Source: Halorubrum hochsteinianum (GTDB taxonomy: Archaea; Halobacteriota; Halobacteria; Halobacteriales; Haloferacaceae). From it: a stretch of DNA of 64,000 bases. The stretch spans positions 62,001-126,000 of the forward strand of contig NZ_CP098415.1 in assembly GCF_023702125.1 (NCBI RefSeq), written 5' to 3'. Each line of letters begins with the position of its first letter. The first letter of the stretch is position 1. The translations under genes and the position numbers were made by a program. This document shows positions 1 through 64,000 of the stretch, piece by piece. A model generated the notes under the pieces. It was not told where the DNA came from, did no database searches, and saw only the letters and a program-made list of their open reading frames with translations.

Positions 1-102
1 AGCGGGACCGCGCCGCGCCTGTCGAGAGCGCGGGCACGTGCGTCGGAAACGGCCCGACCGCCGGCGTTCGGCGATGCGTCGCGTCGGTGAGGAAGGGATG
101 GT

Positions 103-122
103 GTAGGGGATCAGACCCCTAC
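103..122 (-). promoter_or_regulatory. Perfect hairpin overlapping the leader ORF stop
   Basis: GTAGGGG and CCCCTAC form a perfect 7-bp stem around a 6-nt loop that contains the TGA of the leader ORF. The stem is GC-rich and is followed by pyrimidine-rich DNA without a clear T run. It could be an attenuator, a terminator or a translation-coupled switch; the sequence alone does not decide. Confidence 0.45.
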
Positions 123-185
123 AATGATCGGCGCGACGGCTGCGGGAACGTCCGCTCGCTCCGTGACCGCGGTGTGCCGTCGCAT
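111..185 (-). CDS. Candidate 24-residue leader peptide rich in Val/Ile
   Basis: An ATG at 185 opens a 24-codon ORF ending at a TGA at 113-111. The last twelve residues read VPAAVAPIIVGV, six of them Val or Ile. A TATA-like box sits about 27 bp before the ATG. The stop codon falls in the loop of a perfect inverted repeat whose first arm encodes the end of the peptide. This resembles leader peptides of attenuated amino acid operons. In other Halobacteria a LeuA-family gene is followed on the same strand by ilvB, ilvN and ilvC, so the controlled gene may be an ilvB just outside the window. That neighbour cannot be seen, and the ORF is short enough to occur by chance. Confidence 0.4.
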   Translation of the reverse strand: MRRHTAVTERADVPAAVAPIIVGV

Positions 186-210
186 CTCGCTCGGAGCAAC
201 GCGGCCGGGG

Positions 211-217
211 TATAAAT
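211..217 (-). promoter_or_regulatory. TATA-like box for the leader ORF
   Basis: Read on the minus strand this is TTTATA, about 27 bp upstream of the ATG at 185. That spacing is typical of leaderless haloarchaeal transcripts. It lies downstream of the LeuA-family gene that ends at 300, so it would drive a separate transcript leaving the window on the left. Confidence 0.5.
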
Positions 218-299
218 TCCTGTCGGGGAGCGCGAACCGGCTCCGCCGACGACCGCCGTCGCGGTCGCTCGGGGGGCGCTCCGGTCGCGGAGGCGGCCA

Positions 300-1521
300 T
301 CAGACCCGGACCTCCTCCTCGCGCGCCACGTCCGCCTCCTCGGCGAACCGCTCGACGTCGCCGGCCGTCACCCGCCGCTTGCCGGCTCCGTACTCCTTGA
401 CCCGCTTCGTGATCGACCGGACCTCGCCGTCCGTCGGGTCGAAGCCGGCCTCCACCAGGTGCTTGCGCACGCTGTGGGTGCCGGTGTGTTTACCCAGCAC
501 GAACTCGCGTTCGGCCCCGACCATCTCCGGGGTCATCACGCCGGTCTCGAACGTGTCGCTGTTCTCGATGACGCCGGCGGCGTGGATGCCCGACTCGTGG
601 GCGAACGCGTTCCGCCCGGTGACGGGCTTGTTCGCCGGGACCGGGATGTCCGAGGCCTCCTCGACGATCCGGGCCAGCTTGGTGATCTGGGTCGTGTCGA
701 TGCCGGTGTCGACGCCGTACACCGACTCGACGGCCATCACGACCTCCTCGTAGGCGGCGTTGCCTGCGCGCTCGCCGATCCCGTTGACCGACACCTGCGC
801 CTGCTCCGCGCCGTTCTCGAAGCCCATGACGGCGTTGGCCGCGGCCATCCCGAAGTCGTCGTGGGTGTGGACGTCGACGCGGGCGTCGGTCGCCTCGACG
901 ACGGCCGCCACGGTCTCGCCGAAGCTGGTCGGCATCCCGACGCCGCAGGTGTCGGGGATGTTGATCCAGTCGGTGCCCGCGTCGGACACCGCCTCGACGA
1001 TGTCGATCAGGTAGTCCGGGTCCGTCCGGGTCGCGTCCATCGGCGAGAACATACACTCGACGCCGGCGTCTTTCACCGTCTCGACGGCGTCGACCGCCCG
1101 CCCCTTCGCTTCTTCCCGGGTCGCGTGCATCGAGTCCTCCAGCTGAACGTCGCTGGTGGAGACGAACACGTGGACCATCTCGACGCCGGAGTCGATGGCG
1201 GCCTCGATGTCGCCGTCGACGACGCGGGCCAGCCCGCAGACGGTCGTGTCCGTCGCGGCGGCGATGTCGCTGACGGCCTCGAACTCCGCGTCCGAGTTGA
1301 CCGGGAACCCCGCCTCGATGACGTGGGTGTTCATGTCGTCCAGCGTCGCCGCTATGCGGCGTTTCTCGTCGTAGCTGAACGAAGTACGTGGTGACTGTTC
1401 TCCGTCTCGCAGGGTCGTGTCGAAGATCCTGACAGGACCGATTTCGACGTTAGAAGCTATCGTGCCCTGGAAGAACTCGATCCGCCGGGGTGTCCGACGA
1501 AGCCTCCGTGATGTCTGTCAT
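300..1521 (-). CDS. leuA: LeuA-family synthase (2-isopropylmalate/citramalate type), frameshifted near its N-terminus
   Basis: This belongs to the DRE-TIM metallolyase family that condenses acetyl-CoA with a 2-oxo acid in leucine or isoleucine synthesis. The body (about 1464 down to 300) shows IEFFQGT, FDTTLRDGEQSP at the catalytic site, the metal-binding HTHDDFGMAAANA segment, and ESGIHAAG. At about 400 residues it lacks the long C-terminal regulatory domain of bacterial LeuA, so citramalate synthase is an alternative. The body frame has no ATG, GTG or TTG before the catalytic motif. An ATG at 1521, with a TATA-like box about 26 bp before it, opens a haloarchaeal-looking N-terminus (MTDITEASSDTP) that is one base out of frame with the body. 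The shift falls around a CCCC run near 1481. Either the gene carries a one-base indel or the sequence has an error. Confidence 0.8.
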
Positions 1522-1859
1522 CGGTTCACGACAAGACGGTCGGGTACTTAACGGTTTGGACGATCGCAAAATCGGAGTCGACCGGCAGTCGAGGTCGATG
1601 CGAGGCAAGACCGACAAATCGCCATACGGCAGCGATGTCAATACTCCTTAAGGAGGTAATACACACACCGGAGACTCGACGCGTATTCCGATCCGGAAGC
1701 CAGTTAATAAGTGGAATCGACGTTCGTTTCGTTCGGATCGGGGGCGGCCCGCGGCTCGCGCGCGGCGAGTCAGCGACCCGCACGGCGAGTGGATCCCGAG
1801 CCGCGCGGAGACCAGATACCGACCCCGGGAACGGTCCGAGTCGGGCGGCGGAACCGCCG
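1522..1859. other. Intergenic region with a 12-bp palindrome
   Basis: No convincing gene lies here. It holds the LeuA promoter, the perfect palindrome CTCCTTAAGGAG at 1644-1655, and an AT-rich TTAATAA near 1704. The palindrome lies about 125 bp upstream of the LeuA start and is too far away to be a classical core-promoter operator. Confidence 0.5.
1544..1550 (-). promoter_or_regulatory. TATA-like box of the LeuA-family gene
   Basis: The minus strand reads TTAAGTA about 26 bp before the ATG at 1521. The spacing supports leaderless transcription from that ATG and therefore supports 1521 as the true start despite the frame problem. Confidence 0.5.
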
Positions 1860-2666
1860 TTACCGCCCGAGCGCGTCCGTCACGTCGCGCCGGAGTTCGA
1901 GCAGATCCGGGTCCGCCCGCTCGCGGGGGCGGTCGATGTCGACGTCGACGACGGCCTCGACTGAGCCGGGCTGGCCGCCGAGCACGACGACGCGGTCCGC
2001 GAGGTACACCGCCTCCTCGACGTCGTGGGTGACGAGGACGACGGTCGTGCCGCGCTCCTCCCACACGTCGAGCAGGTGGTCCTGCTGGTCGGCCTTCGTC
2101 AGCCGGTCGAGCGCCGAGAACGGCTCGTCGAGCAGCAGCACGGAGGGGTCGTACGCCAGCCCGCGCGCGAGCGACACGCGCTGGGCCATCCCGCCCGACA
2201 GCTGGTCCGGGCGGCTCTCGGAGAACCCGTCGAGCCCGACGGTCTCGATCAGCTCGTCGATCCGCTCGCGGGCGGCCGGCGCGTCGGGGTCGACGTCGGC
2301 CGGGAGTCCGACCGCGACGTTCTCGCGCACGTCGGCCCAGTCGAGCAGCCGCGGCTCCTGGAACACCATCCCCACGTCGTCGCTGCCGCCGTCGCGGACG
2401 TCGGTCCCGTCGACCGCGACGCGGCCGGCGAACTGCGGTTCGAGCCCGGAGAGCACGCGGAGCAGCGTCGACTTCCCGCAGCCCGAGGGGCCGACGACCG
2501 CGACGAACTCCCCGTCGGCGACCGCGAGGTCGACGCCGTCGAGCGCGACCGTGTCGTCGTACCGCTTCCGGAGGCCGTCGACCGCGAGGACGGGTTCCCC
2601 GCTGGACTCGGCGGCGTCGTCCTCGCCGGGCGAGGGCGCGGCGTCGGCGTCAGCGTCCGACGACAC
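1860..2666 (-). CDS. ABC transporter ATP-binding protein, nitrate/sulfonate/taurine type
   Basis: This 268-residue protein powers an importer of the SsuB/TauB/NrtD family. It shows Walker A (GPSGCGKST), the signature LSGGMAQR, Walker B (VLLLDEP) and a switch histidine in VLVTHD. It is encoded last in a substrate-binding protein, permease, ATPase cluster and overlaps the permease gene by 17 bp, so the three are co-transcribed. The first about 25 residues are a family-variable acidic extension. The substrate (sulfonate, taurine, nitrate or a thiamine precursor) cannot be told from sequence. Confidence 0.9.
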   Translation of the reverse strand: MSSDADADAAPSPGEDDAAESSGEPVLAVDGLRKRYDDTVALDGVDLAVADGEFVAVVGPSGCGKSTLLRVLSGLEPQFAGRVAVDGTDVRDGGSDDVGMVFQEPRLLDWADVRENVAVGLPADVDPDAPAARERIDELIETVGLDGFSESRPDQLSGGMAQRVSLARGLAYDPSVLLLDEPFSALDRLTKADQQDHLLDVWEERGTTVVLVTHDVEEAVYLADRVVVLGGQPGSVEAVVDVDIDRPRERADPDLLELRRDVTDALGR

Positions 2667-3450
2667 GGTCCCTCACCTCCCTCACCGCGACGTCCGAGCA
2701 GTTCCCGAGGAACGCGAACAGCAGGATCGAACCGACGATGATGTCGGGCCGCGCGAGGGTCCGGCCGTCGCTCAGGAGGAAGCCGATCCCCTGGCTCGCC
2801 GCGATCAGCTCCGCGGCGACGACGAACATCCACGCCAGCCCGACGCCGCCGCGGATCCCGACGAGCAGACTCGGGAGCGCGGCGGGGAACACGACCCGGC
2901 GCAGGGACTCGACGCGCCCGAGGTCGTACACCTCCGCGACCTCCAGCAGCTCCTCGTCGACCGCGGCGATGCCCGTCGAGAGGTTGAGGTAGACGGGGAA
3001 GAACGCGCCCACCGCGATCAGCAGCACCTTCGCGGTCTCGCCGATGCCGAACCAGAGGAGGAACAGCGGCACCCACGCCAGCGACGGGATGTTCTTCAGG
3101 CTCTGGAAGAGCGGGTCGAACAGGTCGCTGGCCGTCCGCGAGAGGCCGGTGACGGTCCCGAGCGCGGTGCCGACGGCGATCCCCAGCCCCGCCCCGAGGA
3201 AGACGCGCTGGAGCGTGATGGCGACGTGGCCCCACAACTCCCCGGAGGCCGCCATCCCGTACAGCGTCTCGGCGACGCGCAGCGGGGTCGGGAGCTGGTA
3301 CGCGGGGATCGCGCCGGTCGCGACGACGACGTGCCAGCCGACGACGAGCGCCGCCGGGACGACGAGCCCGAGCAGCGGCCGGAAGCGGTCCGCTGAGGGG
3401 AGCGCGACCGGGCCGATCGTTCGCGGCTCGGTTCGGGCGTCGGTGGCCAT
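2650..3450 (-). CDS. ABC transporter permease, SsuC/TauC type
   Basis: This 266-residue inner-membrane protein has about six hydrophobic helices and the BPD-type EAA loop region around EELLEVAEVYDLGRVESLRRVVFP. It resembles permeases of sulfonate, taurine and nitrate importers. It lies one base downstream of the binding-protein gene and overlaps the ATPase gene. The start at 3450 (MATDARTEPRT) fits the usual length of the family. Confidence 0.9.
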   Translation of the reverse strand: MATDARTEPRTIGPVALPSADRFRPLLGLVVPAALVVGWHVVVATGAIPAYQLPTPLRVAETLYGMAASGELWGHVAITLQRVFLGAGLGIAVGTALGTVTGLSRTASDLFDPLFQSLKNIPSLAWVPLFLLWFGIGETAKVLLIAVGAFFPVYLNLSTGIAAVDEELLEVAEVYDLGRVESLRRVVFPAALPSLLVGIRGGVGLAWMFVVAAELIAASQGIGFLLSDGRTLARPDIIVGSILLFAFLGNCSDVAVREVRDRVVGR

Positions 3451-3451
3451 C

Positions 3452-4429
3452 TCAGACGACCTCGCTCGCGAACTCGGAGTCGATCAGCTCGTCGACGCGG
3501 CCGGCGGGGTCGGCGTCCTCGGTGACGAGCCCCTCGCTTTCGAGGATCGGCGAGAGGTTCGACAGCAGCTCGCGGTGCGGGTCGCCCGGGATCGGCCGAG
3601 AGAGGTCGTTCCGCTGCGTGAACACGCGCTCCGCGACCGGCTCCGACATCTCCGAGGCGTCCGCGAGGATCCCCGCGGTCTCCTCGGGGTTCTCGACCGC
3701 CCACTCGCGGCCGCGCTCGTACGCCTCGATCACGCGGCGCGCGTCCTCGGGGCGGTCGGCGAGGAAGCCGTCGAGGAAGTTGAGGAAGCCGTAGGTGTTG
3801 TACCGCGGCTCGCGGAAGAACAGCTCCGCGCCGTCGTGTTCGAGCTCCAGCTCCGCCATGTGCGGGTCGAGTCCGGCCCACGCGTCGACCTCGCCGCGGA
3901 CCAGTGCGGACTGGCCCTCCGGGTGCTGGAGGTTGACGACCTCGACGTCGCCCTCGCTCAGGCCCGCGTCGTCGAGCGCCTGAAGCAGGAAGAAGTACGG
4001 GTCGGTCCCGCGGGTGGCGGCGACGCTCTTCCCTTCGAGGTCCTCGACCGACTCGATGCCGGTCTCCGCGAAGGTGACGAGCGCGGTCCACTCCGGCTCC
4101 GAGTAGATGTACGGCGTCGTGATCGGCACGCCGTTCGTGCGGGCCATCAGCGCCGCGATCCCCGCGGTCGAGGAGACGTCGGCCTCCCCGCTCTGGGCGT
4201 ACTCGTTCGCCTGGTTGCTGCCGAGGCTCAGCACCCACTCGACGTCGGTGCCGGCGTCCGCGAACGTCTCCTCGAGCCAGCCCTTCTCGCGCAACACGAG
4301 GCTGACCGGGTTGTAGTACGCGTAGTCGACCGTCACCGTTCCCGATCCGCCGCCGTTCCCCGCGCAGCCGGCGAGCAGCGAGCCGCCGATCGCCGCGCCG
4401 GTGCCGCGCAGAAACTGCCTTCGCTCCAT
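3452..4429 (-). CDS. ABC transporter substrate-binding lipoprotein, SsuA/NMT1 type
   Basis: This protein of about 325 residues begins MERRQFLRG, a twin-arginine motif, followed by a hydrophobic stretch and the lipobox LAGC, so it is exported folded and anchored to lipid. The body resembles SsuA/TauA/THI5-like periplasmic binding proteins (YYNPVSLVLREKGWLEE near the mature N-terminus). A longer frame opens at 4450, but the ATG at 4429 gives the standard signal peptide and has a TATA-like box about 26 bp upstream. It is the first gene of the importer operon. Confidence 0.9.
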   Translation of the reverse strand: MERRQFLRGTGAAIGGSLLAGCAGNGGGSGTVTVDYAYYNPVSLVLREKGWLEETFADAGTDVEWVLSLGSNQANEYAQSGEADVSSTAGIAALMARTNGVPITTPYIYSEPEWTALVTFAETGIESVEDLEGKSVAATRGTDPYFFLLQALDDAGLSEGDVEVVNLQHPEGQSALVRGEVDAWAGLDPHMAELELEHDGAELFFREPRYNTYGFLNFLDGFLADRPEDARRVIEAYERGREWAVENPEETAGILADASEMSEPVAERVFTQRNDLSRPIPGDPHRELLSNLSPILESEGLVTEDADPAGRVDELIDSEFASEVV

Positions 4430-4450
4430 ACACGTTCCCACCGGTCCCAC

Positions 4451-4460
4451 TCATAAACGG
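4451..4460 (-). promoter_or_regulatory. TATA-like box of the ABC importer operon
   Basis: The minus strand reads CCGTTTATGA, centred about 26 bp upstream of the ATG at 4429. The DNA beyond it, to about 4560, is AT-rich compared with the flanks, as in other promoter regions here. Confidence 0.5.
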
Positions 4461-4683
4461 ATATGGCTATCGAGAATATTCAACCGCGACTATGATGTCT
4501 CGGGGTTATTTATTTTTCAGTAGTGATATCTGTTCACACGGGGTGTATCCGAGGTTTCGACCCCCTCTACCCGGCGAAAACGCGTTTAGGTCCCCGCTCC
4601 GGACGGTGACGAAGCCGTTCGGCTCGCGTTCCGTGTAGCGGACGATGTTGCTGGTTCGTCGGACCCGGACGACGACGCCGCGG

Positions 4684-4962
4684 CTACATCCCCATGTCGG
4701 CGGCCGCGTCCGGCACCGGGAGGTCCGGGACGGCGACGCCGAGCAGCTCAGCGGCGTGGTCGAGCGCCATGTCGAACCCGTAGTACCGCTCCAGTTCGTC
4801 GCCGTCGGGACCGGAGCGGACCTTCAGCATGGCGTACCCCTCGGCGTTCTGTGCGACGGTCGCCTCGCGGCCGTCCCGCGAGAAGGTGAGTCGGCGCTCT
4901 CCGTCGGTCTCCTCGTACCGCGCCGCGACGCCGTTCGCCGACGCGGCCTCCGTGTCGGTCAT
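4684..4962 (-). CDS. Hypothetical haloarchaeal protein, 92 residues
   Basis: The frame has strong GC3 bias and acidic composition, which support a real gene. No signal peptide or membrane helix is visible. The middle (RRLTFSRDGREATVAQNAEGYAMLKV) looks like a small beta-rich domain, followed by ERYYGFDMALDHAAELLG. I do not recognise a characterised family. It is divergent from menA with about 136 bp between the starts. Confidence 0.7.
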   Translation of the reverse strand: MTDTEAASANGVAARYEETDGERRLTFSRDGREATVAQNAEGYAMLKVRSGPDGDELERYYGFDMALDHAAELLGVAVPDLPVPDAAADMGM

Positions 4963-5065
4963 ACGATCCGTACGGACCGCACCCTGTCGAATGTGTCGGT
5001 CGCCGCGGTCGCGTCACGGAGGGCCCAAGGGCGGGCCGAGTCGGGCGCGGTCCGCCGCGATGGTA

Positions 5066-5075
5066 AGCTTAAGGG
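5066..5075 (+). promoter_or_regulatory. TATA-like box of menA-menC
   Basis: AGCTTAAGGG is centred about 28 bp before the menA ATG at 5099, which fits leaderless transcription of the menA-menC pair. Confidence 0.5.
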
Positions 5076-5098
5076 ATGGCACGCACCAATTGGTGGCA

Positions 5099-6028
5099 AT
5101 GAGTACCGAGGTGACCCGCCGTCGGGCGTGGGTGATCGCCGCCCGTCCCCAGACGCTCCCCGCCGCCGCCGCGCCGGTGATCGTCGGGGTCGGCCTGGCG
5201 CTCGACGCCGGGGTGTTCGCCCCGCTGCCCGCGCTCGCGGCGCTCGTCGGCGCGGCGCTGATCCAGGTCGGCACGAACTTCGCGAACGACTACTACGACG
5301 CGATCCAAGGGGCCGACACCGACGACCGCGAGGGGTTCACCCGCGTGGTCGCCAGCGGCCTCATCGAGCCGTCCGAGGTGAAACGCGCGATGTGGCTCAC
5401 CTTCGCGGCCGCTATCGGCGTCGGCACCTACCTCGTCGCGGTCGGCGGCGTCCCGATCGTCGTGATCGGACTCGCCTCCGTCGCGGCCGGGATCGCCTAC
5501 ACCGGCGGTCCCTACCCGCTGGGCTACCACGGGCTCGGCGACGTCTTCGTGTTCGTCTTCTTCGGCGTGATCGCGGTGACCGGGACCTACTACGTCCAGG
5601 CCGCGGCGCTCCTCTCCGGGTGGTTCCCCCTCGGGATCCCGGACGGAACCGTCGCGCTCGCGGCGGTCGTCGCCAGCCTCCCGATCGCCGCGCTCTCGAC
5701 GAACATCCTCGTCGTCAACAACCTCCGCGACCGCGAGGAGGACGCCTCGACCGGCAAGCGCACGCTCGCCGTCCGGTTCGGCTACCGGTTCGCCCGCGCG
5801 GAGTACCTCGCGATGCTCGCGTTGGCCTACCTCGCCCCGCTCTGGTTCGTCGCGCGCGGCGACGGCCTCGCGCCGCTTTTCCCCCTCCTCACTCTCCCGC
5901 TGGCGGCGGCGGTCGCCCGGACGGTGCTCACAGAGACGTCCGGCGAGGCGCTCAACCCCGCGCTCGAATCGACCGGGAAGCTGCTCGCGGCGTACGCCGT
6001 CGCGTTCGCGGTCGGGCTGGCGGTGTGA
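5099..6028 (+). CDS. menA: 1,4-dihydroxy-2-naphthoate polyprenyltransferase
   Basis: This UbiA-superfamily membrane enzyme attaches the polyprenyl tail to dihydroxynaphthoate in menaquinone synthesis. The 309-residue product begins with the MenA-typical WVIAARPQTLPAAAAPV and has the prenyl-diphosphate/Mg site NFANDYYDAIQGAD; a second acidic site is NNLRDREEDASTGKRTLAVRFG. About eight or nine hydrophobic helices follow. The start at 5099 matches the family N-terminus and the TATA spacing; a longer open frame upstream is not needed. menC overlaps its stop. Confidence 0.93.
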   Translation: MSTEVTRRRAWVIAARPQTLPAAAAPVIVGVGLALDAGVFAPLPALAALVGAALIQVGTNFANDYYDAIQGADTDDREGFTRVVASGLIEPSEVKRAMWLTFAAAIGVGTYLVAVGGVPIVVIGLASVAAGIAYTGGPYPLGYHGLGDVFVFVFFGVIAVTGTYYVQAAALLSGWFPLGIPDGTVALAAVVASLPIAALSTNILVVNNLRDREEDASTGKRTLAVRFGYRFARAEYLAMLALAYLAPLWFVARGDGLAPLFPLLTLPLAAAVARTVLTETSGEALNPALESTGKLLAAYAVAFAVGLAV

Positions 6029-7161
6029 CCGACGACCGACCCCGCGGCGGAGGTCCGTCCCTCGCCGTCCGGCACCGCCCGTTCGAACTCGACTTGGTCC
6101 GTCCGCTCGGCACCGCGCACGGCGAGATCCGCAGCCGAGACGGGTTCGTGGTCGCCGTCGAGCGCGAGCGCGACGGTTCGCCCGCGGCCGGCCTCGGCGA
6201 GGCGACCCCGCTCCCGGGGTGGACGGAGTCGCGCGAGGCCTGCGCGGCGGCGCTTGACGGGCTGTCGGACCCCGACGGCGACGGAACGGGACCGGATCGG
6301 CTCGACCCGCTCGACGCCCTCGATCCCGAGTCGACGCCGGCCGCCCGACACGGCGTCTCTCTCGCGCTCGCCGACGCCGCGGCCCGGGAGTCTGGAGCGC
6401 GGCTCGCGGACCGGCTCGCGGACGGGGCCGGCGTCGACGCGACGCCCGCGGACGCCGTCCCGGTCAACGCGACCGTCGGCGACGCCGACCCGGCCGAGAC
6501 CGCCGCCGAGGCCGAGCGGGCCGCGGCCGAGGGGTTCGACTGCCTCAAACTGAAGGTCGGTGTCCGCGGCGTCGACGCCGACGTGGAGCGCGTCCGCGCG
6601 GTCCGCGAGGCGGTCGGCGACGGGGTCGCGCTTCGCGTCGACGCGAACGGGGCGTGGGACCGGGAGACGGCGCGCCGCGCGCTCGACGTGCTGGCCGCGT
6701 TCGACCTCGCGTACGCCGAGCAGCCGCTCCCGGCGGACGACCTCGAAGGGCTGGCGAGCCTCCGCGAGACCGGACGGGGGGCGGGGGTCCCGATCGCGGT
6801 CGACGAGTCGCTCGTGGCCCGCGGGATCGACGCCGTCCTGAACGCCGACGCCGCCGACGTGGCGGTCCTCAAACCGATGGCGCTGGGCGGACCCGACCGG
6901 GCGCTCGCGGCCGCGCTCCGGGCGCGGGCTGCCGGGGTCGACCCGGTCGTCACCACCACGATCGACGCGGTGGTCGCGCGCACCGCCGCGGTCCACGTCG
7001 CGGCCGCGATCCCGGGCGTGTCCCCCTGCGGGCTGGCGACCGGACCGCTGCTCGACGAGGACCTGTCGCCGGACCCGTGTCCCGTCGCGGACGGGCGGAT
7101 GCCGGTCCCGTCCGGTCCGGGACTCGCCGGCGGCGCGTTCGACGAACTGCGGCGCTCGTAG
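6025..7161 (+). CDS. menC: o-Succinylbenzoate synthase
   Basis: This enolase-superfamily dehydratase makes o-succinylbenzoate in menaquinone synthesis. The 378-residue frame starts at a GTG whose bases overlap the menA stop (GTGA), indicating translational coupling. Visible motifs are the KxK base pair in CLKLKVG, the metal ligands VDANGAW, AEQPL and VDESL, and the second lysine region VLKPMALGG. The overlap with menA fixes its role as MenC over other enolase relatives such as dipeptide epimerase. GTG is the only sensible start, because upstream sequence in this frame runs through menA. Confidence 0.9.
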   Translation: MTDDRPRGGGPSLAVRHRPFELDLVRPLGTAHGEIRSRDGFVVAVERERDGSPAAGLGEATPLPGWTESREACAAALDGLSDPDGDGTGPDRLDPLDALDPESTPAARHGVSLALADAAARESGARLADRLADGAGVDATPADAVPVNATVGDADPAETAAEAERAAAEGFDCLKLKVGVRGVDADVERVRAVREAVGDGVALRVDANGAWDRETARRALDVLAAFDLAYAEQPLPADDLEGLASLRETGRGAGVPIAVDESLVARGIDAVLNADAADVAVLKPMALGGPDRALAAALRARAAGVDPVVTTTIDAVVARTAAVHVAAAIPGVSPCGLATGPLLDEDLSPDPCPVADGRMPVPSGPGLAGGAFDELRRS

Positions 7162-7226
7162 CGGCCGGGGCCGACGGGTTCGGCCAAACGGCAGCCCGGG
7201 ACCGGGGTGGCGAGGGGGAGTCGAGA

Positions 7227-7661
7227 TCAGTCCTCGTCCGCCGAGACGACCTCGACGCTGCCGCGCATGCCGCGGGTCTGGTGGGGCGTACAGACGTACT
7301 CGTACGTCCCCGACGCGTCGAACGCGCGTTCGTAGGTGTGACCCTCCTCGGCGACGAGCGCGGACTCGAACGACCCGTCGACCGCGTACACGTTGTGCCC
7401 GCCGCCGTTCCCGGTCCACTCCCACCTGACGGTCGTCCCGGCGTCTATCCGGACGTGTGCGGGCGCGTAGGAGAATCCGCCGTCCGCGCCGACGGCGACT
7501 TCGACGGTCGACTCGCCGGTCCGGTCGACCGGATCGTCGGCCGACGACTCGGCGGCGTCCCCTCCCGACCCGGGGAGGAGCGCGCCGGCACAGCCCGCGA
7601 GGGCGGTCGCGCTCGCGGTTCCGGCGGCGGCGAGGAGGGCGCGGCGGCTGCTGTCTCTCAT
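7227..7661 (-). CDS. Halocyanin-like blue copper lipoprotein
   Basis: This 144-residue protein has a Tat-like signal (RRALLAAAGTASATALAGC) with a lipobox, then a short Asp/Ser linker and one cupredoxin domain. Type 1 copper ligands are visible: His in GGGHNVY, Cys and His in YVCTPHQTRGM, and the Met at its end. It would carry electrons at the outer face of the membrane. A TATA-like TTTAGA lies about 27 bp upstream. A second halocyanin is encoded at 25096-25626. Confidence 0.92.
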   Translation of the reverse strand: MRDSSRRALLAAAGTASATALAGCAGALLPGSGGDAAESSADDPVDRTGESTVEVAVGADGGFSYAPAHVRIDAGTTVRWEWTGNGGGHNVYAVDGSFESALVAEEGHTYERAFDASGTYEYVCTPHQTRGMRGSVEVVSADED

Positions 7662-7782
7662 GTCGGAACGAAGGGCGTCCCGCGTCTAAACTCCTCCGCG
7701 TTCTCCCCCGGTGCGAGAACCGACCGGCGGCGGGTCGGAGCGGGGGGACGGACTTTTCACCGCGACCGTCGAACGGGGGCGC

Positions 7783-8238
7783 ATGAGCGAGTGGACCGAC
7801 GCCATCGTCGGCGAGCGGATGACGGTCGACAACCAGTTCAACGACCGGGTCGCGGCGTCCCGCTTCTCCAGCCAGGAGTGGGGCCTCATCATGACCGCGA
7901 TCGACTTCGAGATCGAGAACGCCGACGACCCGGAGGACGCCCGCGTCGTGGCGGACACGTCGAGCCTCCCGGCGATCATGCCCGAACTGGAGAACCTCCG
8001 CTCGCAGATGGCGGGGATGGGGGGTGCCCCCGGCGGCGCGGAGGGCGGGGGGTCGGGCGGCGGCCTGGTCGACTCCATCAAGGGCGCGCTCGGTCTCGGC
8101 GGCGGCGGTGGCGGCGGCCCCTCGGACGAGGAACTGGAGGCAGCGGAGCGGCTGGTACAGGAGTACGCCGACGAGCTACAGGCCCACCTAGAGGAGGTCG
8201 GCAAGTGGGAGCAGGTCCGCGTCGCGTATCAGGAGTGA
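7783..8238 (+). CDS. Haloarchaeal protein of the DUF5799 type
   Basis: The 151-residue product begins MSEWTDAIVGERMTVDNQFNDRV and contains FSSQEWGLIMTA, a Gly-rich middle with GGGG runs, and a helical C-terminus (EELEAAERLVQEYADELQAHLEE). I recognise this pattern from conserved uncharacterised Halobacteria proteins grouped as DUF5799, from memory only. No function is known to me. The ATG at 7783 is preferred to an upstream start because family members begin here. Confidence 0.75.
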   Translation: MSEWTDAIVGERMTVDNQFNDRVAASRFSSQEWGLIMTAIDFEIENADDPEDARVVADTSSLPAIMPELENLRSQMAGMGGAPGGAEGGGSGGGLVDSIKGALGLGGGGGGGPSDEELEAAERLVQEYADELQAHLEEVGKWEQVRVAYQE

Positions 8239-8278
8239 GGTCGCGACCGGCGACGGGCCGGTCCGCGGACCCGTTCCG

Positions 8279-8428
8279 TCACTCGATGTCGCTGCCGCGG
8301 AACAGCGTGAGCTCCTCCGCCTCGTAGATGCCGATAAGTTCGCTCACGATCTCGTCGTACTCCTCGTCGTCGACCCGGAGCGCGTCGAGCCGCTCGACCG
8401 TCTCCTCGTCGAGGTGGACTTGGGGCAT
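8279..8428 (-). CDS. Small haloarchaeal protein, 49 residues
   Basis: The frame reads MPQVHLDEETVERLDALRV and then an acidic helix (EEYDEIVSELIGIYEAEEL). The N-terminal strand plus two helices resembles ribbon-helix-helix or antitoxin-like proteins common in Halobacteria. It is highly acidic with haloarchaeal codon use. A longer open frame exists upstream but is not coding-like. No toxin partner is visible beside it. Confidence 0.65.
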   Translation of the reverse strand: MPQVHLDEETVERLDALRVDDEEYDEIVSELIGIYEAEELTLFRGSDIE

Positions 8429-8504
8429 ACGCGGCGGTTCGTCGTTGGGGGAATAAAAAATGTCGGCGGGCGCGGGGACGCGCTCGGCGTCGGCGACATC
8501 CGGT

Positions 8505-10623
8505 TCAGTTCCGGCACCGCGAGTCGTCGTTCCAGGCCGTCTCGGACGCCTCCGAGAGCGCTTTTTTTGCGGACTCTTCGATGTCCTCGGCGGTGAGCTC
8601 GTCGCTTTTGAGGACAAGGTCACCGTTGAGGCAGATCTGAATTTCACTCCCCGAGTGTAGCTCCAGAACGTCCGAAACACCGATTGGCCGTGGCTCCTCG
8701 TGACGAGTTCCGGCCAGCCGTCTCTGTCCGTCAAGAAAGTCAACGACTGTCCCGCACTCCATCCCGAGCATCGCTTCGGTAGATGTGAACGACCGTCTCC
8801 CGACCGCCATCGACTGTGCGTCGACAGAACGAATGGACATAAGCTGTAGCGGAAATCCACGGTCCTTTGAGACGGCTACGGCTGGCTCTCCGACAAATCG
8901 TGTTTGTGTGTCTCTATCACGAACTACGAGCTCCGTCGCGACCGACATAGAGCCTCCAGCCGACAGCAGTCCGATCAACTGCCGAATCAACTTCGAGGGG
9001 AGGTCGTCGTCGAGTAAGACCGCCCGCATCGACCAACTCGATGCCAGTCTTGACGTCTTTCGTTCCTTCGAGGACGACGACGGCCGGGGAGCTCGATCCA
9101 TTCGACGCGCCGAGCGAGCTAATTTCGACACATCCCTCTCCCGAGACGACCGCATCGTCATCAATTGGGAGACTACAGTAGACGATATCTGTCGAGGAGT
9201 CGGTAAAAATGTCAGAAATGGCGTCCGGACTTGGGGCAGATAGGATCGTCCACTCCTCGATTCCGGCCGGCGTCTCGGGGTCGGTGTAGGCGTTTCTGAA
9301 CGCCTCTGCCCGCTCGTCAGAGTCAAAGAGGAAGACCGCGCGGAGGTCTCCGTGAGGGGATGCGCCACGCCGCAAGCGGTTCTCGTACGAGACCGGCGTG
9401 AGTACAGACATCCTCGGGGGAATCGGATCCGCGCCGGGAGTCGGCACCGCATCGCTCTTCGGGTTCGCCGTCAGCGATTCGAGGTCGATCCGCTGTGGCG
9501 TTGCGAGCGCGACGGGAGCGTCGGGGGAGGACGGCTCGGCCATTCCGCGGACCCGCACCGGCGCGAGGACGTGCGCGAGGTGCGGGAGCAGTTCGGCCGC
9601 CTCAGGTGTCGGTCGCAGGACGGCCTTGGTCGCCCACGCCGGCACGTACGGTGCGACCGTCTCCGCGTCGACCTCCAAGTACTCCATCAGCCGCTCGCTC
9701 ATCGACAGGTCCGCGAGGGTCGGCGGATAGAACGGGAGCTTCGGACCGACCTGCTCGTACTCGTAGCGGTCCGACGGGACGTACCCCTCGGTCCGCGCGA
9801 GCGTGTCGAGGAAGAACCACGTCCCGAACAGCTCTTCGACCCGCCGTTCGAGCGCTTCGCCCTCGGTCGGAAGTCGCTCCTCGTATCCGGTTTCGAGCCG
9901 GATCGCCGGCGCGTCCCCGACGGTCATCCGCGCACCGAGGTAGTACGACAGCGTCGAGAGCCGGTAGACGTCGGCGTACGTCGGCCGGACCACGACCTCG
10001 ACGCCCGTGTCGGGAACGGTCAGCGGGCTGGGGACGTGGAGTTCGTCGCCGCGCTCGATCCGCGGCGGATACCCGCGGAGGGTCGGCCACGACCGCTCCG
10101 GCGAGAACTCGCTGATCGACGACCCGAGAACCGACACCGCCTCGGTCAACGCGGTCGGGTCGTCCGGGACCGTGATCGTCGCCTCGGGGCGCGTGTGGAG
10201 CGACCGCCCCCCGACCGTCACCGTCGTCGGCCGGTCGAATCCGAGTTCGACGGGATCGGGGCCGGCCATCCCACTGGCATCGATCTCCGCGTCCTCGACC
10301 CGCAGCAGCACCTTCGTCACGCCGTTTATCTCGACGCAGTAGTCGCCGCGCGGGAACTCCGACGGCTCGTCGAGCTGCGCGAGGAAGTCGCCGTTCGCGC
10401 GCCGTACGACCACGGTTGAGTACTCCGAGGCCGACACCGACTCCGCCTCGAAGCTGACCGCCCGGTCGACCGGGAGCGGGAACAGCTCGGGGAGCGCCGG
10501 GGAGAGCTCCGGTTCGCGGTCCGCCCGCAGGTCGAGTCGGGTCCCCTCGATGCGGTCGCTGACGGCGAGCGTCTCGCCGTCGACCTCGAACCCGATACGT
10601 CCGTCAGATGACCCGTCGTTCAC
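8505..10623 (-). pseudogene. Uncharacterised haloarchaeal protein of about 705 residues, interrupted by a frameshift
   Basis: A GTG at 10623 starts a frame that runs to 8917. The reading continues better in the next frame from about 9024 to 8505: GTKDVKTGIELVDAG in the first frame joins AVLLDDDLPSKLIRQLIGLLSAGG in the second, with haloarchaeal protein character on both sides. The break lies in a GGG run, so a one-base error or mutation explains it. The residues read in the first frame after the join (RRRPPLEVDSAVDRTAVG) look like out-of-frame sequence. I do not recognise the family. It has no signal peptide or clear membrane helix. The last 500 bp have lower GC than the start. Confidence 0.7.
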
Positions 10624-10768
10624 TAGACCATTTCTGGTTCCCCGACACGTATGAGCGTGTCGATGAAAATCTCACTCCGTGAAACTGGGGCGTGTCGCGG
10701 GGTTTCACGGCACACGAGCGAGAGACGATGACAGCAATCTTAACATCCAGCGAGACGGACAGAATCCC

Positions 10769-11854
10769 ATGGATGTCGCCGACTCGGAGCCGATATCGCG
10801 GGCCCTCGACGCGGCGTTCCCGGGCCGGACCCCGGACCGGCTGACCGGCGTCGGTCCCTCGTGGAACGGGAGCAACGAGACGGTCGGCGTGACCTTCGCG
10901 GACGGCGGCCGGGCGTTCCTCAAGGTCGCGCTCATGGACGACGGCAGTCGGATCGCTCGCGAGCGCGCCGTGCTCCGGTACGTCGACGCGCACGGCCCGC
11001 TCGCGGTCCCCGACGTGCTGGCCGCCGACCCCGGCGGCGACCCGGCGTACCTCGCGACGGCACCGGCGCGGGGCCGAGAGCTACTGGCCGTCTACGAGGC
11101 CGCGAGCGACGACGAGCGCGAACGCCTCCTCCGCCGCGTCGGCGGCGCGCTCGCTGCGCTCCACGCCCACCGATTCCCCCGGCACGGCGAGGTCGTGGGG
11201 GCGGGGACCGAAACCGGATCAGCCGCCGATGGCGACGCGGCCGGGAGCAACCCGGCCGGAAGCGATGAGGCGGGGGGCGACGCGGCGGGAGGCGGCGACC
11301 CGCCGACCGGGCTCGCGATCGAGTTCGCGCCGTGGACCGACGTTCTGCTCGCGACGATCGGCCGGACTCGCGAGATCGGGACCTCTGAACGCCTCGCCGA
11401 CCACTACGACGCGGTCACCGACTGCGTCCGCGCGAACCGCGACCTGCTCGACGGCGCGCCGGCGGCGCTGCTCCACGGCGACGTCACCAAGCCGAACCTC
11501 TTCGTGACAACGGACGCGGTCGGCGGCGGCGAGCCGGGCGTCTCGCCGATCGACTGGGAGCTGTCGCACGTCGGCGACCCGGCCCGGGACCTGGTGCGCG
11601 CGGAGGATCAACTGCTCAACGGCTTCGACTCGACCGGGCCGGAGCGGTTCGCCGCGGCGCTCCGAGATGGGTACCGCGAGCGGGCCGGCGCGCTGCCCGC
11701 GGGGTTCGAGCGCCGACGGCCCGTCTACGAGGCGGTCAGGATGCTCGGGCGGTCGCTGTTCGTCGACCAGTGGGCGACGTATCTGGACGAACCGGTCGAC
11801 GACCTCGTCGAGCGCGCGGACGCCGAGCTACGGGCACGGCTCGACGCGGTCTGA
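10769..11854 (+). CDS. Phosphotransferase of the aminoglycoside/choline kinase fold
   Basis: The 361-residue product is an APH-family small-molecule kinase. The catalytic loop LLHGDVTKPNLFV contains the base Asp, and the metal-binding IDWELSHVGDPARDLV follows. An Ala/Gly/Asp-rich insert of about 40 residues (near residues 140-180) precedes the C-lobe and looks like a haloarchaeal low-complexity loop. The ATG at 10769 has a TATA-like CTTAACA about 26 bp upstream; a longer frame to 10679 is less likely. The substrate is unknown. Confidence 0.85.
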   Translation: MDVADSEPISRALDAAFPGRTPDRLTGVGPSWNGSNETVGVTFADGGRAFLKVALMDDGSRIARERAVLRYVDAHGPLAVPDVLAADPGGDPAYLATAPARGRELLAVYEAASDDERERLLRRVGGALAALHAHRFPRHGEVVGAGTETGSAADGDAAGSNPAGSDEAGGDAAGGGDPPTGLAIEFAPWTDVLLATIGRTREIGTSERLADHYDAVTDCVRANRDLLDGAPAALLHGDVTKPNLFVTTDAVGGGEPGVSPIDWELSHVGDPARDLVRAEDQLLNGFDSTGPERFAAALRDGYRERAGALPAGFERRRPVYEAVRMLGRSLFVDQWATYLDEPVDDLVERADAELRARLDAV

Positions 11855-11901
11855 GGACGGGGCGACGAGGCCGCCGCGGACGGCGCGGACGGGGCCGCAC
11901 C

Positions 11902-12699
11902 TCACCGGTTCCACGCCGCGTCGTCAGGGTCGATCCGCCGTTCGCCGGGGTCGAGCGCGTCGACGGCGTCGAGGGCGGCCGCCGGGAGGTCGACCTCGGC
12001 CGCGCGCAGGTTCTCCCGCACGTGGTCGCCGCGCGCTTTCGGGATGGGGACGATTCCCCGGTCGAGCGCCCACGCGAGCGCGAGGACGGCGGGCGAGAGA
12101 TCGTTCCGCTCCGCGATCGCGGCCACCTCCGAGTCGTCGAGGATCTCGCCGCGCCCGAGCGGGGAGTAGCCGACGAGCCGGTGGTCGAACTCGTCGGCGA
12201 GGTCGCGCAGTTCCCGCTGTTGGAACCGCGGGTGGCACTCGACCTGATGGGCCGCGATCGGCGCGTCGAGGATCTCGTCGGCCTCTCGCAGGAGGTCGGG
12301 CGTGAAGTTCGAGACGCCGACGTGGTCGGTGAGCCCCGCGTCGCGGAGGTCGTCGAACGCCGGCAGCGTCGCCGCCGCGTCGTACGCCCGGATCGGCCAG
12401 TGGACGTACAGGAGGTCCACGCGGTCGAGTCCGAGCCGGTCGAGGCTCTCGCGGGCCGTCTCGCGGACGTCCTCTGGCGCGAGGTTCTCGGGATGGACCT
12501 TCGTGGCGACGACGACGTCGTCGCGGTCGACGTCGCTCTCGGCGATCCCCCTGCCGACGGCGGCCTCGTTGTCGTACATCTGCGCGGTGTCGACGTGGCG
12601 GTAGCCGGCATCTAACGCCGCGGCGACGGTGTCGGTACAGGTCTCGGGGTCGTCGAGCCCGGAGGTTCCGAGCCCGATCGAGAGGTCGAGCGGTGGCAC
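11902..12699 (-). CDS. Aldo/keto reductase
   Basis: This 265-residue NADPH-dependent reductase has the family motifs LGTSG, DAGYRHVDTAQMYDNEAAVG with the catalytic Asp and Tyr, the Lys in VVATKVHPEN, and His in LLYVHWPI. The NADP site includes PIPKAR. A GTG at 12699 (VPPLDLSIGLGTSG) is chosen because it gives the usual family N-terminus and has a TATA-like CTTTTTC about 27 bp upstream; the frame stays open to 12774. It is divergent from the TbsP-like regulator. Confidence 0.88.
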   Translation of the reverse strand: MPPLDLSIGLGTSGLDDPETCTDTVAAALDAGYRHVDTAQMYDNEAAVGRGIAESDVDRDDVVVATKVHPENLAPEDVRETARESLDRLGLDRVDLLYVHWPIRAYDAAATLPAFDDLRDAGLTDHVGVSNFTPDLLREADEILDAPIAAHQVECHPRFQQRELRDLADEFDHRLVGYSPLGRGEILDDSEVAAIAERNDLSPAVLALAWALDRGIVPIPKARGDHVRENLRAAEVDLPAAALDAVDALDPGERRIDPDDAAWNR

Positions 12700-12796
12700 G
12701 CGTTCCGCTTCCGAGCGCGGGGTGAAAAAGGCGCGCGAGCCGGCACGCCGGGCGCGCCTCCACAGATTTAACACGACGCCCCCGTAGGATCGCCCG

Positions 12797-13729
12797 ATGG
12801 CCAGCGGTCCCTCCCTTCCCCTGCCCCCGGAAGCGTTCCCGCTCCGAGAGCTCTCCGACCCGCTTCTCGTCGACCCCGGGCCGCGGCTGCTCCGCGCCGT
12901 CGCGGAGGCGTATCGGGAGGCCGCGCCGGCGCTCGTCGACCCGACCGTCGCGGACCTCGCGGACCTCGCCGGCGAGGAGAGTGCGGGGGGTGGGGAGAGC
13001 GAGGAGGGAGATCACACGCCGCCCGACGACCGTCCCACGCTGAGGGTGCTCGCGGGCGAGTCGGCGGTCGACGCCGCGACCGCGGGGTTCCGGTCGGCGA
13101 GCCGGATCGCGGCGCTCCTCGACGCCAGCGCGGTCGACCTCCGCGTCCTCGACGCGCCGCAGCCGAACGCGGTGCTGGCGGGAGCGGAGAGCGGATTCGC
13201 GCTGATCGAGGGCGATCGCGGCGGCGCGAGCGACGGGGGGAAGTTCCGGTGGCACCGCGTCGGCGACGACGCCTCGCTCCGCGGACGCTACGGCTCGCGG
13301 TTCGCGGAGGCCGAGCCGTATCGGCTCCGAACCCCGAGCCGACGCCGGGTGTACGAGGGGTTCGCGTCGCGGTGCGACGGGGCGGTCGCGGCCGCGGTGC
13401 TCCGCGCGCTCGACGTGCCGGACGATTCGAGCGTCGACGAAACCGCCGGGCCGTCCCCGGAGGAGACCCGGATCCGCGCCTACGCGGTCGGGGCCCGCGA
13501 GGCGGTCCTCGACCGCACCCTTCGGCGGGCCTGCGAGGACGCGGGACTCGGGAGCCCCTCGACGTTCACGCGGGTGAAACGGCTCCTGCGGGAGGCCGGA
13601 CTGGTCGAGACGGAGCCGGTGCCGCAGCCGGTGGGGCGACCCCGGACGCGGCTCGTCGCTCGCGGCGCGCTCGCGGCGGCCGAGGGGCCGGAAGAGACCG
13701 TCGCGGCGGTGCGGGGCGTCGCGGACTGA
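12797..13729 (+). CDS. TbsP-like (DUF5821-type) transcriptional regulator
   Basis: The 310-residue product has an alpha/beta N-terminal half (LLRAVAEAYREAAP, LRVLAGESAVDAATAGFRSASRIA) and a C-terminal winged helix (LGSPSTFTRVKRLLREAGLVETEPVP, then VGRPRTRL). This matches the layout of haloarchaeal TbsP, a TrmB-related regulator of glycolytic genes. It is more divergent than typical TbsP and carries a Gly/Glu-rich insert near residues 58-75, so it is probably a paralogue. A TATA-like TTTAAC lies about 27 bp before the ATG. Target genes are unknown; the divergent aldo/keto reductase is a candidate. Confidence 0.72.
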   Translation: MASGPSLPLPPEAFPLRELSDPLLVDPGPRLLRAVAEAYREAAPALVDPTVADLADLAGEESAGGGESEEGDHTPPDDRPTLRVLAGESAVDAATAGFRSASRIAALLDASAVDLRVLDAPQPNAVLAGAESGFALIEGDRGGASDGGKFRWHRVGDDASLRGRYGSRFAEAEPYRLRTPSRRRVYEGFASRCDGAVAAAVLRALDVPDDSSVDETAGPSPEETRIRAYAVGAREAVLDRTLRRACEDAGLGSPSTFTRVKRLLREAGLVETEPVPQPVGRPRTRLVARGALAAAEGPEETVAAVRGVAD

Positions 13730-13756
13730 CCCGGGGGAGCCGCCGGGATCGCAGCG

Positions 13757-15277
13757 TCAGTCGTTCTTCGTCTTGATGTCGGCCGAGAGCCCCTGTGCCA
13801 TCTCGATCTCCTTCGAGTTGTTCAGGGTCCACGCGGTGCGGTCGGTGACGGCCTCGATCGCCTCGCGGGCCGAGGGGTAGCCGTTGCCGGACTTCTTCAC
13901 GCCGCCGAAGGGGAGCTGGACCTCAGCGCCGATACACGGGAGGTTCCCGTACGCCAGCCCCAGTTCGGCGCGGTCGCGGTAGTAGTTGATCTGCCGGTAG
14001 TCCTCGGAGATGATCGCGCCCGCCAGCCCGTAGTCCACGTCGTTCTGGATCTCGACGGCGCGCTCGATGTCCCCGTCGTATTCGAGGAGCGCGACGTGGG
14101 GGCCGAACACCTCCTCGTGGGTACACCGCAGGTCGGCGTCGGGGTCCGCCTCGTAGACGAACGGGCCGATCCAGTGGCCGTCCTCGTGGCCGTCCGGGAT
14201 CTCGTCCGGGTCCAGCTCCGTCCGGTCGACGAGGACGTTCACGCCCTCCTCGCGGGCGAGCTCGTTGTACTCGGTGACCTTCTCGTGGTGCTCCGCCTCC
14301 ACGAGCGGCCCCATGAACGTGTCCTCGTCGAGGGGGTCGCCGACCGCGACCGACTCGGCGACCTCGACGAACCGCGATTTGAACTCGTCGTACACGTCGC
14401 TGTGGACGATCAGGCGCTCGGCGGAGACGCAGCGCTGACCGGTCGTCTTGAACGAGGACATCACCGCGGAGTGGACCGCGACATCGAGGTCCGCCTCCTC
14501 GGTGACGACGATGGCGTTCTTTCCGCCCATCTCGCAGGCCGCCCGCTTGCCGGCGACGCCGCCGAGCTTGTCCTGGATGTGGTGGCCGACCTCCGCGGAT
14601 CCGGTGAAGAGGACGGTCGGGACGTCGTCGTTCTCGACGATCGCGTTGCCCGCGTCGCCGAACCCCTGTACCATGTTGAACACGCCGTCCGGGATCCCCG
14701 CGTCGTCGAACATCTCCGCGACGATCTGCGCGCACCACGGGGTCTGCTCGGCCGGCTTGAACACGACGGTGTTCCCCTCGACCAGCGCGATGGCCATGTG
14801 CCAGTACGGGATCGCGACCGGGAAGTTCCACGGCGTGATACAGCCGGTGACGCCGCGGGGTTTCCGGCGCATGTACGCGTCCTTCGAGGGGATCTCCGAG
14901 GGGACGATGTCGCCCTTCGGGTGGCGGGCGTCGCCGGCGGCCCACTCGACCATGTGCGCGGCCTCGACCACGTCGGCTTTCCCCTCCGATATCTCCTTGC
15001 CGCACTCCTTCGAGACGATCGCACCGAGTTCGTCCGTGCGCTCGCGCAGCTCGTGATACACGTCCCAGAGGTACTCGGCTCGCTGGATCCGGGAGAGCTC
15101 TCGCCACTCCTCGAACGCCTCGTCGGCGGCGGCGACCGCGCGGTCGACGTCGTCGGGGGTTCCGCGCTGGAACTCGCCGAGCGACTCCCCCGTCGCCGGG
15201 TTCTCGCTCTCGAACGTCTCCGAGCCGTCGCCGTCGACCCACTCGCCGTCGATGTAGTGGTTGTAGGCGTCTGCCAT
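13757..15277 (-). CDS. Aldehyde dehydrogenase, probably 1-pyrroline-5-carboxylate dehydrogenase
   Basis: This 506-residue NAD(P)-dependent enzyme shows ITPWNFP, FTGSAEVG, the glutamate in EMGGKNA, the catalytic cysteine in TTGQRCVSAERL, and EEVFGPHV. Proline dehydrogenase is encoded 0.9 kb away on the same strand and shares a promoter element with it, so oxidation of glutamate semialdehyde/P5C to glutamate is the most likely role. A related alternative is a piperideine-6-carboxylate or aminoadipate semialdehyde dehydrogenase. The start at 15277 (MADAYNHYIDGEW) is the family start and has a TATA-like TTATTTGG about 27 bp upstream; the frame stays open to 15352. Confidence 0.85.
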   Translation of the reverse strand: MADAYNHYIDGEWVDGDGSETFESENPATGESLGEFQRGTPDDVDRAVAAADEAFEEWRELSRIQRAEYLWDVYHELRERTDELGAIVSKECGKEISEGKADVVEAAHMVEWAAGDARHPKGDIVPSEIPSKDAYMRRKPRGVTGCITPWNFPVAIPYWHMAIALVEGNTVVFKPAEQTPWCAQIVAEMFDDAGIPDGVFNMVQGFGDAGNAIVENDDVPTVLFTGSAEVGHHIQDKLGGVAGKRAACEMGGKNAIVVTEEADLDVAVHSAVMSSFKTTGQRCVSAERLIVHSDVYDEFKSRFVEVAESVAVGDPLDEDTFMGPLVEAEHHEKVTEYNELAREEGVNVLVDRTELDPDEIPDGHEDGHWIGPFVYEADPDADLRCTHEEVFGPHVALLEYDGDIERAVEIQNDVDYGLAGAIISEDYRQINYYRDRAELGLAYGNLPCIGAEVQLPFGGVKKSGNGYPSAREAIEAVTDRTAWTLNNSKEIEMAQGLSADIKTKND

Positions 15278-15300
15278 AGTCGCCGTTTCGCTTCGGACGG

Positions 15301-15327
15301 CCAAATAACCCACCCGACCATGGTCGG
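15301..15327. promoter_or_regulatory. Divergent promoter with 14-bp perfect palindrome
   Basis: The interval holds the TATA-like box of the aldehyde dehydrogenase (15301-15310, minus strand) and, directly beyond it, CACCCGACCA at 15311-15320. The palindrome CCGACCATGGTCGG spans 15314-15327. It lies between the dehydrogenase start (15277) and the divergent HTH regulator start (15365). The same 10-bp word occurs at the proline dehydrogenase promoter. It is a good candidate operator for the regulator next door. Confidence 0.6.
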
Positions 15328-15364
15328 AAGCGTTTTTGTCACACGATACCAAACTGTATCCCTC

Positions 15365-16102
15365 ATGGCGATCTCAGACGCGGATCAGGACCGGGAGTGG
15401 TCGGGTACTCGGCTGACCTTGGACCTCTGGCATCCGAACTGCTGGGCGATCGAGGCGACCGAGCGGACCTCGGGCGGGGTGTTGGCTCACGCCATCTACA
15501 ACACGCCGAAGGCGGACGGTGCCCCACCCAACTCGGTGAACGGGCTGTTCACCGCGTTCGCTGACACCAACGAGGGGGTCGAGGCGCTGCTGGACGCGAT
15601 CCGCGAGTCGGACCGCGCGGGCGACCTGTTCGAACTGAAAGAGCGGTTCGGTCGCGCCCGGGACGCCCCCGGGAACGTCGTCCGCGAGTTCTTCCTGGAG
15701 TACGACCCGGCGGACATGGTGTGTCCGACGCTGCTCGAACACGGATTCGTCCACAGCGCGCCGGTCAGGATCGAGGACGGCCGAGAGGAGTGGCAGGTGT
15801 GTTTCGTCGGCGAGCGGACTGAGATACGCGACGCGCTGGACGCCGTACAGGCGGACGCCGGAGCGGAGGTCTCCGTCGAGTCGATGTCCTCGACCGGCTA
15901 CGCCGGACGGACCGCCCGCGAGCAGCGGCTCGACACGCTGACCCCGACCCAACGGGACGTGTACGAACACGCTCGGGAGTCGGGGTACTACGAGTGGCCC
16001 CGAGAGGCGTCGACGCGCGAACTCGCCGAGGACATGGACGTCTCGAAGACGACGCTGCTCGAACACCTCCGGAAGGCGGAGTCGAAGCTCTTGGACCCGT
16101 GA
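15365..16102 (+). CDS. HTH-10 (Bat-type) transcriptional regulator of the proline locus
   Basis: The 245-residue protein ends with the bacterio-opsin activator-type HTH: LTPTQRDVYEHARESGYYEWPREASTRELAEDMDVSKTTLLEHLRKAESKLL. The N-terminal 180 residues are a sensing domain shared by such haloarchaeal regulators. It sits between two proline catabolism genes transcribed the other way, and a palindrome lies in its divergent promoter. By context it would control proline or P5C use, but the effector is inference. The ATG at 15365 is the only start with a plausible TATA-like stretch (near 15330-15340). Confidence 0.85.
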   Translation: MAISDADQDREWSGTRLTLDLWHPNCWAIEATERTSGGVLAHAIYNTPKADGAPPNSVNGLFTAFADTNEGVEALLDAIRESDRAGDLFELKERFGRARDAPGNVVREFFLEYDPADMVCPTLLEHGFVHSAPVRIEDGREEWQVCFVGERTEIRDALDAVQADAGAEVSVESMSSTGYAGRTAREQRLDTLTPTQRDVYEHARESGYYEWPREASTRELAEDMDVSKTTLLEHLRKAESKLLDP

Positions 16103-16163
16103 CCGCCCGCGACCGTCTCGGCGGTGCTCGCCGCCGCGCCCCCGAATCGAAAGGTCGGTCGTG

Positions 16164-17027
16164 TCAGCGTCCCACGACCGCTCGCAACGCGAACAGCGCG
16201 TTCGATTTCCGCTCGCGGATCCGCCGGTAGAAGTAGGAGAACCACTTGGAGCCGTACGGGATGTACTGGTACACGTCGACGCCGTCTGCGGCGAGGTCGA
16301 ACTGCGCCGACTCGCGGACCCCGGTCAGCATCTGGACCTCGTAGGGCGTCCCGTGTTCGGCGTGGAGCTCCCCCGCGTACTCGATCATCGCCGGGTCGTG
16401 GCTCCCGACGGCGACCCCGTCGTCGAACGCCTCGAACATGTACGCGAGGCAGTCGCGGTACGACTCGTCGACGCGGGCCTTCTCCTTGTACGACAGCTCG
16501 GCCGGCTCGTCGTACGCCCCCTTGACGAGCCGGACCTTCCCCGGAAGCCCGGCGAGCCGTTCGAGGTCCTCGCGCGTCCGCTTCAGGTTCGCCTGTACGC
16601 AGACGCCGACGTTGCCGTCCGTCTCGACGGCGTGGCGCTCGAACGCGTCGAGCGTGACGTCCGTCGTCTCGTGGTCCTCCATGTCGATCCAGACGAACGT
16701 GTCGGCGTCGTCGGGCGCGGTCTCGGCGGTCCCGTTCGCCGCCGCGACGATCCGCGCGAGGTTCTCCTCGAAGGCGTCGTCGCCGACGTCGAGCCCGATC
16801 TGGCTCGACTTCACCGAGACGCAGGCGTTGACCTCCCGCTCTGCGATCCGCTCGACGAGGTCGACGTACGCGTCGGCGTCGGCGTCGGCGGGCGGCCGTT
16901 CCTCGTAGTGTTCGCCCAAGAGGTTCAGGATGCCGGCCACGCCGCGGTCGTTGAGCGACTCGACGTGAGCGAGCGCCGCCTCCGGCGTCTCTCCGGCGAC
17001 GAAGTTGCTCGCGATTGGCGGTATCAT
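16164..17027 (-). CDS. Proline dehydrogenase
   Basis: This 287-residue FAD enzyme oxidises proline to P5C. PRODH motifs visible are VSVKSSQIGLD, WIDMEDHETTD, VKGAYDEP, VGSHDPAMIEYA, YEVQMLTGVRE, YIPYGSKWFSYFYRRIRER at the C-terminus. The start at 17027 (MIPPIASNFVAGE) has a TATATAT box about 28 bp upstream; the frame stays open to 17072. Together with the dehydrogenase at 13757-15277 it makes the two-step proline to glutamate pathway as separate proteins rather than a fused PutA. Confidence 0.9.
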   Translation of the reverse strand: MIPPIASNFVAGETPEAALAHVESLNDRGVAGILNLLGEHYEERPPADADADAYVDLVERIAEREVNACVSVKSSQIGLDVGDDAFEENLARIVAAANGTAETAPDDADTFVWIDMEDHETTDVTLDAFERHAVETDGNVGVCVQANLKRTREDLERLAGLPGKVRLVKGAYDEPAELSYKEKARVDESYRDCLAYMFEAFDDGVAVGSHDPAMIEYAGELHAEHGTPYEVQMLTGVRESAQFDLAADGVDVYQYIPYGSKWFSYFYRRIRERKSNALFALRAVVGR

Positions 17028-17050
17028 GTGCGTACGGCGGGGCGGTATCG

Positions 17051-17071
17051 GTATATATGGGCACCCGACCA
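17051..17071 (-). promoter_or_regulatory. Proline dehydrogenase promoter with shared element
   Basis: A TATATAT box lies at 17052-17058, and CACCCGACCA lies at 17062-17071 on its upstream side. The element begins 35 bp from the ATG, against 34 bp at the P5C dehydrogenase promoter, where it begins at 15311. Same word, same spacing and same orientation argue for a common activator or repressor. Confidence 0.6.
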
Positions 17072-17206
17072 ATTAGTCCGGGATATTTTGCCCGAAATGA
17101 ACACAGTCACGAAAATATCGCCGCGTCCGCCGCGGAGGAAAGTCGGATCCGACCATGGGCGGGTCGGGGTTGAGATACTCTCCCAAACTGGGCTCTACCG
17201 AGCGAT

Positions 17207-18466
17207 ATGTCACGAGATACCATGGACGTTACGGACCGGAGAACGCTGCTGAAACTGACCGGGGGAGCGGGCGTCCTCGCCCTGTCGGGCTGTCTCAGCA
17301 CGACCGACGAGGGCGACGGAAGCGACGGCGGCGACGGAGGAGACTCGTCCGACCCGTACGAGATCGGGATGGTCGACTCGCAGACCGGCTCGCTGTCGGC
17401 GTTCGGCGAGCGCAACCAGCGCGGCGTCAACCTCGCGTTGAGCCGGGTCAACGAGGTCGGGATCGACGGGCGGGAGCTCGACATCGTCGTCGAGGACTCC
17501 GAGAGCACGAACCAGGGCGGCATCGCGGCCGCACAGAAGCTCGTCAATCAGGACGGCGTCCCCTTCCTCATCGGCGCGGTCGGTTCGGGCGTCTCGCTGG
17601 CCATCTACGACAGCGTCGTCGAGGGGACCGACGTCGTCCAGCTGAGCCAGAACTCCACCGGGCTCAACCTCACGGACTTCCCGGGACTGCTCCGGATGTC
17701 GCCGTCTGGGCGCAGCCAGTCGCTCGCGCTGTCGAACATCGTCGCCGACGACGGCTACGACGAGGTGGCGATCACCTACGTCAACAACGACTACGGGCAG
17801 AGCCTCACCGACGCCTTCGTGAGCGCGTACGACGGCGAGGTGGCGTACAACAGCCCGCACGACCAGGAACAGCAGTCGTACTCCGGCGTCATCTCCGAGA
17901 TGAACAACTCCGGCGCGGACGCGTAGCTGTTCATCACCTATCAGGCGGAGTTCGCGACGATGGTCAACGAGGTGTTCTCGTCCGGTTACGAGGCGCAGTT
18001 CTACGGGGCCGACTCCGTGTCCGGAGACGACGTGCTGGAGAACACCCCCGACGGGAGCATGGACGAGATGAAGATCGTCACCCCCTCGGCACCCGTCGAG
18101 GAGGAGAACTACCAGGCGTTCGCGTCCGACTTCGAGTCGGAGTACGGCCGACAGCCGACCTCGTGGGCGGCGTACGCGTACGACTGCGTGATCAACGCCG
18201 CGCTCGCGATCCAGGCCGCGGACGAGTTCACCGGCGCGGCGCTTCAGGACACCGTCCGGCGCGTCTCCGGTCCCGAGGGCGAGACGGTGACCTCCTTCGA
18301 GGCCGCGAGCGAGATCCTCGCCGACGGCGGCGGTCCGGACGACGTCGACTACCAGGGGGTCAGCGGCCCCATCGACTTCAACGAGGACGGTGACCCGGTC
18401 GGCTTCCTCCAGGTCTTGGAGGTCCAGGACCACGCGTACGAAGGCATCGACTTCATCGAAGGCTGA
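17207..18466 (+). pseudogene. livJ: Branched-chain amino acid ABC transporter substrate-binding protein, with in-frame TAG
   Basis: This Leu/Ile/Val-binding lipoprotein starts near MDVTDRRTLLK (Tat motif) and has the lipobox ALSGC and a Ser/Gly/Asp-rich linker. The first half (YEIGMVDSQTGSLSAFGERNQRGVNLA) and second half are in the same frame but separated by a TAG at 17924-17926 (SGADA, stop, LFITYQAEF). One C-to-G change from a TAC tyrosine codon would explain it. The body after the stop to 18466 shows no other damage. It heads the livJHMGF set. It may be a recent nonsense allele, a readthrough case or a sequencing error. Either ATG, 17207 or 17222, could be the start. Confidence 0.85.
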
Positions 18467-18475
18467 TTCCCACAG

Positions 18476-19435
18476 ATGACCGTTCTCGGATACCTGGCCA
18501 ACGGGCTGGTCTTCAGCAGCATCATCGTCCTCGGGAGCATCGGGCTGTCGCTGGTGTACAGCATCGCCGACTTCGCCAACTTCGCGCACGGCGACACGAT
18601 GACGATCGGCGCGTACACGTCACTCGTGACGTTCGGTGCGGTCGGCGGGCTCGGCGGCGCGGTGTTGGGGCTCCCGTACGGCTTCTTCGTCGCGCTCCTC
18701 GCCGGGATCGCTGTCGCGGCGGTCGTCGCGGTCGGCACCGAGAAGCTCATCTACGAGCCGCTCGACGTCGACTCGATCGGCCTGCTGATCACCTCGATCG
18801 GGATCGCGTTCATCTACCGCGCCGTGATCCAGATCCGGTTCGGCTCCGACTTCACCCGGTTCGACATCCAGCCGCTGCGCCCGATCGAGGCGCTGGTCCC
18901 GTACGGGATCCGGGTGACGCTCCACGACGTCGCGATCGTCGCCTCGGCGGTCGTGCTCGTCGTCGGACTCCACGTCCTGCTACAGTACACCGACCTCGGT
19001 CGGAAGATGCGCGCGATGGCCGACAACCCGGACCTCGCGCGCGTCAGCGGCATCCGAACGAGGCGGGTCAAGCTGTGGACGTGGGTCATCGGCGCGGGAC
19101 TCGCCGGTGCCGGCGGCGTGTTCCTCGGGCTGTTCAACCAGCTCTCGCCGCGGATGGGGTTTAACCTCCTTCTGGTGATCTTCGCGGCCGTAATCCTCGG
19201 CGGCATCGGCTCCGTCTACGGCGCGATGGCGGGCGGCTTCCTCATCGGCATGATAAACCAACTGACGCCGTTCTTCTCGAACGTGGTCGAAGCGATACCG
19301 ATCTGGCCCGGATGGCTCGCGGGAGTCGTTCGGAGCCTGATCAGCATCGAGTACGCGAACGCCATCGCGTTCGTGATCATGGTCCTGGTCCTGTTGATCC
19401 GGCCCAACGGGATCGCCGGGGAGGACGCGACATGA
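18476..19435 (+). CDS. livH: Branched-chain amino acid ABC transporter permease LivH
   Basis: This 319-residue membrane protein has about eight hydrophobic helices and the LivH signature LSLVYSIADFANFAHGDTMTIGAY near the N-terminus. The later GMNQ-like loop reads NPDLARVSGIRTRRV, and GGIGSVYGAMAGGFLIG follows. It begins 9 bp after the livJ stop and overlaps livM by 4 bp (ATGA). Confidence 0.93.
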   Translation: MTVLGYLANGLVFSSIIVLGSIGLSLVYSIADFANFAHGDTMTIGAYTSLVTFGAVGGLGGAVLGLPYGFFVALLAGIAVAAVVAVGTEKLIYEPLDVDSIGLLITSIGIAFIYRAVIQIRFGSDFTRFDIQPLRPIEALVPYGIRVTLHDVAIVASAVVLVVGLHVLLQYTDLGRKMRAMADNPDLARVSGIRTRRVKLWTWVIGAGLAGAGGVFLGLFNQLSPRMGFNLLLVIFAAVILGGIGSVYGAMAGGFLIGMINQLTPFFSNVVEAIPIWPGWLAGVVRSLISIEYANAIAFVIMVLVLLIRPNGIAGEDAT

Positions 19436-20613
19436 GCGCGCTCGACGCCCCGAGGGCGGCACTCGCGGAGCTGACCCGCCCGGAGGGATGGGTACTCGGC
19501 GTCAGCGTCGCGTTCCTGCTGTTCCTCCTCGCCGCGCTGCTCACCGGCGCGCTCGGCCCGACGTACTTCCTGTTCCTCGTCGGGCTGGCGGGGATGTACG
19601 CGCTGCTGTCGTTCGGACTGAACGCCCAGTGGGGGTTCACCGGACTGATCAACTTCAGCGTCGCCGCGTTCTTCGGCATCGGCGCGTACGGCTCCGCGCT
19701 GATGACCGCGAGCGGCTCGCCGATCGCGGGCGGGCTCGACCCGCTCGTCGGGCTCGTCGTCGCGCTCGTCGTCGCGTTCGCGCTGGCGCTGCTCATCGGT
19801 ATCCCGACGCTCCGGCTCCGGGCCGACTACCTCGCCATCGCCTCCCTCGGGCTGGCGGAGGTCGTCCGCCTGATCGTGCTCAACGAGCGCTGGCTGACGA
19901 ACGGCAGCGCCGGTGTTCGGGGGATTCCGGGCTTCTTCGAGGGGTGGCCCGTCCTCTCTACGTTCCCGGAGGCGATGCCGGGACTGCGGCTGGAGGTCGT
20001 GCCCGGCTCGCCGATACTCCTCGAAACGGCGTTCTGGCAGGCGTCGCTGAACGTCCTGCTGGTCCTCGGGTTCGCCGGCGCGACGTTCTTCGTCCTGCGG
20101 CGGGCACACCGCTCCCCGTGGGGCCGGGTGCTGCGGACGATCCGCTCGGACGAGGACCTCGCGCGGGCGCTGGGGAAGAACACCTACTCGTTCAAGATGC
20201 AGTCGTTCGTCCTCGGCAGCCTGATCATGGCGCTGGCGGGCGTGTTCTACACGCACCTCAACCTGTACGTCGGACCGGGCGACCTCGACCCCATCACGAC
20301 GTTCTACGCGTGGGTGGCCGTGATCTTGGGCGGCAGCGGCTCCAACCGCGGGGCGCTGTTCGGCGGGATCGTCATCGTCACGATCCGCGAGGGGACGCGG
20401 TTCCTCAACGACGTGGCTTTGCCGATCGACCCCGCGCCGCTCAGACTGCTGCTGATCGGCGTCGTGATCGTCGCCGTGATGCGCTACCGCCCGCAGGGGA
20501 TCCTCCCGCCGCAGCGGGATCTCATCTGGCCGAGCGCGGTCGACGGGGGCGGCGCGCCGGAGACGCCGGACAGCGGCGTCCGCGAACGCAAGGGAGGTGG
20601 CGGCGATGAGTGA
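19432..20613 (+). CDS. livM: Branched-chain amino acid ABC transporter permease LivM
   Basis: The 393-residue product carries about ten hydrophobic helices and LivM motifs YALLSFGLNAQWGFTGLINFSVAAFFGIGAY, IRSDEDLARALGKNTYSFK and VILGGSGSNRGALFGG. The ATG overlaps the livH stop (ATGA), and livG starts 7 bp inside its 3' end, so translation of the set is coupled. The C-terminal Gly/Glu tail after PQGILPPQRD is variable in the family. Confidence 0.92.
   Translation: MSALDAPRAALAELTRPEGWVLGVSVAFLLFLLAALLTGALGPTYFLFLVGLAGMYALLSFGLNAQWGFTGLINFSVAAFFGIGAYGSALMTASGSPIAGGLDPLVGLVVALVVAFALALLIGIPTLRLRADYLAIASLGLAEVVRLIVLNERWLTNGSAGVRGIPGFFEGWPVLSTFPEAMPGLRLEVVPGSPILLETAFWQASLNVLLVLGFAGATFFVLRRAHRSPWGRVLRTIRSDEDLARALGKNTYSFKMQSFVLGSLIMALAGVFYTHLNLYVGPGDLDPITTFYAWVAVILGGSGSNRGALFGGIVIVTIREGTRFLNDVALPIDPAPLRLLLIGVVIVAVMRYRPQGILPPQRDLIWPSAVDGGGAPETPDSGVRERKGGGGDE
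20593..20598 (+). promoter_or_regulatory. Shine-Dalgarno site of livG
   Basis: GGAGGT lies 7 bp before the ATG at 20606 and inside livM. It selects 20606 over the in-frame GTG at 20597. A similar GGAGGTG stands before livF at 21371-21377. These internal operon genes therefore use SD-led starts, unlike the leaderless first genes. Confidence 0.65.
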
Positions 20614-21385
20614 CGCCGCCGAGAACGTCGTCCTCCGCGTCGACGACCTCCAGAAGTCGTTCGGCGGGCTCACCGCGACGGACCACGCCACCTTCGACGT
20701 CGAGCGGGGGACGATCACCGGCCTCATCGGTCCGAACGGGGCCGGCAAGTCGACCATCTTCAACCTCATCTCCGGCTTCTACGAGCCGGACGGGGGGACC
20801 GTCGAGGTGAACGGGACCGACGTGACCGGCATGGAGCCGTACGAGGTCGCCGAGCGCGGGCTCGTCAGGACGTTCCAGACCCCCCGCAAACTGGAGGGGA
20901 TGACGGTCCGCGAGGCCATGCTCGTCGGGCCGCGGAACCAGCCCGGCGAGTCGTTCGTCCGGCTGTTCACCTCGCCGGGAGCGGTCGCCGAGAGCGAGTC
21001 GGAGAACCTCGCCGACGCGGAGCGGATACTGGCGGAGTTCGAGATCGACCACCTCGCGGAACAGCCCGCGACGGATATCTCCGGCGGGCAGATGAAGCTC
21101 GTCGAACTCGCGCGGGCCATGCTCGCCGAGCCGGAGGTACTGCTCTTGGACGAGCCCGTCGCGGGGGTGAATCCGACGCTCGCGAAGAAGCTCAAATCGC
21201 AGATCCGCCGGCTCAACGACCGCGGGACGACGTTCCTGCTCATCGAACACGACATGGAGTTCGTGATGGACCTGGCGGACCCGATCGTCGTCTTGGATCA
21301 GGGGACCGTCCTGACCGAGGGGACGCCGCACTCGGTGCGCAACGACCAGCGCGTCATCGACGCCTACCTCGGAGGTGGCGCATGA
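20606..21385 (+). CDS. livG: Branched-chain amino acid ABC transporter ATPase LivG
   Basis: The 259-residue ATPase shows Walker A GPNGAGKST, the signature ISGGQMKLVELARAM, Walker B VLLLDEPVAGVNP and switch His in LIEHDMEFVM. LivG-type features are the FQTPRKLEGMTVREAMLVG Q-loop region and the C-terminal VIDAYLGG. It overlaps livM at the start and livF at the end. Confidence 0.94.
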   Translation: MSDAAENVVLRVDDLQKSFGGLTATDHATFDVERGTITGLIGPNGAGKSTIFNLISGFYEPDGGTVEVNGTDVTGMEPYEVAERGLVRTFQTPRKLEGMTVREAMLVGPRNQPGESFVRLFTSPGAVAESESENLADAERILAEFEIDHLAEQPATDISGGQMKLVELARAMLAEPEVLLLDEPVAGVNPTLAKKLKSQIRRLNDRGTTFLLIEHDMEFVMDLADPIVVLDQGTVLTEGTPHSVRNDQRVIDAYLGGGA

Positions 21386-22155
21386 GCGACGACGTGACCG
21401 GGGCCGCCAACGACCGTTCCGGGGCCGCGGACGGGCCGCGCGGCGGGACCGACCCCGTCCTCTCGCTGTCGGGCGTCGACAGCGGCTACGGCGAGGTACA
21501 GGTGCTCGACGACTGCTCGGTCCGACTCGACCCGGGCGAGATCGTCTGTCTCGTCGGTCCCAACGGGGCCGGCAAGTCGACGGTCCTCAAGACGGCGTTC
21601 GGGATGTTGACTCCGTGGACGGGAACCGTCGAGTACCACGGCCGCGACATCGGGGGAATGGCCCCCGAGGAGATCGTCCGCGAGGGGATCGGCTACGTCC
21701 CCCAGACCGACAACGTGTTCGGGTCGCTGACGATAGAGGAGAACCTGCGGATGGGCGGCGTCGCCCGCGACGGCGGCCTCGACGAGGTGATAGCGAAGCT
21801 GTACGACCGGTTCCCGATCGTCGAGGAGAAGCGGAACGCGAAGGCCCGCACGCTCTCGGGCGGGCAGCGTCAGGTGTTGGCGTTCGCCAGGGCCCTCGTG
21901 ATGGAGCCGGACGTGCTGCTCATCGACGAGCCGTCCGCGGGGCTCGCGCCGAACACCGCCGACGACGTGTTCGAGGACGTTCGGGCCGTCAACGACATGG
22001 ACACCGCGATCCTGATGGTCGAACAGAACGTGACGAAGGGGCTAGGCATCTCCGATCGCGGCTACGTCCTCGATCAGGGGACCGTCAGGTTCGAGGGAAC
22101 CCCCGAGGACCTGCTGAACGACGAGGAGGTCTCGCAGCTGTACCTCGGCGGGTGA
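21382..22155 (+). CDS. livF: Branched-chain amino acid ABC transporter ATPase LivF
   Basis: The 257-residue ATPase has Walker A GPNGAGKSTVLKT, YVPQTDNVFGSLTIEENL, signature LSGGQRQVLAFARAL, Walker B DVLLIDEPSAGLAP and the LivF-type end VSQLYLGG. An N-terminal extension of about 25 Gly/Ala/Asp residues precedes the domain. The ATG overlaps the livG stop and has GGAGGTG upstream. It is the last gene of the importer set. Confidence 0.94.
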   Translation: MSDDVTGAANDRSGAADGPRGGTDPVLSLSGVDSGYGEVQVLDDCSVRLDPGEIVCLVGPNGAGKSTVLKTAFGMLTPWTGTVEYHGRDIGGMAPEEIVREGIGYVPQTDNVFGSLTIEENLRMGGVARDGGLDEVIAKLYDRFPIVEEKRNAKARTLSGGQRQVLAFARALVMEPDVLLIDEPSAGLAPNTADDVFEDVRAVNDMDTAILMVEQNVTKGLGISDRGYVLDQGTVRFEGTPEDLLNDEEVSQLYLGG

Positions 22156-22217
22156 GTCCCCGCCGGACCGCCGGCCCCGGACGCGAAGTTCCGCCGACGC
22201 GACCGCGGTTCGCGGGG

Positions 22218-23015
22218 CTACGTCACTCCCTTCTCCAGTTCCCCTTTCAGCTCCGCGCCGTCGAACTCGTGGTCGGGCCGGATGGCGACGAAGTCGAGGA
22301 ACCGCTCCGCCGCGAGCAGCTCGTCGACGTCGTAACTGCTCAGCCCGGCGTCGACGGCCGCGGCCGCGCCGATCAGCGGTTCGAGCGCCGCGAGCGCGCT
22401 CGCGAGGTCGTACGCGCGCGCCGCCTCTCGGCCGTCCTCGCTCACGCGGGTCGCGTCGATGACGTACAGCTCCCCGTCGGCCACGAGGACGTTCTCCGCG
22501 CGGAGGTCGCCGTGCGCGAGGCCGGCGTCGTGGACGGTCCGCAGCGTCGCGAACAGGTCGGGCGCGAGCCGGGCGACCGCCTCGCGGTCCAGCTCGCCGA
22601 GCGTTCGGAACTCGGGGAGGTACTCCAGCACGAGGACCCCGAGGTCGCCGACCTCGAACGCCTCGACCGGCTCCGGCGCGTGGACTCCCAGCTCGCGGAC
22701 CCGGCGGGTCGCCTCCAGTTCGTGACGCGCCATCTCGTAGGGAGTCTCGTGGCGCTCGAAGAACCCCTCCGTGCCGGCCGAGAACGCGCCGAGGTTCCGC
22801 CCGGTGGTGAACAGCGCGTGGACGAGCGTGTTCTGCCGGGTGATCACCTTCACGAAGAGGTCGTCGTCGACGACCATCGGGGTCGACAGCCAGTTGTCGG
22901 CGTCGAGGAACCGGATCCGCATCCCGTCGCGGTCGTACCGGTCCGCCAGCTCGCGCGCGACCCGCTCGACGTCGGGCCAGTCGACGCGACCGCGGACGAG
23001 CTGCCGGAACTCCAT
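22218..23015 (-). CDS. RIO1/Bud32-like protein kinase-fold protein
   Basis: The 265-residue product has kinase-like features: the VVDDDLFVKVITRQ lysine region, LVLEYLPEFRTL hinge, catalytic loop AGLAHGDLRAENVLV, and metal-binding YVIDATRVS in place of DFG. These resemble RIO and Bud32 kinases. The ATG at 23015 has a TATA-like CTTATGG about 27 bp upstream. Substrate unknown. It is convergent with livF and divergent from the acyl-CoA dehydrogenase. Confidence 0.78.
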   Translation of the reverse strand: MEFRQLVRGRVDWPDVERVARELADRYDRDGMRIRFLDADNWLSTPMVVDDDLFVKVITRQNTLVHALFTTGRNLGAFSAGTEGFFERHETPYEMARHELEATRRVRELGVHAPEPVEAFEVGDLGVLVLEYLPEFRTLGELDREAVARLAPDLFATLRTVHDAGLAHGDLRAENVLVADGELYVIDATRVSEDGREAARAYDLASALAALEPLIGAAAAVDAGLSSYDVDELLAAERFLDFVAIRPDHEFDGAELKGELEKGVT

Positions 23016-23135
23016 ACCGGCGGAACGCGGCGACGCCCCATAAGTCGTCGGCTCGCGGGCCGAGCCCGGCAGGACGCGACGCGATCTTTCACGGTCGTTC
23101 GCATCGTTTATGCCCGCGGGTCGCAATTCTTGCCC

Positions 23136-24284
23136 ATGGACTTCGAGGTACCCGCGGAACACCGGATGATGCGCGACACCGTCCGGGAGTTCTGCGAGGA
23201 CGAGATCGCCCCCATCGCACAGGAGATAGAGGACGAACACCGGTTCCCCGAGGAGGTGTTCGACTCCCTCGCCGACCTCGACGTGATGGGCGTCCCGGTC
23301 TCCGAGGAGTACGGCGGACTCGGCGGCGACCAGCTGATGTACGCCCTGATCACGGAGGAGCTCGGCCGCGTTTCGGGCGGGATCGGCCTCTCGTACGCCG
23401 CCCACACCTCGCTGGGCGCGAAGCCGATCGACCTGTTCGGCACGAACGAGCAGAAGGAGGAGTGGCTCCGCCCGCTCGCCGAGGGCGAGGGGATCGGAGC
23501 GTGGGCGCTCACGGAGCCGGGCAGCGGTTCCGACGCGTCCGACATGGACACCACCGCCGAGTACGACGCCGACGCGGGCGAGTACGTGCTCAACGGCACC
23601 AAGCAGTTCATCACGAACGCGAACGTCGCGAACTCGATCCTCGTCAAGGCGGTCACCGACCCCGAGGCGGGCTACGACGGCATCTCGACGTTCATCGTCG
23701 ACCCGGAGAACGACGACGGGTTCGAGGTGACGACCGTCTGGGACAAGATGGGGCTCAACAGCTCGCCGACCTGCGAGATCGCCTTCGACGACGTGCGGCT
23801 CCCGGCGGACCGCCTGCTCGGCGAGGAGGGCGAGGGCTGGACGCAGACGATGAAGACGCTCGACGGCGGCCGGATATCCATCGCCGCGCTCTCCGTGGGG
23901 CTCGCGCGGGGGGCCTACGAGGCCGCCGAGGAGTACGCGGGCGAGCGCGAGCAGTTCGGGAAACCGATCGCGAAGTTCGACGCGGTCCGCGACAAGATCG
24001 TCCACATGCACCGCCAGATCGAGCGGGCGCGGCTGCTCACGCACAAGGCGGCGACGAGGTACGACGCCGGCGAGTCGGTCACGAGGGAGTCGGCGCTGGC
24101 GAAGCTCGACGCCAGCGAGGCGGCCCGCGAGGTCGCCGAGGAGGCCGTCCAGACGCTCGGCGGCTACGGCTACACGACCGACTTCGCCCCGCAGCGCTTC
24201 TACCGCGACGCGAAGCTGATGGAGATCGGCGAGGGGACGAGCGAGATCCAACACGTCGTCATCGGGCGCGAACTCGGGCTGTAA
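23136..24284 (+). CDS. Acyl-CoA dehydrogenase
   Basis: This 382-residue FAD enzyme shows the family segments WALTEPGSGSDASDM, KQFITNANVANSILV, TSPTCEIAFDDVRLP-like text, GREQFGKPI-like YAGEREQFGKPIAKFDAV, and LGGYGYTTDF with the Glu in EIGEGTSEIQ. It acts in fatty acid or branched-chain acyl-CoA beta-oxidation; the neighbouring liv importer hints at branched-chain substrates, but this is only context. The ATG at 23136 has a TATA-like CGTTTATG about 27 bp upstream. Confidence 0.93.
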   Translation: MDFEVPAEHRMMRDTVREFCEDEIAPIAQEIEDEHRFPEEVFDSLADLDVMGVPVSEEYGGLGGDQLMYALITEELGRVSGGIGLSYAAHTSLGAKPIDLFGTNEQKEEWLRPLAEGEGIGAWALTEPGSGSDASDMDTTAEYDADAGEYVLNGTKQFITNANVANSILVKAVTDPEAGYDGISTFIVDPENDDGFEVTTVWDKMGLNSSPTCEIAFDDVRLPADRLLGEEGEGWTQTMKTLDGGRISIAALSVGLARGAYEAAEEYAGEREQFGKPIAKFDAVRDKIVHMHRQIERARLLTHKAATRYDAGESVTRESALAKLDASEAAREVAEEAVQTLGGYGYTTDFAPQRFYRDAKLMEIGEGTSEIQHVVIGRELGL

Positions 24285-24345
24285 TCGGGTTCGGCGGCGG
24301 TCCGCGCGGGCGGCGGCGTCACCGCCGCCCCCGCCGCGACGCCCG

Positions 24346-24936
24346 TCACGGGAACTCCACGAGGTCGTCGTCGACGCCGCGCAGGCTCTCCGCGAGCCGA
24401 GATCCCTCGGGCACCGCCCGGAGGAAGGGCTCCGACCCGAACCTGACCTCGCCGTTGACGGACACGAGACCGAGGTCCGCGGGGTCGCCGTCGAGTCCGG
24501 TGAGGAACGCGACGGTGCGGACCGCGGGCACGTCGCCGGCCCGCGACTCGGGGTCGACGGAGCCGTACAGGGTGCGGTTGACGGCGACGTGGTGGACGCA
24601 GGTCGGCGTCGGGGCGAAACACAGCAGGTAGCGAGCGCCCGGCTCGCTGCGCCCCAGCTTCGGCCGGAGGGCGTGGCGGTCGTCGGCGTGGAAGTACCGC
24701 TCCATCCGGCGGTACTGGCGAAGGATCTCGTTCGCGCCGGTGGCGCGGCGGACCGCCGCGTCCGCCTTGAGTTCGACCACGCGGTCGACCGGCTCGGGCG
24801 TCCGTGTCCGGACGAAGAGGTCTACTACCCCCTCACGGCCGTCGGCGTCGTACGGCTCTTCGAGCCGGATCGCCGGGTCGTCGACCGTCGCCTCGTAGTG
24901 TTCGACGAGCCGGGTCGCCAGCGCGTCCTCGCGCAT
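24346..24936 (-). CDS. Hypothetical protein with a possible PD-(D/E)XK nuclease-like core
   Basis: The 196-residue protein contains GREGVVDLFVRT followed by DRVVELKADAAV, an Asp and a Glu-x-Lys spaced as in the PD-(D/E)XK nuclease fold, and then NEILRQYRRMERYF. That could be a small DNA-acting or DNA-damage-linked protein, but the rest is not recognised. The ATG at 24936 has a TATA-like TTTATC about 28 bp upstream; the frame is open to 25044. Confidence 0.65.
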   Translation of the reverse strand: MREDALATRLVEHYEATVDDPAIRLEEPYDADGREGVVDLFVRTRTPEPVDRVVELKADAAVRRATGANEILRQYRRMERYFHADDRHALRPKLGRSEPGARYLLCFAPTPTCVHHVAVNRTLYGSVDPESRAGDVPAVRTVAFLTGLDGDPADLGLVSVNGEVRFGSEPFLRAVPEGSRLAESLRGVDDDLVEFP

Positions 24937-25095
24937 GAGTTTCGGGACGGGGCGGAGGGCGATAAACCCGGCTCTCGGCGGCGCGCGACCGGCCGTGCGC
25001 CGCGGGCCCGGGCGGTCCCGCCGCACGTCGCGGCGCGTTCCCACGAACCGGGAGCCATCACGGGGTTTGTAAGGCCTCGGACCCTACCATCGACG

Positions 25096-25626
25096 ATGTC
25101 TGACAAACTGTCCAGACGGCGGTATCTCGCCGGAACCGGAGCCGCGTTGACCATCGGAACGCTCGCCGGCTGTTCCGGCGGCGGCGACGGCGGCGACGGG
25201 TCCGACGGCTCGGACGGAGACGACGGGATGGACGGATCTGACGGCGGTGACGGCGGCGACGTGCCGAGCGAGATCGACGACTACCTCGCCGACGCCAACC
25301 AGTACGACGGGTCCATCGAGGACCTCACCGGGCAGGACGAGGTCACGATCGAGGTCGGCACGGGTGACGTCGGATACGGCTTCTCGCCGGCGGCGGTCCG
25401 GATCGACTCCAGCACCACCGTCGTCTGGGAGTGGACCGGGAACGGCGGCGGGCACAACGTGGCCTCGGTCGAGGACTCGGAGTCCGACTTCGACAACGGT
25501 GAAATCATCGGCGAGGAAGGGTACACCTTCGAGCAGTCGTTCGACAACACCGGCACCCAGCTGTACGAGTGTACCCCGCACTCGGCGAACGGGATGCTCG
25601 GCGCGATCGAAGTCGTCGAGGCCTGA
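25096..25626 (+). CDS. Halocyanin blue copper lipoprotein
   Basis: The 176-residue protein has a Tat motif (SRRRYLAGTGAA), lipobox TLAGC, a long Gly/Asp/Ser linker, and one cupredoxin domain. Copper ligands appear in GGGHNVAS (His) and YECTPHSANGM (Cys, His, Met). It is longer than the halocyanin at 7227-7661 in the linker. A TATA-like GTTTGTAAG lies about 26 bp before the ATG. Confidence 0.92.
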   Translation: MSDKLSRRRYLAGTGAALTIGTLAGCSGGGDGGDGSDGSDGDDGMDGSDGGDGGDVPSEIDDYLADANQYDGSIEDLTGQDEVTIEVGTGDVGYGFSPAAVRIDSSTTVVWEWTGNGGGHNVASVEDSESDFDNGEIIGEEGYTFEQSFDNTGTQLYECTPHSANGMLGAIEVVEA

Positions 25627-25686
25627 GCGACTCGGCGCGGGCCGCCTCGGGACGCGACTACGACCTTTTTCCGACGACGACGGAGC

Positions 25687-26241
25687 TCACGGGAGGAACG
25701 ACCAGCGGACGTCGACGATCCGGTCGTGCTCGCTCGTGACCGTCGGCCGCGCGAGGTGGTCGTTGGCGTTGACGCCGGCGTCCGCCAGGCGCGTGAGCGC
25801 CTCGTCGAGCGTGCGGTCCGAGCGCTCCACGCTGGCGTCGCGGACGTAAGGGGCGTCCAGCGGGTTCGCCCGGGAGTTCGAGATCTCGATCGCGTCGGTG
25901 AGGTCGCCGCCGATCGCGCGCGGCGGCTGGTGGAAGTGCCAGTCGCCGACCGTGAGGAACAGCCACACGTCGCCGTTGATGGCGTGGTACTCGCCGGTGA
26001 CCAGCTCGGCGTCGTGCGCGACGATACGGGAGAGGACGGCCGTCTTGAGCCGGTAGAGCGCGTCTTTCCGCGCCGAGCGGACGTTGCTCTCGGTGACGTC
26101 GCCGCGCTCGTAGGCGGCGGTCGCCTCGTCGGCGAACTGCTTCGCGACCTTGTTGACGACGTACAGCGATTCGAGCAGGTCGTCCGTCGGTTCGAGCGGA
26201 GTCACGGCGGGATACCGGTCGTGTACTGCGACCGCCCGCAC
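25687..26241 (-). CDS. Conserved-looking haloarchaeal protein, unknown function
   Basis: The 184-residue product begins near VHDRYPAVTPLEPTDDLLESLYVVNKVAKQFADEATAAYERGD and continues with a regular alpha/beta protein that includes VTGEYHAINGDVWLFLTVGDWHFHQPP. It has no signal peptide or membrane helix. The start is uncertain: a GTG at 26241 is in frame, while an ATG at 26260 is out of frame by one base. I do not recognise the family. Confidence 0.68.
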   Translation of the reverse strand: MRAVAVHDRYPAVTPLEPTDDLLESLYVVNKVAKQFADEATAAYERGDVTESNVRSARKDALYRLKTAVLSRIVAHDAELVTGEYHAINGDVWLFLTVGDWHFHQPPRAIGGDLTDAIEISNSRANPLDAPYVRDASVERSDRTLDEALTRLADAGVNANDHLARPTVTSEHDRIVDVRWSFLP

Positions 26242-26403
26242 CTCCGGCCGTCTCGGTCATATGCGTTTCGGGACTCGGATCCCGGTGCGACCGCCGGGCG
26301 GCGACGCGGAGGACCGCCGGGCGGCGACGCGCCGGGTCCGGCCGTCGGCGCGGGGCCCCGGGATGGTTAATTCTTTAAGCGCAGGGACGAAGGAGAAGGC
26401 AAG

Positions 26404-26679
26404 ATGGCGCACGACTCCGTGAAGCTGTACTCGGCGATATACGTCGCCCTCCTCGTGGCGGCGACGCTGAACTTCCTCCTCTTCGAGTCGTCTTTCGTCG
26501 AGTTCACCTACGCGCAGGCGATCATTGGCACGTTGGTGATTGCGACGGTCAAGACGCTGCTCATCGTCGCGTACTTCATGCACCTCCGGTGGGAGAACCG
26601 CTCGCTGACCTACCTGATGGGGATGGCGCTTGCGCTCACCATGCTGCTGATGGCGGCCGCGACGTACTCCATCTCGTAA
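26404..26679 (+). CDS. Cytochrome c oxidase subunit IV-like membrane protein
   Basis: This 91-residue protein has three hydrophobic segments and the subunit IV hallmark LIVAYFMHLRWENRS between the second and third. It belongs to the prokaryotic COX4 group found with haem-copper oxidases. No other oxidase subunit is encoded in the window, so it stands alone here. A TATA-like CTTTAAG lies about 27 bp upstream of the ATG. Confidence 0.85.
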   Translation: MAHDSVKLYSAIYVALLVAATLNFLLFESSFVEFTYAQAIIGTLVIATVKTLLIVAYFMHLRWENRSLTYLMGMALALTMLLMAAATYSIS

Positions 26680-26830
26680 ACCGCTCCCGCGCTCCGAACG
26701 CCGAACGCGCCCTCGCCGTTCCGCTCCGTTTTCGCCGTCGCTCTCGACGTCCCTCCCACCCCGCTGCCGTTGTATTAGTGGATAATATTAGTTAGTTATA
26801 TCACGGTCGCTCCGCGACGATGAGCCGTCA

Positions 26831-27490
26831 ATGGCGTTCAGCGACCGACTCCTCGACGCCGGATCGGAGATCTGGGACGCGCAGAGGGAGCACCCGTTCG
26901 TCGTCGAACTCGCGGACGGCAGCCTCGACGAGGGGGCGTTCCGCCACTGGGTGAAGCAGGACTACCGGTACCTGCTCGACTACGCTCGCGTCTTCGCGCT
27001 CGCGGGGGCGGCGGCGGACGACGAGGAGACGACGCGGCGGCTGACGGGGACCGCGCACGCCACCCTCGCGGACGAGATGGACCTCCACCGGTCGTTCGCG
27101 GCCGAGTACGGGCTCTCGCCCGCGGACCTCGAAGCCGTCGAGAAGGCACCGACCTGCGCCGCCTACACGGACTTCCTCGTGCGGACGGCCCACGAGGGGT
27201 CGATCGCCGAGATCGCGGCCGCCGTCTACCCGTGCGGACAGGGCTACCTCGACGTCGCCGACCACATGGCCGACCTCGCGACCGGGGAGCACCGGTACAC
27301 GCCGTTCATCGAGAAGTACACGAGCGACGAGTTTCGCGAGACGGTCGCGTGGATGCGCGACCTCGTCGACCGGTACGGCGAGGCGTACCCCGGCGAGCGC
27401 GACGCCATGCGGGCGGCGTTCCTGCGGAGCGCCCGGCTCGAACACGCGTTCTGGGAGATGTGTTACACCCGAGAGGAGTGGTCCGTCTGA
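26831..27490 (+). CDS. tenA: TenA-family thiaminase II / aminopyrimidine aminohydrolase
   Basis: The 219-residue helical protein matches TenA: HPFVVELADGSLDEGAFRHWVKQDYRYLLDYARVFA, YTDFLVRTA, AAVYPCGQGY with the catalytic-type cysteine, and a C-terminal LEHAFWEMCY with the glutamate. It salvages the pyrimidine part of thiamine. The first TATA-like GTTATAT is at 26795-26801; it is 34 bp from this ATG but about 23 bp from an out-of-frame ATG at 26820, so a short leader is possible. Confidence 0.88.
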   Translation: MAFSDRLLDAGSEIWDAQREHPFVVELADGSLDEGAFRHWVKQDYRYLLDYARVFALAGAAADDEETTRRLTGTAHATLADEMDLHRSFAAEYGLSPADLEAVEKAPTCAAYTDFLVRTAHEGSIAEIAAAVYPCGQGYLDVADHMADLATGEHRYTPFIEKYTSDEFRETVAWMRDLVDRYGEAYPGERDAMRAAFLRSARLEHAFWEMCYTREEWSV

Positions 27491-27622
27491 GCCGGTCGCC
27501 GAACGGGAGGGGGACCTCAGGAGCCTTCGTCGGGAGCAACGACTTCCGGATCCCCGCGGCGGGAGCAGCGACCGCCGGTTGCCGAAGGGCCTAATGGACG
27601 CTCGGCCAACTGGCGGACCGAA

Positions 27623-28261
27623 ATGGACGTGTTACTCCTGGGCGCGAGCGGGCGCATCGGACGGCGAGTCGCGACGGAGCTGCTCTCCCGCGGCCACTCG
27701 GTCACGGGCGTCTCGCGGAGCGGAACCGTGGATGGAATCGACGACGGCGGCTTCGTCGCCGTCGCGGGGGACGCGACCGACCCCGATCAGGTGGCGCGGC
27801 TCGCGGCCGGCCACGACGCGGTCGCGTCCGCGCTCGGTCCGGGCGAGGACGACGACCCGGCGGTCCTCACCGAGATGATCGAGGCGACGATCGAGGGACT
27901 GCGCCGCGCCGGCGTCGACCGGCTCGTGTGGACGGGCGGCGCGGGCGGCCTGTCCGTCGGCCCGGACACGCGCCTCGTCGAGACGGAGGAATTCCCCGAC
28001 AAGTGGGAACCAGTCGCCCGCGCGGCCATCGACGCGTACGGGATCCTCGAAGCCGCCGACGACCTCCGGTGGACCTACCTCGCGCCGGCCGCGCTCATCG
28101 AGCCCGGCGAGCGGACCGGCGAGTACCGGACCGCCGAGGGCGAGCTGGTGGCCGACGAGGACGGCGACAGCTACATCTCGATGGAGGACTTCGTCGTCGC
28201 GCTCGTCGACGAACTCGAGTCGGGCGACGGGATCGGCAGCTACCTCGCCACCGGGTACTGA
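27623..28261 (+). CDS. NAD(P)-binding oxidoreductase, atypical short-chain dehydrogenase type
   Basis: The 212-residue Rossmann protein starts with MDVLLLGASGRIGRRVATELL, a dinucleotide-binding GASGxIG motif, and has GDATDPDQVARLAAGHDAVASAL and TYLAPAALIEPG. It belongs to the NmrA/NAD(P)H-binding atypical SDRs that act as reductases or redox sensors. Substrate unknown. Confidence 0.85.
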   Translation: MDVLLLGASGRIGRRVATELLSRGHSVTGVSRSGTVDGIDDGGFVAVAGDATDPDQVARLAAGHDAVASALGPGEDDDPAVLTEMIEATIEGLRRAGVDRLVWTGGAGGLSVGPDTRLVETEEFPDKWEPVARAAIDAYGILEAADDLRWTYLAPAALIEPGERTGEYRTAEGELVADEDGDSYISMEDFVVALVDELESGDGIGSYLATGY

Positions 28262-28380
28262 GGTCGGTTCCCGCGGACCGGCTACCGGAAATCAGTCGAG
28301 AAAATACTACAGCGAATCGGCACCGAATCGCTCGTACCGACTCAGTCGCCGCGGAGCGCCGCGGCGGCGACGCTACCCGT

Positions 28381-29868
28381 TCAGAACGGGTACTCGCGCG
28401 GCTCGTGCTGGATCGAGATCCACTTCGTCTCGGTGATCTCCTCCAGGAACGCGTCGCTGTTGTAGTGGCCGACGCCGGACGCCCCGATCCCGCTGAACGG
28501 GACGTGCGCCTCGTCGTTGATCGGCTGGTCGTTGATGTGGACGTTGCCGGTCTCCATGCGGTCGGCGATCTCCTTCGCCGTGCCGAGGTCGCCGGAGTGG
28601 ACCGCGCCGGAGAGTCCGTACTCGGTGTCGTTGGCGATCTCGACCGCCTCGTCGACATCGGAGAACGGGATCACCGGCGCGATCGGACCGAAGTGCTCGT
28701 TCGCCGCGGCGGGCATGTCGTTCGTCACGCCCGAGAGGACGGTCGGCGCGACGACGAGCGAGTCGTCGACGCCGTCGACGTCGACCGCGTGGCCGCCCGT
28801 TTCGAGGGTCGCGCCCGCCTCGACCGTCTCGTCGACGTAGCCGAGCATCTCGTCGCGCTGCGACTCGTCGATGATCGGCCCGACGATCGTCTCCGGGTCG
28901 TGGACGCTGCCGGTCGGCAGCGACTCGGCGCGGTCGACGAGCCCCGCGACGTACTCGTCGTAGATGTCCTCGTGGACGACGTGGCGGTTGATCGAGATAC
29001 ACACCTGTCCCTGGTGGACGAAGGAGCCGAACGCGGCGGCGTCGAGCGCGCGGTCGAGATCGGCGTCCGCGGTGACGACGTGGGCGTTGTTCCCGCCGAG
29101 CTCCATCGCCGGGACGGCGAGGTTCTCGCCCGCGAGGCCGGCGACACGCTTGCCGATCTCGGTCGAGCCGGTGAACGCGACGACGTCGCTCTCGGGGTGG
29201 CTCGCGACGCGGTCGCCGATCGCCGAGCCGCGGCCGGTGACGACGTTCAGGACGCCCTCGGGGAGGTCCGTCTCCTCGAACAGCTTCGCGAACAGCAGCC
29301 CGCCGGTGATCGGGGAGTTCGTCGACGGCTTGAGCACCACGGAGTTACCCGCCGCGATGGCGGGCGCGACCGCCCGCATCGAGAGGTTCAGCGGGAAGTT
29401 CCACGGCGAGATCACCGTGACGACGCCCTTGGGGCCGACCTGAAGCTGGTTCTCCTTGCCGGGAATGTTGGAGGCGGCGTGCTCGCCTTTCATCCGGCGC
29501 GGGAGCGTCGCGGCCTCGCCGGCGTGGTCGGCCGCGATCTGGATCGACGTCTCGCCCATGATCGCCGAGCCGCCGACCTCGTACTCCAACAGCTCGATGA
29601 TCTCCTCGCTGTGCGCGTCGAGCGCCTGATGGAACTGCTCGATGACCGCCTGTCGGCGGGCGGGCGGCTGCTCGCCCCACGACTCTTGCGCCTCCGCGGC
29701 GGCCTCGTAGGCCGCGTCCACGTCGGCCTCGGTGCCCGCGGCCACCTCGGTCACCGCCTCGCGCGTCGAGGGGTCCTCGACGGCGATGGTCTCGCCGCTC
29801 TCGCTGGCGCGCCACTCGCCGTCGACGTAGAGTTCCTCCCAGCCCGCGTCGATCGATAGGTCACTCAT
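28381..29868 (-). CDS. Aldehyde dehydrogenase
   Basis: The 495-residue enzyme shows ISPWNFPLN, FTGSTEIGKRV, MELGGNNAHVV, the cysteine in HQGQVCISINR, and NEHFGPIAPV. The QVCISINR and INDQPINDEAHVPFSGIG texts resemble benzaldehyde/vanillin-type dehydrogenases, but the substrate is unproven. It is divergent from a zinc-ribbon HTH regulator, and both promoters carry the same palindrome, which suggests that the regulator controls it. Confidence 0.9.
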   Translation of the reverse strand: MSDLSIDAGWEELYVDGEWRASESGETIAVEDPSTREAVTEVAAGTEADVDAAYEAAAEAQESWGEQPPARRQAVIEQFHQALDAHSEEIIELLEYEVGGSAIMGETSIQIAADHAGEAATLPRRMKGEHAASNIPGKENQLQVGPKGVVTVISPWNFPLNLSMRAVAPAIAAGNSVVLKPSTNSPITGGLLFAKLFEETDLPEGVLNVVTGRGSAIGDRVASHPESDVVAFTGSTEIGKRVAGLAGENLAVPAMELGGNNAHVVTADADLDRALDAAAFGSFVHQGQVCISINRHVVHEDIYDEYVAGLVDRAESLPTGSVHDPETIVGPIIDESQRDEMLGYVDETVEAGATLETGGHAVDVDGVDDSLVVAPTVLSGVTNDMPAAANEHFGPIAPVIPFSDVDEAVEIANDTEYGLSGAVHSGDLGTAKEIADRMETGNVHINDQPINDEAHVPFSGIGASGVGHYNSDAFLEEITETKWISIQHEPREYPF

Positions 29869-29873
29869 TGCGT

Positions 29874-29889
29874 TTTACCGAACGGTAGA
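29874..29889. promoter_or_regulatory. Operator 1, TTTACCG-AA-CGGTAGA
   Basis: This near-perfect 16-bp inverted repeat lies between the TATA-like box (about 29896) and the start (29868) of the aldehyde dehydrogenase, where a bound repressor would block initiation. It matches operator 2 in both half-sites except for one base. Confidence 0.65.
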
Positions 29890-29983
29890 AACAGCAAAAA
29901 GGGGAGAGATAGCGGAGATGCCCGCCGGATCGGGGGAATCGACCGACGGAGCGCCGACCGGCGATCCGACGGCTCCAACAGAC

Positions 29984-29999
29984 TTTACCGCTCGGTAAA
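29984..29999. promoter_or_regulatory. Operator 2, TTTACCG-CT-CGGTAAA
   Basis: Apart from its central CT, this 16-bp inverted repeat is perfect. It covers the expected TATA position of the HTH regulator that starts at 30013. Together with operator 1 it suggests an autoregulated repressor controlling the divergent dehydrogenase. Confidence 0.68.
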
Positions 30000-30012
30000 C
30001 GAGTGGTGACGT

Positions 30013-30975
30013 ATGAGCCAGTTCGACCGGTCCGGCGGGGTCGCCTCCGACGGCGAGCGCGCGGACCGCATCGACGGGACCGACGGCGCGGCCGCGGCCG
30101 CCCGAACGAAGTCGCGGATCCCGCCCGCGGAGGTGTTCGCCGTCCTCGGCAACGAGACGCGGGTCGAGGTCCTCCACGCGCTGCTCGAACTCGGCGGCGA
30201 CGAGTCGCCCGTGAGCTTCACCGAGCTCTTCGAACGGGTCGACGCGACGGACAGCGCGAACTTCAGCTACCACCTCGACCAGCTCACCGGGCACTTCGTC
30301 CGGCGGCGCGAGGAGGGGTACGAGCTCCGCGCGCCCGGCCGGAAGGTCGTGAGCTCCATCTTCACCGGCACGCTGACCGAGCGGGCGCAGCTCGGCTTCT
30401 TCCCGGCGGAGGGGTCGTGTCACGCCTGCGGCGGCGACCTCCACGGGTGGTACGTCGACGACACGCTCGCTATCGGCTGCACCGACTGCGGCGCGATACA
30501 GGTGAGCTACCCCTTCCCGGCGGGCGCGCTCGACGGTCGGTCGACCGACGACCTGCTGGAGGCGTTCCACCACTACGTCCGACACCACTACTGTCTGGCC
30601 GCGGACGGCGTCTGCCCCGAGTGTACCGGAACCGTCGAGACCGACCTCGTGCGGACGCCCGACGAGGAGGGGCAGGCCGTCGCGGTCGAGCACGTCTGCC
30701 GGCGCTGTAGCTACGACCTCCGGTCGACGGTCGGTCTCCTGCTGCTCGACGACCCCGACGTCCTCCGGTTCTGCGCGGACCGCGGCGTCGACCTGAGTTC
30801 GACGCCGTTCTGGGAGTTCGACTGGTGCGTGAGCGACGCCGCGACGACGGTCGTCTCCGAGGACCCGCTTCGCGTGCGGCTGACGGTCGCCTGCGCGGGC
30901 GACGAGATGCGAGTCGGCGTCGACGAGTCCGGGAGGGTCGTCGAGACGGACGGCCCCGAACGCGACGCGACGTAG
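30013..30975 (+). CDS. ArsR-type winged-helix regulator with zinc ribbons
   Basis: The 320-residue protein opens with a winged HTH (VFAVLGNETRVEVLHALLELG, FTELFERVDATDSANFSYHLDQLTGHFVRR). Cysteine pairs follow: CHACGG, CTDCGA, CPECTG and CRRCSY, typical of two zinc ribbons in haloarchaeal HTH proteins of the DUF7351 type (family name from memory). The second half is an alpha/beta domain. Palindromes at both ends of the divergent promoter suggest that it represses itself and the dehydrogenase. Confidence 0.85.
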   Translation: MSQFDRSGGVASDGERADRIDGTDGAAAAARTKSRIPPAEVFAVLGNETRVEVLHALLELGGDESPVSFTELFERVDATDSANFSYHLDQLTGHFVRRREEGYELRAPGRKVVSSIFTGTLTERAQLGFFPAEGSCHACGGDLHGWYVDDTLAIGCTDCGAIQVSYPFPAGALDGRSTDDLLEAFHHYVRHHYCLAADGVCPECTGTVETDLVRTPDEEGQAVAVEHVCRRCSYDLRSTVGLLLLDDPDVLRFCADRGVDLSSTPFWEFDWCVSDAATTVVSEDPLRVRLTVACAGDEMRVGVDESGRVVETDGPERDAT

Positions 30976-31168
30976 CTCGCACCGGCGGAGCGCCGCCGCT
31001 CGTCGGGTCGAGTCCGGTCGAAAACCGCAGAGAGAGAGGGGAGGGGGCCGCCGCGAACGCCCACAGTCTCGCTCCGTCGCCGGCGGCCGAGGCGGCGGAG
31101 CGGAAACGGCGCGTCCGGCGCGTCCGGCGCGTCAAGAGACGCGGGAGACGCGCCGGGGTGCGCCTCGT

Positions 31169-31768
31169 TTACTCGAACAGCTCGACGGCCTGCTCGTAGC
31201 GGTCCGACGGCTCCTCCCAGTCGACGACCTCGAAGAAGTTGTCGACGAACTCGCCGCGGGCCGGGCCGTAGTCGTGGTAGTAGGAGTGCTCCCAGACGTC
31301 GAGCGCGAGGACGGGGTGACCGCCCCAGATAGCGCCCTGGTCGTGCTTGTCGACCACGACGTTGCGAAGCTGGTTCGAGAACGAATCGTACACCAGAAGC
31401 GCCCAGCCGCTGGCCGCGGAGGCCGCCGCCTCGAACTCGCCCTTCCAGGCCTCGTACGAGCCGAAGTCCTCCTCGATGCGGTCGGCCAGCTCACCCTCGG
31501 GCTCGTCGCCGCCCTCCGGCGACATGTTCTGCCAGAACAGGTCGTGGAGGATGTGGCCCGAGGAGTTGTGAGTCACGTTGCGAATGGCTCCGCCGGAAGA
31601 GGAGAAGTCGCCAGCGTCGCGGTTCGCTTCGAGCGTCTCCTCGGCGGCGTTCCAGCCGTTTACGTACCCTTGGTGGTGGGTATCGTGGTGCCATTCGAGC
31701 ACCTGCTCGGAGATGTGCGGTTCCAGCGCGTCGTACTCGTACGGCAGCGGATCGAGTTCGTAGCTCAT
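31169..31768 (-). CDS. sod: Superoxide dismutase, Mn/Fe type
   Basis: The 199-residue protein removes superoxide. It has the N-terminal LDPLPYEYDALEPHISEQVLEWHHDTHHQGYVNG with the first metal His, HILHDLFWQNMSP with the second, and DVWEHSYYHDYGP with the last Asp and His. The ATG at 31768 gives the usual haloarchaeal SOD start (MSYELDPLPY); nine further residues upstream in the frame are not family-like. Confidence 0.95.
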   Translation of the reverse strand: MSYELDPLPYEYDALEPHISEQVLEWHHDTHHQGYVNGWNAAEETLEANRDAGDFSSSGGAIRNVTHNSSGHILHDLFWQNMSPEGGDEPEGELADRIEEDFGSYEAWKGEFEAAASAASGWALLVYDSFSNQLRNVVVDKHDQGAIWGGHPVLALDVWEHSYYHDYGPARGEFVDNFFEVVDWEEPSDRYEQAVELFE

Positions 31769-31970
31769 TGTTGCGTTCCGTTGTACTCGCGGCACGGGTA
31801 AGAAGGTTCTCTGTAACGCTTTCCAGTAAATATCCTGTTACGACAGAACTCGATTATGAGGGCTCAAAAACACCATGTATAGAGTTACACGTAATATTTC
31901 CAAATCTCTCTGTCAATTTCTCGGTTCCGTAATCGTGATGCTTATCGGCTGTGGTCAGCTCGGTTCGAAC

Positions 31971-32720
31971 ATGACTTCCAGCCGGCCGAGCGCGGACCGA
32001 GCAGCTCCCGTCTCCGGCGAACCGGTCCGCCACGGCACGGGCGTGAACTCGAACCGGGCGTTCCCGACGGGGGCGCACCCGCAACACCTCGATCCGTTCG
32101 TCCTCTTCGAGCGGTTCTACATCGAGCCGGACCAGGGGTTCCCGATGCACCCGCACCGCGGGTTCGAGATCGTCTCGTACATGATCGAGGGCGGCATGGA
32201 CCACGGGGACAGCCTCGGGGTGACGAACACCGCCCGCGAGAACGAGGCGATGCACATCACGACCGGCGGCGGGATCCGACACTCCGAGTTCCCCGCCGAC
32301 GGGGCGGGTTGTAACGGTCTCCAACTCTGGATCAACCTGCCGCGCGAGGACAAGGGGATGGAGCCGGACTACTCGGACGCCGCGGCCGACGAGCTACCGA
32401 CCGAGACGCTCGACGACGCGACCGTCACCACGGTCGTCGGCGAGGACTCACCGCTCTCGACGCACACGCCGGTGGAGTACCTCGACATCGAGGTGACGGG
32501 CTCGTGGGCGTGGTCCGTCCCCGACGGGTGGGCCGGCTTCCTCTACGCCGTGGACGGCGCGGGGACGGTCGACGGCTCGGCGATCGCCGAGGGCGACGTG
32601 CTTCCGGTGACGGAGGCGGCGACGGTCGACGTCCGCGGCGAGGACTCGCTGCGCGCGGTCGCGGTCTCGGGACGCCCACACGGCGAACCGATCGACCAGC
32701 GCGGCCCGTTCGTCCTCTGA
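31971..32720 (+). CDS. Pirin-family protein
   Basis: The 249-residue bicupin shows the pirin metal site FPMHPHRGFEIVSYMIEGGMDHGDS and ITTGGGIRHSEFP, then NGLQLWINLPREDK. Some pirins act as quercetinases or redox co-regulators; the role here is unknown. The ATG at 31971 has a TATA-like CTTATC about 27 bp upstream. The open frame reaches 31875 but its N-terminus there is not family-like. An IS element begins 28 bp after the stop. Confidence 0.88.
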   Translation: MTSSRPSADRAAPVSGEPVRHGTGVNSNRAFPTGAHPQHLDPFVLFERFYIEPDQGFPMHPHRGFEIVSYMIEGGMDHGDSLGVTNTARENEAMHITTGGGIRHSEFPADGAGCNGLQLWINLPREDKGMEPDYSDAAADELPTETLDDATVTTVVGEDSPLSTHTPVEYLDIEVTGSWAWSVPDGWAGFLYAVDGAGTVDGSAIAEGDVLPVTEAATVDVRGEDSLRAVAVSGRPHGEPIDQRGPFVL

Positions 32721-32748
32721 GACCCGGCGGGTGCGGTGAGAACGGGCA

Positions 32749-33438
32749 GTGTTCAGATAAGCTGATTCCATGCGAAGGCGAACGATCTGAGCCACTCGTT
32801 TGCTGTTTCTGCTTTGGCGTTGCTAAAACAGTTTGAGAAACTGGTAGTTCTGCGTTTTATCTCACGAAAAACACGTTCGACGCTGTTTCGATTTCCATGT
32901 CGTTCGTATCTGAAATCGAGGCCGTGTTTGTCACAAGCTCGGTGGAGTGGAACCGCACCATCAACGAGAAAGATCGCGTCATCTACGTCGTGTTTGTCGC
33001 GGAGTTTCGTGAAGAACTGATCTGCGATCACGCTCGTTCTTGTTGGCTCAAGCTTTGTATGTAGCAAATCGTTTGACTGAGGATCGACAGCAGCGTACAG
33101 CCAGTATTGTTCATCATCGAGCTGAATCACAGTCTCGTCAACCGCAACGTGATTCGGGCTCCGACCAGCTTCCGGCTGTAGATCGGCTTTGTGTACCCAG
33201 TTATGAACGGTGGATCGAACTCGATCAACACCAAATACCTCAAGAAATGAAACAGTATTCGAAAGCGACAGTCCAGACAAATGGAGCTGAATACTGAGCT
33301 TCATCAACAGTTTCGGTGTTGCCTCTCGCTCCACAAACTCTAAGTTGATCTCGTCTAAACAGCCGCTGAGGCGGTCGTTTTCGGGCATAGATCACTTTGA
33401 AAACGCACCGCCTCACCTTTCAAACCTTATCTGAACAC
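32749..33438 (-). mobile_element. IS6-family insertion sequence, copy 1
   Basis: The element is bounded by perfect 13-bp terminal inverted repeats, GTGTTCAGATAAG at 32749-32761 and its complement at 33426-33438. It encodes one transposase on the minus strand. Its GC content is clearly lower than the neighbouring genes. No 8-bp target duplication is seen around it. Copy 2 follows after 16 bp in the same orientation. Confidence 0.88.
32753..33388 (-). CDS. IS6-family transposase, copy 1
   Basis: The 211-residue DDE transposase contains the N-terminal HTH-like region SLSNTVSFLEVFGVDRVRSTVHNWVHKAD, DDE residues in HVAVDETVIQLD, IFLVDGAVPL and NSVERVFREIKRR, and an aromatic-rich end (RSFAFAWNQLI). 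Length is usual for haloarchaeal IS6 elements, and the frame is intact. It differs from copy 2 at scattered residues. Confidence 0.92.
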   Translation of the reverse strand: MPENDRLSGCLDEINLEFVEREATPKLLMKLSIQLHLSGLSLSNTVSFLEVFGVDRVRSTVHNWVHKADLQPEAGRSPNHVAVDETVIQLDDEQYWLYAAVDPQSNDLLHTKLEPTRTSVIADQFFTKLRDKHDVDDAIFLVDGAVPLHRACDKHGLDFRYERHGNRNSVERVFREIKRRTTSFSNCFSNAKAETANEWLRSFAFAWNQLI

Positions 33439-33454
33439 CGCCAACGCCACGGTA

Positions 33455-34143
33455 GTGTTCAGATAAGCTGATTCCATGCGAAGGCAAAGGATCTGAGCCA
33501 CTCGTTTGCTGTTTCTGCTTCGGCGTTGCTGAAACAGTTTGAGAAACTGGTAGTTCTGCGTTTTACCTCACGAAAGACACGTTCGACGCTGTTCCGATTT
33601 CCATGTCGTTCGTATCTGAAATCGAGGCCGTGTTTACGACAGGCTCGCTGAAGTGGAGCCGCACCATCAACGAGAAAGATCGCGTCATCTACGTCGTGTT
33701 TTTCGCGGAGTTCCGCGAAAAACCGATCTGCGATCGCGTTATTTCTCGTCGGTTCAAGCCGTGTGTGTAGCAGATCATTTGATTCGGGATCGACAGCAGC
33801 GTACAGCCAATATTGCTCAGTATCGAGTTGAATCACGGTCTCATCAACCGCGACGTGATTCGGGTTCCGATCCGATTCCGGCTGTAGGTCGGCTTTGTGA
33901 ACCCAGTTATGAACGGTCGATCGAACTCGATCAACACCGAATACCTCAAGAAACGAAACAGTATTCGAAAGCGATAGTCCAGACAAATGGAGCTGAATAC
34001 TGAGCTTCATCAACAGCTTCGGTGTTGCTTCTCGCTCCACAAACTCTAAGTTGATCTCGTCTAAACAGCCGCTGAGGCGGTCGTTTTCTGGCATAGAACA
34101 CTTTGAAAACGCACCGCCTCACTTTCAAACCTTATCTGAACAC
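33455..34143 (-). mobile_element. IS6-family insertion sequence, copy 2
   Basis: Identical 13-bp inverted repeats end this copy (33455-33467 and 34131-34143). It lies in direct tandem with copy 1, and the DNA following each copy is similar (CGCCAACGCCAC after copy 1, CGTCAACGCCAC after copy 2). That points to a tandem duplication that included flanking DNA, followed by divergence, rather than two independent insertions. Confidence 0.88.
33459..34094 (-). CDS. IS6-family transposase, copy 2
   Basis: This intact 211-residue DDE transposase is nearly the same as copy 1. Differences include DTEQYWLY against DDEQYWLY, ESNDLLHTRLEPTRNNAIADRFFAELREKHD against the matching copy 1 text, and KHGLDFRYERHG shared in both. 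The catalytic residues are kept in both copies, so both could be active. Confidence 0.92.
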   Translation of the reverse strand: MPENDRLSGCLDEINLEFVEREATPKLLMKLSIQLHLSGLSLSNTVSFLEVFGVDRVRSTVHNWVHKADLQPESDRNPNHVAVDETVIQLDTEQYWLYAAVDPESNDLLHTRLEPTRNNAIADRFFAELREKHDVDDAIFLVDGAAPLQRACRKHGLDFRYERHGNRNSVERVFREVKRRTTSFSNCFSNAEAETANEWLRSFAFAWNQLI

Positions 34144-34178
34144 CGTCAACGCCACCGGCGATAGCTTTATTGTCTAAC

Positions 34179-34211
34179 GTAAAGTCACCTTTACTGTAAA
34201 GCGAGCTTTAC
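34179..34211. promoter_or_regulatory. Paired palindromic operators GTAAAG-N4-CTTTAC
   Basis: Two 16-bp inverted repeats stand side by side: GTAAAGTCACCTTTAC at 34179-34194 and GTAAAGCGAGCTTTAC at 34196-34211. Another half-site, CTTTAC, occurs near 34228. They lie 30-60 bp before the membrane protein ATG at 34241, covering the expected TATA position. They probably bind the XRE regulator encoded next. Confidence 0.7.
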
Positions 34212-34240
34212 ACTCGGTCCGCGCTCGCTTTACCTCCACC

Positions 34241-34657
34241 ATGAGCGAACACACCGCCCCCGCGACGACTCGGCTCTCCACGCGGAAACGGTACAAACGC
34301 ATCGCCTACGGACTGCTCGGCGCCGGCATCCTCGCGCTGTGGATCGCCATCGCCCTGGACCGGTTCGTCCTCGGCGTCGCCCTCTACTGGGCTGGCGGCC
34401 TCGGTATGGGGCTCGTTCAACGGTTCAGTCCCGTCGACCTGTACGACGAGCGCGACAGCACCATCGAACGCGAGGCCGGCCACTACACGATGAAGTTGTT
34501 CGCGTACGTGTTCATTCTCGGTGCCCCCGGCGGACTGGTGTTAGCGGAAAGCGACGTCCTCACGCTACCGGGCGAGTTCTACGGCGCGATGTGGACGCTG
34601 TTCGCGGTCTTCGTCGCGTACGGCGCGTTCGTGATCTACTACAAATACCGGCTGTGA
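34241..34657 (+). CDS. Membrane protein of the DUF2178-like type
   Basis: The 138-residue product has four hydrophobic segments (roughly residues 23-43, 46-62, 87-104 and 112-133) and the soluble loop VDLYDERDSTIEREAGHYTMKLFAY. Proteins with the DERD...E loop next to a small XRE regulator are common in prokaryotes and are grouped as DUF2178. It is 7 bp upstream of the regulator gene, so the two form an operon. Function unknown. Confidence 0.75.
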   Translation: MSEHTAPATTRLSTRKRYKRIAYGLLGAGILALWIAIALDRFVLGVALYWAGGLGMGLVQRFSPVDLYDERDSTIEREAGHYTMKLFAYVFILGAPGGLVLAESDVLTLPGEFYGAMWTLFAVFVAYGAFVIYYKYRL

Positions 34658-34664
34658 ACCGCAC

Positions 34665-34862
34665 ATGAGAAACGACCTCCGCGATCGACGCGCCGAGACG
34701 GGCGAGAGTCAGGCCGACCTCGCCGCCGCCGTCGGCGTCACCCGACAGACGATCAACGCGATCGAACGCGAGCGCTACGACCCGTCGCTGGAGCTCGCCT
34801 TCGATCTGGCTGACCACTTCGATTGCCGGATCGAGGACCTGTTCGAACCGGCGGACAACTGA
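34665..34862 (+). CDS. Small XRE-family transcriptional regulator
   Basis: The 65-residue protein is a single helix-turn-helix domain: RDRRAETGESQADLAAAVGVTRQTINAIERERYDPSLELAFDLADHFDCRIEDLF. It resembles YozG/YgzD-type regulators that pair with a membrane protein. It is co-transcribed with the upstream gene and likely binds the GTAAAG palindromes. Confidence 0.9.
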   Translation: MRNDLRDRRAETGESQADLAAAVGVTRQTINAIERERYDPSLELAFDLADHFDCRIEDLFEPADN

Positions 34863-34884
34863 CGGTCGGCCGCCGCTTCCGGAC

Positions 34885-35520
34885 TCACTTCGGCGTCGCC
34901 ACGACGCCGAGATGGTCCTCGTGGTACCGGTCGAGCCGCCGCGTCTCCAGTATCTCGTACGCCTCCCGGAGCCGGTCGAGCGCGCCCTCGAACACCGTCT
35001 CCGGGTCCGCCGTCACGTCCTCGCTGCGCGCCTTGATCGCCAAGAGTAGTCGGCCGTCGTCCGCCAGGAACCGCGCGTTGCGCACGGCCACCTCGGCCTG
35101 TCCGCGCGTGGCGACGTCCTGAACGACCGCGTCGACGTCGCTCTCGACGACGTGCGCGTACGTCTCCGGCTTCCGCGCGTCCTTCAGCAGCGGAAAGAGG
35201 CGGTCGCGCGGCTCGGCGGCGTCGAGGAGGTCCCGCGCCGGGCGGGGCGCGAACTCGACCGCGTACGTCGGGCCCGCGAAGTCGGCGACGTGGCTCGCCG
35301 TGGTCCCGCTCGCGGCACCGAGGTAGAGGACGGTCTCGCCGCCTGTCAGACCCGTCTCCAGCCCGAGTTCGAGCATCCCGCCGAGCTTCGACCGCTCCGG
35401 GTCCCACGCGCGCCAGCTCTCGGCGGTCGGCTCGCCGTACACGGGCTCGCCGCGGGTCGCCAGCCGCCGCTCGCCGTCGATATCGCGTCGCTCGACGCCG
35501 GCGGGCAGGCCCTCACTCAT
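34885..35520 (-). CDS. flpA: Fibrillarin-like rRNA/tRNA 2'-O-methyltransferase
   Basis: This 211-residue methyltransferase of box C/D RNPs has the SAM site VLYLGAASGTTASHVADF, VEFAPRPARDLL, and VVQDVATRGQAEVAVRNARFL, then LLLAIKARSEDVT. It uses guide RNAs and the NOP5 partner encoded immediately upstream, whose stop overlaps its start by 8 bp. The operon arrangement NOP5-fibrillarin is conserved in archaea. Confidence 0.95.
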   Translation of the reverse strand: MSEGLPAGVERRDIDGERRLATRGEPVYGEPTAESWRAWDPERSKLGGMLELGLETGLTGGETVLYLGAASGTTASHVADFAGPTYAVEFAPRPARDLLDAAEPRDRLFPLLKDARKPETYAHVVESDVDAVVQDVATRGQAEVAVRNARFLADDGRLLLAIKARSEDVTADPETVFEGALDRLREAYEILETRRLDRYHEDHLGVVATPK

Positions 35521-36475
35521 CGTCGGTCACCCCCTCAGTCTCCGCGTCCTCCCGATCGCCGGGGTCGTTCCCGTCCTCGTCCGCTCGCGCCCGGATCGTC
35601 GCCATCCGCTCGCGGAGGTCGTCGTGGAGGCGCTCCCGGCGCTCGCCGGCGTAGTGGTCCGCGCGCGCGCCGAGCGAGAGCTTCCCGGCGAGCGCGCGCG
35701 CCGCGGAGCCGCGGTCCTCGGGCCGGGTCCCCCGGACGAACTCGTGGGTGTAGATGATCCCGTGCTTCGGCGAGGGGGCGCGCCCCGAGAGGTGCGCGAA
35801 CAGCGCGTCCTCCGCGCCGAGCACCTGTACCGTCCCGGAGGGCTTCTTCGCGAGCGGCTCCAGCCCGCCGGCGAGCGCGATAAGACGCGCGGCCAGTTCC
35901 GGCCCGGCCATCTCGGTGAGGTTCGGCGCGACCGCCGGCGCGATCCGACCGATGGTCTCCGCGAGCGCCGCCCGCTCGTCGTCAAGCTCCGCAGCGCGCT
36001 CCGCGAGGGAGACGGCCCGCCGTTCGACCTCGTTCTCCGGCTCGCGCGCGGCGATCGCTCGCGCCCCCTCGACTCCGGGGTCGACCTCGTCGAAGAGGCT
36101 CCCGCCCCACTCGACGGCGCGCTCGGCGAGCTCGTTGGCGACGCGCTCGCAGTCGTCCATGGCACGGACCGCGTGGATCAGCTGCGCGTCGTCGGCGCGC
36201 TCGCGCTTGCGGACCGCCTCCCGCGTCGCGCGCGTCGTCGCGGCCTTGAGCCGGTCGTAGTACTCGTCGGCGTCGTCGGCGAACCCGGCCTCGACGGCGC
36301 GTTCGGGCCAGTCGGCGGGTGCCGCGGCGCTCCCGTCGCGGACCCGCGCCGCGACCGCGGCGTCGCCGCTCGCCGTGTCACCGTCGCCGTCCGCCGCCTC
36401 CGGCGGACGCGTCTCGAACCAGCCGCCCCCGCGGTCGGACGCCCCGCTCGCGTCCGGGTCGTCGGTGTCGCTCAT
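35513..36475 (-). CDS. NOP5/NOP56-family C/D RNP scaffold protein
   Basis: This 320-residue protein scaffolds box C/D RNPs with fibrillarin and L7Ae. The conserved NOP region is visible as IAPNLTEMAGPELAARLIALAGGLEPLAKKPSGTVQVLGAEDALFAHL, then GIIYTHEFVRGTRPEDRGSAARALAGKLSLGARADHY. The N-terminus is an Asp/Gly-rich haloarchaeal extension. A TATA-like TCTATACC lies about 27 bp upstream. It overlaps flpA. Confidence 0.94.
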   Translation of the reverse strand: MSDTDDPDASGASDRGGGWFETRPPEAADGDGDTASGDAAVAARVRDGSAAAPADWPERAVEAGFADDADEYYDRLKAATTRATREAVRKRERADDAQLIHAVRAMDDCERVANELAERAVEWGGSLFDEVDPGVEGARAIAAREPENEVERRAVSLAERAAELDDERAALAETIGRIAPAVAPNLTEMAGPELAARLIALAGGLEPLAKKPSGTVQVLGAEDALFAHLSGRAPSPKHGIIYTHEFVRGTRPEDRGSAARALAGKLSLGARADHYAGERRERLHDDLRERMATIRARADEDGNDPGDREDAETEGVTDDE

Positions 36476-36547
36476 TGCCGGCGGCTACTCGGCCCGCCGG
36501 TATAGACGTTCCCGATGCGGCCGGGAGCCAGCCGCACCGCGGACCGC

Positions 36548-36787
36548 TCACGCGGCCGCGTCGGCCTCGGGCGTCTCGTCGGCGTCGACCTCGTCTCCGT
36601 CGCCGTCCGCGAACACGCCGCCAGCGCCGGACTTCAGTTCGGCGAGCGTCGCGCCGGCCAGCCCGCCGAGCGCGCCGCCCGTGCTCGCCGCGTTCCGGCT
36701 CCACAGCCCGCCGACCGCGGCACCGACGGCAGCGCCGACGGCCGCGTACTTCGCCCTGTCGACCGCGTTTCGGATTCGTGATCCCAT
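36548..36787 (-). CDS. Small glycine-zipper-like membrane-associated protein
   Basis: The 79-residue product has AAVGAAVGAAVGGLW and STGGALGGLAGATLAEL, glycine-repeat segments that could pack as helices in a membrane, followed by an acidic tail. A TATA-like TTTTATGA lies about 27 bp upstream, supporting expression. Function unknown. Confidence 0.65.
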   Translation of the reverse strand: MGSRIRNAVDRAKYAAVGAAVGAAVGGLWSRNAASTGGALGGLAGATLAELKSGAGGVFADGDGDEVDADETPEADAAA

Positions 36788-36864
36788 ACGCCCCTCTCTT
36801 GTCTACTCATAAAAGTGTGGCTACGAAAACCACGGATTGGTGGGCGGGTGATCTCCGAGCCGCC

Positions 36865-37647
36865 TCACTGGAGCCGCTTCGTCGTCTCCACGAGCGGGTG
36901 TCTGGCGTAGTCGACGACCTCGATGTCGTCGACGACCCGGAGCCCCTCCTTCTCGGCGGTCTTCGCCATCCCGAGGTCGACGGTGCTCCGCGGGACGATC
37001 ACGTACGCGTCCATCGTCTCGATGCCGGCTTCGCGGGCCGCCATCGCCCGGTGGTGACCGTCGGCCAGGTAGAGCGTGCCGCCGTTGTCGATGACGACGA
37101 GCGGCTCGGCGAGGCCGTTCTCCAGCTCGTACTGCCGCCCCTCCAGCTCGTCGGCGTACACGCGGGCCTGCGTGGGCGTCAGGGCCGCGATCTCGACCTC
37201 GCGCCGCTCCTCGTCGAGCTCGACGCCGTGGATCTGCGAGAGGGTCCGCATCAGCTTCCCGACTTTCCCGGGCGTCGCGCGCTCGATCTGCGAGCGGACG
37301 ACGTCCGTGTTCGAGATGATCCCGACGAGGTTGTCGGCGTCGTCGACGACCGGGAGCCGCTGGATGCCGGACCGAAGGATCACCCGCGCGGCGTCGGTCA
37401 CCTTCATGTCGGGGTGCGCGACGATCAGGTTCTCCGTCATCACCGTGAACACGGGGGCGTCGTCGTCCGCGAGCAGCAGGTCCCCGGCCGCGACAAACCC
37501 CTCCACGGTGCGGCCCTGCGTGACGGGGAACCCGTTGTGCCCGTCGCTGTCGGCCATGCGGCGCGCGACGGCCGCCACCGTCTCGTCCGGGCTGACCGTC
37601 TCTACCTCCCGGGTCATGTACTCGCCGACGGTCGGTTTCCCGCTCAT
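36865..37647 (-). CDS. CBS-domain protein fused to a ParB-like domain
   Basis: The 260-residue protein has two CBS motifs in the first 125 residues (YMTREVETVSPDETVAAVARRMADSD; VMTENLIVAHPDMKVTDAARVILRSGIQRLPVVDD). The second half is ParB-like, with GGTLYLADGHHRAMAAREAG. The DGHHR motif matches the ParB/Srx catalytic signature, so it may bind or hydrolyse a nucleotide under control of the CBS sensor. CBS-ParB proteins exist in Archaea, but their role is unclear. A TATA-like CTTTTTATT lies about 27 bp upstream. Confidence 0.8.
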   Translation of the reverse strand: MSGKPTVGEYMTREVETVSPDETVAAVARRMADSDGHNGFPVTQGRTVEGFVAAGDLLLADDDAPVFTVMTENLIVAHPDMKVTDAARVILRSGIQRLPVVDDADNLVGIISNTDVVRSQIERATPGKVGKLMRTLSQIHGVELDEERREVEIAALTPTQARVYADELEGRQYELENGLAEPLVVIDNGGTLYLADGHHRAMAAREAGIETMDAYVIVPRSTVDLGMAKTAEKEGLRVVDDIEVVDYARHPLVETTKRLQ

Positions 37648-37812
37648 CGTCCGCGGTAGACGCTCCCGGAATAAAAAGAGGGCGGGGAGTTGCCGCCGAA
37701 CGGGCGGTCGAGTCGGGACGCGGGAAGAGACCGAAACCGGAGGATACGGGGCGGGAGCGGCGGCTCGCGGTGCGGCGGCGCGACGAAACCGCGAAAGGGA
37801 GGAGAGAGTCGT

Positions 37813-40095
37813 TTACTGCGGGCTCGGGCTGGACGGGCTGGAGACGTTGCTCTCCTTCAGCGTCGACCCCGTGATCGACTTCAGCCGCGAGACGAGCGAG
37901 TCCTTCTCGGTCTCGCCTTCGAGGGCGATGTCGAGGACCTCGCTGATGTGCGAGACGGGGATGATCTCGATCATCTCCTCGTACTCGTCTTCGATCATCA
38001 CGTCCTGCTCGTTGGCCGCGGGGATGATGACCCGGTCGCAGCCGGCCTTCGCGGCCGCCTCGATCTTGTGAGTCACCCCGCCGACGGGGAGCACGTCGCC
38101 GCGGACCGAAAGCGAGCCGGTCATCGCGAGGCTCTGGTCGACGCCGACGTTCTCCAAGGCGGAGATGACGGCGGTCGCGACCGTGATGGACGCGCTGTCG
38201 CCGTCGACGCCCTGCTGGCCCGTCTGGATGAACTGGATGTGGATGTCCTTCTCCGAGATGTTCTCGTCGGAGAACTTCTTGATGATCGCCGAGACGTTCT
38301 GGACCGACTCCTCGGCCATCTCCTTGAGCTGGCCGGTGGCGATCACCTGCCCGCCGCCCTGAGTCGGCGTCACCTCGGCCATCACCGGGAGCATGATCCC
38401 GGAGTCCTCGCCCATCACGGCGAGGCCGTTGACGCGCCCGACGACGTAGCCGTCGGACACTTCCAGCTCGTAGTCCTTCCGGCGCTCGATGTAGTCGTCC
38501 GCGAGCTGCTGCTCGATCGAGCGCGAGCGGCCCTTCGCCTGAAGCACGTGGTCGCGGGTGGTGATATCGGCGTCCTCGCCCCGGGCGATGTCGCCCGCGA
38601 CGCGGACCATCCCGCCGAGGTTCCGCATCTTCAGCGTGAGGTGGCCCTTCCGGCCGGACCGGCGCTTGGCCTCGAGGATGATCTCCTCGACCGCCTCGGC
38701 CGAGAACTCCGGCAGTCGGCCGTCCTTCGCGACCTCCTGAGCGATGAACCGGACGTACTTCCGGCGCATCTCCGGGGTGTCCTCGATGGTGTCCTCCATG
38801 TACACCTCGTAGCCGTACCCCTTGATCCGGGAGCGCAGCGCCGGGTGCATGTTCTCCATCGCGTCGAGGTTCCCGGCCGCGATCATGACGAAGTCAGTCG
38901 GGACGGGCTCGGTCTGGACCATCGCGCCCGAGGAGCGCTCGGACTGGCCCGTGATCGAGAACTCGCCCTCCTGGATCGCCGTCATGAGGTGCTGCTGGCT
39001 GCGGATGTCGAGCGTGTTGATCTCGTCGATGAACAGCACGCCCTTGTTCGCCTTGTGGATGGCCCCGGCCTCGACGCGGTCGTGGCTGGGCGTCTCCATC
39101 CCCCCGGACTGGAACGGGTCGTGCCGGACGTCGCCGAGCAGCGCGCCGGCGTGCGCGCCGGTCGCGTCGCGGAACGGCGCGGTCTTCGTGTCGCCGTTGT
39201 TCACCAGCAGGTTCGGGATCATCGCGTCCGACCCGCGGTTCAGGTAGCGGAAGACGAGGTACACCACGCCGGCCGCGATGATGCCCACGAGGATCGTGCC
39301 GGCGATGATGAGCGCGTAGCCCAACACGACGGCGATGATGATCCACATGAGGAGCGACCGCATCTGGTTGCGCTTGCGCGCCTCCTCGCGGTGCGCCTCA
39401 ACGATCTGGTCGCCCTTGCCGGCCGGCACGGTCCGCACCTTCGGCTTGTTGCCGTCCTCGGGGTTGTGATACACCAGGACGTCCTGAAGCTCCTCTTTGG
39501 GGAGCAGCTCGGACATCGCCTTCGCGAGCATCGACTTGCCGGTCCCCGGCGAGCCGATCATCATCACGTGGCGGCGCTGCTTCGCCGCCTTGATGATCAC
39601 GTCGCGGGCGTGTTCCTGCCCGATGACCTGGTCGACGAGCCGGTCGGGGATCTCGAGTTCGGCGGTGGTGTCGATCTTGAGCCCGCCGAGCAGGTCGTCC
39701 TCGTCGGGGTCCTCCTCGATCTCGGCCCCTTCCACCTCGACGGTGCTACCGAGCTCGTCGATCCCGCCGTCGTCGGCCGGACCGGCGCTCTCGCCGTTGG
39801 CGTCGGCGGTCCCCCCGACGACGTCGGCCTCGTCAAACCCGTCGCCCTCGTCGACGACGACGTCGTCGTCCCAGGGCTCGTCCGCGTCGTCGGGGTCCGC
39901 GGCCGACTCCCCGCCGGAGTCCGCGGCCGGGTCCCGGTCGACGTCGGGGTCGCTCGCCGGACCCTCGTCGGGCTCGGGGTCGCCGTGCGCGGCGTCCTCG
40001 CCGTTCCCCGCCGGACTCGAGTCGTCGACGCCGCCGTGAGGCGGTTCGTCGGGGTCGTCGGCCGTCGGGTCGTTCGTGTCCTTCTCGTTGCTCAT
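37813..40095 (-). CDS. lonB: Membrane-anchored ATP-dependent protease LonB
   Basis: This 760-residue AAA+ protease is the main membrane-bound Lon of Archaea. After a long acidic N-terminus (about 130 residues) come Walker A GSPGTGKSML, two membrane helices (LLMWIIIAVVLGYALIIAGTI and the next), Walker B region VLFIDEINTLD, and the protease domain. The Ser634-Lys677 dyad (in DGDSAS and VTHKIEAA) has the Lon spacing of 43 residues. The ATG at 40095 (MSNEKDTND) is chosen over the longer frame to 40230 because the extra residues are not family-like. Confidence 0.94.
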   Translation of the reverse strand: MSNEKDTNDPTADDPDEPPHGGVDDSSPAGNGEDAAHGDPEPDEGPASDPDVDRDPAADSGGESAADPDDADEPWDDDVVVDEGDGFDEADVVGGTADANGESAGPADDGGIDELGSTVEVEGAEIEEDPDEDDLLGGLKIDTTAELEIPDRLVDQVIGQEHARDVIIKAAKQRRHVMMIGSPGTGKSMLAKAMSELLPKEELQDVLVYHNPEDGNKPKVRTVPAGKGDQIVEAHREEARKRNQMRSLLMWIIIAVVLGYALIIAGTILVGIIAAGVVYLVFRYLNRGSDAMIPNLLVNNGDTKTAPFRDATGAHAGALLGDVRHDPFQSGGMETPSHDRVEAGAIHKANKGVLFIDEINTLDIRSQQHLMTAIQEGEFSITGQSERSSGAMVQTEPVPTDFVMIAAGNLDAMENMHPALRSRIKGYGYEVYMEDTIEDTPEMRRKYVRFIAQEVAKDGRLPEFSAEAVEEIILEAKRRSGRKGHLTLKMRNLGGMVRVAGDIARGEDADITTRDHVLQAKGRSRSIEQQLADDYIERRKDYELEVSDGYVVGRVNGLAVMGEDSGIMLPVMAEVTPTQGGGQVIATGQLKEMAEESVQNVSAIIKKFSDENISEKDIHIQFIQTGQQGVDGDSASITVATAVISALENVGVDQSLAMTGSLSVRGDVLPVGGVTHKIEAAAKAGCDRVIIPAANEQDVMIEDEYEEMIEIIPVSHISEVLDIALEGETEKDSLVSRLKSITGSTLKESNVSSPSSPSPQ

Positions 40096-40265
40096 AGAAT
40101 CGGGTGTCGCTATCGAAACGGAAGGGTCGGCTACTGATATACTTTCTCCCCCCAACCCCGCGGGTACGGGGGCAGTAAAACCCCTCGTGAAGCCGTTTAC
40201 CCCCCGATCTCTCCGTTCGAGCGTTCCCACGGGGTTTATAAATGACGCCGCCGCTACGTACGTCT

Positions 40266-40796
40266 ATGCGGGGGTTCTACATCGGTCGGTATCAGCCGTT
40301 CCACAACGGTCACCAGCACATGGTGGAAGAGATCGCGGCGGAGGTCGACGAGCTCGTCTTGGGAATCGGCTCCGCCGGGGACTCCCACACCACGCGGAAC
40401 CCCTTCACCGCCGGCGAGCGCGTCATGATGGTGACGAAGGCCGTCGAGGAGTTCGACATCACCACCTACGTCGTCCCCATCGAGGACCTCGACCGGAACT
40501 CCGTGTGGGTGAGCCACGTCCGGAGCATGACCCCCCGGTTCGACGTGGCGTACTCGAACAACCCGCTCGTGGTCCGGCTGTTCGAGGAGGCGGGCGTCGA
40601 GGTGCGCCAGTCGCCGATGTTCCGTCGCGACGTGTTAGAGGGGACCGAGCTCCGCGAGCGGATGATCCGCGGCCGCGACTGGGCGGACCTCGTCCCGGAC
40701 GCCGTCGTCGACGTGATCCGCGAGGTCGACGGGGTCCGGCGCATCCGCCGGATCGCCGAGACCGACGCGAACGGCGAGGAGCCGTCGGACGCGTAG
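40266..40796 (+). CDS. nadM: Nicotinamide-nucleotide adenylyltransferase
   Basis: This 176-residue archaeal NadM-type enzyme makes NAD from NMN and ATP. It has the nucleotidyltransferase sites RGFYIGRYQPFHNGHQHMV and SVWVSHVRSMTPRFDVAYSNNP, and the ISTMSR-like text is LEGTELRERMIRG. The ATG at 40266 has a TATA-like TTTATAAA about 29 bp upstream; the frame opens at 40242. It is divergent from lonB. Confidence 0.93.
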   Translation: MRGFYIGRYQPFHNGHQHMVEEIAAEVDELVLGIGSAGDSHTTRNPFTAGERVMMVTKAVEEFDITTYVVPIEDLDRNSVWVSHVRSMTPRFDVAYSNNPLVVRLFEEAGVEVRQSPMFRRDVLEGTELRERMIRGRDWADLVPDAVVDVIREVDGVRRIRRIAETDANGEEPSDA

Positions 40797-40833
40797 ATCG
40801 GGCGTACGAGGTTGTTTCCGGCTATAAAGTTGC

Positions 40834-40990
40834 GACCGACACGAATGCCTCCGAAGCCCAGCCGCTCGGCTGTACGTAATCGCTTATAAATTACTGACCG
40901 ACACGAATGCCTCCGAAGCCCCAGCCGCTCGGCTGTACGTAATCGCTTATAAATTACTGACCGACACGAATGCCTCCGAAGCCCCAGCTG
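40834..40990 (+). repeat. Tandem 62/63-bp repeat, 2.5 copies, each with a TATA box and mini-ORF
   Basis: Copies start at GACCGACACGAATGCCTCCG at 40834, 40896 and 40959, giving periods of 62 and 63 bp. Each holds TTATAAATTACT or a similar TATAAA about 20 bp before an ATG. The first two ATGs start the short peptide MPPKPQPLGCT then stop, and the third opens into a longer GC-rich frame. They lie just after nadM. They may be multiplied promoters for a small RNA or peptide, or a mobile repeat. Confidence 0.75.
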
Positions 40991-41277
40991 CGAGGCGGGC
41001 AGACGCTCGCTGCGCTCCTCGGTCGCTCGTTTCACTCGCTCCCTCCGGTGCTTACGTCGCCTCTGCCCGCCTCGCGGCTGCCCCTTCGAGTCCCGCCCCG
41101 CACAGCCCCGCACCTCACGCCTCCCCAGCCTCGCGGCTCCCTTCGGTCGCCGCGTCCCTCGCACGCGCTCTTCGCGGTCGCCGGGGGCGACCGCTCGCAG
41201 GCGCGCGCCACCGCGTCGTCGGGTGAACCGAGCCGCCGCCCGTTTCCTTTAACAGCCCCCCGCACGCGGTTTCCGAC
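40991..41277. other. GC-rich dispersed repeat between nadM and the SAM hydrolase-like gene
   Basis: The stretch holds CTCGCTGCG and CGCTCCTCGG motifs and no convincing gene, though an open frame runs through it from 40970. The word CCTCACGCCTCCCCAGCCTC occurs here (41111-41130) and again near 59774. The two regions also share short Arg/Ser-like translated text and look like members of one dispersed repeat family. Confidence 0.5.
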
Positions 41278-42141
41278 ATGATCACGCTCACCTCGGACTT
41301 CGGCTCGCCGTATCCCGCCGCGATGAAGGGAGTGATCCGCCGGCACACGGACGCCGAGCTGATCGACGTGGCCCACGACTTACCCCGCGGGGACCCCCGC
41401 GCGGCGGCCTTCTGGCTCCGGTTCGTCCTCCCGGAGTTCCCGCCGGCGGTCCACTGCGCGGTCGTCGACCCCGGCGTCGGCACCGACCGCGCCGCCCTGG
41501 TCGTCCGCGCCGGTGCGCACGTCGTCGTCGCGCCCGACAACGGCCTCGCGATGCCGCCGGCCCGGGCGCTGGCGGCCGAGGAGTCGGACGTCGAGGCGTG
41601 GACCGTCGCGGTCGACGAACCCGCGAGCGAGACGTTCCACGGCCGCGACGTGTTCGCCCCGACCGCGGCCCGGGTCCGGACGGCGCTCGACGACGCGGAC
41701 GAGTCGACGGGTGACGGGAGGGTGACGCCGAGCGCGGTCGCCGACGCGCTCGCCGCGATGGACGACCTCTCGCCCGCGAGCGACCCCGTCGACGTCCGCT
41801 TCCCGGAGCCGTCGGTCGAGCGCGACGGGGACGACGGGGCGGGCGACTCCACCGGCGATGTCGTCGCCGTCGACGGCGAGGTGCTCGCGATCGACCGGTT
41901 CGGGAACGTGATCACCAACGTCCCGGGCGAGCTGATCCGCGGCCGCGACTGGATCCGCGTCGACGGCGACCTCACCCCGGTCGCGGAGACGTTCGGAGCC
42001 GTCGACCCCGGCGAGCGCCTCGTCACCGTCGGGAGCCACGGCTACGTGGAGTGCGACGTCAACGACGGGCGCGGCGACGGCGCGTTCGACCTCCGGCCCG
42101 GCGACTCGGTGCGGCTCGTGCCCGACAGCGTCAGCCTCTGA
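41278..42141 (+). CDS. SAM hydrolase / SAM hydroxide adenosyltransferase-like protein (DUF62)
   Basis: The 287-residue protein begins MITLTSDFGSPYPAAMKGVI, the hallmark of the SAM hydroxide adenosyltransferase family that cleaves SAM to adenosine and methionine. AHDLPRGDPRAAAFWLRF, VHCAVVDPGVGTDR and RDVFAPTAARV follow; the C-terminal beta domain has IDRFGNVITNVP. The same fold gives nucleoside halogenases, but the sequence here fits the hydrolase group. Physiological role in Archaea is unclear. Confidence 0.85.
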   Translation: MITLTSDFGSPYPAAMKGVIRRHTDAELIDVAHDLPRGDPRAAAFWLRFVLPEFPPAVHCAVVDPGVGTDRAALVVRAGAHVVVAPDNGLAMPPARALAAEESDVEAWTVAVDEPASETFHGRDVFAPTAARVRTALDDADESTGDGRVTPSAVADALAAMDDLSPASDPVDVRFPEPSVERDGDDGAGDSTGDVVAVDGEVLAIDRFGNVITNVPGELIRGRDWIRVDGDLTPVAETFGAVDPGERLVTVGSHGYVECDVNDGRGDGAFDLRPGDSVRLVPDSVSL

Positions 42142-42185
42142 TCGCGGCGACGTCCGCGCTCGACCCGGACCGCCGACCGCCGCCC

Positions 42186-42659
42186 TCAGAGTTCGACGCC
42201 GGAGGGGATCAGGCTCTCGCTGCGGAGGAGATTCCCCTCGTGGTCGTACACGAGGAACGTGTCCTTGTCGTAGGCGACGAGCCGCTCGCCGTCCACGTCG
42301 ATCTCGACGCGGTACTGGGCGTCGCCGTCCTCCGTGGCATCCCGAGCGGCGTGGATGAAGGGGAGCACGTCAGTCGCCGTCTCGTTGAGTTCGAGGACGA
42401 AGTCCCCGGTGTAGCGGTTGGTGACGCCCACCACGCCCTCGGGGTCGTCCGCCTCGTCCAGCGGCTCTCGGAGTCGGAAGGCGACGTCGATCTCGTCGGC
42501 CGTGAGCAGGTCGTCGTCGCCGTCGCTCTCGCCCCCGGAGAGCCGACCGCGGAGCAGGTCCGCCGGCCCGTGGAAGTCGATCCGCACCAGCGGGGGCGAC
42601 CGGGAGTCGACGCCGTCGCCGACGCCGTCGACGGTCAGATCGAAGTAGTCACGCCGCAT
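42186..42659 (-). CDS. Haloarchaeal DUF5793-type protein
   Basis: The 157-residue product begins MRRDYFDLTVDGVGD and has IDFHGPADLLRGRLSG, VGVTNRYTGDFVLELNETATDVLPFIHAARD and YDKDTFLVYDHEGNLLRSESLIPSGVEL. I recognise the C-terminal LIPSGVE motif from a conserved haloarchaeal family, DUF5793, from memory. Function unknown. Confidence 0.75.
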   Translation of the reverse strand: MRRDYFDLTVDGVGDGVDSRSPPLVRIDFHGPADLLRGRLSGGESDGDDDLLTADEIDVAFRLREPLDEADDPEGVVGVTNRYTGDFVLELNETATDVLPFIHAARDATEDGDAQYRVEIDVDGERLVAYDKDTFLVYDHEGNLLRSESLIPSGVEL

Positions 42660-42822
42660 TTCGTATGGTTCGCTTTGCGGCCCGGCCGTATCAACGTAAC
42701 GGGCGGATCGGCGACGGAGGCGTCACCGGCGACGGGAGTCGCGACGACGGCGCGTCCCGATGTCGGTCGTGATAATCGTCGGGGGTAGTTTAACTTCCCC
42801 CCGCCGCAACGTCCCCACGTTC

Positions 42823-44523
42823 ATGGCGAGCGACGTCGGCGGGAGCGACCTCGGCGACCGGATCGAGGCCCTCCAGCGGCGGCTCTCCCGGACGTGGGAG
42901 CTGCTTCAGGGGTCCGCGCTCGACGTCCGCCCGTTTCGTCCGGGGGAGGACGGGCCGCTCGCCTCCTTCACCGTCCCGGACGACGAGCGCGAGGTCGACC
43001 GCTACTGGGTGAACGCGCCGTACGCGTACGTCGTGATCACCTACGACGACGTCGAGAGCGAACACCGCTACTACGCCGTCGAGCCGGAGCTGGACGGGTT
43101 CGAGCGCGAGCTCCTCGACCGCGTCGTCGACGACATCCGCGACCCGCTCCTGTACCGCGAGGGGACCGGCAAGACCGACGAAGAGACGCTTACATCGGAG
43201 CTGGAGACGCTGTTAGAGGGGTACGGCGTCGAGGCCGGGATGGACACGTTCCACGCCCTGCTGTACTACCTCTACCGCGACTTCCGCGGCTACGGGAAGG
43301 TCGACCCCCTGCTGAACGACCGCCACATCGAGGACGTCTCCTGTGACGGCTACGACCTCCCGATCTTCGTCTACCACGACCAGTACACCGACATCGAGAC
43401 GAACGTCTCCTTCGACCAGGAGTCGCTCGACAGCTACGTGATCCGGCTCGCACAGCAGTCCGGCCGCCACGTCTCCGTCGGCGACCCCATCGTCGAGACG
43501 ACGCTGCCGGACGGCTCGCGCGCGGAACTCGCGCTCGGCGAGGAGGTGACGCCGCGCGGCTCGGCGTTCACGATCCGCCAGTACGCCGAGGACCCGCTCA
43601 CCCCCGTCGACCTCGTGGAGTACGGCACCTTCTCCGTCGAGCAGATGGCGTACTTCTGGCTCTGTATCGAGCACAACAAGAGCCTCATCTTCGCGGGCGG
43701 GACCGCCTCCGGGAAGACCACCTCGATGAACGCGGTGTCGATGTTCGTCCCGCCGCGCGCGAAGGTGCTCACCATCGAGGACACCCGCGAGCTCTCCTTA
43801 TACCACGACAACTGGCTCTCGGCGGTCACCCGCGAGCGCCGGTACGAGGGAACCGACATCGACATGTACGACCTGCTGCGCTCCGCGCTGCGCCACCGCC
43901 CCGAGTACATCATCGTCGGCGAGGTCCGCGGCGAGGAGGCGATCACGCTGTTCCAGGCGATGAACACGGGCCACACGACGTTCTCGACGATGCACGCCGA
44001 CTCGATCGAGACGGTGATCAACCGGCTGGAGAACGAGCCGATCAACGTCCCTCGCGCGATGGTCCAGTCGCTCGACATGCTCTCGGTCCAGACGCTCACG
44101 CGCTCCGACGACGAGCGCGTGCGCCGCGCGAAGACGATCGGTGAGATCGGGGGGATCGATCAGCGAACCGGCGAGCTCGACTACTCGTCGGCGTTCGAGT
44201 GGGTGCCCGACTCCGACACGTTCCGGCGCAACGACTCGTCGCTGTTGGAGGAGATCGCCGACGAGCGCGGCTGGTCCCGGTCGGAGCTGCTCCGGGAGGT
44301 CCGCCGCCGCGAGCGGTTCATCGAACTGCTCTCCGCGCTCGGCATCAACGACTACCGCACGTTCACCGCCCTCGTCAACGAGTACTACGCAGACCCCGAG
44401 CGCGTGATGGACAAGCTCGACGAGCGCGCCGCCGCGGCCGACGACGTCGACGCGGACTCTCTCACCGACGAAGAGGGCGTCGCCACCGCGGGAGACCCGG
44501 CGGTCGACGCCGCGGACCGATGA
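42823..44523 (+). CDS. Type II/IV secretion ATPase, archaeal type IV pilus PilB
   Basis: This 566-residue hexameric motor ATPase drives pilus assembly or related secretion. It shows Walker A GGTASGKTTSMNA, the Asp box IEDTRELSLYHDNW, Walker B YIIVGEVRGEEA and His box TGHTTFSTMHADS. The Glu/Asp-rich N-terminus is variable. The ATG at 42823 has a TATA-like GTTTAAC about 30 bp upstream. It is coupled to the platform protein gene by an ATGA overlap. No pilin gene is nearby. Confidence 0.92.
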   Translation: MASDVGGSDLGDRIEALQRRLSRTWELLQGSALDVRPFRPGEDGPLASFTVPDDEREVDRYWVNAPYAYVVITYDDVESEHRYYAVEPELDGFERELLDRVVDDIRDPLLYREGTGKTDEETLTSELETLLEGYGVEAGMDTFHALLYYLYRDFRGYGKVDPLLNDRHIEDVSCDGYDLPIFVYHDQYTDIETNVSFDQESLDSYVIRLAQQSGRHVSVGDPIVETTLPDGSRAELALGEEVTPRGSAFTIRQYAEDPLTPVDLVEYGTFSVEQMAYFWLCIEHNKSLIFAGGTASGKTTSMNAVSMFVPPRAKVLTIEDTRELSLYHDNWLSAVTRERRYEGTDIDMYDLLRSALRHRPEYIIVGEVRGEEAITLFQAMNTGHTTFSTMHADSIETVINRLENEPINVPRAMVQSLDMLSVQTLTRSDDERVRRAKTIGEIGGIDQRTGELDYSSAFEWVPDSDTFRRNDSSLLEEIADERGWSRSELLREVRRRERFIELLSALGINDYRTFTALVNEYYADPERVMDKLDERAAAADDVDADSLTDEEGVATAGDPAVDAADR

Positions 44524-46772
44524 TCGAGTATCTCCCCCTCGCCGCGGCGGTCGCGGCCTGCCTCGCGCTCGCGCTCCCGCTCGTCGACGACCGGGTCGAC
44601 CTGTTCGTCACCCGCGTCGCGCTGTCGGCGTTCGGCGACTACGTCGGCGAGAACGAGACGCGGCGGCGGGCCCAGCGCGACCAGATGCGCGCGGCCCACG
44701 TCGCCGGGACGACCCACCGGGTGTACGCCTCGCGCACGCTGCTGTACGCCGCCGTCCTCGGCGTCGCCGGCAGCGTCATCGGCGTGTACGGGGCCGCGGG
44801 GCTGCTCGCCGCGCTCGACGTCGGCGAGGCCGCGATCCGCGAGGCGCTCCCGGCCGAGTTCGGGTTCGTCGCGGTCGTCACCCGGCTCGCCGACCTCGGG
44901 CTCGGCAGGCTGTTCGTCCTGCTCGCGGTCGTCTCCGCGACCGTCGGCGCGGGGCTGGCGCTCGGGGCGTACCTCGCCCGGTGGCAGCTGCTCGACCAGC
45001 GCGCACACGCGAGGGCGGCCGAGATAGACGCCACCCTCCCCCGAACCGTCGCGTTCATGTACGCGCTCTCGCGGTCGGGGATGGCGTTCCCGCGGGTGAT
45101 GGACACGCTCGCGGAGAACGAGGCGGTGTACGGCGAGGCCGCCACGGAGCTGTCGGTCGCGGTCCGGGACATGAACGCCTTCGGGACCGACGCGCTCACC
45201 GCGCTCCAGCGGGTCTCCCGGCGAACGCCCAGCGACGACCTCGCCGACTTCTCGGAGAACCTCGCGTCCGTCCTCGGGACCGGGCAGTCGGTGTCGGCGT
45301 TCCTCAACGACCAGTACGAGCGCTACCAGGCGGAGGCGGAGGCGAAACAGGAGCAGTACCTCGAACTGCTCTCGACGTTCGCCGAGGCGTACGTCACCGC
45401 GCTGGTCGCCGGCCCGCTCTTTTTCATCACCATCCTCGTCGTCATCGGACTCGTCTTGCAGGACACGATGCCGCTCCTGCGCGTCGTCGTCTACCTCGGC
45501 GTTCCGCTCGCCACCTTCGGGTTCGTCGTCTACGTCGACAGCGTGACGCAGGGCGTCGGCGGCACCGAGACGGTCGCGGAGTCGTCGCTCTCGGACCCGG
45601 ACACGCCGTCGGTCTCGGGGGTGCGCCACGCGACGGACGAGCCGGGAGACCGCGGCGGCTCCCCGCGGTTCGACGGGGGCGCAGCGAGCGGACGCGGGCC
45701 GGACGGGGTGACGGCGGACGGACGCGGGCCGGACGGGGGGACGGCGGACGGACGCGGGGGAGGGGGTCCCGGCCGCGACGCCCCCGGCGCGGACCGGTGG
45801 GCGGCGAGCCGCGAGCGGCTCCGGGCGTACGACCGTCTCCGCTGGGTCAGACAGTTGATCGCGTCGCCCGCGGAGACGGTGCTGGCCTCGCCGCGGACCG
45901 TGTTGCTCGCCGCGGTCCCGATCGCGGTCGTCGGACTGCTCGTCTTCGCGTTCCCGATCACGCTCGGGACGCCGGTGGAGATGGTCGGGCAGGTCGACGG
46001 GCCGATCGTCGTCGCGACGGCGTTCGTCCTCGCGGCGTACGCGGTCGCCTACGAGTTCGGTAAGCGTCGGGTCCGGCGCATCGAGTCCGCCGTCCCCGAC
46101 TTCCTCGACCGCCTCGCCAGCGTCAACGAGGCGGGGACCGCGGTGATCGGCAGCGTCCGGCGCGTCGCCGACTCGAACCTGGAGGCGCTGACGGCGGACC
46201 TCCGGCGGACGCGCCGCGACGTGGACTGGGGGGCGGACGTCTCGACCGCGCTCCGCCGACTCGAACGCCGGGTCCGATCCCCGATGATGTCCCGGGCGGT
46301 CGCGCTCGTCACCAACGCCATCCGGGCGAGCGGCGACGTCGGCCCGGTCCTGCGGATCGCGGCCGACGAGTCGCGCGCGACGTGGTCGCTCCGGCGCGAG
46401 CGGCGACAGGTGATGCTGACGTACCTAATCGTGATCTACATCTCCTTCCTCGTCTTCCTCGGGATCATCGCGGCGCTGTCGGTGTCGTTCATCCCCGCCA
46501 TCGAGTCCGCCGGCGTCCCGGGCGCGGGCGGCGGCCTCCCGGACGCCGGGAGCGGCGTCCCCTCGGGCCCTTCGGGGATCACGGACGGGATCGGCGACAT
46601 CGACGTCGCGGCCTACGAGCAGCTGTTCTTCCACGCCGCCGCGATACAGGCGACCTGCTCCGGGCTCGTCGCCGGCCAGCTGGGCGAGGGGTCGGTGCGC
46701 GACGGCGTGAAACACGTCGTGGTGCTGCTCGCGCTCACGCTCGTCGCGTTCGTCGCGATCGGCGCGGTGTGA
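44520..46772 (+). CDS. Type IV pilus membrane platform protein, PilC type with two GspF domains
   Basis: The 750-residue protein holds two T2SF/GspF-like cores (LPRTVAFMYALSRSGMAFPRVMDTLAENEAVYG and AVPDFLDRLASVNEAGTAVIGSVRRVADSNLEAL). There are membrane segments near residues 60-95, 130-155, 300-350, 450-500, 630-660 and at the C-terminus. Between the halves is an Asp/Gly-rich linker containing a 30-bp tandem repeat. It overlaps the ATPase stop by 4 bp (ATGA). Confidence 0.9.
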   Translation: MIEYLPLAAAVAACLALALPLVDDRVDLFVTRVALSAFGDYVGENETRRRAQRDQMRAAHVAGTTHRVYASRTLLYAAVLGVAGSVIGVYGAAGLLAALDVGEAAIREALPAEFGFVAVVTRLADLGLGRLFVLLAVVSATVGAGLALGAYLARWQLLDQRAHARAAEIDATLPRTVAFMYALSRSGMAFPRVMDTLAENEAVYGEAATELSVAVRDMNAFGTDALTALQRVSRRTPSDDLADFSENLASVLGTGQSVSAFLNDQYERYQAEAEAKQEQYLELLSTFAEAYVTALVAGPLFFITILVVIGLVLQDTMPLLRVVVYLGVPLATFGFVVYVDSVTQGVGGTETVAESSLSDPDTPSVSGVRHATDEPGDRGGSPRFDGGAASGRGPDGVTADGRGPDGGTADGRGGGGPGRDAPGADRWAASRERLRAYDRLRWVRQLIASPAETVLASPRTVLLAAVPIAVVGLLVFAFPITLGTPVEMVGQVDGPIVVATAFVLAAYAVAYEFGKRRVRRIESAVPDFLDRLASVNEAGTAVIGSVRRVADSNLEALTADLRRTRRDVDWGADVSTALRRLERRVRSPMMSRAVALVTNAIRASGDVGPVLRIAADESRATWSLRRERRQVMLTYLIVIYISFLVFLGIIAALSVSFIPAIESAGVPGAGGGLPDAGSGVPSGPSGITDGIGDIDVAAYEQLFFHAAAIQATCSGLVAGQLGEGSVRDGVKHVVVLLALTLVAFVAIGAV
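45691..45759 (+). repeat. 30-bp tandem repeat inside the PilC linker
   Basis: Two units (45691-45720 and 45721-45750) differ at one base, and a third begins at 45751. They encode GRGPDGVTAD, GRGPDGGTAD and GRG. The repeat is in frame (10 codons), so copy number could change linker length without breaking the protein. Confidence 0.85.
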
Positions 46773-46816
46773 CGCGGTCCGGTCGGCATTTACCCGTCGC
46801 GGCCGGAGACCCCGGT

Positions 46817-47467
46817 ATGGACCCGCAGTCGACCGGCGATCCGCAGTCGACCTACGACCGCATCGCGAGCCACTTCTCGAAGACCCGCGAGTACGCGTGG
46901 CCCGAGGTCGAGTCGTTCCTCGCGGACCGGTCGGCGGCGCGGGCGCTCGACGTGGGCTGCGGAAACGGCCGGCACACGGAGGCGCTCGCGGCGCGCGCCG
47001 AGACCGCGGTCGGGGTCGACCTCAGCCGCGGCCTGCTGGACGAGGCGGTTTCCCGCGCCCGCGACCGGGGGTACGCGGACGCGGCCGCCTTCATCCACGC
47101 CGACGCCGCGTCGCTGCCGGTGCGCGACGGCGCGGTCGACCTCGCGGTGTACGTCGCCACGCTCCACCACCTCTCGCCCCGGGCCGAACGCGTCGAGAGC
47201 CTGAACGAGCTGGCCCGGGTCCTCGCGCCGGGCGGGGTCGCGCTCGTCAGCGCGTGGAGCACGGCCCACGACCGGTTCGACCGCGACGAGGGGTTCGACA
47301 CGACCGTCGACTGGACCCTGCCGGGCGGCGAGACCGTCCCCCGGTACTATCACATCTACTCCCCCGCCGAGTTCGAGTCGGACCTCGGGGCGAGCGGCCT
47401 CGAAGTCCGCCACACGCGCGTTTCCAGCGGGAACTGTTACGCGGCGGTGTCGGCACCGGGCCGCTGA
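46817..47467 (+). CDS. Class I methyltransferase resembling tRNA Trm9/ALKBH8
   Basis: The 216-residue protein binds SAM (DVGCGNGRHTEALAARAETAVGVDLSRGLLDEA) and continues DAASLPVRDGAVDLAVYVATLHHLS and NELARVLAPGGVALVSAWS. The DVGCGNGRH and LHHLS text and a late RYYHIYSPAEFESDL resemble Trm9, which methylates wobble uridine side chains of tRNA. General UbiE-like methyltransferases are an alternative. A TATA-like CATTTACC lies about 27 bp upstream. Confidence 0.8.
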   Translation: MDPQSTGDPQSTYDRIASHFSKTREYAWPEVESFLADRSAARALDVGCGNGRHTEALAARAETAVGVDLSRGLLDEAVSRARDRGYADAAAFIHADAASLPVRDGAVDLAVYVATLHHLSPRAERVESLNELARVLAPGGVALVSAWSTAHDRFDRDEGFDTTVDWTLPGGETVPRYYHIYSPAEFESDLGASGLEVRHTRVSSGNCYAAVSAPGR

Positions 47468-47521
47468 TTATCACGGCGGATACTGACGGGGGTGGATTAA
47501 AGAGTCCCTGTCGACCGCCTG

Positions 47522-49999
47522 ATGGTAATGGCCGACACCCTTCTCGAACGGATCTTGCGCCGGGTCACGCCCGACGCGGTGGCGCGGAGCTATCTCACGA
47601 AGTTCCTCGTCGCCCTCGTCGTCGTCGTGCTCGCGATCGGTGCCGTCGGAGCCGTCACGTACGCGGAGACGACGGCGGAACTGGAGTCGAGCGCGCAGGA
47701 CGACTACACCGCCGTCGCGGAGCTGAGCGCGACCGACCTCGACGCCTGGGCGACCGAGCGCCGCACGACGCTCCGGACGGTCGCCGACAACGACATCTTC
47801 TCACAGGACGCCGACCGGGTCGAGGGGTACCTCTCCTCGCACCTCTCGCGCGCCGACGAGTCGGTCGTCGCCCTCAACTACGTCGATCCGACCGCCGGCA
47901 CCGTCCTCGCCACAACCGACGAGGCCGACGGCGGCGAGACGGTGGTCTCGAAGGCGTGGTTCGGCGACGACCTCGTGTTCGCGGACGAGGTGTTCCGGAG
48001 CCAGCCGTACAGCGTCGACGGCGAGCGGCGGATCGCGTACGTCACGTCGACGCCGCTCGGCGAGTATCTCGTGATGGAGGTGTCGCTCGCGCCCGTCACG
48101 GCCGACCTCCGGCAGCCGACTGAGGGCGCGTTCACCACCATCGTCGAGCAGAACGGCGAGATCACGGCGAGCGACAACGACTACGCCGCCGGCTTCCGCT
48201 ACGACAACGACATCCGGTCGACGCTGTTCGGCGAGGAGGACACCGTCGGGTTCCTCCCGTCCGCGACGTTCGGCTTCGCGGACGGCGGCGAGTACCTCGT
48301 CGCGTACGCGCCCTTGGAGACCGAGGACTGGCTGGTCGCGGTCCACGTCCCGCTCTCCGAGGCGTACGCGCTCTCCGGGATGATCGGCCGGAACCTCCTC
48401 CTCATCGTCGGCGTCGCGGTCGTCGGCCTCGGGCTGCTCGGCGGGACGCTCGGCCGCGGCACCGTCCTCGAACTGAACCAGCTCCGCGGGCGGGCGGCGG
48501 CGCTGGCCGATGGCGACCTCGACGTCGACTTCAAGACGGAGCGGCGCGACGAGTTCGGCGACCTCTCATCGGCGTTCGCGACGATGCGCGACTCGCTGAG
48601 CGAGCAGATCCAGTCGGCCGAGACGCAGCGCGAGCGCGCCGAGGCGGCGAAGGCCGAGAGCGACGCGTTCGCCGAGCGCCTGGAGTCGCGCGCGAGCGAC
48701 TTCGGCGAGACGATGGCGGCCTGCGCCGACGGCGACCTCACCGCCCGGCTCCGCGCCGACCCCGACGACCCCGAGGCGCTCCGCTCGATCGCCACGGAGT
48801 TCAACGACGCGATGGACGAACTGGAGGCCGCGATCGCCGAGGTCGACGAGTTCGCGGTCGAGGTGGCCGAGCGGAGCGACGCGGTCACGGACGGCACCGA
48901 CGAGGCCGCGGCCGCCGGCCGGGAGACCAGCGACGCGGTCGACGAGATCTCCGCGGGCGCGGAGCGGCAGAGCCGCCAGCTGGCGGAGGTCGCCGGGGAG
49001 ATGGAGGACATGTCCGCGACCGTCGAGGAGGTCGCCGCCTCGGCCGATCAGGTCGCGACCACCTCCCGGCAGGCCGACGCGCTCACCGAGGAGGGCCGCG
49101 AGGCGGCCGCCGACGCCGTCGAGGAGCTCCACGGGATCGAGGCGCGCTCCGAGTCCGCGGCCGAGACGATAGAGCGGCTCGAAGCCGAGATGGCGGAGGT
49201 CGACGAGATCGTCGAGACGATCTCGGAGATCGCGGACCAGACGAACCTGCTCGCGCTGAACGCCTCGATCGAGGCCGCCCGCGCGGGCGAGAGCGGGTCC
49301 GGCTTCGCCGTGGTCGCCGAGGAGGTGAAGTCGCTCGCGGAGGAGACGCAGGAGTCCGCCGCCGAGGTGGAGTCGCTCATCGACAGCCTCCGCGAGCGCA
49401 CCGACGAGAGCGTCGACGAGATGGCCGCGATCCGCGAGGGCGTCGAGGACGGCGTCGACGTCGTCGAGGACGCCGAGGACGCCCTCGAAGAGGTCTCCGA
49501 GCGGGTGAGCGAGGCCGACGACGGCGTTCAGGAGATCTCCGGCGCGATGGACGCGCAGGCGTCGTCGGTCAGCGAGGTCACCGGCGCGGTCGACGACCTC
49601 GCGGGCGTGAGCCAGCAGACGACCGCCGAGGCGACCACCGTCGCCTCCGCGGCCGAGGAGCAGGCCGCCACGCTCGGCGAGGTCTCCGAGCAGGCGCACG
49701 ACCTCCACGAGCGCGCCCGCGACCTGCGGGAGACGACCGAGGGCTTCGAGGTCGACGCCGACGGGGCCGCGGTCGGAGACGACGCCGCGCCCGCCGACGA
49801 GGAGGACGCGCCCGTCGACGCAGGTGGTTCGACCGAGCCGACGGACGAGCCTGAGTCCGGGTTCGCCTTCGGCGCGGGCGAGGAGTCGTCTGACGGCGCG
49901 CCCGCCAGCACGGACGGCGGCACCGCGGACGGAGGGGCCGAACCGAGCGAGTCGGACGCCGACGGCTCCGAGCGCGCGGAGCGGTCGCTCGACGAGTAA
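47522..49999 (+). CDS. Methyl-accepting chemotaxis transducer (Htr type)
   Basis: The 825-residue protein has TM1 (about 27-47), an extracellular Cache-like domain to about 295, TM2 (near 296-318), HAMP ([28 protein letters not shown]) and a long coiled-coil signalling domain with the hairpin tip [39 protein letters not shown] Ser/Asp/Glu-rich tail of about 80 residues follows. It would sense an extracellular ligand and signal to CheA. Starts at 47522 or 47528 are possible. No che genes are in the window. Confidence 0.92.
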
Positions 50000-50076
50000 C
50001 GGGTCGAACGGAAAAGCGGTCGTCGTCGTCCGCGACGGGGCTGCCGGTCGCTTCGCGGTCGGCGGTTCAGCCTTCT

Positions 50077-50361
50077 TCAGTCGGCCATCGACTCGTGGCT
50101 GACGCCCCCGTCGTCCGGGAGCGGTGCCACGAGTCGGTAGGCCGCGTACAGGCCGAGCACCGCGATGCCGGCCAGCACGAAGGCGGTCCGGATCTCCGGC
50201 GAGATAAGCGGCATCGCCGTCACCTCACCCGCCTCGTTCGTGATCGGAGCCGGACTGAACGGCTGTCCGGCGAGCGTCTCGACCAGTCCGAGGACCACGA
50301 TGCCGAACAGCATCAGTCCCGCGCTCAACGCCCGCGCCGCCGTGTCGATGGTGTCTGTCAT
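50077..50361 (-). CDS. Small two-helix membrane protein downstream of DoxX
   Basis: The 94-residue product has two hydrophobic segments (LSAGLMLFGIVVLGLVETLAG and IRTAFVLAGIAVLGLYAAYRLV) with a hydrophilic loop. Its start is preceded by a GAGGTGA Shine-Dalgarno site. It follows the DoxX-like gene by 13 bp, so the two form an operon, perhaps one membrane complex. Confidence 0.75.
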   Translation of the reverse strand: MTDTIDTAARALSAGLMLFGIVVLGLVETLAGQPFSPAPITNEAGEVTAMPLISPEIRTAFVLAGIAVLGLYAAYRLVAPLPDDGGVSHESMAD

Positions 50362-50374
50362 TGGAAGTCACCTC

Positions 50375-50899
50375 TCAGCCGAGCAGGTACCGCAGCTTGG
50401 GGTGTTGCTTGACGAGCGCCGTCTGTTCGATGAGCGCGTCGAGGCCGTAGTAGCGACCGGCCGCGAGCACGATCACGGTCAGGAACAGCAGCAGTCCCAT
50501 GAGGTCGCTGTTGACGACGCCGTGACCGAACTCGGCGTTGCCGATCCAGAACAGGGACATGAAGATGACCCCGCCGAACGCGGCGAACCGCGTGAACGCC
50601 CCGGCGATCAGCGCCAGCCCGATGAGCGTCTCGAACAGGGGCACGCCCGGCTCGATGAGCCACGCGAGGTTGTTCCCCATCCAGACCGGGATCCCGCCGA
50701 GGGCGGTCCCGCTCATCTGTTGCATGTACGCGGGGCCGTAGCTGTACGCGAACCCGTCGGTGAGGATCTTGGTGAACCCCGAGTGGAAGAACCACCAGCC
50801 GGTGACGACGCGCAGGAACGCGATCCAGTACGTCGCCCACGGTCCGTCCAGCGCGAACTCCGTCTCGCCGACCAGCGGATTGCTAGTTTGGTATGACAT
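50375..50899 (-). CDS. DoxX-family membrane protein
   Basis: The 174-residue protein has about four hydrophobic helices and the DoxX-like text WIAFLRVVTGWWFFHSGFTKIL and ETLIGLALIAGAFTRFAAFGGV. DoxX/DoxD proteins are quinone-linked oxidoreductase subunits, for example of thiosulfate:quinone oxidoreductase. The ATG at 50899 has a GAGGTGA site upstream; the frame opens at 50938. The substrate is not known. Confidence 0.85.
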   Translation of the reverse strand: MSYQTSNPLVGETEFALDGPWATYWIAFLRVVTGWWFFHSGFTKILTDGFAYSYGPAYMQQMSGTALGGIPVWMGNNLAWLIEPGVPLFETLIGLALIAGAFTRFAAFGGVIFMSLFWIGNAEFGHGVVNSDLMGLLLFLTVIVLAAGRYYGLDALIEQTALVKQHPKLRYLLG

Positions 50900-51136
50900 C
50901 GGTGTCACCTCACGGGTGTACGTTGGGTGGGTAGACACATATGTACCGAACAGGTTTCTAAGCGCCTGAAAAGCGTTCTAGCGCGCTGGGAGCGGTCCGC
51001 AGTATCGTGGGTCTTTAAGTGAGTTACCCGTGGATCGGCGGGCCGGTCCCGGCGACCCGCGGGGCGTTCGACACGAACACGGAACGCTTATGAAACACGT
51101 TCCGCCTACGTATGGATGCGTCATCGACCGACGCGA

Positions 51137-51207
51137 GCGCCGGTGGTCTAGTGGTAGGACCTGAGCCTTCCAAGCTCATGGCCCGGGTTCAAATCCCGGC
51201 CGGCGCA
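51137..51207 (+). tRNA. tRNA-Gly (anticodon UCC)
   Basis: The gene is 71 nt and intron-free. The acceptor GCGCCGG pairs with CCGGCGC, the anticodon stem TGAGC/GCTCA encloses loop CTTCCAA with anticodon TCC, and the T arm has GGTTCAAATCC. The discriminator is A. It serves as the attachment site of the integrated element that begins in its 3' half. Confidence 0.95.
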
Positions 51208-51208
51208 T
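51159..51208 (+). repeat. Left attachment site (attL)
   Basis: This is the 3' part of tRNA-Gly from ACCTGAGCCTTCC through the acceptor end and one further T, identical over 50 bp to 59306-59355. It keeps the tRNA gene intact after integration, as usual for haloarchaeal tyrosine integrases. Confidence 0.9.
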
Positions 51209-51359
51209 AAGACGGCTCCGCCGTCTTGCGATTTTACTGGGGTTCGGACTGAAAAAATGTATCCGAACACCAAGCGTTATGTAGTCAGACAGTTGAGACA
51301 ACGCCGCAGTCATGCGGTTTTTAAGAAGTGTCAGGCTCACATAGAAGAGGTCAAATAGG

Positions 51360-52434
51360 ATGACCCGAATCCCGACCGTCACTCAACCAATCCAAGACCG
51401 GCTCAGTCCCCGCAAACTCGCCGATTACAAGGATTATAAACAGAAGCTCATTCGCTGGCTATCCAAACGAGGCAAGAACCCCGAACGCCGGAAAGGATAC
51501 GCTGACGGGACAATCCGCAACGTAACCTACCACGTTGACCGCTTCTATCGCTGGAAGTGGGACCGCGAAGAGGCCTACACTATCGGTATCCTACCCGAAG
51601 AGGCCGATGAGTATCTCGACAGCCTCCTCCTTTCTGAGAAGGACTACAGCGATACCTACGTCCATACCGCGCAGAAATCTCTCAAACGGGTATTCAAATT
51701 CTGGAACTACGAGCGCGGCAAGAACCTCGACTACGATTCAGAATTCTCTTTCTCGGTCAGCCAGAACGAACCCCGCGACTACCTCACCCGGGAAGAACGT
51801 CAGGCCATCCGGGAAGCCTCATTAGAGTACGGAAGCGTTCCCGCCGCCACGAGTGTATCTGGGGAGGAGTACGACCGGTGGACTGCCTATCTTGCTCAAC
51901 GGTTCGAGAAGCCAAAAGAGGCCATAACCGACGCCGACTTTGTCCGAGCGAACGGGTGGAAGATACCGAGTCTTGTCGGCACCTCTCTCGATACTGGTCT
52001 TCGTCCGATGGGTTGATACCGATAACGGCGTCCTCCGAATTCCAAAAGAGGAATCATCGAAGAACGAGGGCAACTGGATAGTCGCTCTAACCGAACGGAC
52101 GAGTACCGCACTATCTCGGTGGTTAGAGGAGCGCGAGAATTATACTCGCTATGAGGGAACTGACGCACTCTGGCTTACCAAATACGGAAATCCCTACGGT
52201 TCGTCTTCTCTGCGGCGTCTTCTCCACACCCTTTGTGACAACACCGGAATCGATTACGAGTATCGGCAGATGAGCTGGTACAGTATTCGGCACTCGGTCG
52301 GGACGTACATGACGCGAGAAGAAGACTTGGCTGCCGCACAGGCTCAACTGCGTCACCGCTCCCCGCGCACGACCATGAAGTATGACCAAGCACCGATAGA
52401 AGACCGTAAAGACGCTCTTGACGGGATGGGCTAA
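51360..52434 (+). pseudogene. Tyrosine recombinase/integrase, internally deleted and frameshifted
   Basis: The first frame (51360-52016) has the SAM-like N-terminus YADGTIRNVTYHVDRFYRWKWDREE and reaches the first catalytic Arg in LDTGLRPM. It stops soon after. The next frame (from about 52009) continues WVDTDNGVLRIPKEESSKNEGNW, then WYSIRHSVGTYMTREEDLAAAQAQLRHRSPRTTMKYDQ with the remaining Arg, His and Tyr. Relatives have about seven residues between these parts, so some 20-25 bp are missing. It lies just inside attL, as expected for the integrase of this element, and is likely inactive. Confidence 0.85.
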
Positions 52435-52503
52435 ACCCAGAAGACCCCTTCTGAATTATAATTTATCCGACATATTTATGCTATTCCGGTTCTAAATGGT
52501 ATC

Positions 52504-52644
52504 ATGGGCCTAAAACCCTCGAAACGGCAGGCTGTCCTTGTTCAGGAACGCGTTCAGGAGGCAATCCACGACGACCGGCTACCCGACAGCGAACGGGCCC
52601 TATTGGAGAGTTTCAATACAGACCTCGAACGGTACCTCCGATAG
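52504..52644 (+). CDS. Small hypothetical protein, 46 residues
   Basis: The frame reads MGLKPSKRQAVLVQERVQEA and IHDDRLPDSERALLESFNTD, then ends LERYLR. It is helical, with a basic start and acidic end. A TATA-like ATTTATG lies about 28 bp upstream of the ATG. No family is recognised; it might be a small DNA-binding or regulatory protein of the element. Confidence 0.6.
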   Translation: MGLKPSKRQAVLVQERVQEAIHDDRLPDSERALLESFNTDLERYLR

Positions 52645-52696
52645 CCCACATAGGAGCCGAAGTCAGCAGGAAGGCGGCGACAATACCCAGAAAATA

Positions 52697-53245
52697 ATGG
52701 AAGACAGAGTTCATTTCGCTACAGGAAAGGCGGTACAGGATGAGGACACAGGAGCTGTTCAGATTCATGGGCGTGGGTACGATACTGATGAAATCACGCT
52801 ATGGCCGTCCGACGCCGACCGCCTCGGAAAGTGGTTACAAAACCGCTCGGAGGTTGACCCTTCGTTCTATGTGTACTACCGGAAGAAGTACAGAGACCAT
52901 ATCGTCAAAGATGGGGATACAATCTGTAGTATTGATGTTAATGTCCCCGGTCCTGACTCTGAGAAACTAAAGCCGTTAGAGGAGGTGACAGACCAAGAGT
53001 GGCAGTTACATCGGGCTCACGCAGACTTCTGTACGTATTGTTCTGGCATGGCTCGGCGAATGGATATTTGGCCTGATATACCACCAGAAGAGCCAGAATC
53101 ATTTCGTTGTCCCGAATGTGATGACCCTGTAGATAGAGTCAGTATCCAGATGGGAACGACTATCGCTGAGCATGAGGACGGCCGACAGCACGAGATAGAC
53201 CATTCTGATTTTCAGGAATGGCGTCAAGGAGAGAGTCACTTTTAA
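52697..53245 (+). CDS. Hypothetical element protein with two zinc-knuckle motifs
   Basis: The 182-residue protein has CTYCSG near residue 120 and CPECDDPV near 145, which could bind one zinc together. The N-terminus (MEDRVHFATGKAVQDEDTGAVQIHGRGYDTDEITLWPSDADRLGKWLQN) is not recognised. Codon use is less GC-biased than chromosomal genes. The frame opens further upstream, but the ATG at 52697 begins the coherent sequence. Confidence 0.65.
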   Translation: MEDRVHFATGKAVQDEDTGAVQIHGRGYDTDEITLWPSDADRLGKWLQNRSEVDPSFYVYYRKKYRDHIVKDGDTICSIDVNVPGPDSEKLKPLEEVTDQEWQLHRAHADFCTYCSGMARRMDIWPDIPPEEPESFRCPECDDPVDRVSIQMGTTIAEHEDGRQHEIDHSDFQEWRQGESHF

Positions 53246-53378
53246 TTATTGCTAGTTATTGTATACGCTACCTGAATTATCCAGAACAAGCGACCGGCAC
53301 GGGAATACAGGAGACAGCTTTCCTGAACTGACAGACAGCGAGCTTAATTTGTAGCAAGTTCCTATTGAGTATTCTATA

Positions 53379-53684
53379 ATGGTGTGGAGACTTCGCTTCT
53401 ATGATAATGGAGGTGTAGAGATTGGGTACGCTGAAAAGCCCGACAAATCCACCTACAACGTTGTTATTACTCATCCCGACTCTGGGTGGGACGATTTCAG
53501 AGAAAAGTTAGAATTGTATGAGCGCCACGTCCCCGACAAAGACGAGGGCAATCTACAGTCCCCAGAGTGGATTGCCGAATCGGGACCGATGATTGACGAG
53601 TGGCCGCCGGAAGCCCACTTACAGAAAGTCCAAGACGAATTTTCCTATCCGGACGTTGCGGATAGCGTACTGAATGACGAATAG
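53379..53684 (+). CDS. Hypothetical element protein, 101 residues
   Basis: The acidic protein reads MVWRLRFYDNGGVEIGYAEK and then DSGWDDFREKLELYERHVPDKDEG, with no recognised motif. It starts after an AT-rich stretch with CTTAATTT near 53347. It is plausible as a gene by length and composition only. Confidence 0.55.
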   Translation: MVWRLRFYDNGGVEIGYAEKPDKSTYNVVITHPDSGWDDFREKLELYERHVPDKDEGNLQSPEWIAESGPMIDEWPPEAHLQKVQDEFSYPDVADSVLNDE

Positions 53685-54201
53685 TATCGACATACAATCA
53701 TAGACGGAGTCCAATATTGGAGTAAGCAACTTCGGAGGTCTCGGGTTCGGTAAGACGAGTTCTGCGGGAAGGGCGGCACTCTGGCAAAACCCGGCTTATC
53801 CTGTTTCGATGTAGACCTCTGTTTCACAGCGGAGTGGTTTTTGACGCCGCCTTCCTGCTGAACTCGGAATCAAACTCGGCTACTCTGGATATTTGACTGT
53901 TCCAGATTCCGTCAGCCCCCTCTTGTGTCTCCCTTAGCCCGGTAGTTCCTACTTATAGTAATAGACGACCTCTAATATAGGGTGTCGGGGGTTTATAAGA
54001 GACTTCTCGGATGAAATGATAGTATTACCAAGAGTGATTAGACAAAAACATAGCGTATAGACTATTTGTGCGACATAACTGATTATCTCGAACGCACTAC
54101 GGTAATATGTAAAAGTGTCGTTGTTCTGTCACTCTCGGGCGCGCTCCAGTATAGAGAATGACAGGACCGATATGCTTAATATTCCTATTTACCTATGACA
54201 T

Positions 54202-54235
54202 AACGGGGCACATCTCTGGTTGGGAAAGCCCCGTT
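54202..54235. other. Hairpin with perfect 8-bp stem
   Basis: AACGGGGC and GCCCCGTT flank an 18-nt loop. The hairpin stands out as GC-rich in AT-rich surroundings, which suggests a structured RNA, terminator or replication site. Confidence 0.6.
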
Positions 54236-54544
54236 TAAGTTGGGTTTGGTTGACCCCGGAGTCGGGTTAAATCGTGGTAGGCAAACGACTATCCTGACTC
54301 CTTACTCATTAGTTGAATATGATGAGAGAATAACTGGTGACTCTATATCACCGATATTTGCCATTAAAGTAATCAAAATTTAGATATTTTATCGAGTCGG
54401 GTAAGGTCGTATTTTGAAACGCGATTCCAAGTCGTGTTCTAACTCCCCACGTACATTATATCTTGCCGTAAACTTGGTAGATTATCGACAATCGTCGTAT
54501 AGCAAAACATTTGAATAACTTAGATAAATTTAGTTCGAATAATT

Positions 54545-54574
54545 GGGCCTGCTCATTTCGGCTCTGACAGGCCC
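54545..54574. other. Hairpin with perfect 7-bp stem
   Basis: GGGCCTG and CAGGCCC flank a 16-nt loop. Its size and GC-rich stem resemble the hairpin at 54202-54235, about 340 bp away. Confidence 0.6.
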
Positions 54575-55127
54575 GTAGACAGCTTTTATTCTCTTGAACG
54601 TGGGAAACCATTCAGGCAGATTAAAAATCGCTCTGCGGGCGTCCTGTTGCGTCTGATAGGGCTCTGTACCCATAGCGGTGACCCAAACATCGGTGACAGC
54701 TCATGTTTGAGTCGTTCTGGGGAGAAGTAAACAGCAATAAAGGGGGATTTAGGGGGATTAGTACTGTAGGGTCTGTATAGGATAATAGAGTCCATATAGA
54801 ATATACGGATTACCCTTCTTGGAGAATCCCTATCCAGCAGGAAGGCAACCGTCTAAACCGGATAGGTCATATCAGTGTCCTCCCAACCCTATATATCCAA
54901 TTTTGGACCCATATGGACGATACGGGAGGTCTCTCCGGATAATCCGCTATCTGGGAAGGTCCGCTTAGGGTATGTGAGACCTCATAGCGGACGATGAGGT
55001 CGGTTATTATACTGGACACACAGCAAATGAGGGCAGCCCGCGAGAAGTTGTTCTGGCGTATTGCCCGGACGAGGCTCACAAACCGTATGTTACTATTTAT
55101 TTACATGAAATGTGTCAGTTTTCAATA

Positions 55128-55377
55128 ATAGACAATTGACGTAATAAATCGGCAAAGCAAAATAGTCAATTATCCTATTGAATCATTTCTTTACACGCTG
55201 GCCGCCTTCCCGCTGCACTCGACGGCGTCTGAGGAGACCAAGACCGAAACGATAGCCGATAGGCTGAAGATTGATGATGGGGGACTGAAGACATGCCCGA
55301 ACGGAGACCCATACTGTGACGGCCCGGTAAGTGATAGCCTGCCGTGTTTCGACTGCTTCGAAAGAGAAGGAACCTGA
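55128..55377 (+). pseudogene. Truncated small zinc-finger frame without start codon
   Basis: An open frame with no ATG, GTG or TTG ends TADRLKIDDGG-like text and then CPNGDPYCDGPVSDSLPCFDCFEREGT, which contains four cysteines spaced as a zinc finger. The text from about 55231 looks protein-like. It may be the remnant of a virus or plasmid zinc-finger gene whose start was lost, or translation could begin at a rare codon. Confidence 0.4.
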
Positions 55378-55603
55378 CTTTACCGGAGACAGAAACTGTT
55401 GAGGGCTTCTTCAGGGAGTCCGTTTGGTTGGACAAAGCCGGCTCGCATTTGCGATTATCCTTCTCATCGGGTTGTTTATCCTAACCGGCTTTCTGATGGC
55501 GTTCAGGTATGATATGTTGGGGTACATCTTGCTCACCCCGAAAATAGTCGTGGTTGTTGTTTCTGGCAAGGAGAGCTATTCTATCAAGAGTGGTGAACAG
55601 AAG

Positions 55604-55613
55604 ATTAATTAGT
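55604..55613 (+). promoter_or_regulatory. TATA-like box of the R-M gene
   Basis: GATTAATTAG is centred about 27-29 bp before the ATG at 55638. It supports that start over the in-frame ATG at 55623. Confidence 0.5.
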
Positions 55614-55637
55614 TTTCTTTGTATGTTGAGAATTAGT

Positions 55638-58600
55638 ATGTCATCCTCAGCATCAGACATCCAAGTACAAGACCGTGCTATGGAGTTTGCGGAAGAAGTC
55701 AATTCAGCGGCGAGAGCCGCAGATAATGAAGATGAACTCCGCATAGATGTTGAGCGTGCTATTCGTGAGCTTGCTTCCGACCTAGAAATGGAAGTCGACC
55801 CAGAAAACGAGCGGACCGTACTATCTGGCCGGCCTGACGCGGTCTACGGGGATTTAGTTATCGAATATAAGGACCCCGACCATCCTGGAGATTGGGTTGA
55901 CGAGGCTTACAACGGACGAGATGAGAATGATAATGGCCTCGTGGATTACATGTATGATATTGCCGTTGAAAGGGCACACAATCTGGAGGAACAGGAAGCA
56001 ATTTTGGACCAGATGGTTGGTGTTGGGACAAATGGGCACAAGATTTTTTTCTGTCGTTATCATCCGCAACAGAGAGTTGAATCAATTGAATCGGGGCAGG
56101 CCACACTGTCTGGCCTCACTAAGAACGAAGCACAATCGGGCATAGAAGTAATTGAGGTATATGACATTCAGGACGGCGCTAGAACGTTCCTCACTTACCT
56201 GCGCTCCCTTTCGCGGAAGCCACTCACTTCTTCCAAACTGGCAGAAAGCTTCGGTCCAGAAGGTGACGTAGCAAAGGAGGTGGTAAATCAAATTTATACT
56301 ACACTTCAAGAGTCTAGAGAGGAAGATAACCCCAAGGTTTCAACGCTATATAACGAGTGGAATCGTGTCTTTGGTATAGTATACGGCGAGGATATTGACC
56401 TTGTTCGGGACGATAGACAGCTCTTTGGAAATCTATACAATATTGAAGACCCGGATGTCAAGCCTCTATTATTCTCTGTCCAGACATATTACGGTCTGCT
56501 GATGAAGATGCTAGTAACCGACCTCTTAGCTTCTGTGAGGAACGCTCCTATAGAAGAGGCTGGCCTTTATGAACCAGACGATGACATTCTTAAAGAAAAG
56601 CTACAGAAGGTTGAAAAGGGTGAGCAGTTCGAAAGGGCGGGTTTAGAAAACTTCTTTGAGGAAGGATTCTTTGGGTGGTATCTCAGTGCTTGGGACGAAG
56701 ACGTTGCCTCTAGTGTCCGACAACTTGCCGAAGAATTAATTCAATTTGAGCCACGGACAGCTGCTATCAAACCCGAAGTAGTTCGCGACATTTTGAAAGA
56801 CCTGTATCAGGATTTAGTTCCAAGAGATGTTAGACACGGGCTTGGAGAGTTTCTGACCCCTGACTGGCTTGCCGAATATATTATAGACCAGACAGGATTT
56901 GAGGGAGACGGGAGCGTTCTCGACCCTGCCTGTGGTTCTGGAACCTTCCTTGTGGAAGCTATTGATATTGTTAGACAAAACTCGGACGAGGATGATGAGG
57001 CGGAATTGCTACAAAAGATACTGGACAACGTCGCAGGTTATGACCTTAACCCAATATCAGTTATAGCATCTCGTACCAATTACCTCATCGCCCTCGGGGA
57101 CCTCGCATTTGAAAAGTCCTCTATGCGCATTCCAATATATCAGTCGGACTCTATCCTAACACCTTCAAAATACGTTGATATCACATCAATTAATTCAGGA
57201 GGTAGTAGTCTCAGTGTTATGTCTCGTGAGGGTGTATTTAAAATCCCTCGACTAGACAGCCAGGGCGAAATTGAAGATTTACTCTCTTTAACCAGTTCGC
57301 ATATTGAAATGGGTTCCAGTCCAGATGAATTTATGAACGTTGTGGACTCTGAGTTGGATATTGATGATAGTTATGAACAGCAGGTGACAGAGCTATTCGA
57401 AAAGATTCAAGGATTAGATGATGATAATAGAAACGGAATTTGGACTGAGCTGCTTCGCAATCGACTCGCACCTGAGTATATGGGTGAGTTCGACTATGTT
57501 GTTGGTAACCCCCCTTACGTAAGTTGGGAAAATCTCTCTCAGGAGTATCGAGAAATAACAGAGGATATCTGGGATGAGTACAACCTGTTTGAATTTGGCG
57601 GATATGAAGCAGGCATTTCCAGAGACGATATTTCAATTCTTATGACATATGTCGCGATAGATGAATATCTAAATGACAACGGGACACTAGGATTTGTTAT
57701 CCCACAATCCCTGTTCAAATCTCATAGAGGTGGATACGGGTTTAGACAGTTCAAAATATCTAAACCCCAGTCTACATGCCCTCTCAGTGTTAATGAAGTG
57801 GATGACCTATCGCGGTTTGACCCATTCGATGCTTCGAATCAGACAGCAGTAGTAGTTATAAAAAAGGGAGTAGAGACAGACTATCCAGTTCCATATCGTA
57901 TTTGGAATCAAAATTCGACTATTAGATTTGACGATACCCTCCAAGAAGCTCTAGACAAAGTTGATATGATTGATGTGGTGGGTGAACCAGTTCAAGAAGG
58001 AGACCCACAGTCTGAGTGGTTAACGCTTGAGCCTGAAGCGATAAAGGCTGTGAGAAAGGTACTCGGTCAGTCTGAGCTAACTGGGCGTGAAGGTGTAAAC
58101 ACGCTAGGAGCAGACGGATTGTATCATGTTGACCTTCTCATGGAAGAAGGCAATAAATTTAAGATTGAGAATATCCCCGAAGAAGGTAGACAGCAGGCAA
58201 TTCTTGACAAGGGTGAGGTTGAAAGAAATATAGATAAGGACCTAATATATCCGTCAGTTAAGGGAAGACATATTGATAAATGGACAAGAGATGGTGCCCT
58301 TCATCTGCTGATTCCACACAAGAATGAGCGCGGCCCACATAACGGTATTCCTGAGTCAGAAATGCGTCAAAATTACTCTAGCTCCTATCAGTTCTTTCAG
58401 GAGTGGGAGAGTGTCCTGAGAGATACGAGGAGTCAAAATAGCAAGTTCTACGATAAGTCCAAGGACCCATTCTACCTCATGGATAATGTGGGCGAGTATA
58501 CCTTTGCTCCGTACAAAGCTGCGTGGAGGGAACTCCGGTCTGGAGAGGTTCAGTCCGCTGTGCTTGAGCCAGCAGATGAAGGCTTGGGCAGAGAGAAGCC

Positions 58601-58952
58601 CATAGCAAACACCCACAAGGTGATGTTTATTCCTTTCCAAGAGCGTAAGCCAGCACACTTAGCAACCGCAATTCTAAATTCAAGTATTACAGAATTAGTC
58701 CTAAGAGGGTATACAGGTACAATCACTGGCTTATCACCGCATATCTTAGAGACGATTAATATTCCCAGATACGACCCGAATAATTCAAGTCACGTTGAGC
58801 TAGCCGAACTTTCTATAGAGGCACACAACACCAGTTCGGGGAGCGAAATCAACAGGATTGAGGACCAGATTGATAATGTCTTGGCAGATATGTGGAATAT
58901 TACAGATGAAGAATTAGAGCAAATTGGAGAGTCTATTGCTTTCATAAACTAG
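55638..58952 (+). CDS. Type IIG restriction-modification protein (fused nuclease and N6-adenine methylase)
   Basis: The 1104-residue protein joins a PD-(D/E)XK nuclease (Asp67 in GRPDAVYG, Glu76-x-Lys78 in VIEYKD) to an adenine methyltransferase: SAM motif DPACGSGTFL near 429, catalytic NPPY near 624. The C-terminal third (from about 800), with DKDLIYPSVKGRHIDKW and repeated insert-like segments, fits a target-recognition domain. The motif order matches Eco57I-like type IIG enzymes. It is the main cargo of the tRNA element and would defend against phages. No companion methylase is seen. Confidence 0.9.
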   Translation: MSSSASDIQVQDRAMEFAEEVNSAARAADNEDELRIDVERAIRELASDLEMEVDPENERTVLSGRPDAVYGDLVIEYKDPDHPGDWVDEAYNGRDENDNGLVDYMYDIAVERAHNLEEQEAILDQMVGVGTNGHKIFFCRYHPQQRVESIESGQATLSGLTKNEAQSGIEVIEVYDIQDGARTFLTYLRSLSRKPLTSSKLAESFGPEGDVAKEVVNQIYTTLQESREEDNPKVSTLYNEWNRVFGIVYGEDIDLVRDDRQLFGNLYNIEDPDVKPLLFSVQTYYGLLMKMLVTDLLASVRNAPIEEAGLYEPDDDILKEKLQKVEKGEQFERAGLENFFEEGFFGWYLSAWDEDVASSVRQLAEELIQFEPRTAAIKPEVVRDILKDLYQDLVPRDVRHGLGEFLTPDWLAEYIIDQTGFEGDGSVLDPACGSGTFLVEAIDIVRQNSDEDDEAELLQKILDNVAGYDLNPISVIASRTNYLIALGDLAFEKSSMRIPIYQSDSILTPSKYVDITSINSGGSSLSVMSREGVFKIPRLDSQGEIEDLLSLTSSHIEMGSSPDEFMNVVDSELDIDDSYEQQVTELFEKIQGLDDDNRNGIWTELLRNRLAPEYMGEFDYVVGNPPYVSWENLSQEYREITEDIWDEYNLFEFGGYEAGISRDDISILMTYVAIDEYLNDNGTLGFVIPQSLFKSHRGGYGFRQFKISKPQSTCPLSVNEVDDLSRFDPFDASNQTAVVVIKKGVETDYPVPYRIWNQNSTIRFDDTLQEALDKVDMIDVVGEPVQEGDPQSEWLTLEPEAIKAVRKVLGQSELTGREGVNTLGADGLYHVDLLMEEGNKFKIENIPEEGRQQAILDKGEVERNIDKDLIYPSVKGRHIDKWTRDGALHLLIPHKNERGPHNGIPESEMRQNYSSSYQFFQEWESVLRDTRSQNSKFYDKSKDPFYLMDNVGEYTFAPYKAAWRELRSGEVQSAVLEPADEGLGREKPIANTHKVMFIPFQERKPAHLATAILNSSITELVLRGYTGTITGLSPHILETINIPRYDPNNSSHVELAELSIEAHNTSSGSEINRIEDQIDNVLADMWNITDEELEQIGESIAFIN

Positions 58953-59305
58953 ATTCTAAATCATTTTGTCTAACCGAACAGCAAATACTCCAAGCGCTCA
59001 TGTGGCGTAGATTGTTGATACGGTTCTCTCAAAGGGAGTGAGAATTGGAAGTGGCCGGTGGACCACTCAGACAGCTGGTTCTTTCCTAGGTCGCTTTATG
59101 AAGGAATCGCAAGACAGCAATACGTCAACAATTTGCTACCCATGAGCATTCTGAGTAAATGAGCCCAAGGGCTTATTACGTAGGTTCACCCAATTTCTGG
59201 GCCGAATGTATAAATACGGGTATGGCATATATGATTGTGAACCCCAGTAAAATCTGGCGCAGGAGCGTTCCTGTGGTTGTTTGGCGTCTCGCGCGGCCAG
59301 CGCGA
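58953..59305. other. Gene-free right end of the element
   Basis: About 350 bp with no convincing gene. AT-rich stretches near 59205-59235 (GTATAAATACGGG) resemble a TATA box, but no start follows at the right distance. Confidence 0.5.
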
Positions 59306-59355
59306 ACCTGAGCCTTCCAAGCTCATGGCCCGGGTTCAAATCCCGGCCGGCGCAT
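59306..59355 (+). repeat. Right attachment site (attR)
   Basis: An exact 50-bp copy of the 3' part of tRNA-Gly (51159-51208). It is only half a tRNA and is not itself a functional gene. GC-rich core DNA resumes after it. Confidence 0.9.
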
Positions 59356-59443
59356 TTCTCGAACGAAGTGAGAGAAATCGCCGACGGGTTTGAACCCTAC
59401 CAGTCGCGCGCAGCGAGCGGAGCGAGCGAGCACGTCTGGTTCC

Positions 59444-59556
59444 GGTTCAAATCCCGGCCGGCGCACTCCCTGCGGTCGTGCGCCGGCCGACCTCCCGCTC
59501 GCTTCGCTCGCGGGAGTCCCGGCCGGCGATTTCCTCGCTTCGCTCGGAAATACTGA
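59444..59556 (+). repeat. 113-bp repeat A carrying the tRNA-Gly 3' end
   Basis: It begins GGTTCAAATCCCGGCCGGCG, the T arm and acceptor end of tRNA-Gly, and continues through an inverted GC-rich stretch to AAATACTGA. Repeat B at 59607-59719 matches it with about one difference. Both follow attR, so they look like earlier integration scars. Confidence 0.85.
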
Positions 59557-59606
59557 AAGGGATTTGAATCAGCGAGTTTCGCGAGCGAAGCGAGCAGAGC
59601 GACCGT

Positions 59607-59719
59607 GGTTCAAATCCCGGCCGGCGCACTCCCTGCGGTCGTGCGCCGGCCGACCTCCCGCTCGCCTCGCTCGCGGGAGTCCCGGCCGGCGATTTCCTCG
59701 CTTCGCTCGGAAATACTGA
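59607..59719 (+). repeat. 113-bp repeat B carrying the tRNA-Gly 3' end
   Basis: It matches repeat A (59444-59556) except for one base (GCCTCGCTCGC against GCTTCGCTCGC). The spacing between starts is 163 bp. With attR this gives three tRNA-Gly 3' ends within 330 bp. Confidence 0.85.
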
Positions 59720-59931
59720 GAGAGATCTGATCGGAGAGTGCGGCCTCCAGAGGCGCGTACCGCACCGCACAACCTCACGCCTCCCCAGCCTCGTCGCTCG
59801 CTTCGCTCGCGACTCCCTCGCGCGACGCTCCTCGGCTGCGAGACAGCCTCGGAGGCGCGCGCCGACCGCAGGCCGTGCGGAGCGGATGCCGTGAACCCCC
59901 TCGAAAATCGAACCGAGCGGGTGACCCGCGG
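59720..59931. other. GC-rich intergenic DNA with dispersed-repeat similarity
   Basis: No gene is supported. CCTCACGCCTCCCCAGCCTC at about 59774-59793 matches 41111-41130, and flanking text in both (CGCTCGCTTCGCTCGC-type, CAGGCGCGCGCC-like) is alike, pointing to a dispersed family. Confidence 0.5.
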
Positions 59932-61008
59932 TCAGTCGTCGTCCGCGGCGGGCGCTTCGGTGTTCTCGGCGGCCGCCTCTTCACGGGGGCCGCCGGCGTG
60001 GCCCTCGTGGGCGACGGCGGTCGCCATGAGGTTCGGCGGGATGGCGGGCACCTCGTCGTCGGTGACGGGGCCGTCGGCCTCGATCTCCTCGGTCGAGCGC
60101 GGGAACTCGCGGAGGCTCTTATGGATCGCAATACCGGCTTTTGCCCCCTGTCCCATCGCGACCGGGACCTGATTGTGGCCCGGCGTCACGTCGCCGACGG
60201 CAAACACGCCGTCCTCGCTGGTGCGCCCGTGGTCGTCGACGTCGACCTCGCCGTCCTCCGTCAGGTCGCAGCCGAGGCCCTCCGCGAGGGAGGTGTTGTA
60301 GTCGGAGCCGTACATCGGGAAGCCGCCGCGGTACTCGCGGCGGCTTCCGTCCTCGAACTCCATCGCCTCCAGCCAGCCGGAGTCGGGGTCGTTCTCGATG
60401 CCCGTGACGTCTTCGTGAACGATGTCGATCGGGTGCGCGCGCAGTTGCTCGTCGGTCTCCTCGCTCCACGTCGGCTCCGCGCCGCGGGTCAGGAGGTCCA
60501 CGTCGTCGGTCATGTTCAGCATGATCATCGCGACGTGTGCGGCGGCCTCGCCGTGCCCCATCACGTACACCGGCTCGTCGACGAACATGTACGCGTCGCA
60601 GTGGAGACACCAGTGAAGTCCCTTGGCGTTCCGCGGCAGCGGCGGATCGGGACGCTCGTCGGAGAACCCGGTCGCGAGGACGACGTGGTCGGCGACGATC
60701 TCGGCGTCGTTCGTCGAGAGCCGGAACCGGCCGTCGTCGGTCTCGACTGCGTCGGTGACGAACCCGCGCTCGAAGGTGCCGCCGTACGACTCCACCTGCT
60801 CGCGACCGGTCTGGAGGAGCTCGTTCCCGGACGTCTCCTCGGTGACGCCGATCACGTTGTGCGTGTCGGCCATCATCGCCGCGCGCCCGCCGCCGCGGTC
60901 GATGAGCACCGTCTCGTGGCCCAGTCGCGCGCCGTACAGCGCGGTCGTCAGCCCGGCCGGTCCGCCGCCGACGACCGCTATCTCGTACTCGTCGTCTGCC
61001 GAACTCAT
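59932..61008 (-). CDS. Thioredoxin reductase-like FAD/NAD(P) oxidoreductase
   Basis: The 358-residue flavoprotein has the FAD motif EIAVVGGGPAGLTTALYGARLGHETVLID, the NADP-side text VYVMGHGEAAAHVAM, and the redox Cys pair in LHWCLHCDAYMF, then FAVGDVTPGHNQVPVAMGQGAKAG. The C-terminal extension is haloarchaeal (about 50 residues, acidic). It could reduce thioredoxin or another partner. The ATG at 61008 has a TATA-like TTTAAG about 27 bp upstream. Confidence 0.88.
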   Translation of the reverse strand: MSSADDEYEIAVVGGGPAGLTTALYGARLGHETVLIDRGGGRAAMMADTHNVIGVTEETSGNELLQTGREQVESYGGTFERGFVTDAVETDDGRFRLSTNDAEIVADHVVLATGFSDERPDPPLPRNAKGLHWCLHCDAYMFVDEPVYVMGHGEAAAHVAMIMLNMTDDVDLLTRGAEPTWSEETDEQLRAHPIDIVHEDVTGIENDPDSGWLEAMEFEDGSRREYRGGFPMYGSDYNTSLAEGLGCDLTEDGEVDVDDHGRTSEDGVFAVGDVTPGHNQVPVAMGQGAKAGIAIHKSLREFPRSTEEIEADGPVTDDEVPAIPPNLMATAVAHEGHAGGPREEAAAENTEAPAADDD

Positions 61009-61198
61009 TACCGATCGTACGCGTCCCGCCGGCTTAAATGACCCCGTGCTGTGCGCGGCCGGCGACCAGCCACGCCGGGCCGCGGCGAGGCTGCGTCGGT
61101 CCGGAGCGCGTCGCCGCCGACCTCGACGGTCCGGCTCGTCCCCGCGACCCGACCGCGTGCCCGGAAGTTTATGCCTTCGTACCGCCTTCGCTGTGCCA

Positions 61199-61516
61199 GT
61201 GCCCTCTCGTCTCGTACTCGCCGTCTGCCTCCTGCTCGCCGGGGCCGCCGCGGACGTGGCGACGACGTACGTCGCCCTCACCGGCAGCGAGTACGTCGAG
61301 GGGTCGCCGATCGGTCGCCTCTTCATCGCCCGGTTCGGCCTCCTCCGCGGGATGCTCCTCACGAAGGTCGCCGGCATGGCCGTCATCGGGGTTCCGGTGG
61401 CGGTCGCGGGCGGCACGCGCCGGTTCGTCGCGACGCTGATGTGCGCGGGCGTCGGCGTCCTCTCGCTCGCCGTCGCCGCGCGGAACCTCCTGTTCGTCGC
61501 CGGCGTGTGGCCCTGA
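61199..61516 (+). CDS. Small membrane protein, DUF5658-like
   Basis: A GTG at 61199 starts a 105-residue protein with three or four hydrophobic segments and the text AADVATTYVALTGSEYVEGSPIGRLF, which resembles the D-x-x-T-T-Y and E...P pattern of DUF5658 proteins (from memory). A TATA-like GTTTATG lies about 29 bp upstream. Function unknown. Confidence 0.7.
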   Translation: MPSRLVLAVCLLLAGAAADVATTYVALTGSEYVEGSPIGRLFIARFGLLRGMLLTKVAGMAVIGVPVAVAGGTRRFVATLMCAGVGVLSLAVAARNLLFVAGVWP

Positions 61517-61606
61517 CGTTCGGCGTCTCCGCCTCGGAACTGATCGACCCGCGGCGGCGGCCGCCGCGACCCCAGCGGTTTTGCGTCGCCGGCGACAGGC
61601 GATCGT

Positions 61607-63781
61607 ATGTCACGCCAGTCCGCTCCGGCCCCGTCCCCGCCGGCGACCAGACGCGAGGTCGTCACGGAGACGCTCCACGGCGTCGAGGTCGACGACCCGT
61701 ACCGATGGCTCGAAGGCGACGACGAGACGGTCCGCGAGTGGACCGACGCGCAGAACGACCACGTCGACGCCGTACTCGACGACGACCGCCGCGACCGGCT
61801 CCGCCCGCGGTTCGACGACCTCGTCGAGGTGGCCGATTACGGGCCGATAACCGTCCGCGAGGACCGCTACTTCGCGACGGTCCGCGAGCCGGGGGCCGAC
61901 CACGCCCGCCTCGTCGTCCGCGGCGCGCCCGACGGCGAGGACCGCGTCCTCGTCGACCCCAACGCGTGGGCGGCGAACCGCGACGACGACCGCCCGCCCC
62001 GGTCGATGGCGTGGTACGTCCCCTCGCACGACGGCGACCGCGTCGCGGTCGGCGTCACCGAGGGCGGCGACGAGAACTACGACGTGCGGGTGCTCTCGGT
62101 GCCCGATCCGAGCGAAACGGCTCCGAACGCCGACGCGACCGACGGCTACGGCGCTGGCGTCGAGGAGGTCGCGGTCTTCCCAGAGCGAGGCCGCGTCAAC
62201 GCGAACAGCCTCGCGTGGGAGGCCGACGGCGAGGGTCTCGTCTACGTCGCCACCGGCGGCGCGGCAGACGGCGCGCAGATGGACAAGGAGATCCGCCGAT
62301 TCCGGTTCGCGGACGGGCCCGAATCGGAGGAGGTGCTGCTCGAACACGACGATCAGCACGTCTGGCCGAGAGTGACCGTCGACCCCGACTCCGGCCTGCT
62401 CGCGGTCGCCTTCTCCGAGATGGTGGGGGGCACCGAGTGGTACGTCCGCGTCGACGGCGACCTCCGCCCCGTCCTGACCGACACCGACGCCGAGACGTCG
62501 GTCCGGTTCCACGACGGGACCGCGTTCGTCTCCACCGACCACGAGGCTCCCCGGCGGCGACTGCTCACCTGCTCGGTCGAGCGGTTCCGCGAGGGCGACC
62601 TCTCCTTCGACGAGTGCCGCGAGGTGCTCCCCGAGGGCGAGGGGATCCTCCGGTCGGCCGTGCCGACCCCCGACCGCCTGCTCGTCCACCGCCAGCGCGA
62701 CGCGCACTCGCGGCTCTCGGTCCACGACCGCGACGGGGCGCACCTGCGCGACGTGTCGCTGCCGGACTACTGCTCCGTGACGTGGGTCTCCGCGGCCCGC
62801 GACGCGCCGGAGGCGTTCTTCGGCGTGACGGGGTTCGACCGACCGCCCGCGGTCCGCGGACTCGACCTGGCGGACCGTGCGGGAGGTGACCCGGACGAGG
62901 ACGATTCCGGGGAGGCCGCCCCCGCCGAGTCGACCGCGATCGACTCGGTGGACCTGTCGGTTCCCGACGACCTCGTCGTCGAACAGCGGTTCGTCGACTC
63001 GACGGACGGCGCGTCGGTCCCGGTGTTCGTCTGCTACCGCGAGGGCGTCGAGGTCGACGGGCCGCGTCCGACCCTGCTGTACGGCTACGGCGGGTTCCGC
63101 AACAGCGTCACGCCCTCGTTCGGGCGGTTCCGGCTCCCGTTCCTCGCGGACGGCGGCGCGTTCGCGGCGGTGTGCGCTCGCGGCGGTTACGAGTACGGCG
63201 AGCCGTGGCACGAGGCGGGGATGCTGGCCGAGAAGCAGCACACGTTCGACGACTTCATTACGGCCGGCGAGGCGCTCTGCGAGTCGGGGCTCACCGACTC
63301 GGACCGCTTGGCGGTCGCGGGCGGGTCGAACGGCGGTCTCTCCGTCGGCGCGGTGGTCACGCAGCGCCCGGACCTGTGGGCGGCCGCGCAGTGCGCGGTC
63401 CCGCTGCTGGACATGCTCCGGTTCCACCGGTTCCTGCTCGGCGAGTCGTGGACGACGGAGTACGGCCACCCCGAGGACCCAGAGGCGTTCGAGTACCTCC
63501 GCGCGTACTCGCCGTACCACAACGTCGACCCCGACGAGACTTATCCGCCCGTCTACTTCACCACGGCCGCGAGCGACACGCGCGTCCACCCCTCGCACGC
63601 CCGGAAGATGACCGCGAGCCTCCAGCACGAGGCCGAGGGCGGTCCCTTCCTGCTGCGCACCAAGTCCGAGACCGGCCACGGGGTCGGCAAGCCGACCTCG
63701 ATGATCGTCGACGAGCAGACGGACTCGTGGGCGTTCCTCTACGAGCGGTTGGACGTGGAGCCGTCCGGCGGTAACGAGTGA
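61607..63781 (+). CDS. Prolyl oligopeptidase-family serine peptidase
   Basis: The 724-residue cytoplasmic peptidase has an N-terminal beta-propeller and a C-terminal alpha/beta hydrolase. Catalytic residues are Ser574 in GGSNGGL, Asp657 in ASDTRVHPSHA and His691 in ETGHGVGKPT. VDDPYRWLEGDD at the start and YGYGGFRNSVTPSF are typical. It would cleave short proline-containing peptides. A 25-residue acidic Glu/Asp insert precedes the hydrolase domain. Confidence 0.93.
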   Translation: MSRQSAPAPSPPATRREVVTETLHGVEVDDPYRWLEGDDETVREWTDAQNDHVDAVLDDDRRDRLRPRFDDLVEVADYGPITVREDRYFATVREPGADHARLVVRGAPDGEDRVLVDPNAWAANRDDDRPPRSMAWYVPSHDGDRVAVGVTEGGDENYDVRVLSVPDPSETAPNADATDGYGAGVEEVAVFPERGRVNANSLAWEADGEGLVYVATGGAADGAQMDKEIRRFRFADGPESEEVLLEHDDQHVWPRVTVDPDSGLLAVAFSEMVGGTEWYVRVDGDLRPVLTDTDAETSVRFHDGTAFVSTDHEAPRRRLLTCSVERFREGDLSFDECREVLPEGEGILRSAVPTPDRLLVHRQRDAHSRLSVHDRDGAHLRDVSLPDYCSVTWVSAARDAPEAFFGVTGFDRPPAVRGLDLADRAGGDPDEDDSGEAAPAESTAIDSVDLSVPDDLVVEQRFVDSTDGASVPVFVCYREGVEVDGPRPTLLYGYGGFRNSVTPSFGRFRLPFLADGGAFAAVCARGGYEYGEPWHEAGMLAEKQHTFDDFITAGEALCESGLTDSDRLAVAGGSNGGLSVGAVVTQRPDLWAAAQCAVPLLDMLRFHRFLLGESWTTEYGHPEDPEAFEYLRAYSPYHNVDPDETYPPVYFTTAASDTRVHPSHARKMTASLQHEAEGGPFLLRTKSETGHGVGKPTSMIVDEQTDSWAFLYERLDVEPSGGNE

Positions 63782-63782
63782 A

Positions 63783-64000
63783 CTACTCGCCCTCGTAGAG
63801 GCGCTCGGCGGTGAGCTCCGGGAGGTCGGCCTCGCGGACCGCCTCGGCGACGCGGTCGATGTCGTACTCCACCCGGTGCGTCTCCACCGCGTCGACTCCC
63901 TCGTCGGTCGCGTCGAGGACCGCGTAGCCGGCGCGCGGGTCGCCGTCGCGCGGCTGGCCGACGCTGCCGGGGTTACAGACGAACCCACCCGCCACCCCGC
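63783..64000 (-). CDS. Metallophosphoesterase (YfcE/MJ0936-like), C-terminal part
   Basis: This partial frame continues past the window end. It reads GGFVCNPGSVGQPRDGDPRAGYAVLD, the Asn-Pro-Gly-Ser-Val-Gly metal-site region and product-end typical of small archaeal phosphodiesterases, then an acidic tail. Only about the last 70 residues are visible. Confidence 0.85.
   Translation of the reverse strand, partial: GVAGGFVCNPGSVGQPRDGDPRAGYAVLDATDEGVDAVETHRVEYDIDRVAEAVREADLPELTAERLYEGE

Follow-up and report, generated by a model that had tools for sequence, protein, structure and literature searches.

Leader peptide and operon

Does a short reading frame rich in branched-chain codons, lying beside a leuA-type gene in a haloarchaeon, control an amino acid operon in the way of the bacterial attenuators? 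The original prediction for the window (the whole stretch of 64,000 nucleotides that was analysed, G000:C1:62001-126000) suggested so, and placed the target gene just outside the window. The contig segment G000:C1:52001-63600 (locus L007) was used to extend the sequence beyond the window, and an ilv operon was found to follow the leader on the minus strand as predicted. The minus-strand order was leuA (window position 300 upwards), the leader, ilvB, ilvN, ilvC, leuC, leuD and leuB, with the ilvB start at L007:9935 (window -65), about 176 nt past the leader stop. NCBIfam names ilvB and ilvN as acetolactate synthase large and small subunits, ilvC as ketol-acid reductoisomerase, and leuC and leuD as isopropylmalate dehydratase large and small subunits. 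For leuB (isopropylmalate dehydrogenase family) and for the predicted LeuA-family neighbour, whose gene at 300-1334 scored as isopropylmalate synthase, the names come from family-level models only, with scores below the curated cut-off.

The features of the locus are collected in Table 1. The TATA box and the ATG at leaderless spacing were recovered where they had been predicted, as was the 24-codon ORF with six Val or Ile among its last twelve residues; the start is probably leaderless. The control codons are rare: nine neighbouring genes of this genome contained GTA at 3 of 330 Val codons and ATT at none of 103 Ile codons. The extent first given to the feature, 103-217, was too short, as hairpin 1 (183-133) and a G-poor tract (110-86) also belong to it.

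Table 1. Features of the leader and its upstream neighbour (window positions)
Feature	Position	Strand	Basis and remarks
TATA box TTTATA of the leader promoter	216-211	-	Sequence; first base 31 nt upstream of the leader ATG
Leader ORF, 24 codons, MRRHTAVTERADVPAAVAPIIVGV; ATG 185-183, TGA 113-111	111..185	-	Translation; probably leaderless
Control codons ATC-ATT-GTA (Ile-Ile-Val)	120..128	-	GTA and the preceding Ile conserved across loci
Hairpin 1: GCGACGGC (183-176) pairs with GCCGTCGC (140-133)	133..183	-	Fold; pairing compared to nulls
Hairpin 2: TGTAGGGG (123-116), loop TCTGAT with the stop codon, CCCCTACA (109-102)	102..123	-	RNAfold
G-free C/U/A tract of 25 nt, from the end of the hairpin 2 loop to past the 3' arm	86..110	-	Sequence; possible site of termination or of FttA entry
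leuA (2-isopropylmalate synthase family), upstream neighbour of the leader	300..1521	-	Leaderless ATG 1521-1519, out of the enzyme frame

Conservation of the leader upstream of ilvB

Searching genome contigs with IlvB yielded 80 loci from haloarchaea, the closest ilvB genes being those of Halorubrum relatives. Apart from two loci in which the contig ends at the gene, each of the 80 had a single GTAGGGG within the 480 nt preceding ilvB, and this lay in the frame of a short ORF. These scan loci were combined with loci from whole genomes into a set of 104. Since the added loci were chosen for carrying the motif, the independent observations in this set are the frame, the start distance and the stop, not the motif. 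The leader preceded ilvB in all 104 motif-bearing loci, and in every case an in-frame ATG without an intervening stop was found at leaderless distance, between the promoter and the structural gene. An AT-rich hexamer was located 31 or 32 nt upstream of this ATG in 86 loci and 28-36 nt upstream in the remainder. The ORF varied in length, always by whole codons (13-52 codons before GTA), and the untranslated spacer between leader and ilvB was long and variable (about 100-370 nt). Of the last nine codons, 53% encoded Ile, Val or Leu; the figure was 13% for more upstream codons and 22% and 2% for the two remaining frames.

For statistics, 56 or 57 loci were picked whose leader regions differed by more than 25%. 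GTA was the Val codon in all 56 of these less-similar loci and was preceded by Ile in 55. The peptide ends in a conserved Ile-Val-Gly-(Ala/Val) written with very rare codons (ATT, GTA). Conservation was confined to approximately these last four residues; the N-termini were fully divergent between families (for example MRRHTAV..., MTVRASLS... and MNQHDARL...), indicating that the leader is not a conserved protein. A stand-alone functional micropeptide would account for the conserved ORF, but such divergence makes this reading hardly credible. The terminal IVG(A/V) beside the stop in most loci would also suit a nascent chain that arrests the ribosome in response to a free amino acid, as in TnaC, and not to tRNA charging. 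We consider such an arrest peptide highly improbable: the synonymous sites are conserved too (always GTA-GGG in the motif loci), which points to a constraint on RNA or codons, and the peptide itself is altered in the variants IRVRA, VVGAR, LVGAL and IVGPA and by C-terminal extensions of up to five residues.

Two hairpins and a G-poor tract

The TGA had been predicted to lie in the loop of a perfect 7-bp hairpin. The stop was indeed in the loop, while the stem comprised 8 bp by RNAfold, with a free energy of -14 kcal/mol in a 40-nt fold. The stop codon was within the hairpin 2 loop in 52 of 56 loci, although the loop varied in length. Compared to shuffled 3' halves, hairpin 2 gave a Fisher-combined p of 6e-32 (56 less-similar loci, with related loci treated as independent) and reached p<=0.05 singly in 31 of the 56. 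The Val control codon GTA is located in or beside the 5' arm, a geometry in which a ribosome on the control codons and the hairpin would exclude each other. The Val/Ile codons, the stop and the hairpin, for which an alignment of relatives had been proposed, were conserved in close and distant relatives alike.

Hairpin 1 joins the 5' end of the mRNA, start codon included, to the stretch immediately before the control codons. Pairing of the 5' end with the 3' end, in which 7 or more of the first 15 nt take part, was observed in 82% of 57 loci compared to 33-34% in the mononucleotide and codon-permuted nulls. The fold energy of hairpin 1 differed from the codon-permuted null with a Fisher p of 2e-23 (57 loci, related loci treated as independent), and its longest single helix showed a modest gain over chance (1e-4).

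In the 18 nt located 3' of the hairpin 2 3' arm, G made up 5% compared to 24% further on, and T made up 25% compared to 11%, an approximately twofold enrichment (56 loci). No bacterial U-run was found after hairpin 2, the longest T-run being 2 in this genome and at most 5 in the other loci. A mutually exclusive antiterminator was not found either: hairpins 1 and 2 do not overlap, and no competing conserved helix was apparent in four clade alignments. The leader and riboswitch families of Rfam, T-box included, gave no match at the gathering threshold to either strand of four ilvB loci.

Distribution and natural variants

Of the 292 genomes of the class, 280, from 72 of 77 genera, contained the pattern ATYGTAGGGGN(3-16)CCCC; these are presence counts, and adjacency to ilvB was checked in the fetched loci only. 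In this genome the core pattern, searched with a slightly narrower gap, occurred once, and no further leader copies were found. A phylum-wide draw gave scattered matches outside the class, at a rate of the order of that of a reversed-pattern control, and plasmid records gave no match. Some genomes contained extra, unrelated matches to the core pattern without ilvB nearby (for example L090, L109, L111, L113 and L118). On contig G264:C4, ATCGTAGGGGTCGCCCC was seen at 4607, 18684, 32761 and 56570, the first three copies at equal steps of 14,077 bases; this is apparently a large tandem repeat or an assembly effect, unrelated to ilvB.

As the invariant GGGG gives no covariation by itself, natural variants matter for hairpin 2, and the twelve class genomes without an exact match to the core pattern were looked at singly. 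L122 encodes IVGPA with GTAGGGCC...GGCCCTAC, a compensatory change that preserves hairpin 2. In L123 and L124 (genus g26), ATT CGC GTA is followed by a rebuilt GGGCC-loop-GGCCC hairpin and a stop, the loops differing between the two genomes. L127 carries the motif with the 3' arm CTCCC, and Ile is replaced by Val in L120 and L121 and by Leu in L128; a further locus, L062, likewise has Val for Ile. The locus of L126 is cut by the contig end. In L125 ilvB was present and no leader was seen, and in L129-L131 (families f5 and f11) ilvB was again present without a leader, the preceding gene running almost directly into it. The latter suggests that the leader was either acquired after these lineages or lost within them.

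Such variants also bear on whether the inverted repeat is simply the site of a transcription factor or RNA-binding protein, with the ORF incidental to it. GTAGGGG was identical in all motif-bearing loci and the repeat forms a clean palindrome in Halorubrum, as a protein site would. Yet the variants change the sequence and preserve the hairpin, the outer bases are lost outside Halorubrum, and the ORF frame was kept in 104 of 104 loci, leaving such a site with very little to recommend it. A DNA-palindrome reading of the repeat was rejected because its spacing and outer arms vary. GTAGGGG is more constant than the need for codons or pairing alone would explain, and an extra sequence-specific contact is possible.

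Proposed mechanism

From the anatomy and conservation described above, we propose that the leader is likely to act in cis on the haloarchaeal ilvBNC-leuCDB operon, as a ribosome-mediated attenuator that senses charged tRNA-Ile and tRNA-Val; the switching steps that follow are inferred. When these tRNAs are charged, the ribosome would reach the stop codon and depart, and hairpin 2 would close. With the ribosome gone, hairpin 1 would form and hide the leader start codon from further ribosomes, and the ribosome-free U/C-rich RNA would be terminated, either by hairpin 2 itself or by FttA/aCPSF1. When charging is low, the ribosome would stall on ATY/GTA, its footprint covering the 3' arm of hairpin 1 as well as the 5' arm of hairpin 2 and shielding the RNA, so that transcription would run on into ilvB. 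A stalled ribosome covers about a dozen nucleotides downstream; a ribosome at ATY/GTA should thus cover the 5' arm of hairpin 2. Since neither U-run nor antiterminator was found, the ribosome probably masks hairpin 2 directly. The predicted layout of translation-coupled attenuation therefore stands in its ilv operon, Val/Ile codons, stop and conserved hairpin, but not in its textbook U-run and antiterminator.

Of the transcripts of a Haloferax volcanii reporter, 59% were terminated by a natural hairpin, and archaeal terminator motifs include a T-stretch ending in TC or a hairpin upstream of the 3' end (PMC7237163). FttA, which binds and prefers U-rich RNA, is a proposed competitor of the ribosome for Spt5 and RNA polymerase (PMC11616081); PMC8116511 makes a similar proposal. 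Hairpin termination in H. volcanii together with the proposed competition between FttA and ribosome favours attenuation in which the ribosome itself is the antiterminator, and termination of the FttA type is inferred at the leader.

Control might instead be post-transcriptional, a stalled or terminating leader ribosome altering the stability or processing of the mRNA or access to the start of ilvB, with hairpin 2 being no terminator. Halorubrum lacks a bacterial-type U-run, and leader and ilvB are separated by a long spacer of variable length, as this would allow. However, no pairing of the leader with the ilvB start was apparent in four clade-wise alignment folds, and the G-poor U/C tract right behind hairpin 2 suits termination, which leads us to regard post-transcriptional control as unlikely.

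Comparison with known systems

The trp and ilv attenuators of E. coli combine a leader peptide that carries control codons with an early hairpin 1, followed later by a terminator hairpin. The haloarchaeal leader has the leader peptide, the control codons and the two-hairpin order in common with them. The E. coli leaders are in addition leadered, start at a Shine-Dalgarno sequence, and have a 2:3 antiterminator and a U-run, none of which was found in the haloarchaeal leader. As the textbook U-run and antiterminator were looked for and not found, we do not file it as an attenuator of the E. coli type, although it would work like one. In Rho-dependent leader-peptide attenuation (tna), the leader ribosome shields unstructured, G-poor RNA from the termination factor, and the signal is free Trp. 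Shielding of G-poor RNA by the ribosome is common to tna and the scheme proposed here, whereas the signals differ. The archaeal factor FttA is analogous, not homologous, to Rho (PMC11616081).

The ilvBNC attenuator of C. glutamicum (PMC11857589) shares with the haloarchaeal leader its target gene, a short leader peptide rich in branched-chain amino acids and a hairpin downstream of the control codons; a start codon one nt from the transcript start and control codons that include Val GUA are further likenesses. It is bacterial and uses three competing hairpins (terminator, antiterminator and anti-antiterminator), whereas in the haloarchaeal leader no antiterminator was found, the control codons lie inside a hairpin arm and the peptide sequence differs. 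We assume convergence. Short ORFs with runs of Ile, Val and Leu codons overlapping a candidate terminator hairpin also precede actinobacterial ilvB (PMC1262725). Poly-U runs are present there, and the likeness is one of layout, not of demonstrated kinship. In the Streptomyces ilvB leader, codon substitution was without effect (PMC1262725).

A transcriptome paper of 2014 stated that attenuators and riboswitches in archaea were without direct experimental support (PMC4247193). The parts consulted of later papers on haloarchaea and coupling (PMC8116511, PMC12186497 and PMC4983044) contained no archaeal attenuator. In agreement with the original prediction, no haloarchaeal case was found in the open-access literature. 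According to the H. volcanii start-site paper, 16 uORFs occur in long 5' UTRs, ilvB not being among the genes concerned (PMC4983044). Table 2 of that paper includes uORFs of 23 and 26 residues before tryptophan-tRNA ligase (HVO_A0127) and pheS (HVO_2948); these might be controls of a similar kind. No leader was seen before pheS in Halorubrum relatives and no leader ORF with promoter before trpD. A short ORF before a leuA paralogue in L002 was rejected as a similar leader, as its end is not rich in branched-chain amino acids.

A conserved frame break in leuA

The ATG of leuA opens a frame of 23 codons. A slip candidate, CTTC, was located at 1473-1470 within 1521-1450 (minus strand), and the same place was found in about 100 loci. 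An upstream ATG in the CGA-GTT-CTT frame was present, at varying distances, in 100 of 102 loci with the CGAGTTCTTC block, and in 54 of the 102 the enzyme frame had no ATG, GTG, TTG or CTG upstream of this block. In an alignment of 28 less-similar leuA loci, GTTCTTC served as the anchor and is therefore identical by choice, but the CGA beside it and the A-G-GGCAC that comes next were almost invariant. Downstream of the block the third positions of the enzyme frame varied most (1.26 bits compared to 0.85 and 0.78; 28 less-similar loci); upstream of it no frame stood out clearly. L122 has CTT-G, which keeps the Leu codon and changes the enzyme residue, and L127 has CGG for CGA, a substitution that is synonymous in the upstream frame only.

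In the nine neighbouring genes of this genome CTT accounted for 4 of 248 Leu, CCA for 1 of 169 Pro and GTT for 3 of 330 Val codons. The short ORF has a single Leu codon, this very rare CTT, within the near-invariant CGAGTTCTTC block. As the frame break recurs across the leuA loci, sequencing error was rejected as its cause. Pfeiffer and colleagues drew attention to the problematic start of HVO_1510 orthologues, with slippage as one option, and reported peptides upstream of Met-93; the start-codon problem of leuA was noted before, as an annotation issue (PMC8305020). The leuA case goes unmentioned in the portion consulted of a review of archaeal recoding (PMC8211752). We propose that a programmed +1 frameshift, which leuA seems to require, takes place at the conserved rare Leu codon CTT-C and is possibly sensitive to leucine. 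If this is true, synthesis of the enzyme would depend on leucyl-tRNA. That one operon might combine two ribosome read-outs, a leaderless attenuator terminated by FttA before ilvB and a +1 frameshift at CTT-C in leuA dependent on leucyl-tRNA, is a tentative suggestion that we think has rather less than an even chance of being right. In the open-access literature neither an attenuator of the ilvB type nor a +1 frameshift of the leuA type was found described for a cellular haloarchaeal gene.

Significance

If the proposed attenuator is real, control of an operon by the ribosome through tRNA charging would have arisen in archaea too, by means of a leader conserved in most genera of the class. The leader is present in the genetically tractable Haloferax and would offer a natural test of the mutual exclusion of ribosome and FttA on archaeal RNA polymerase.
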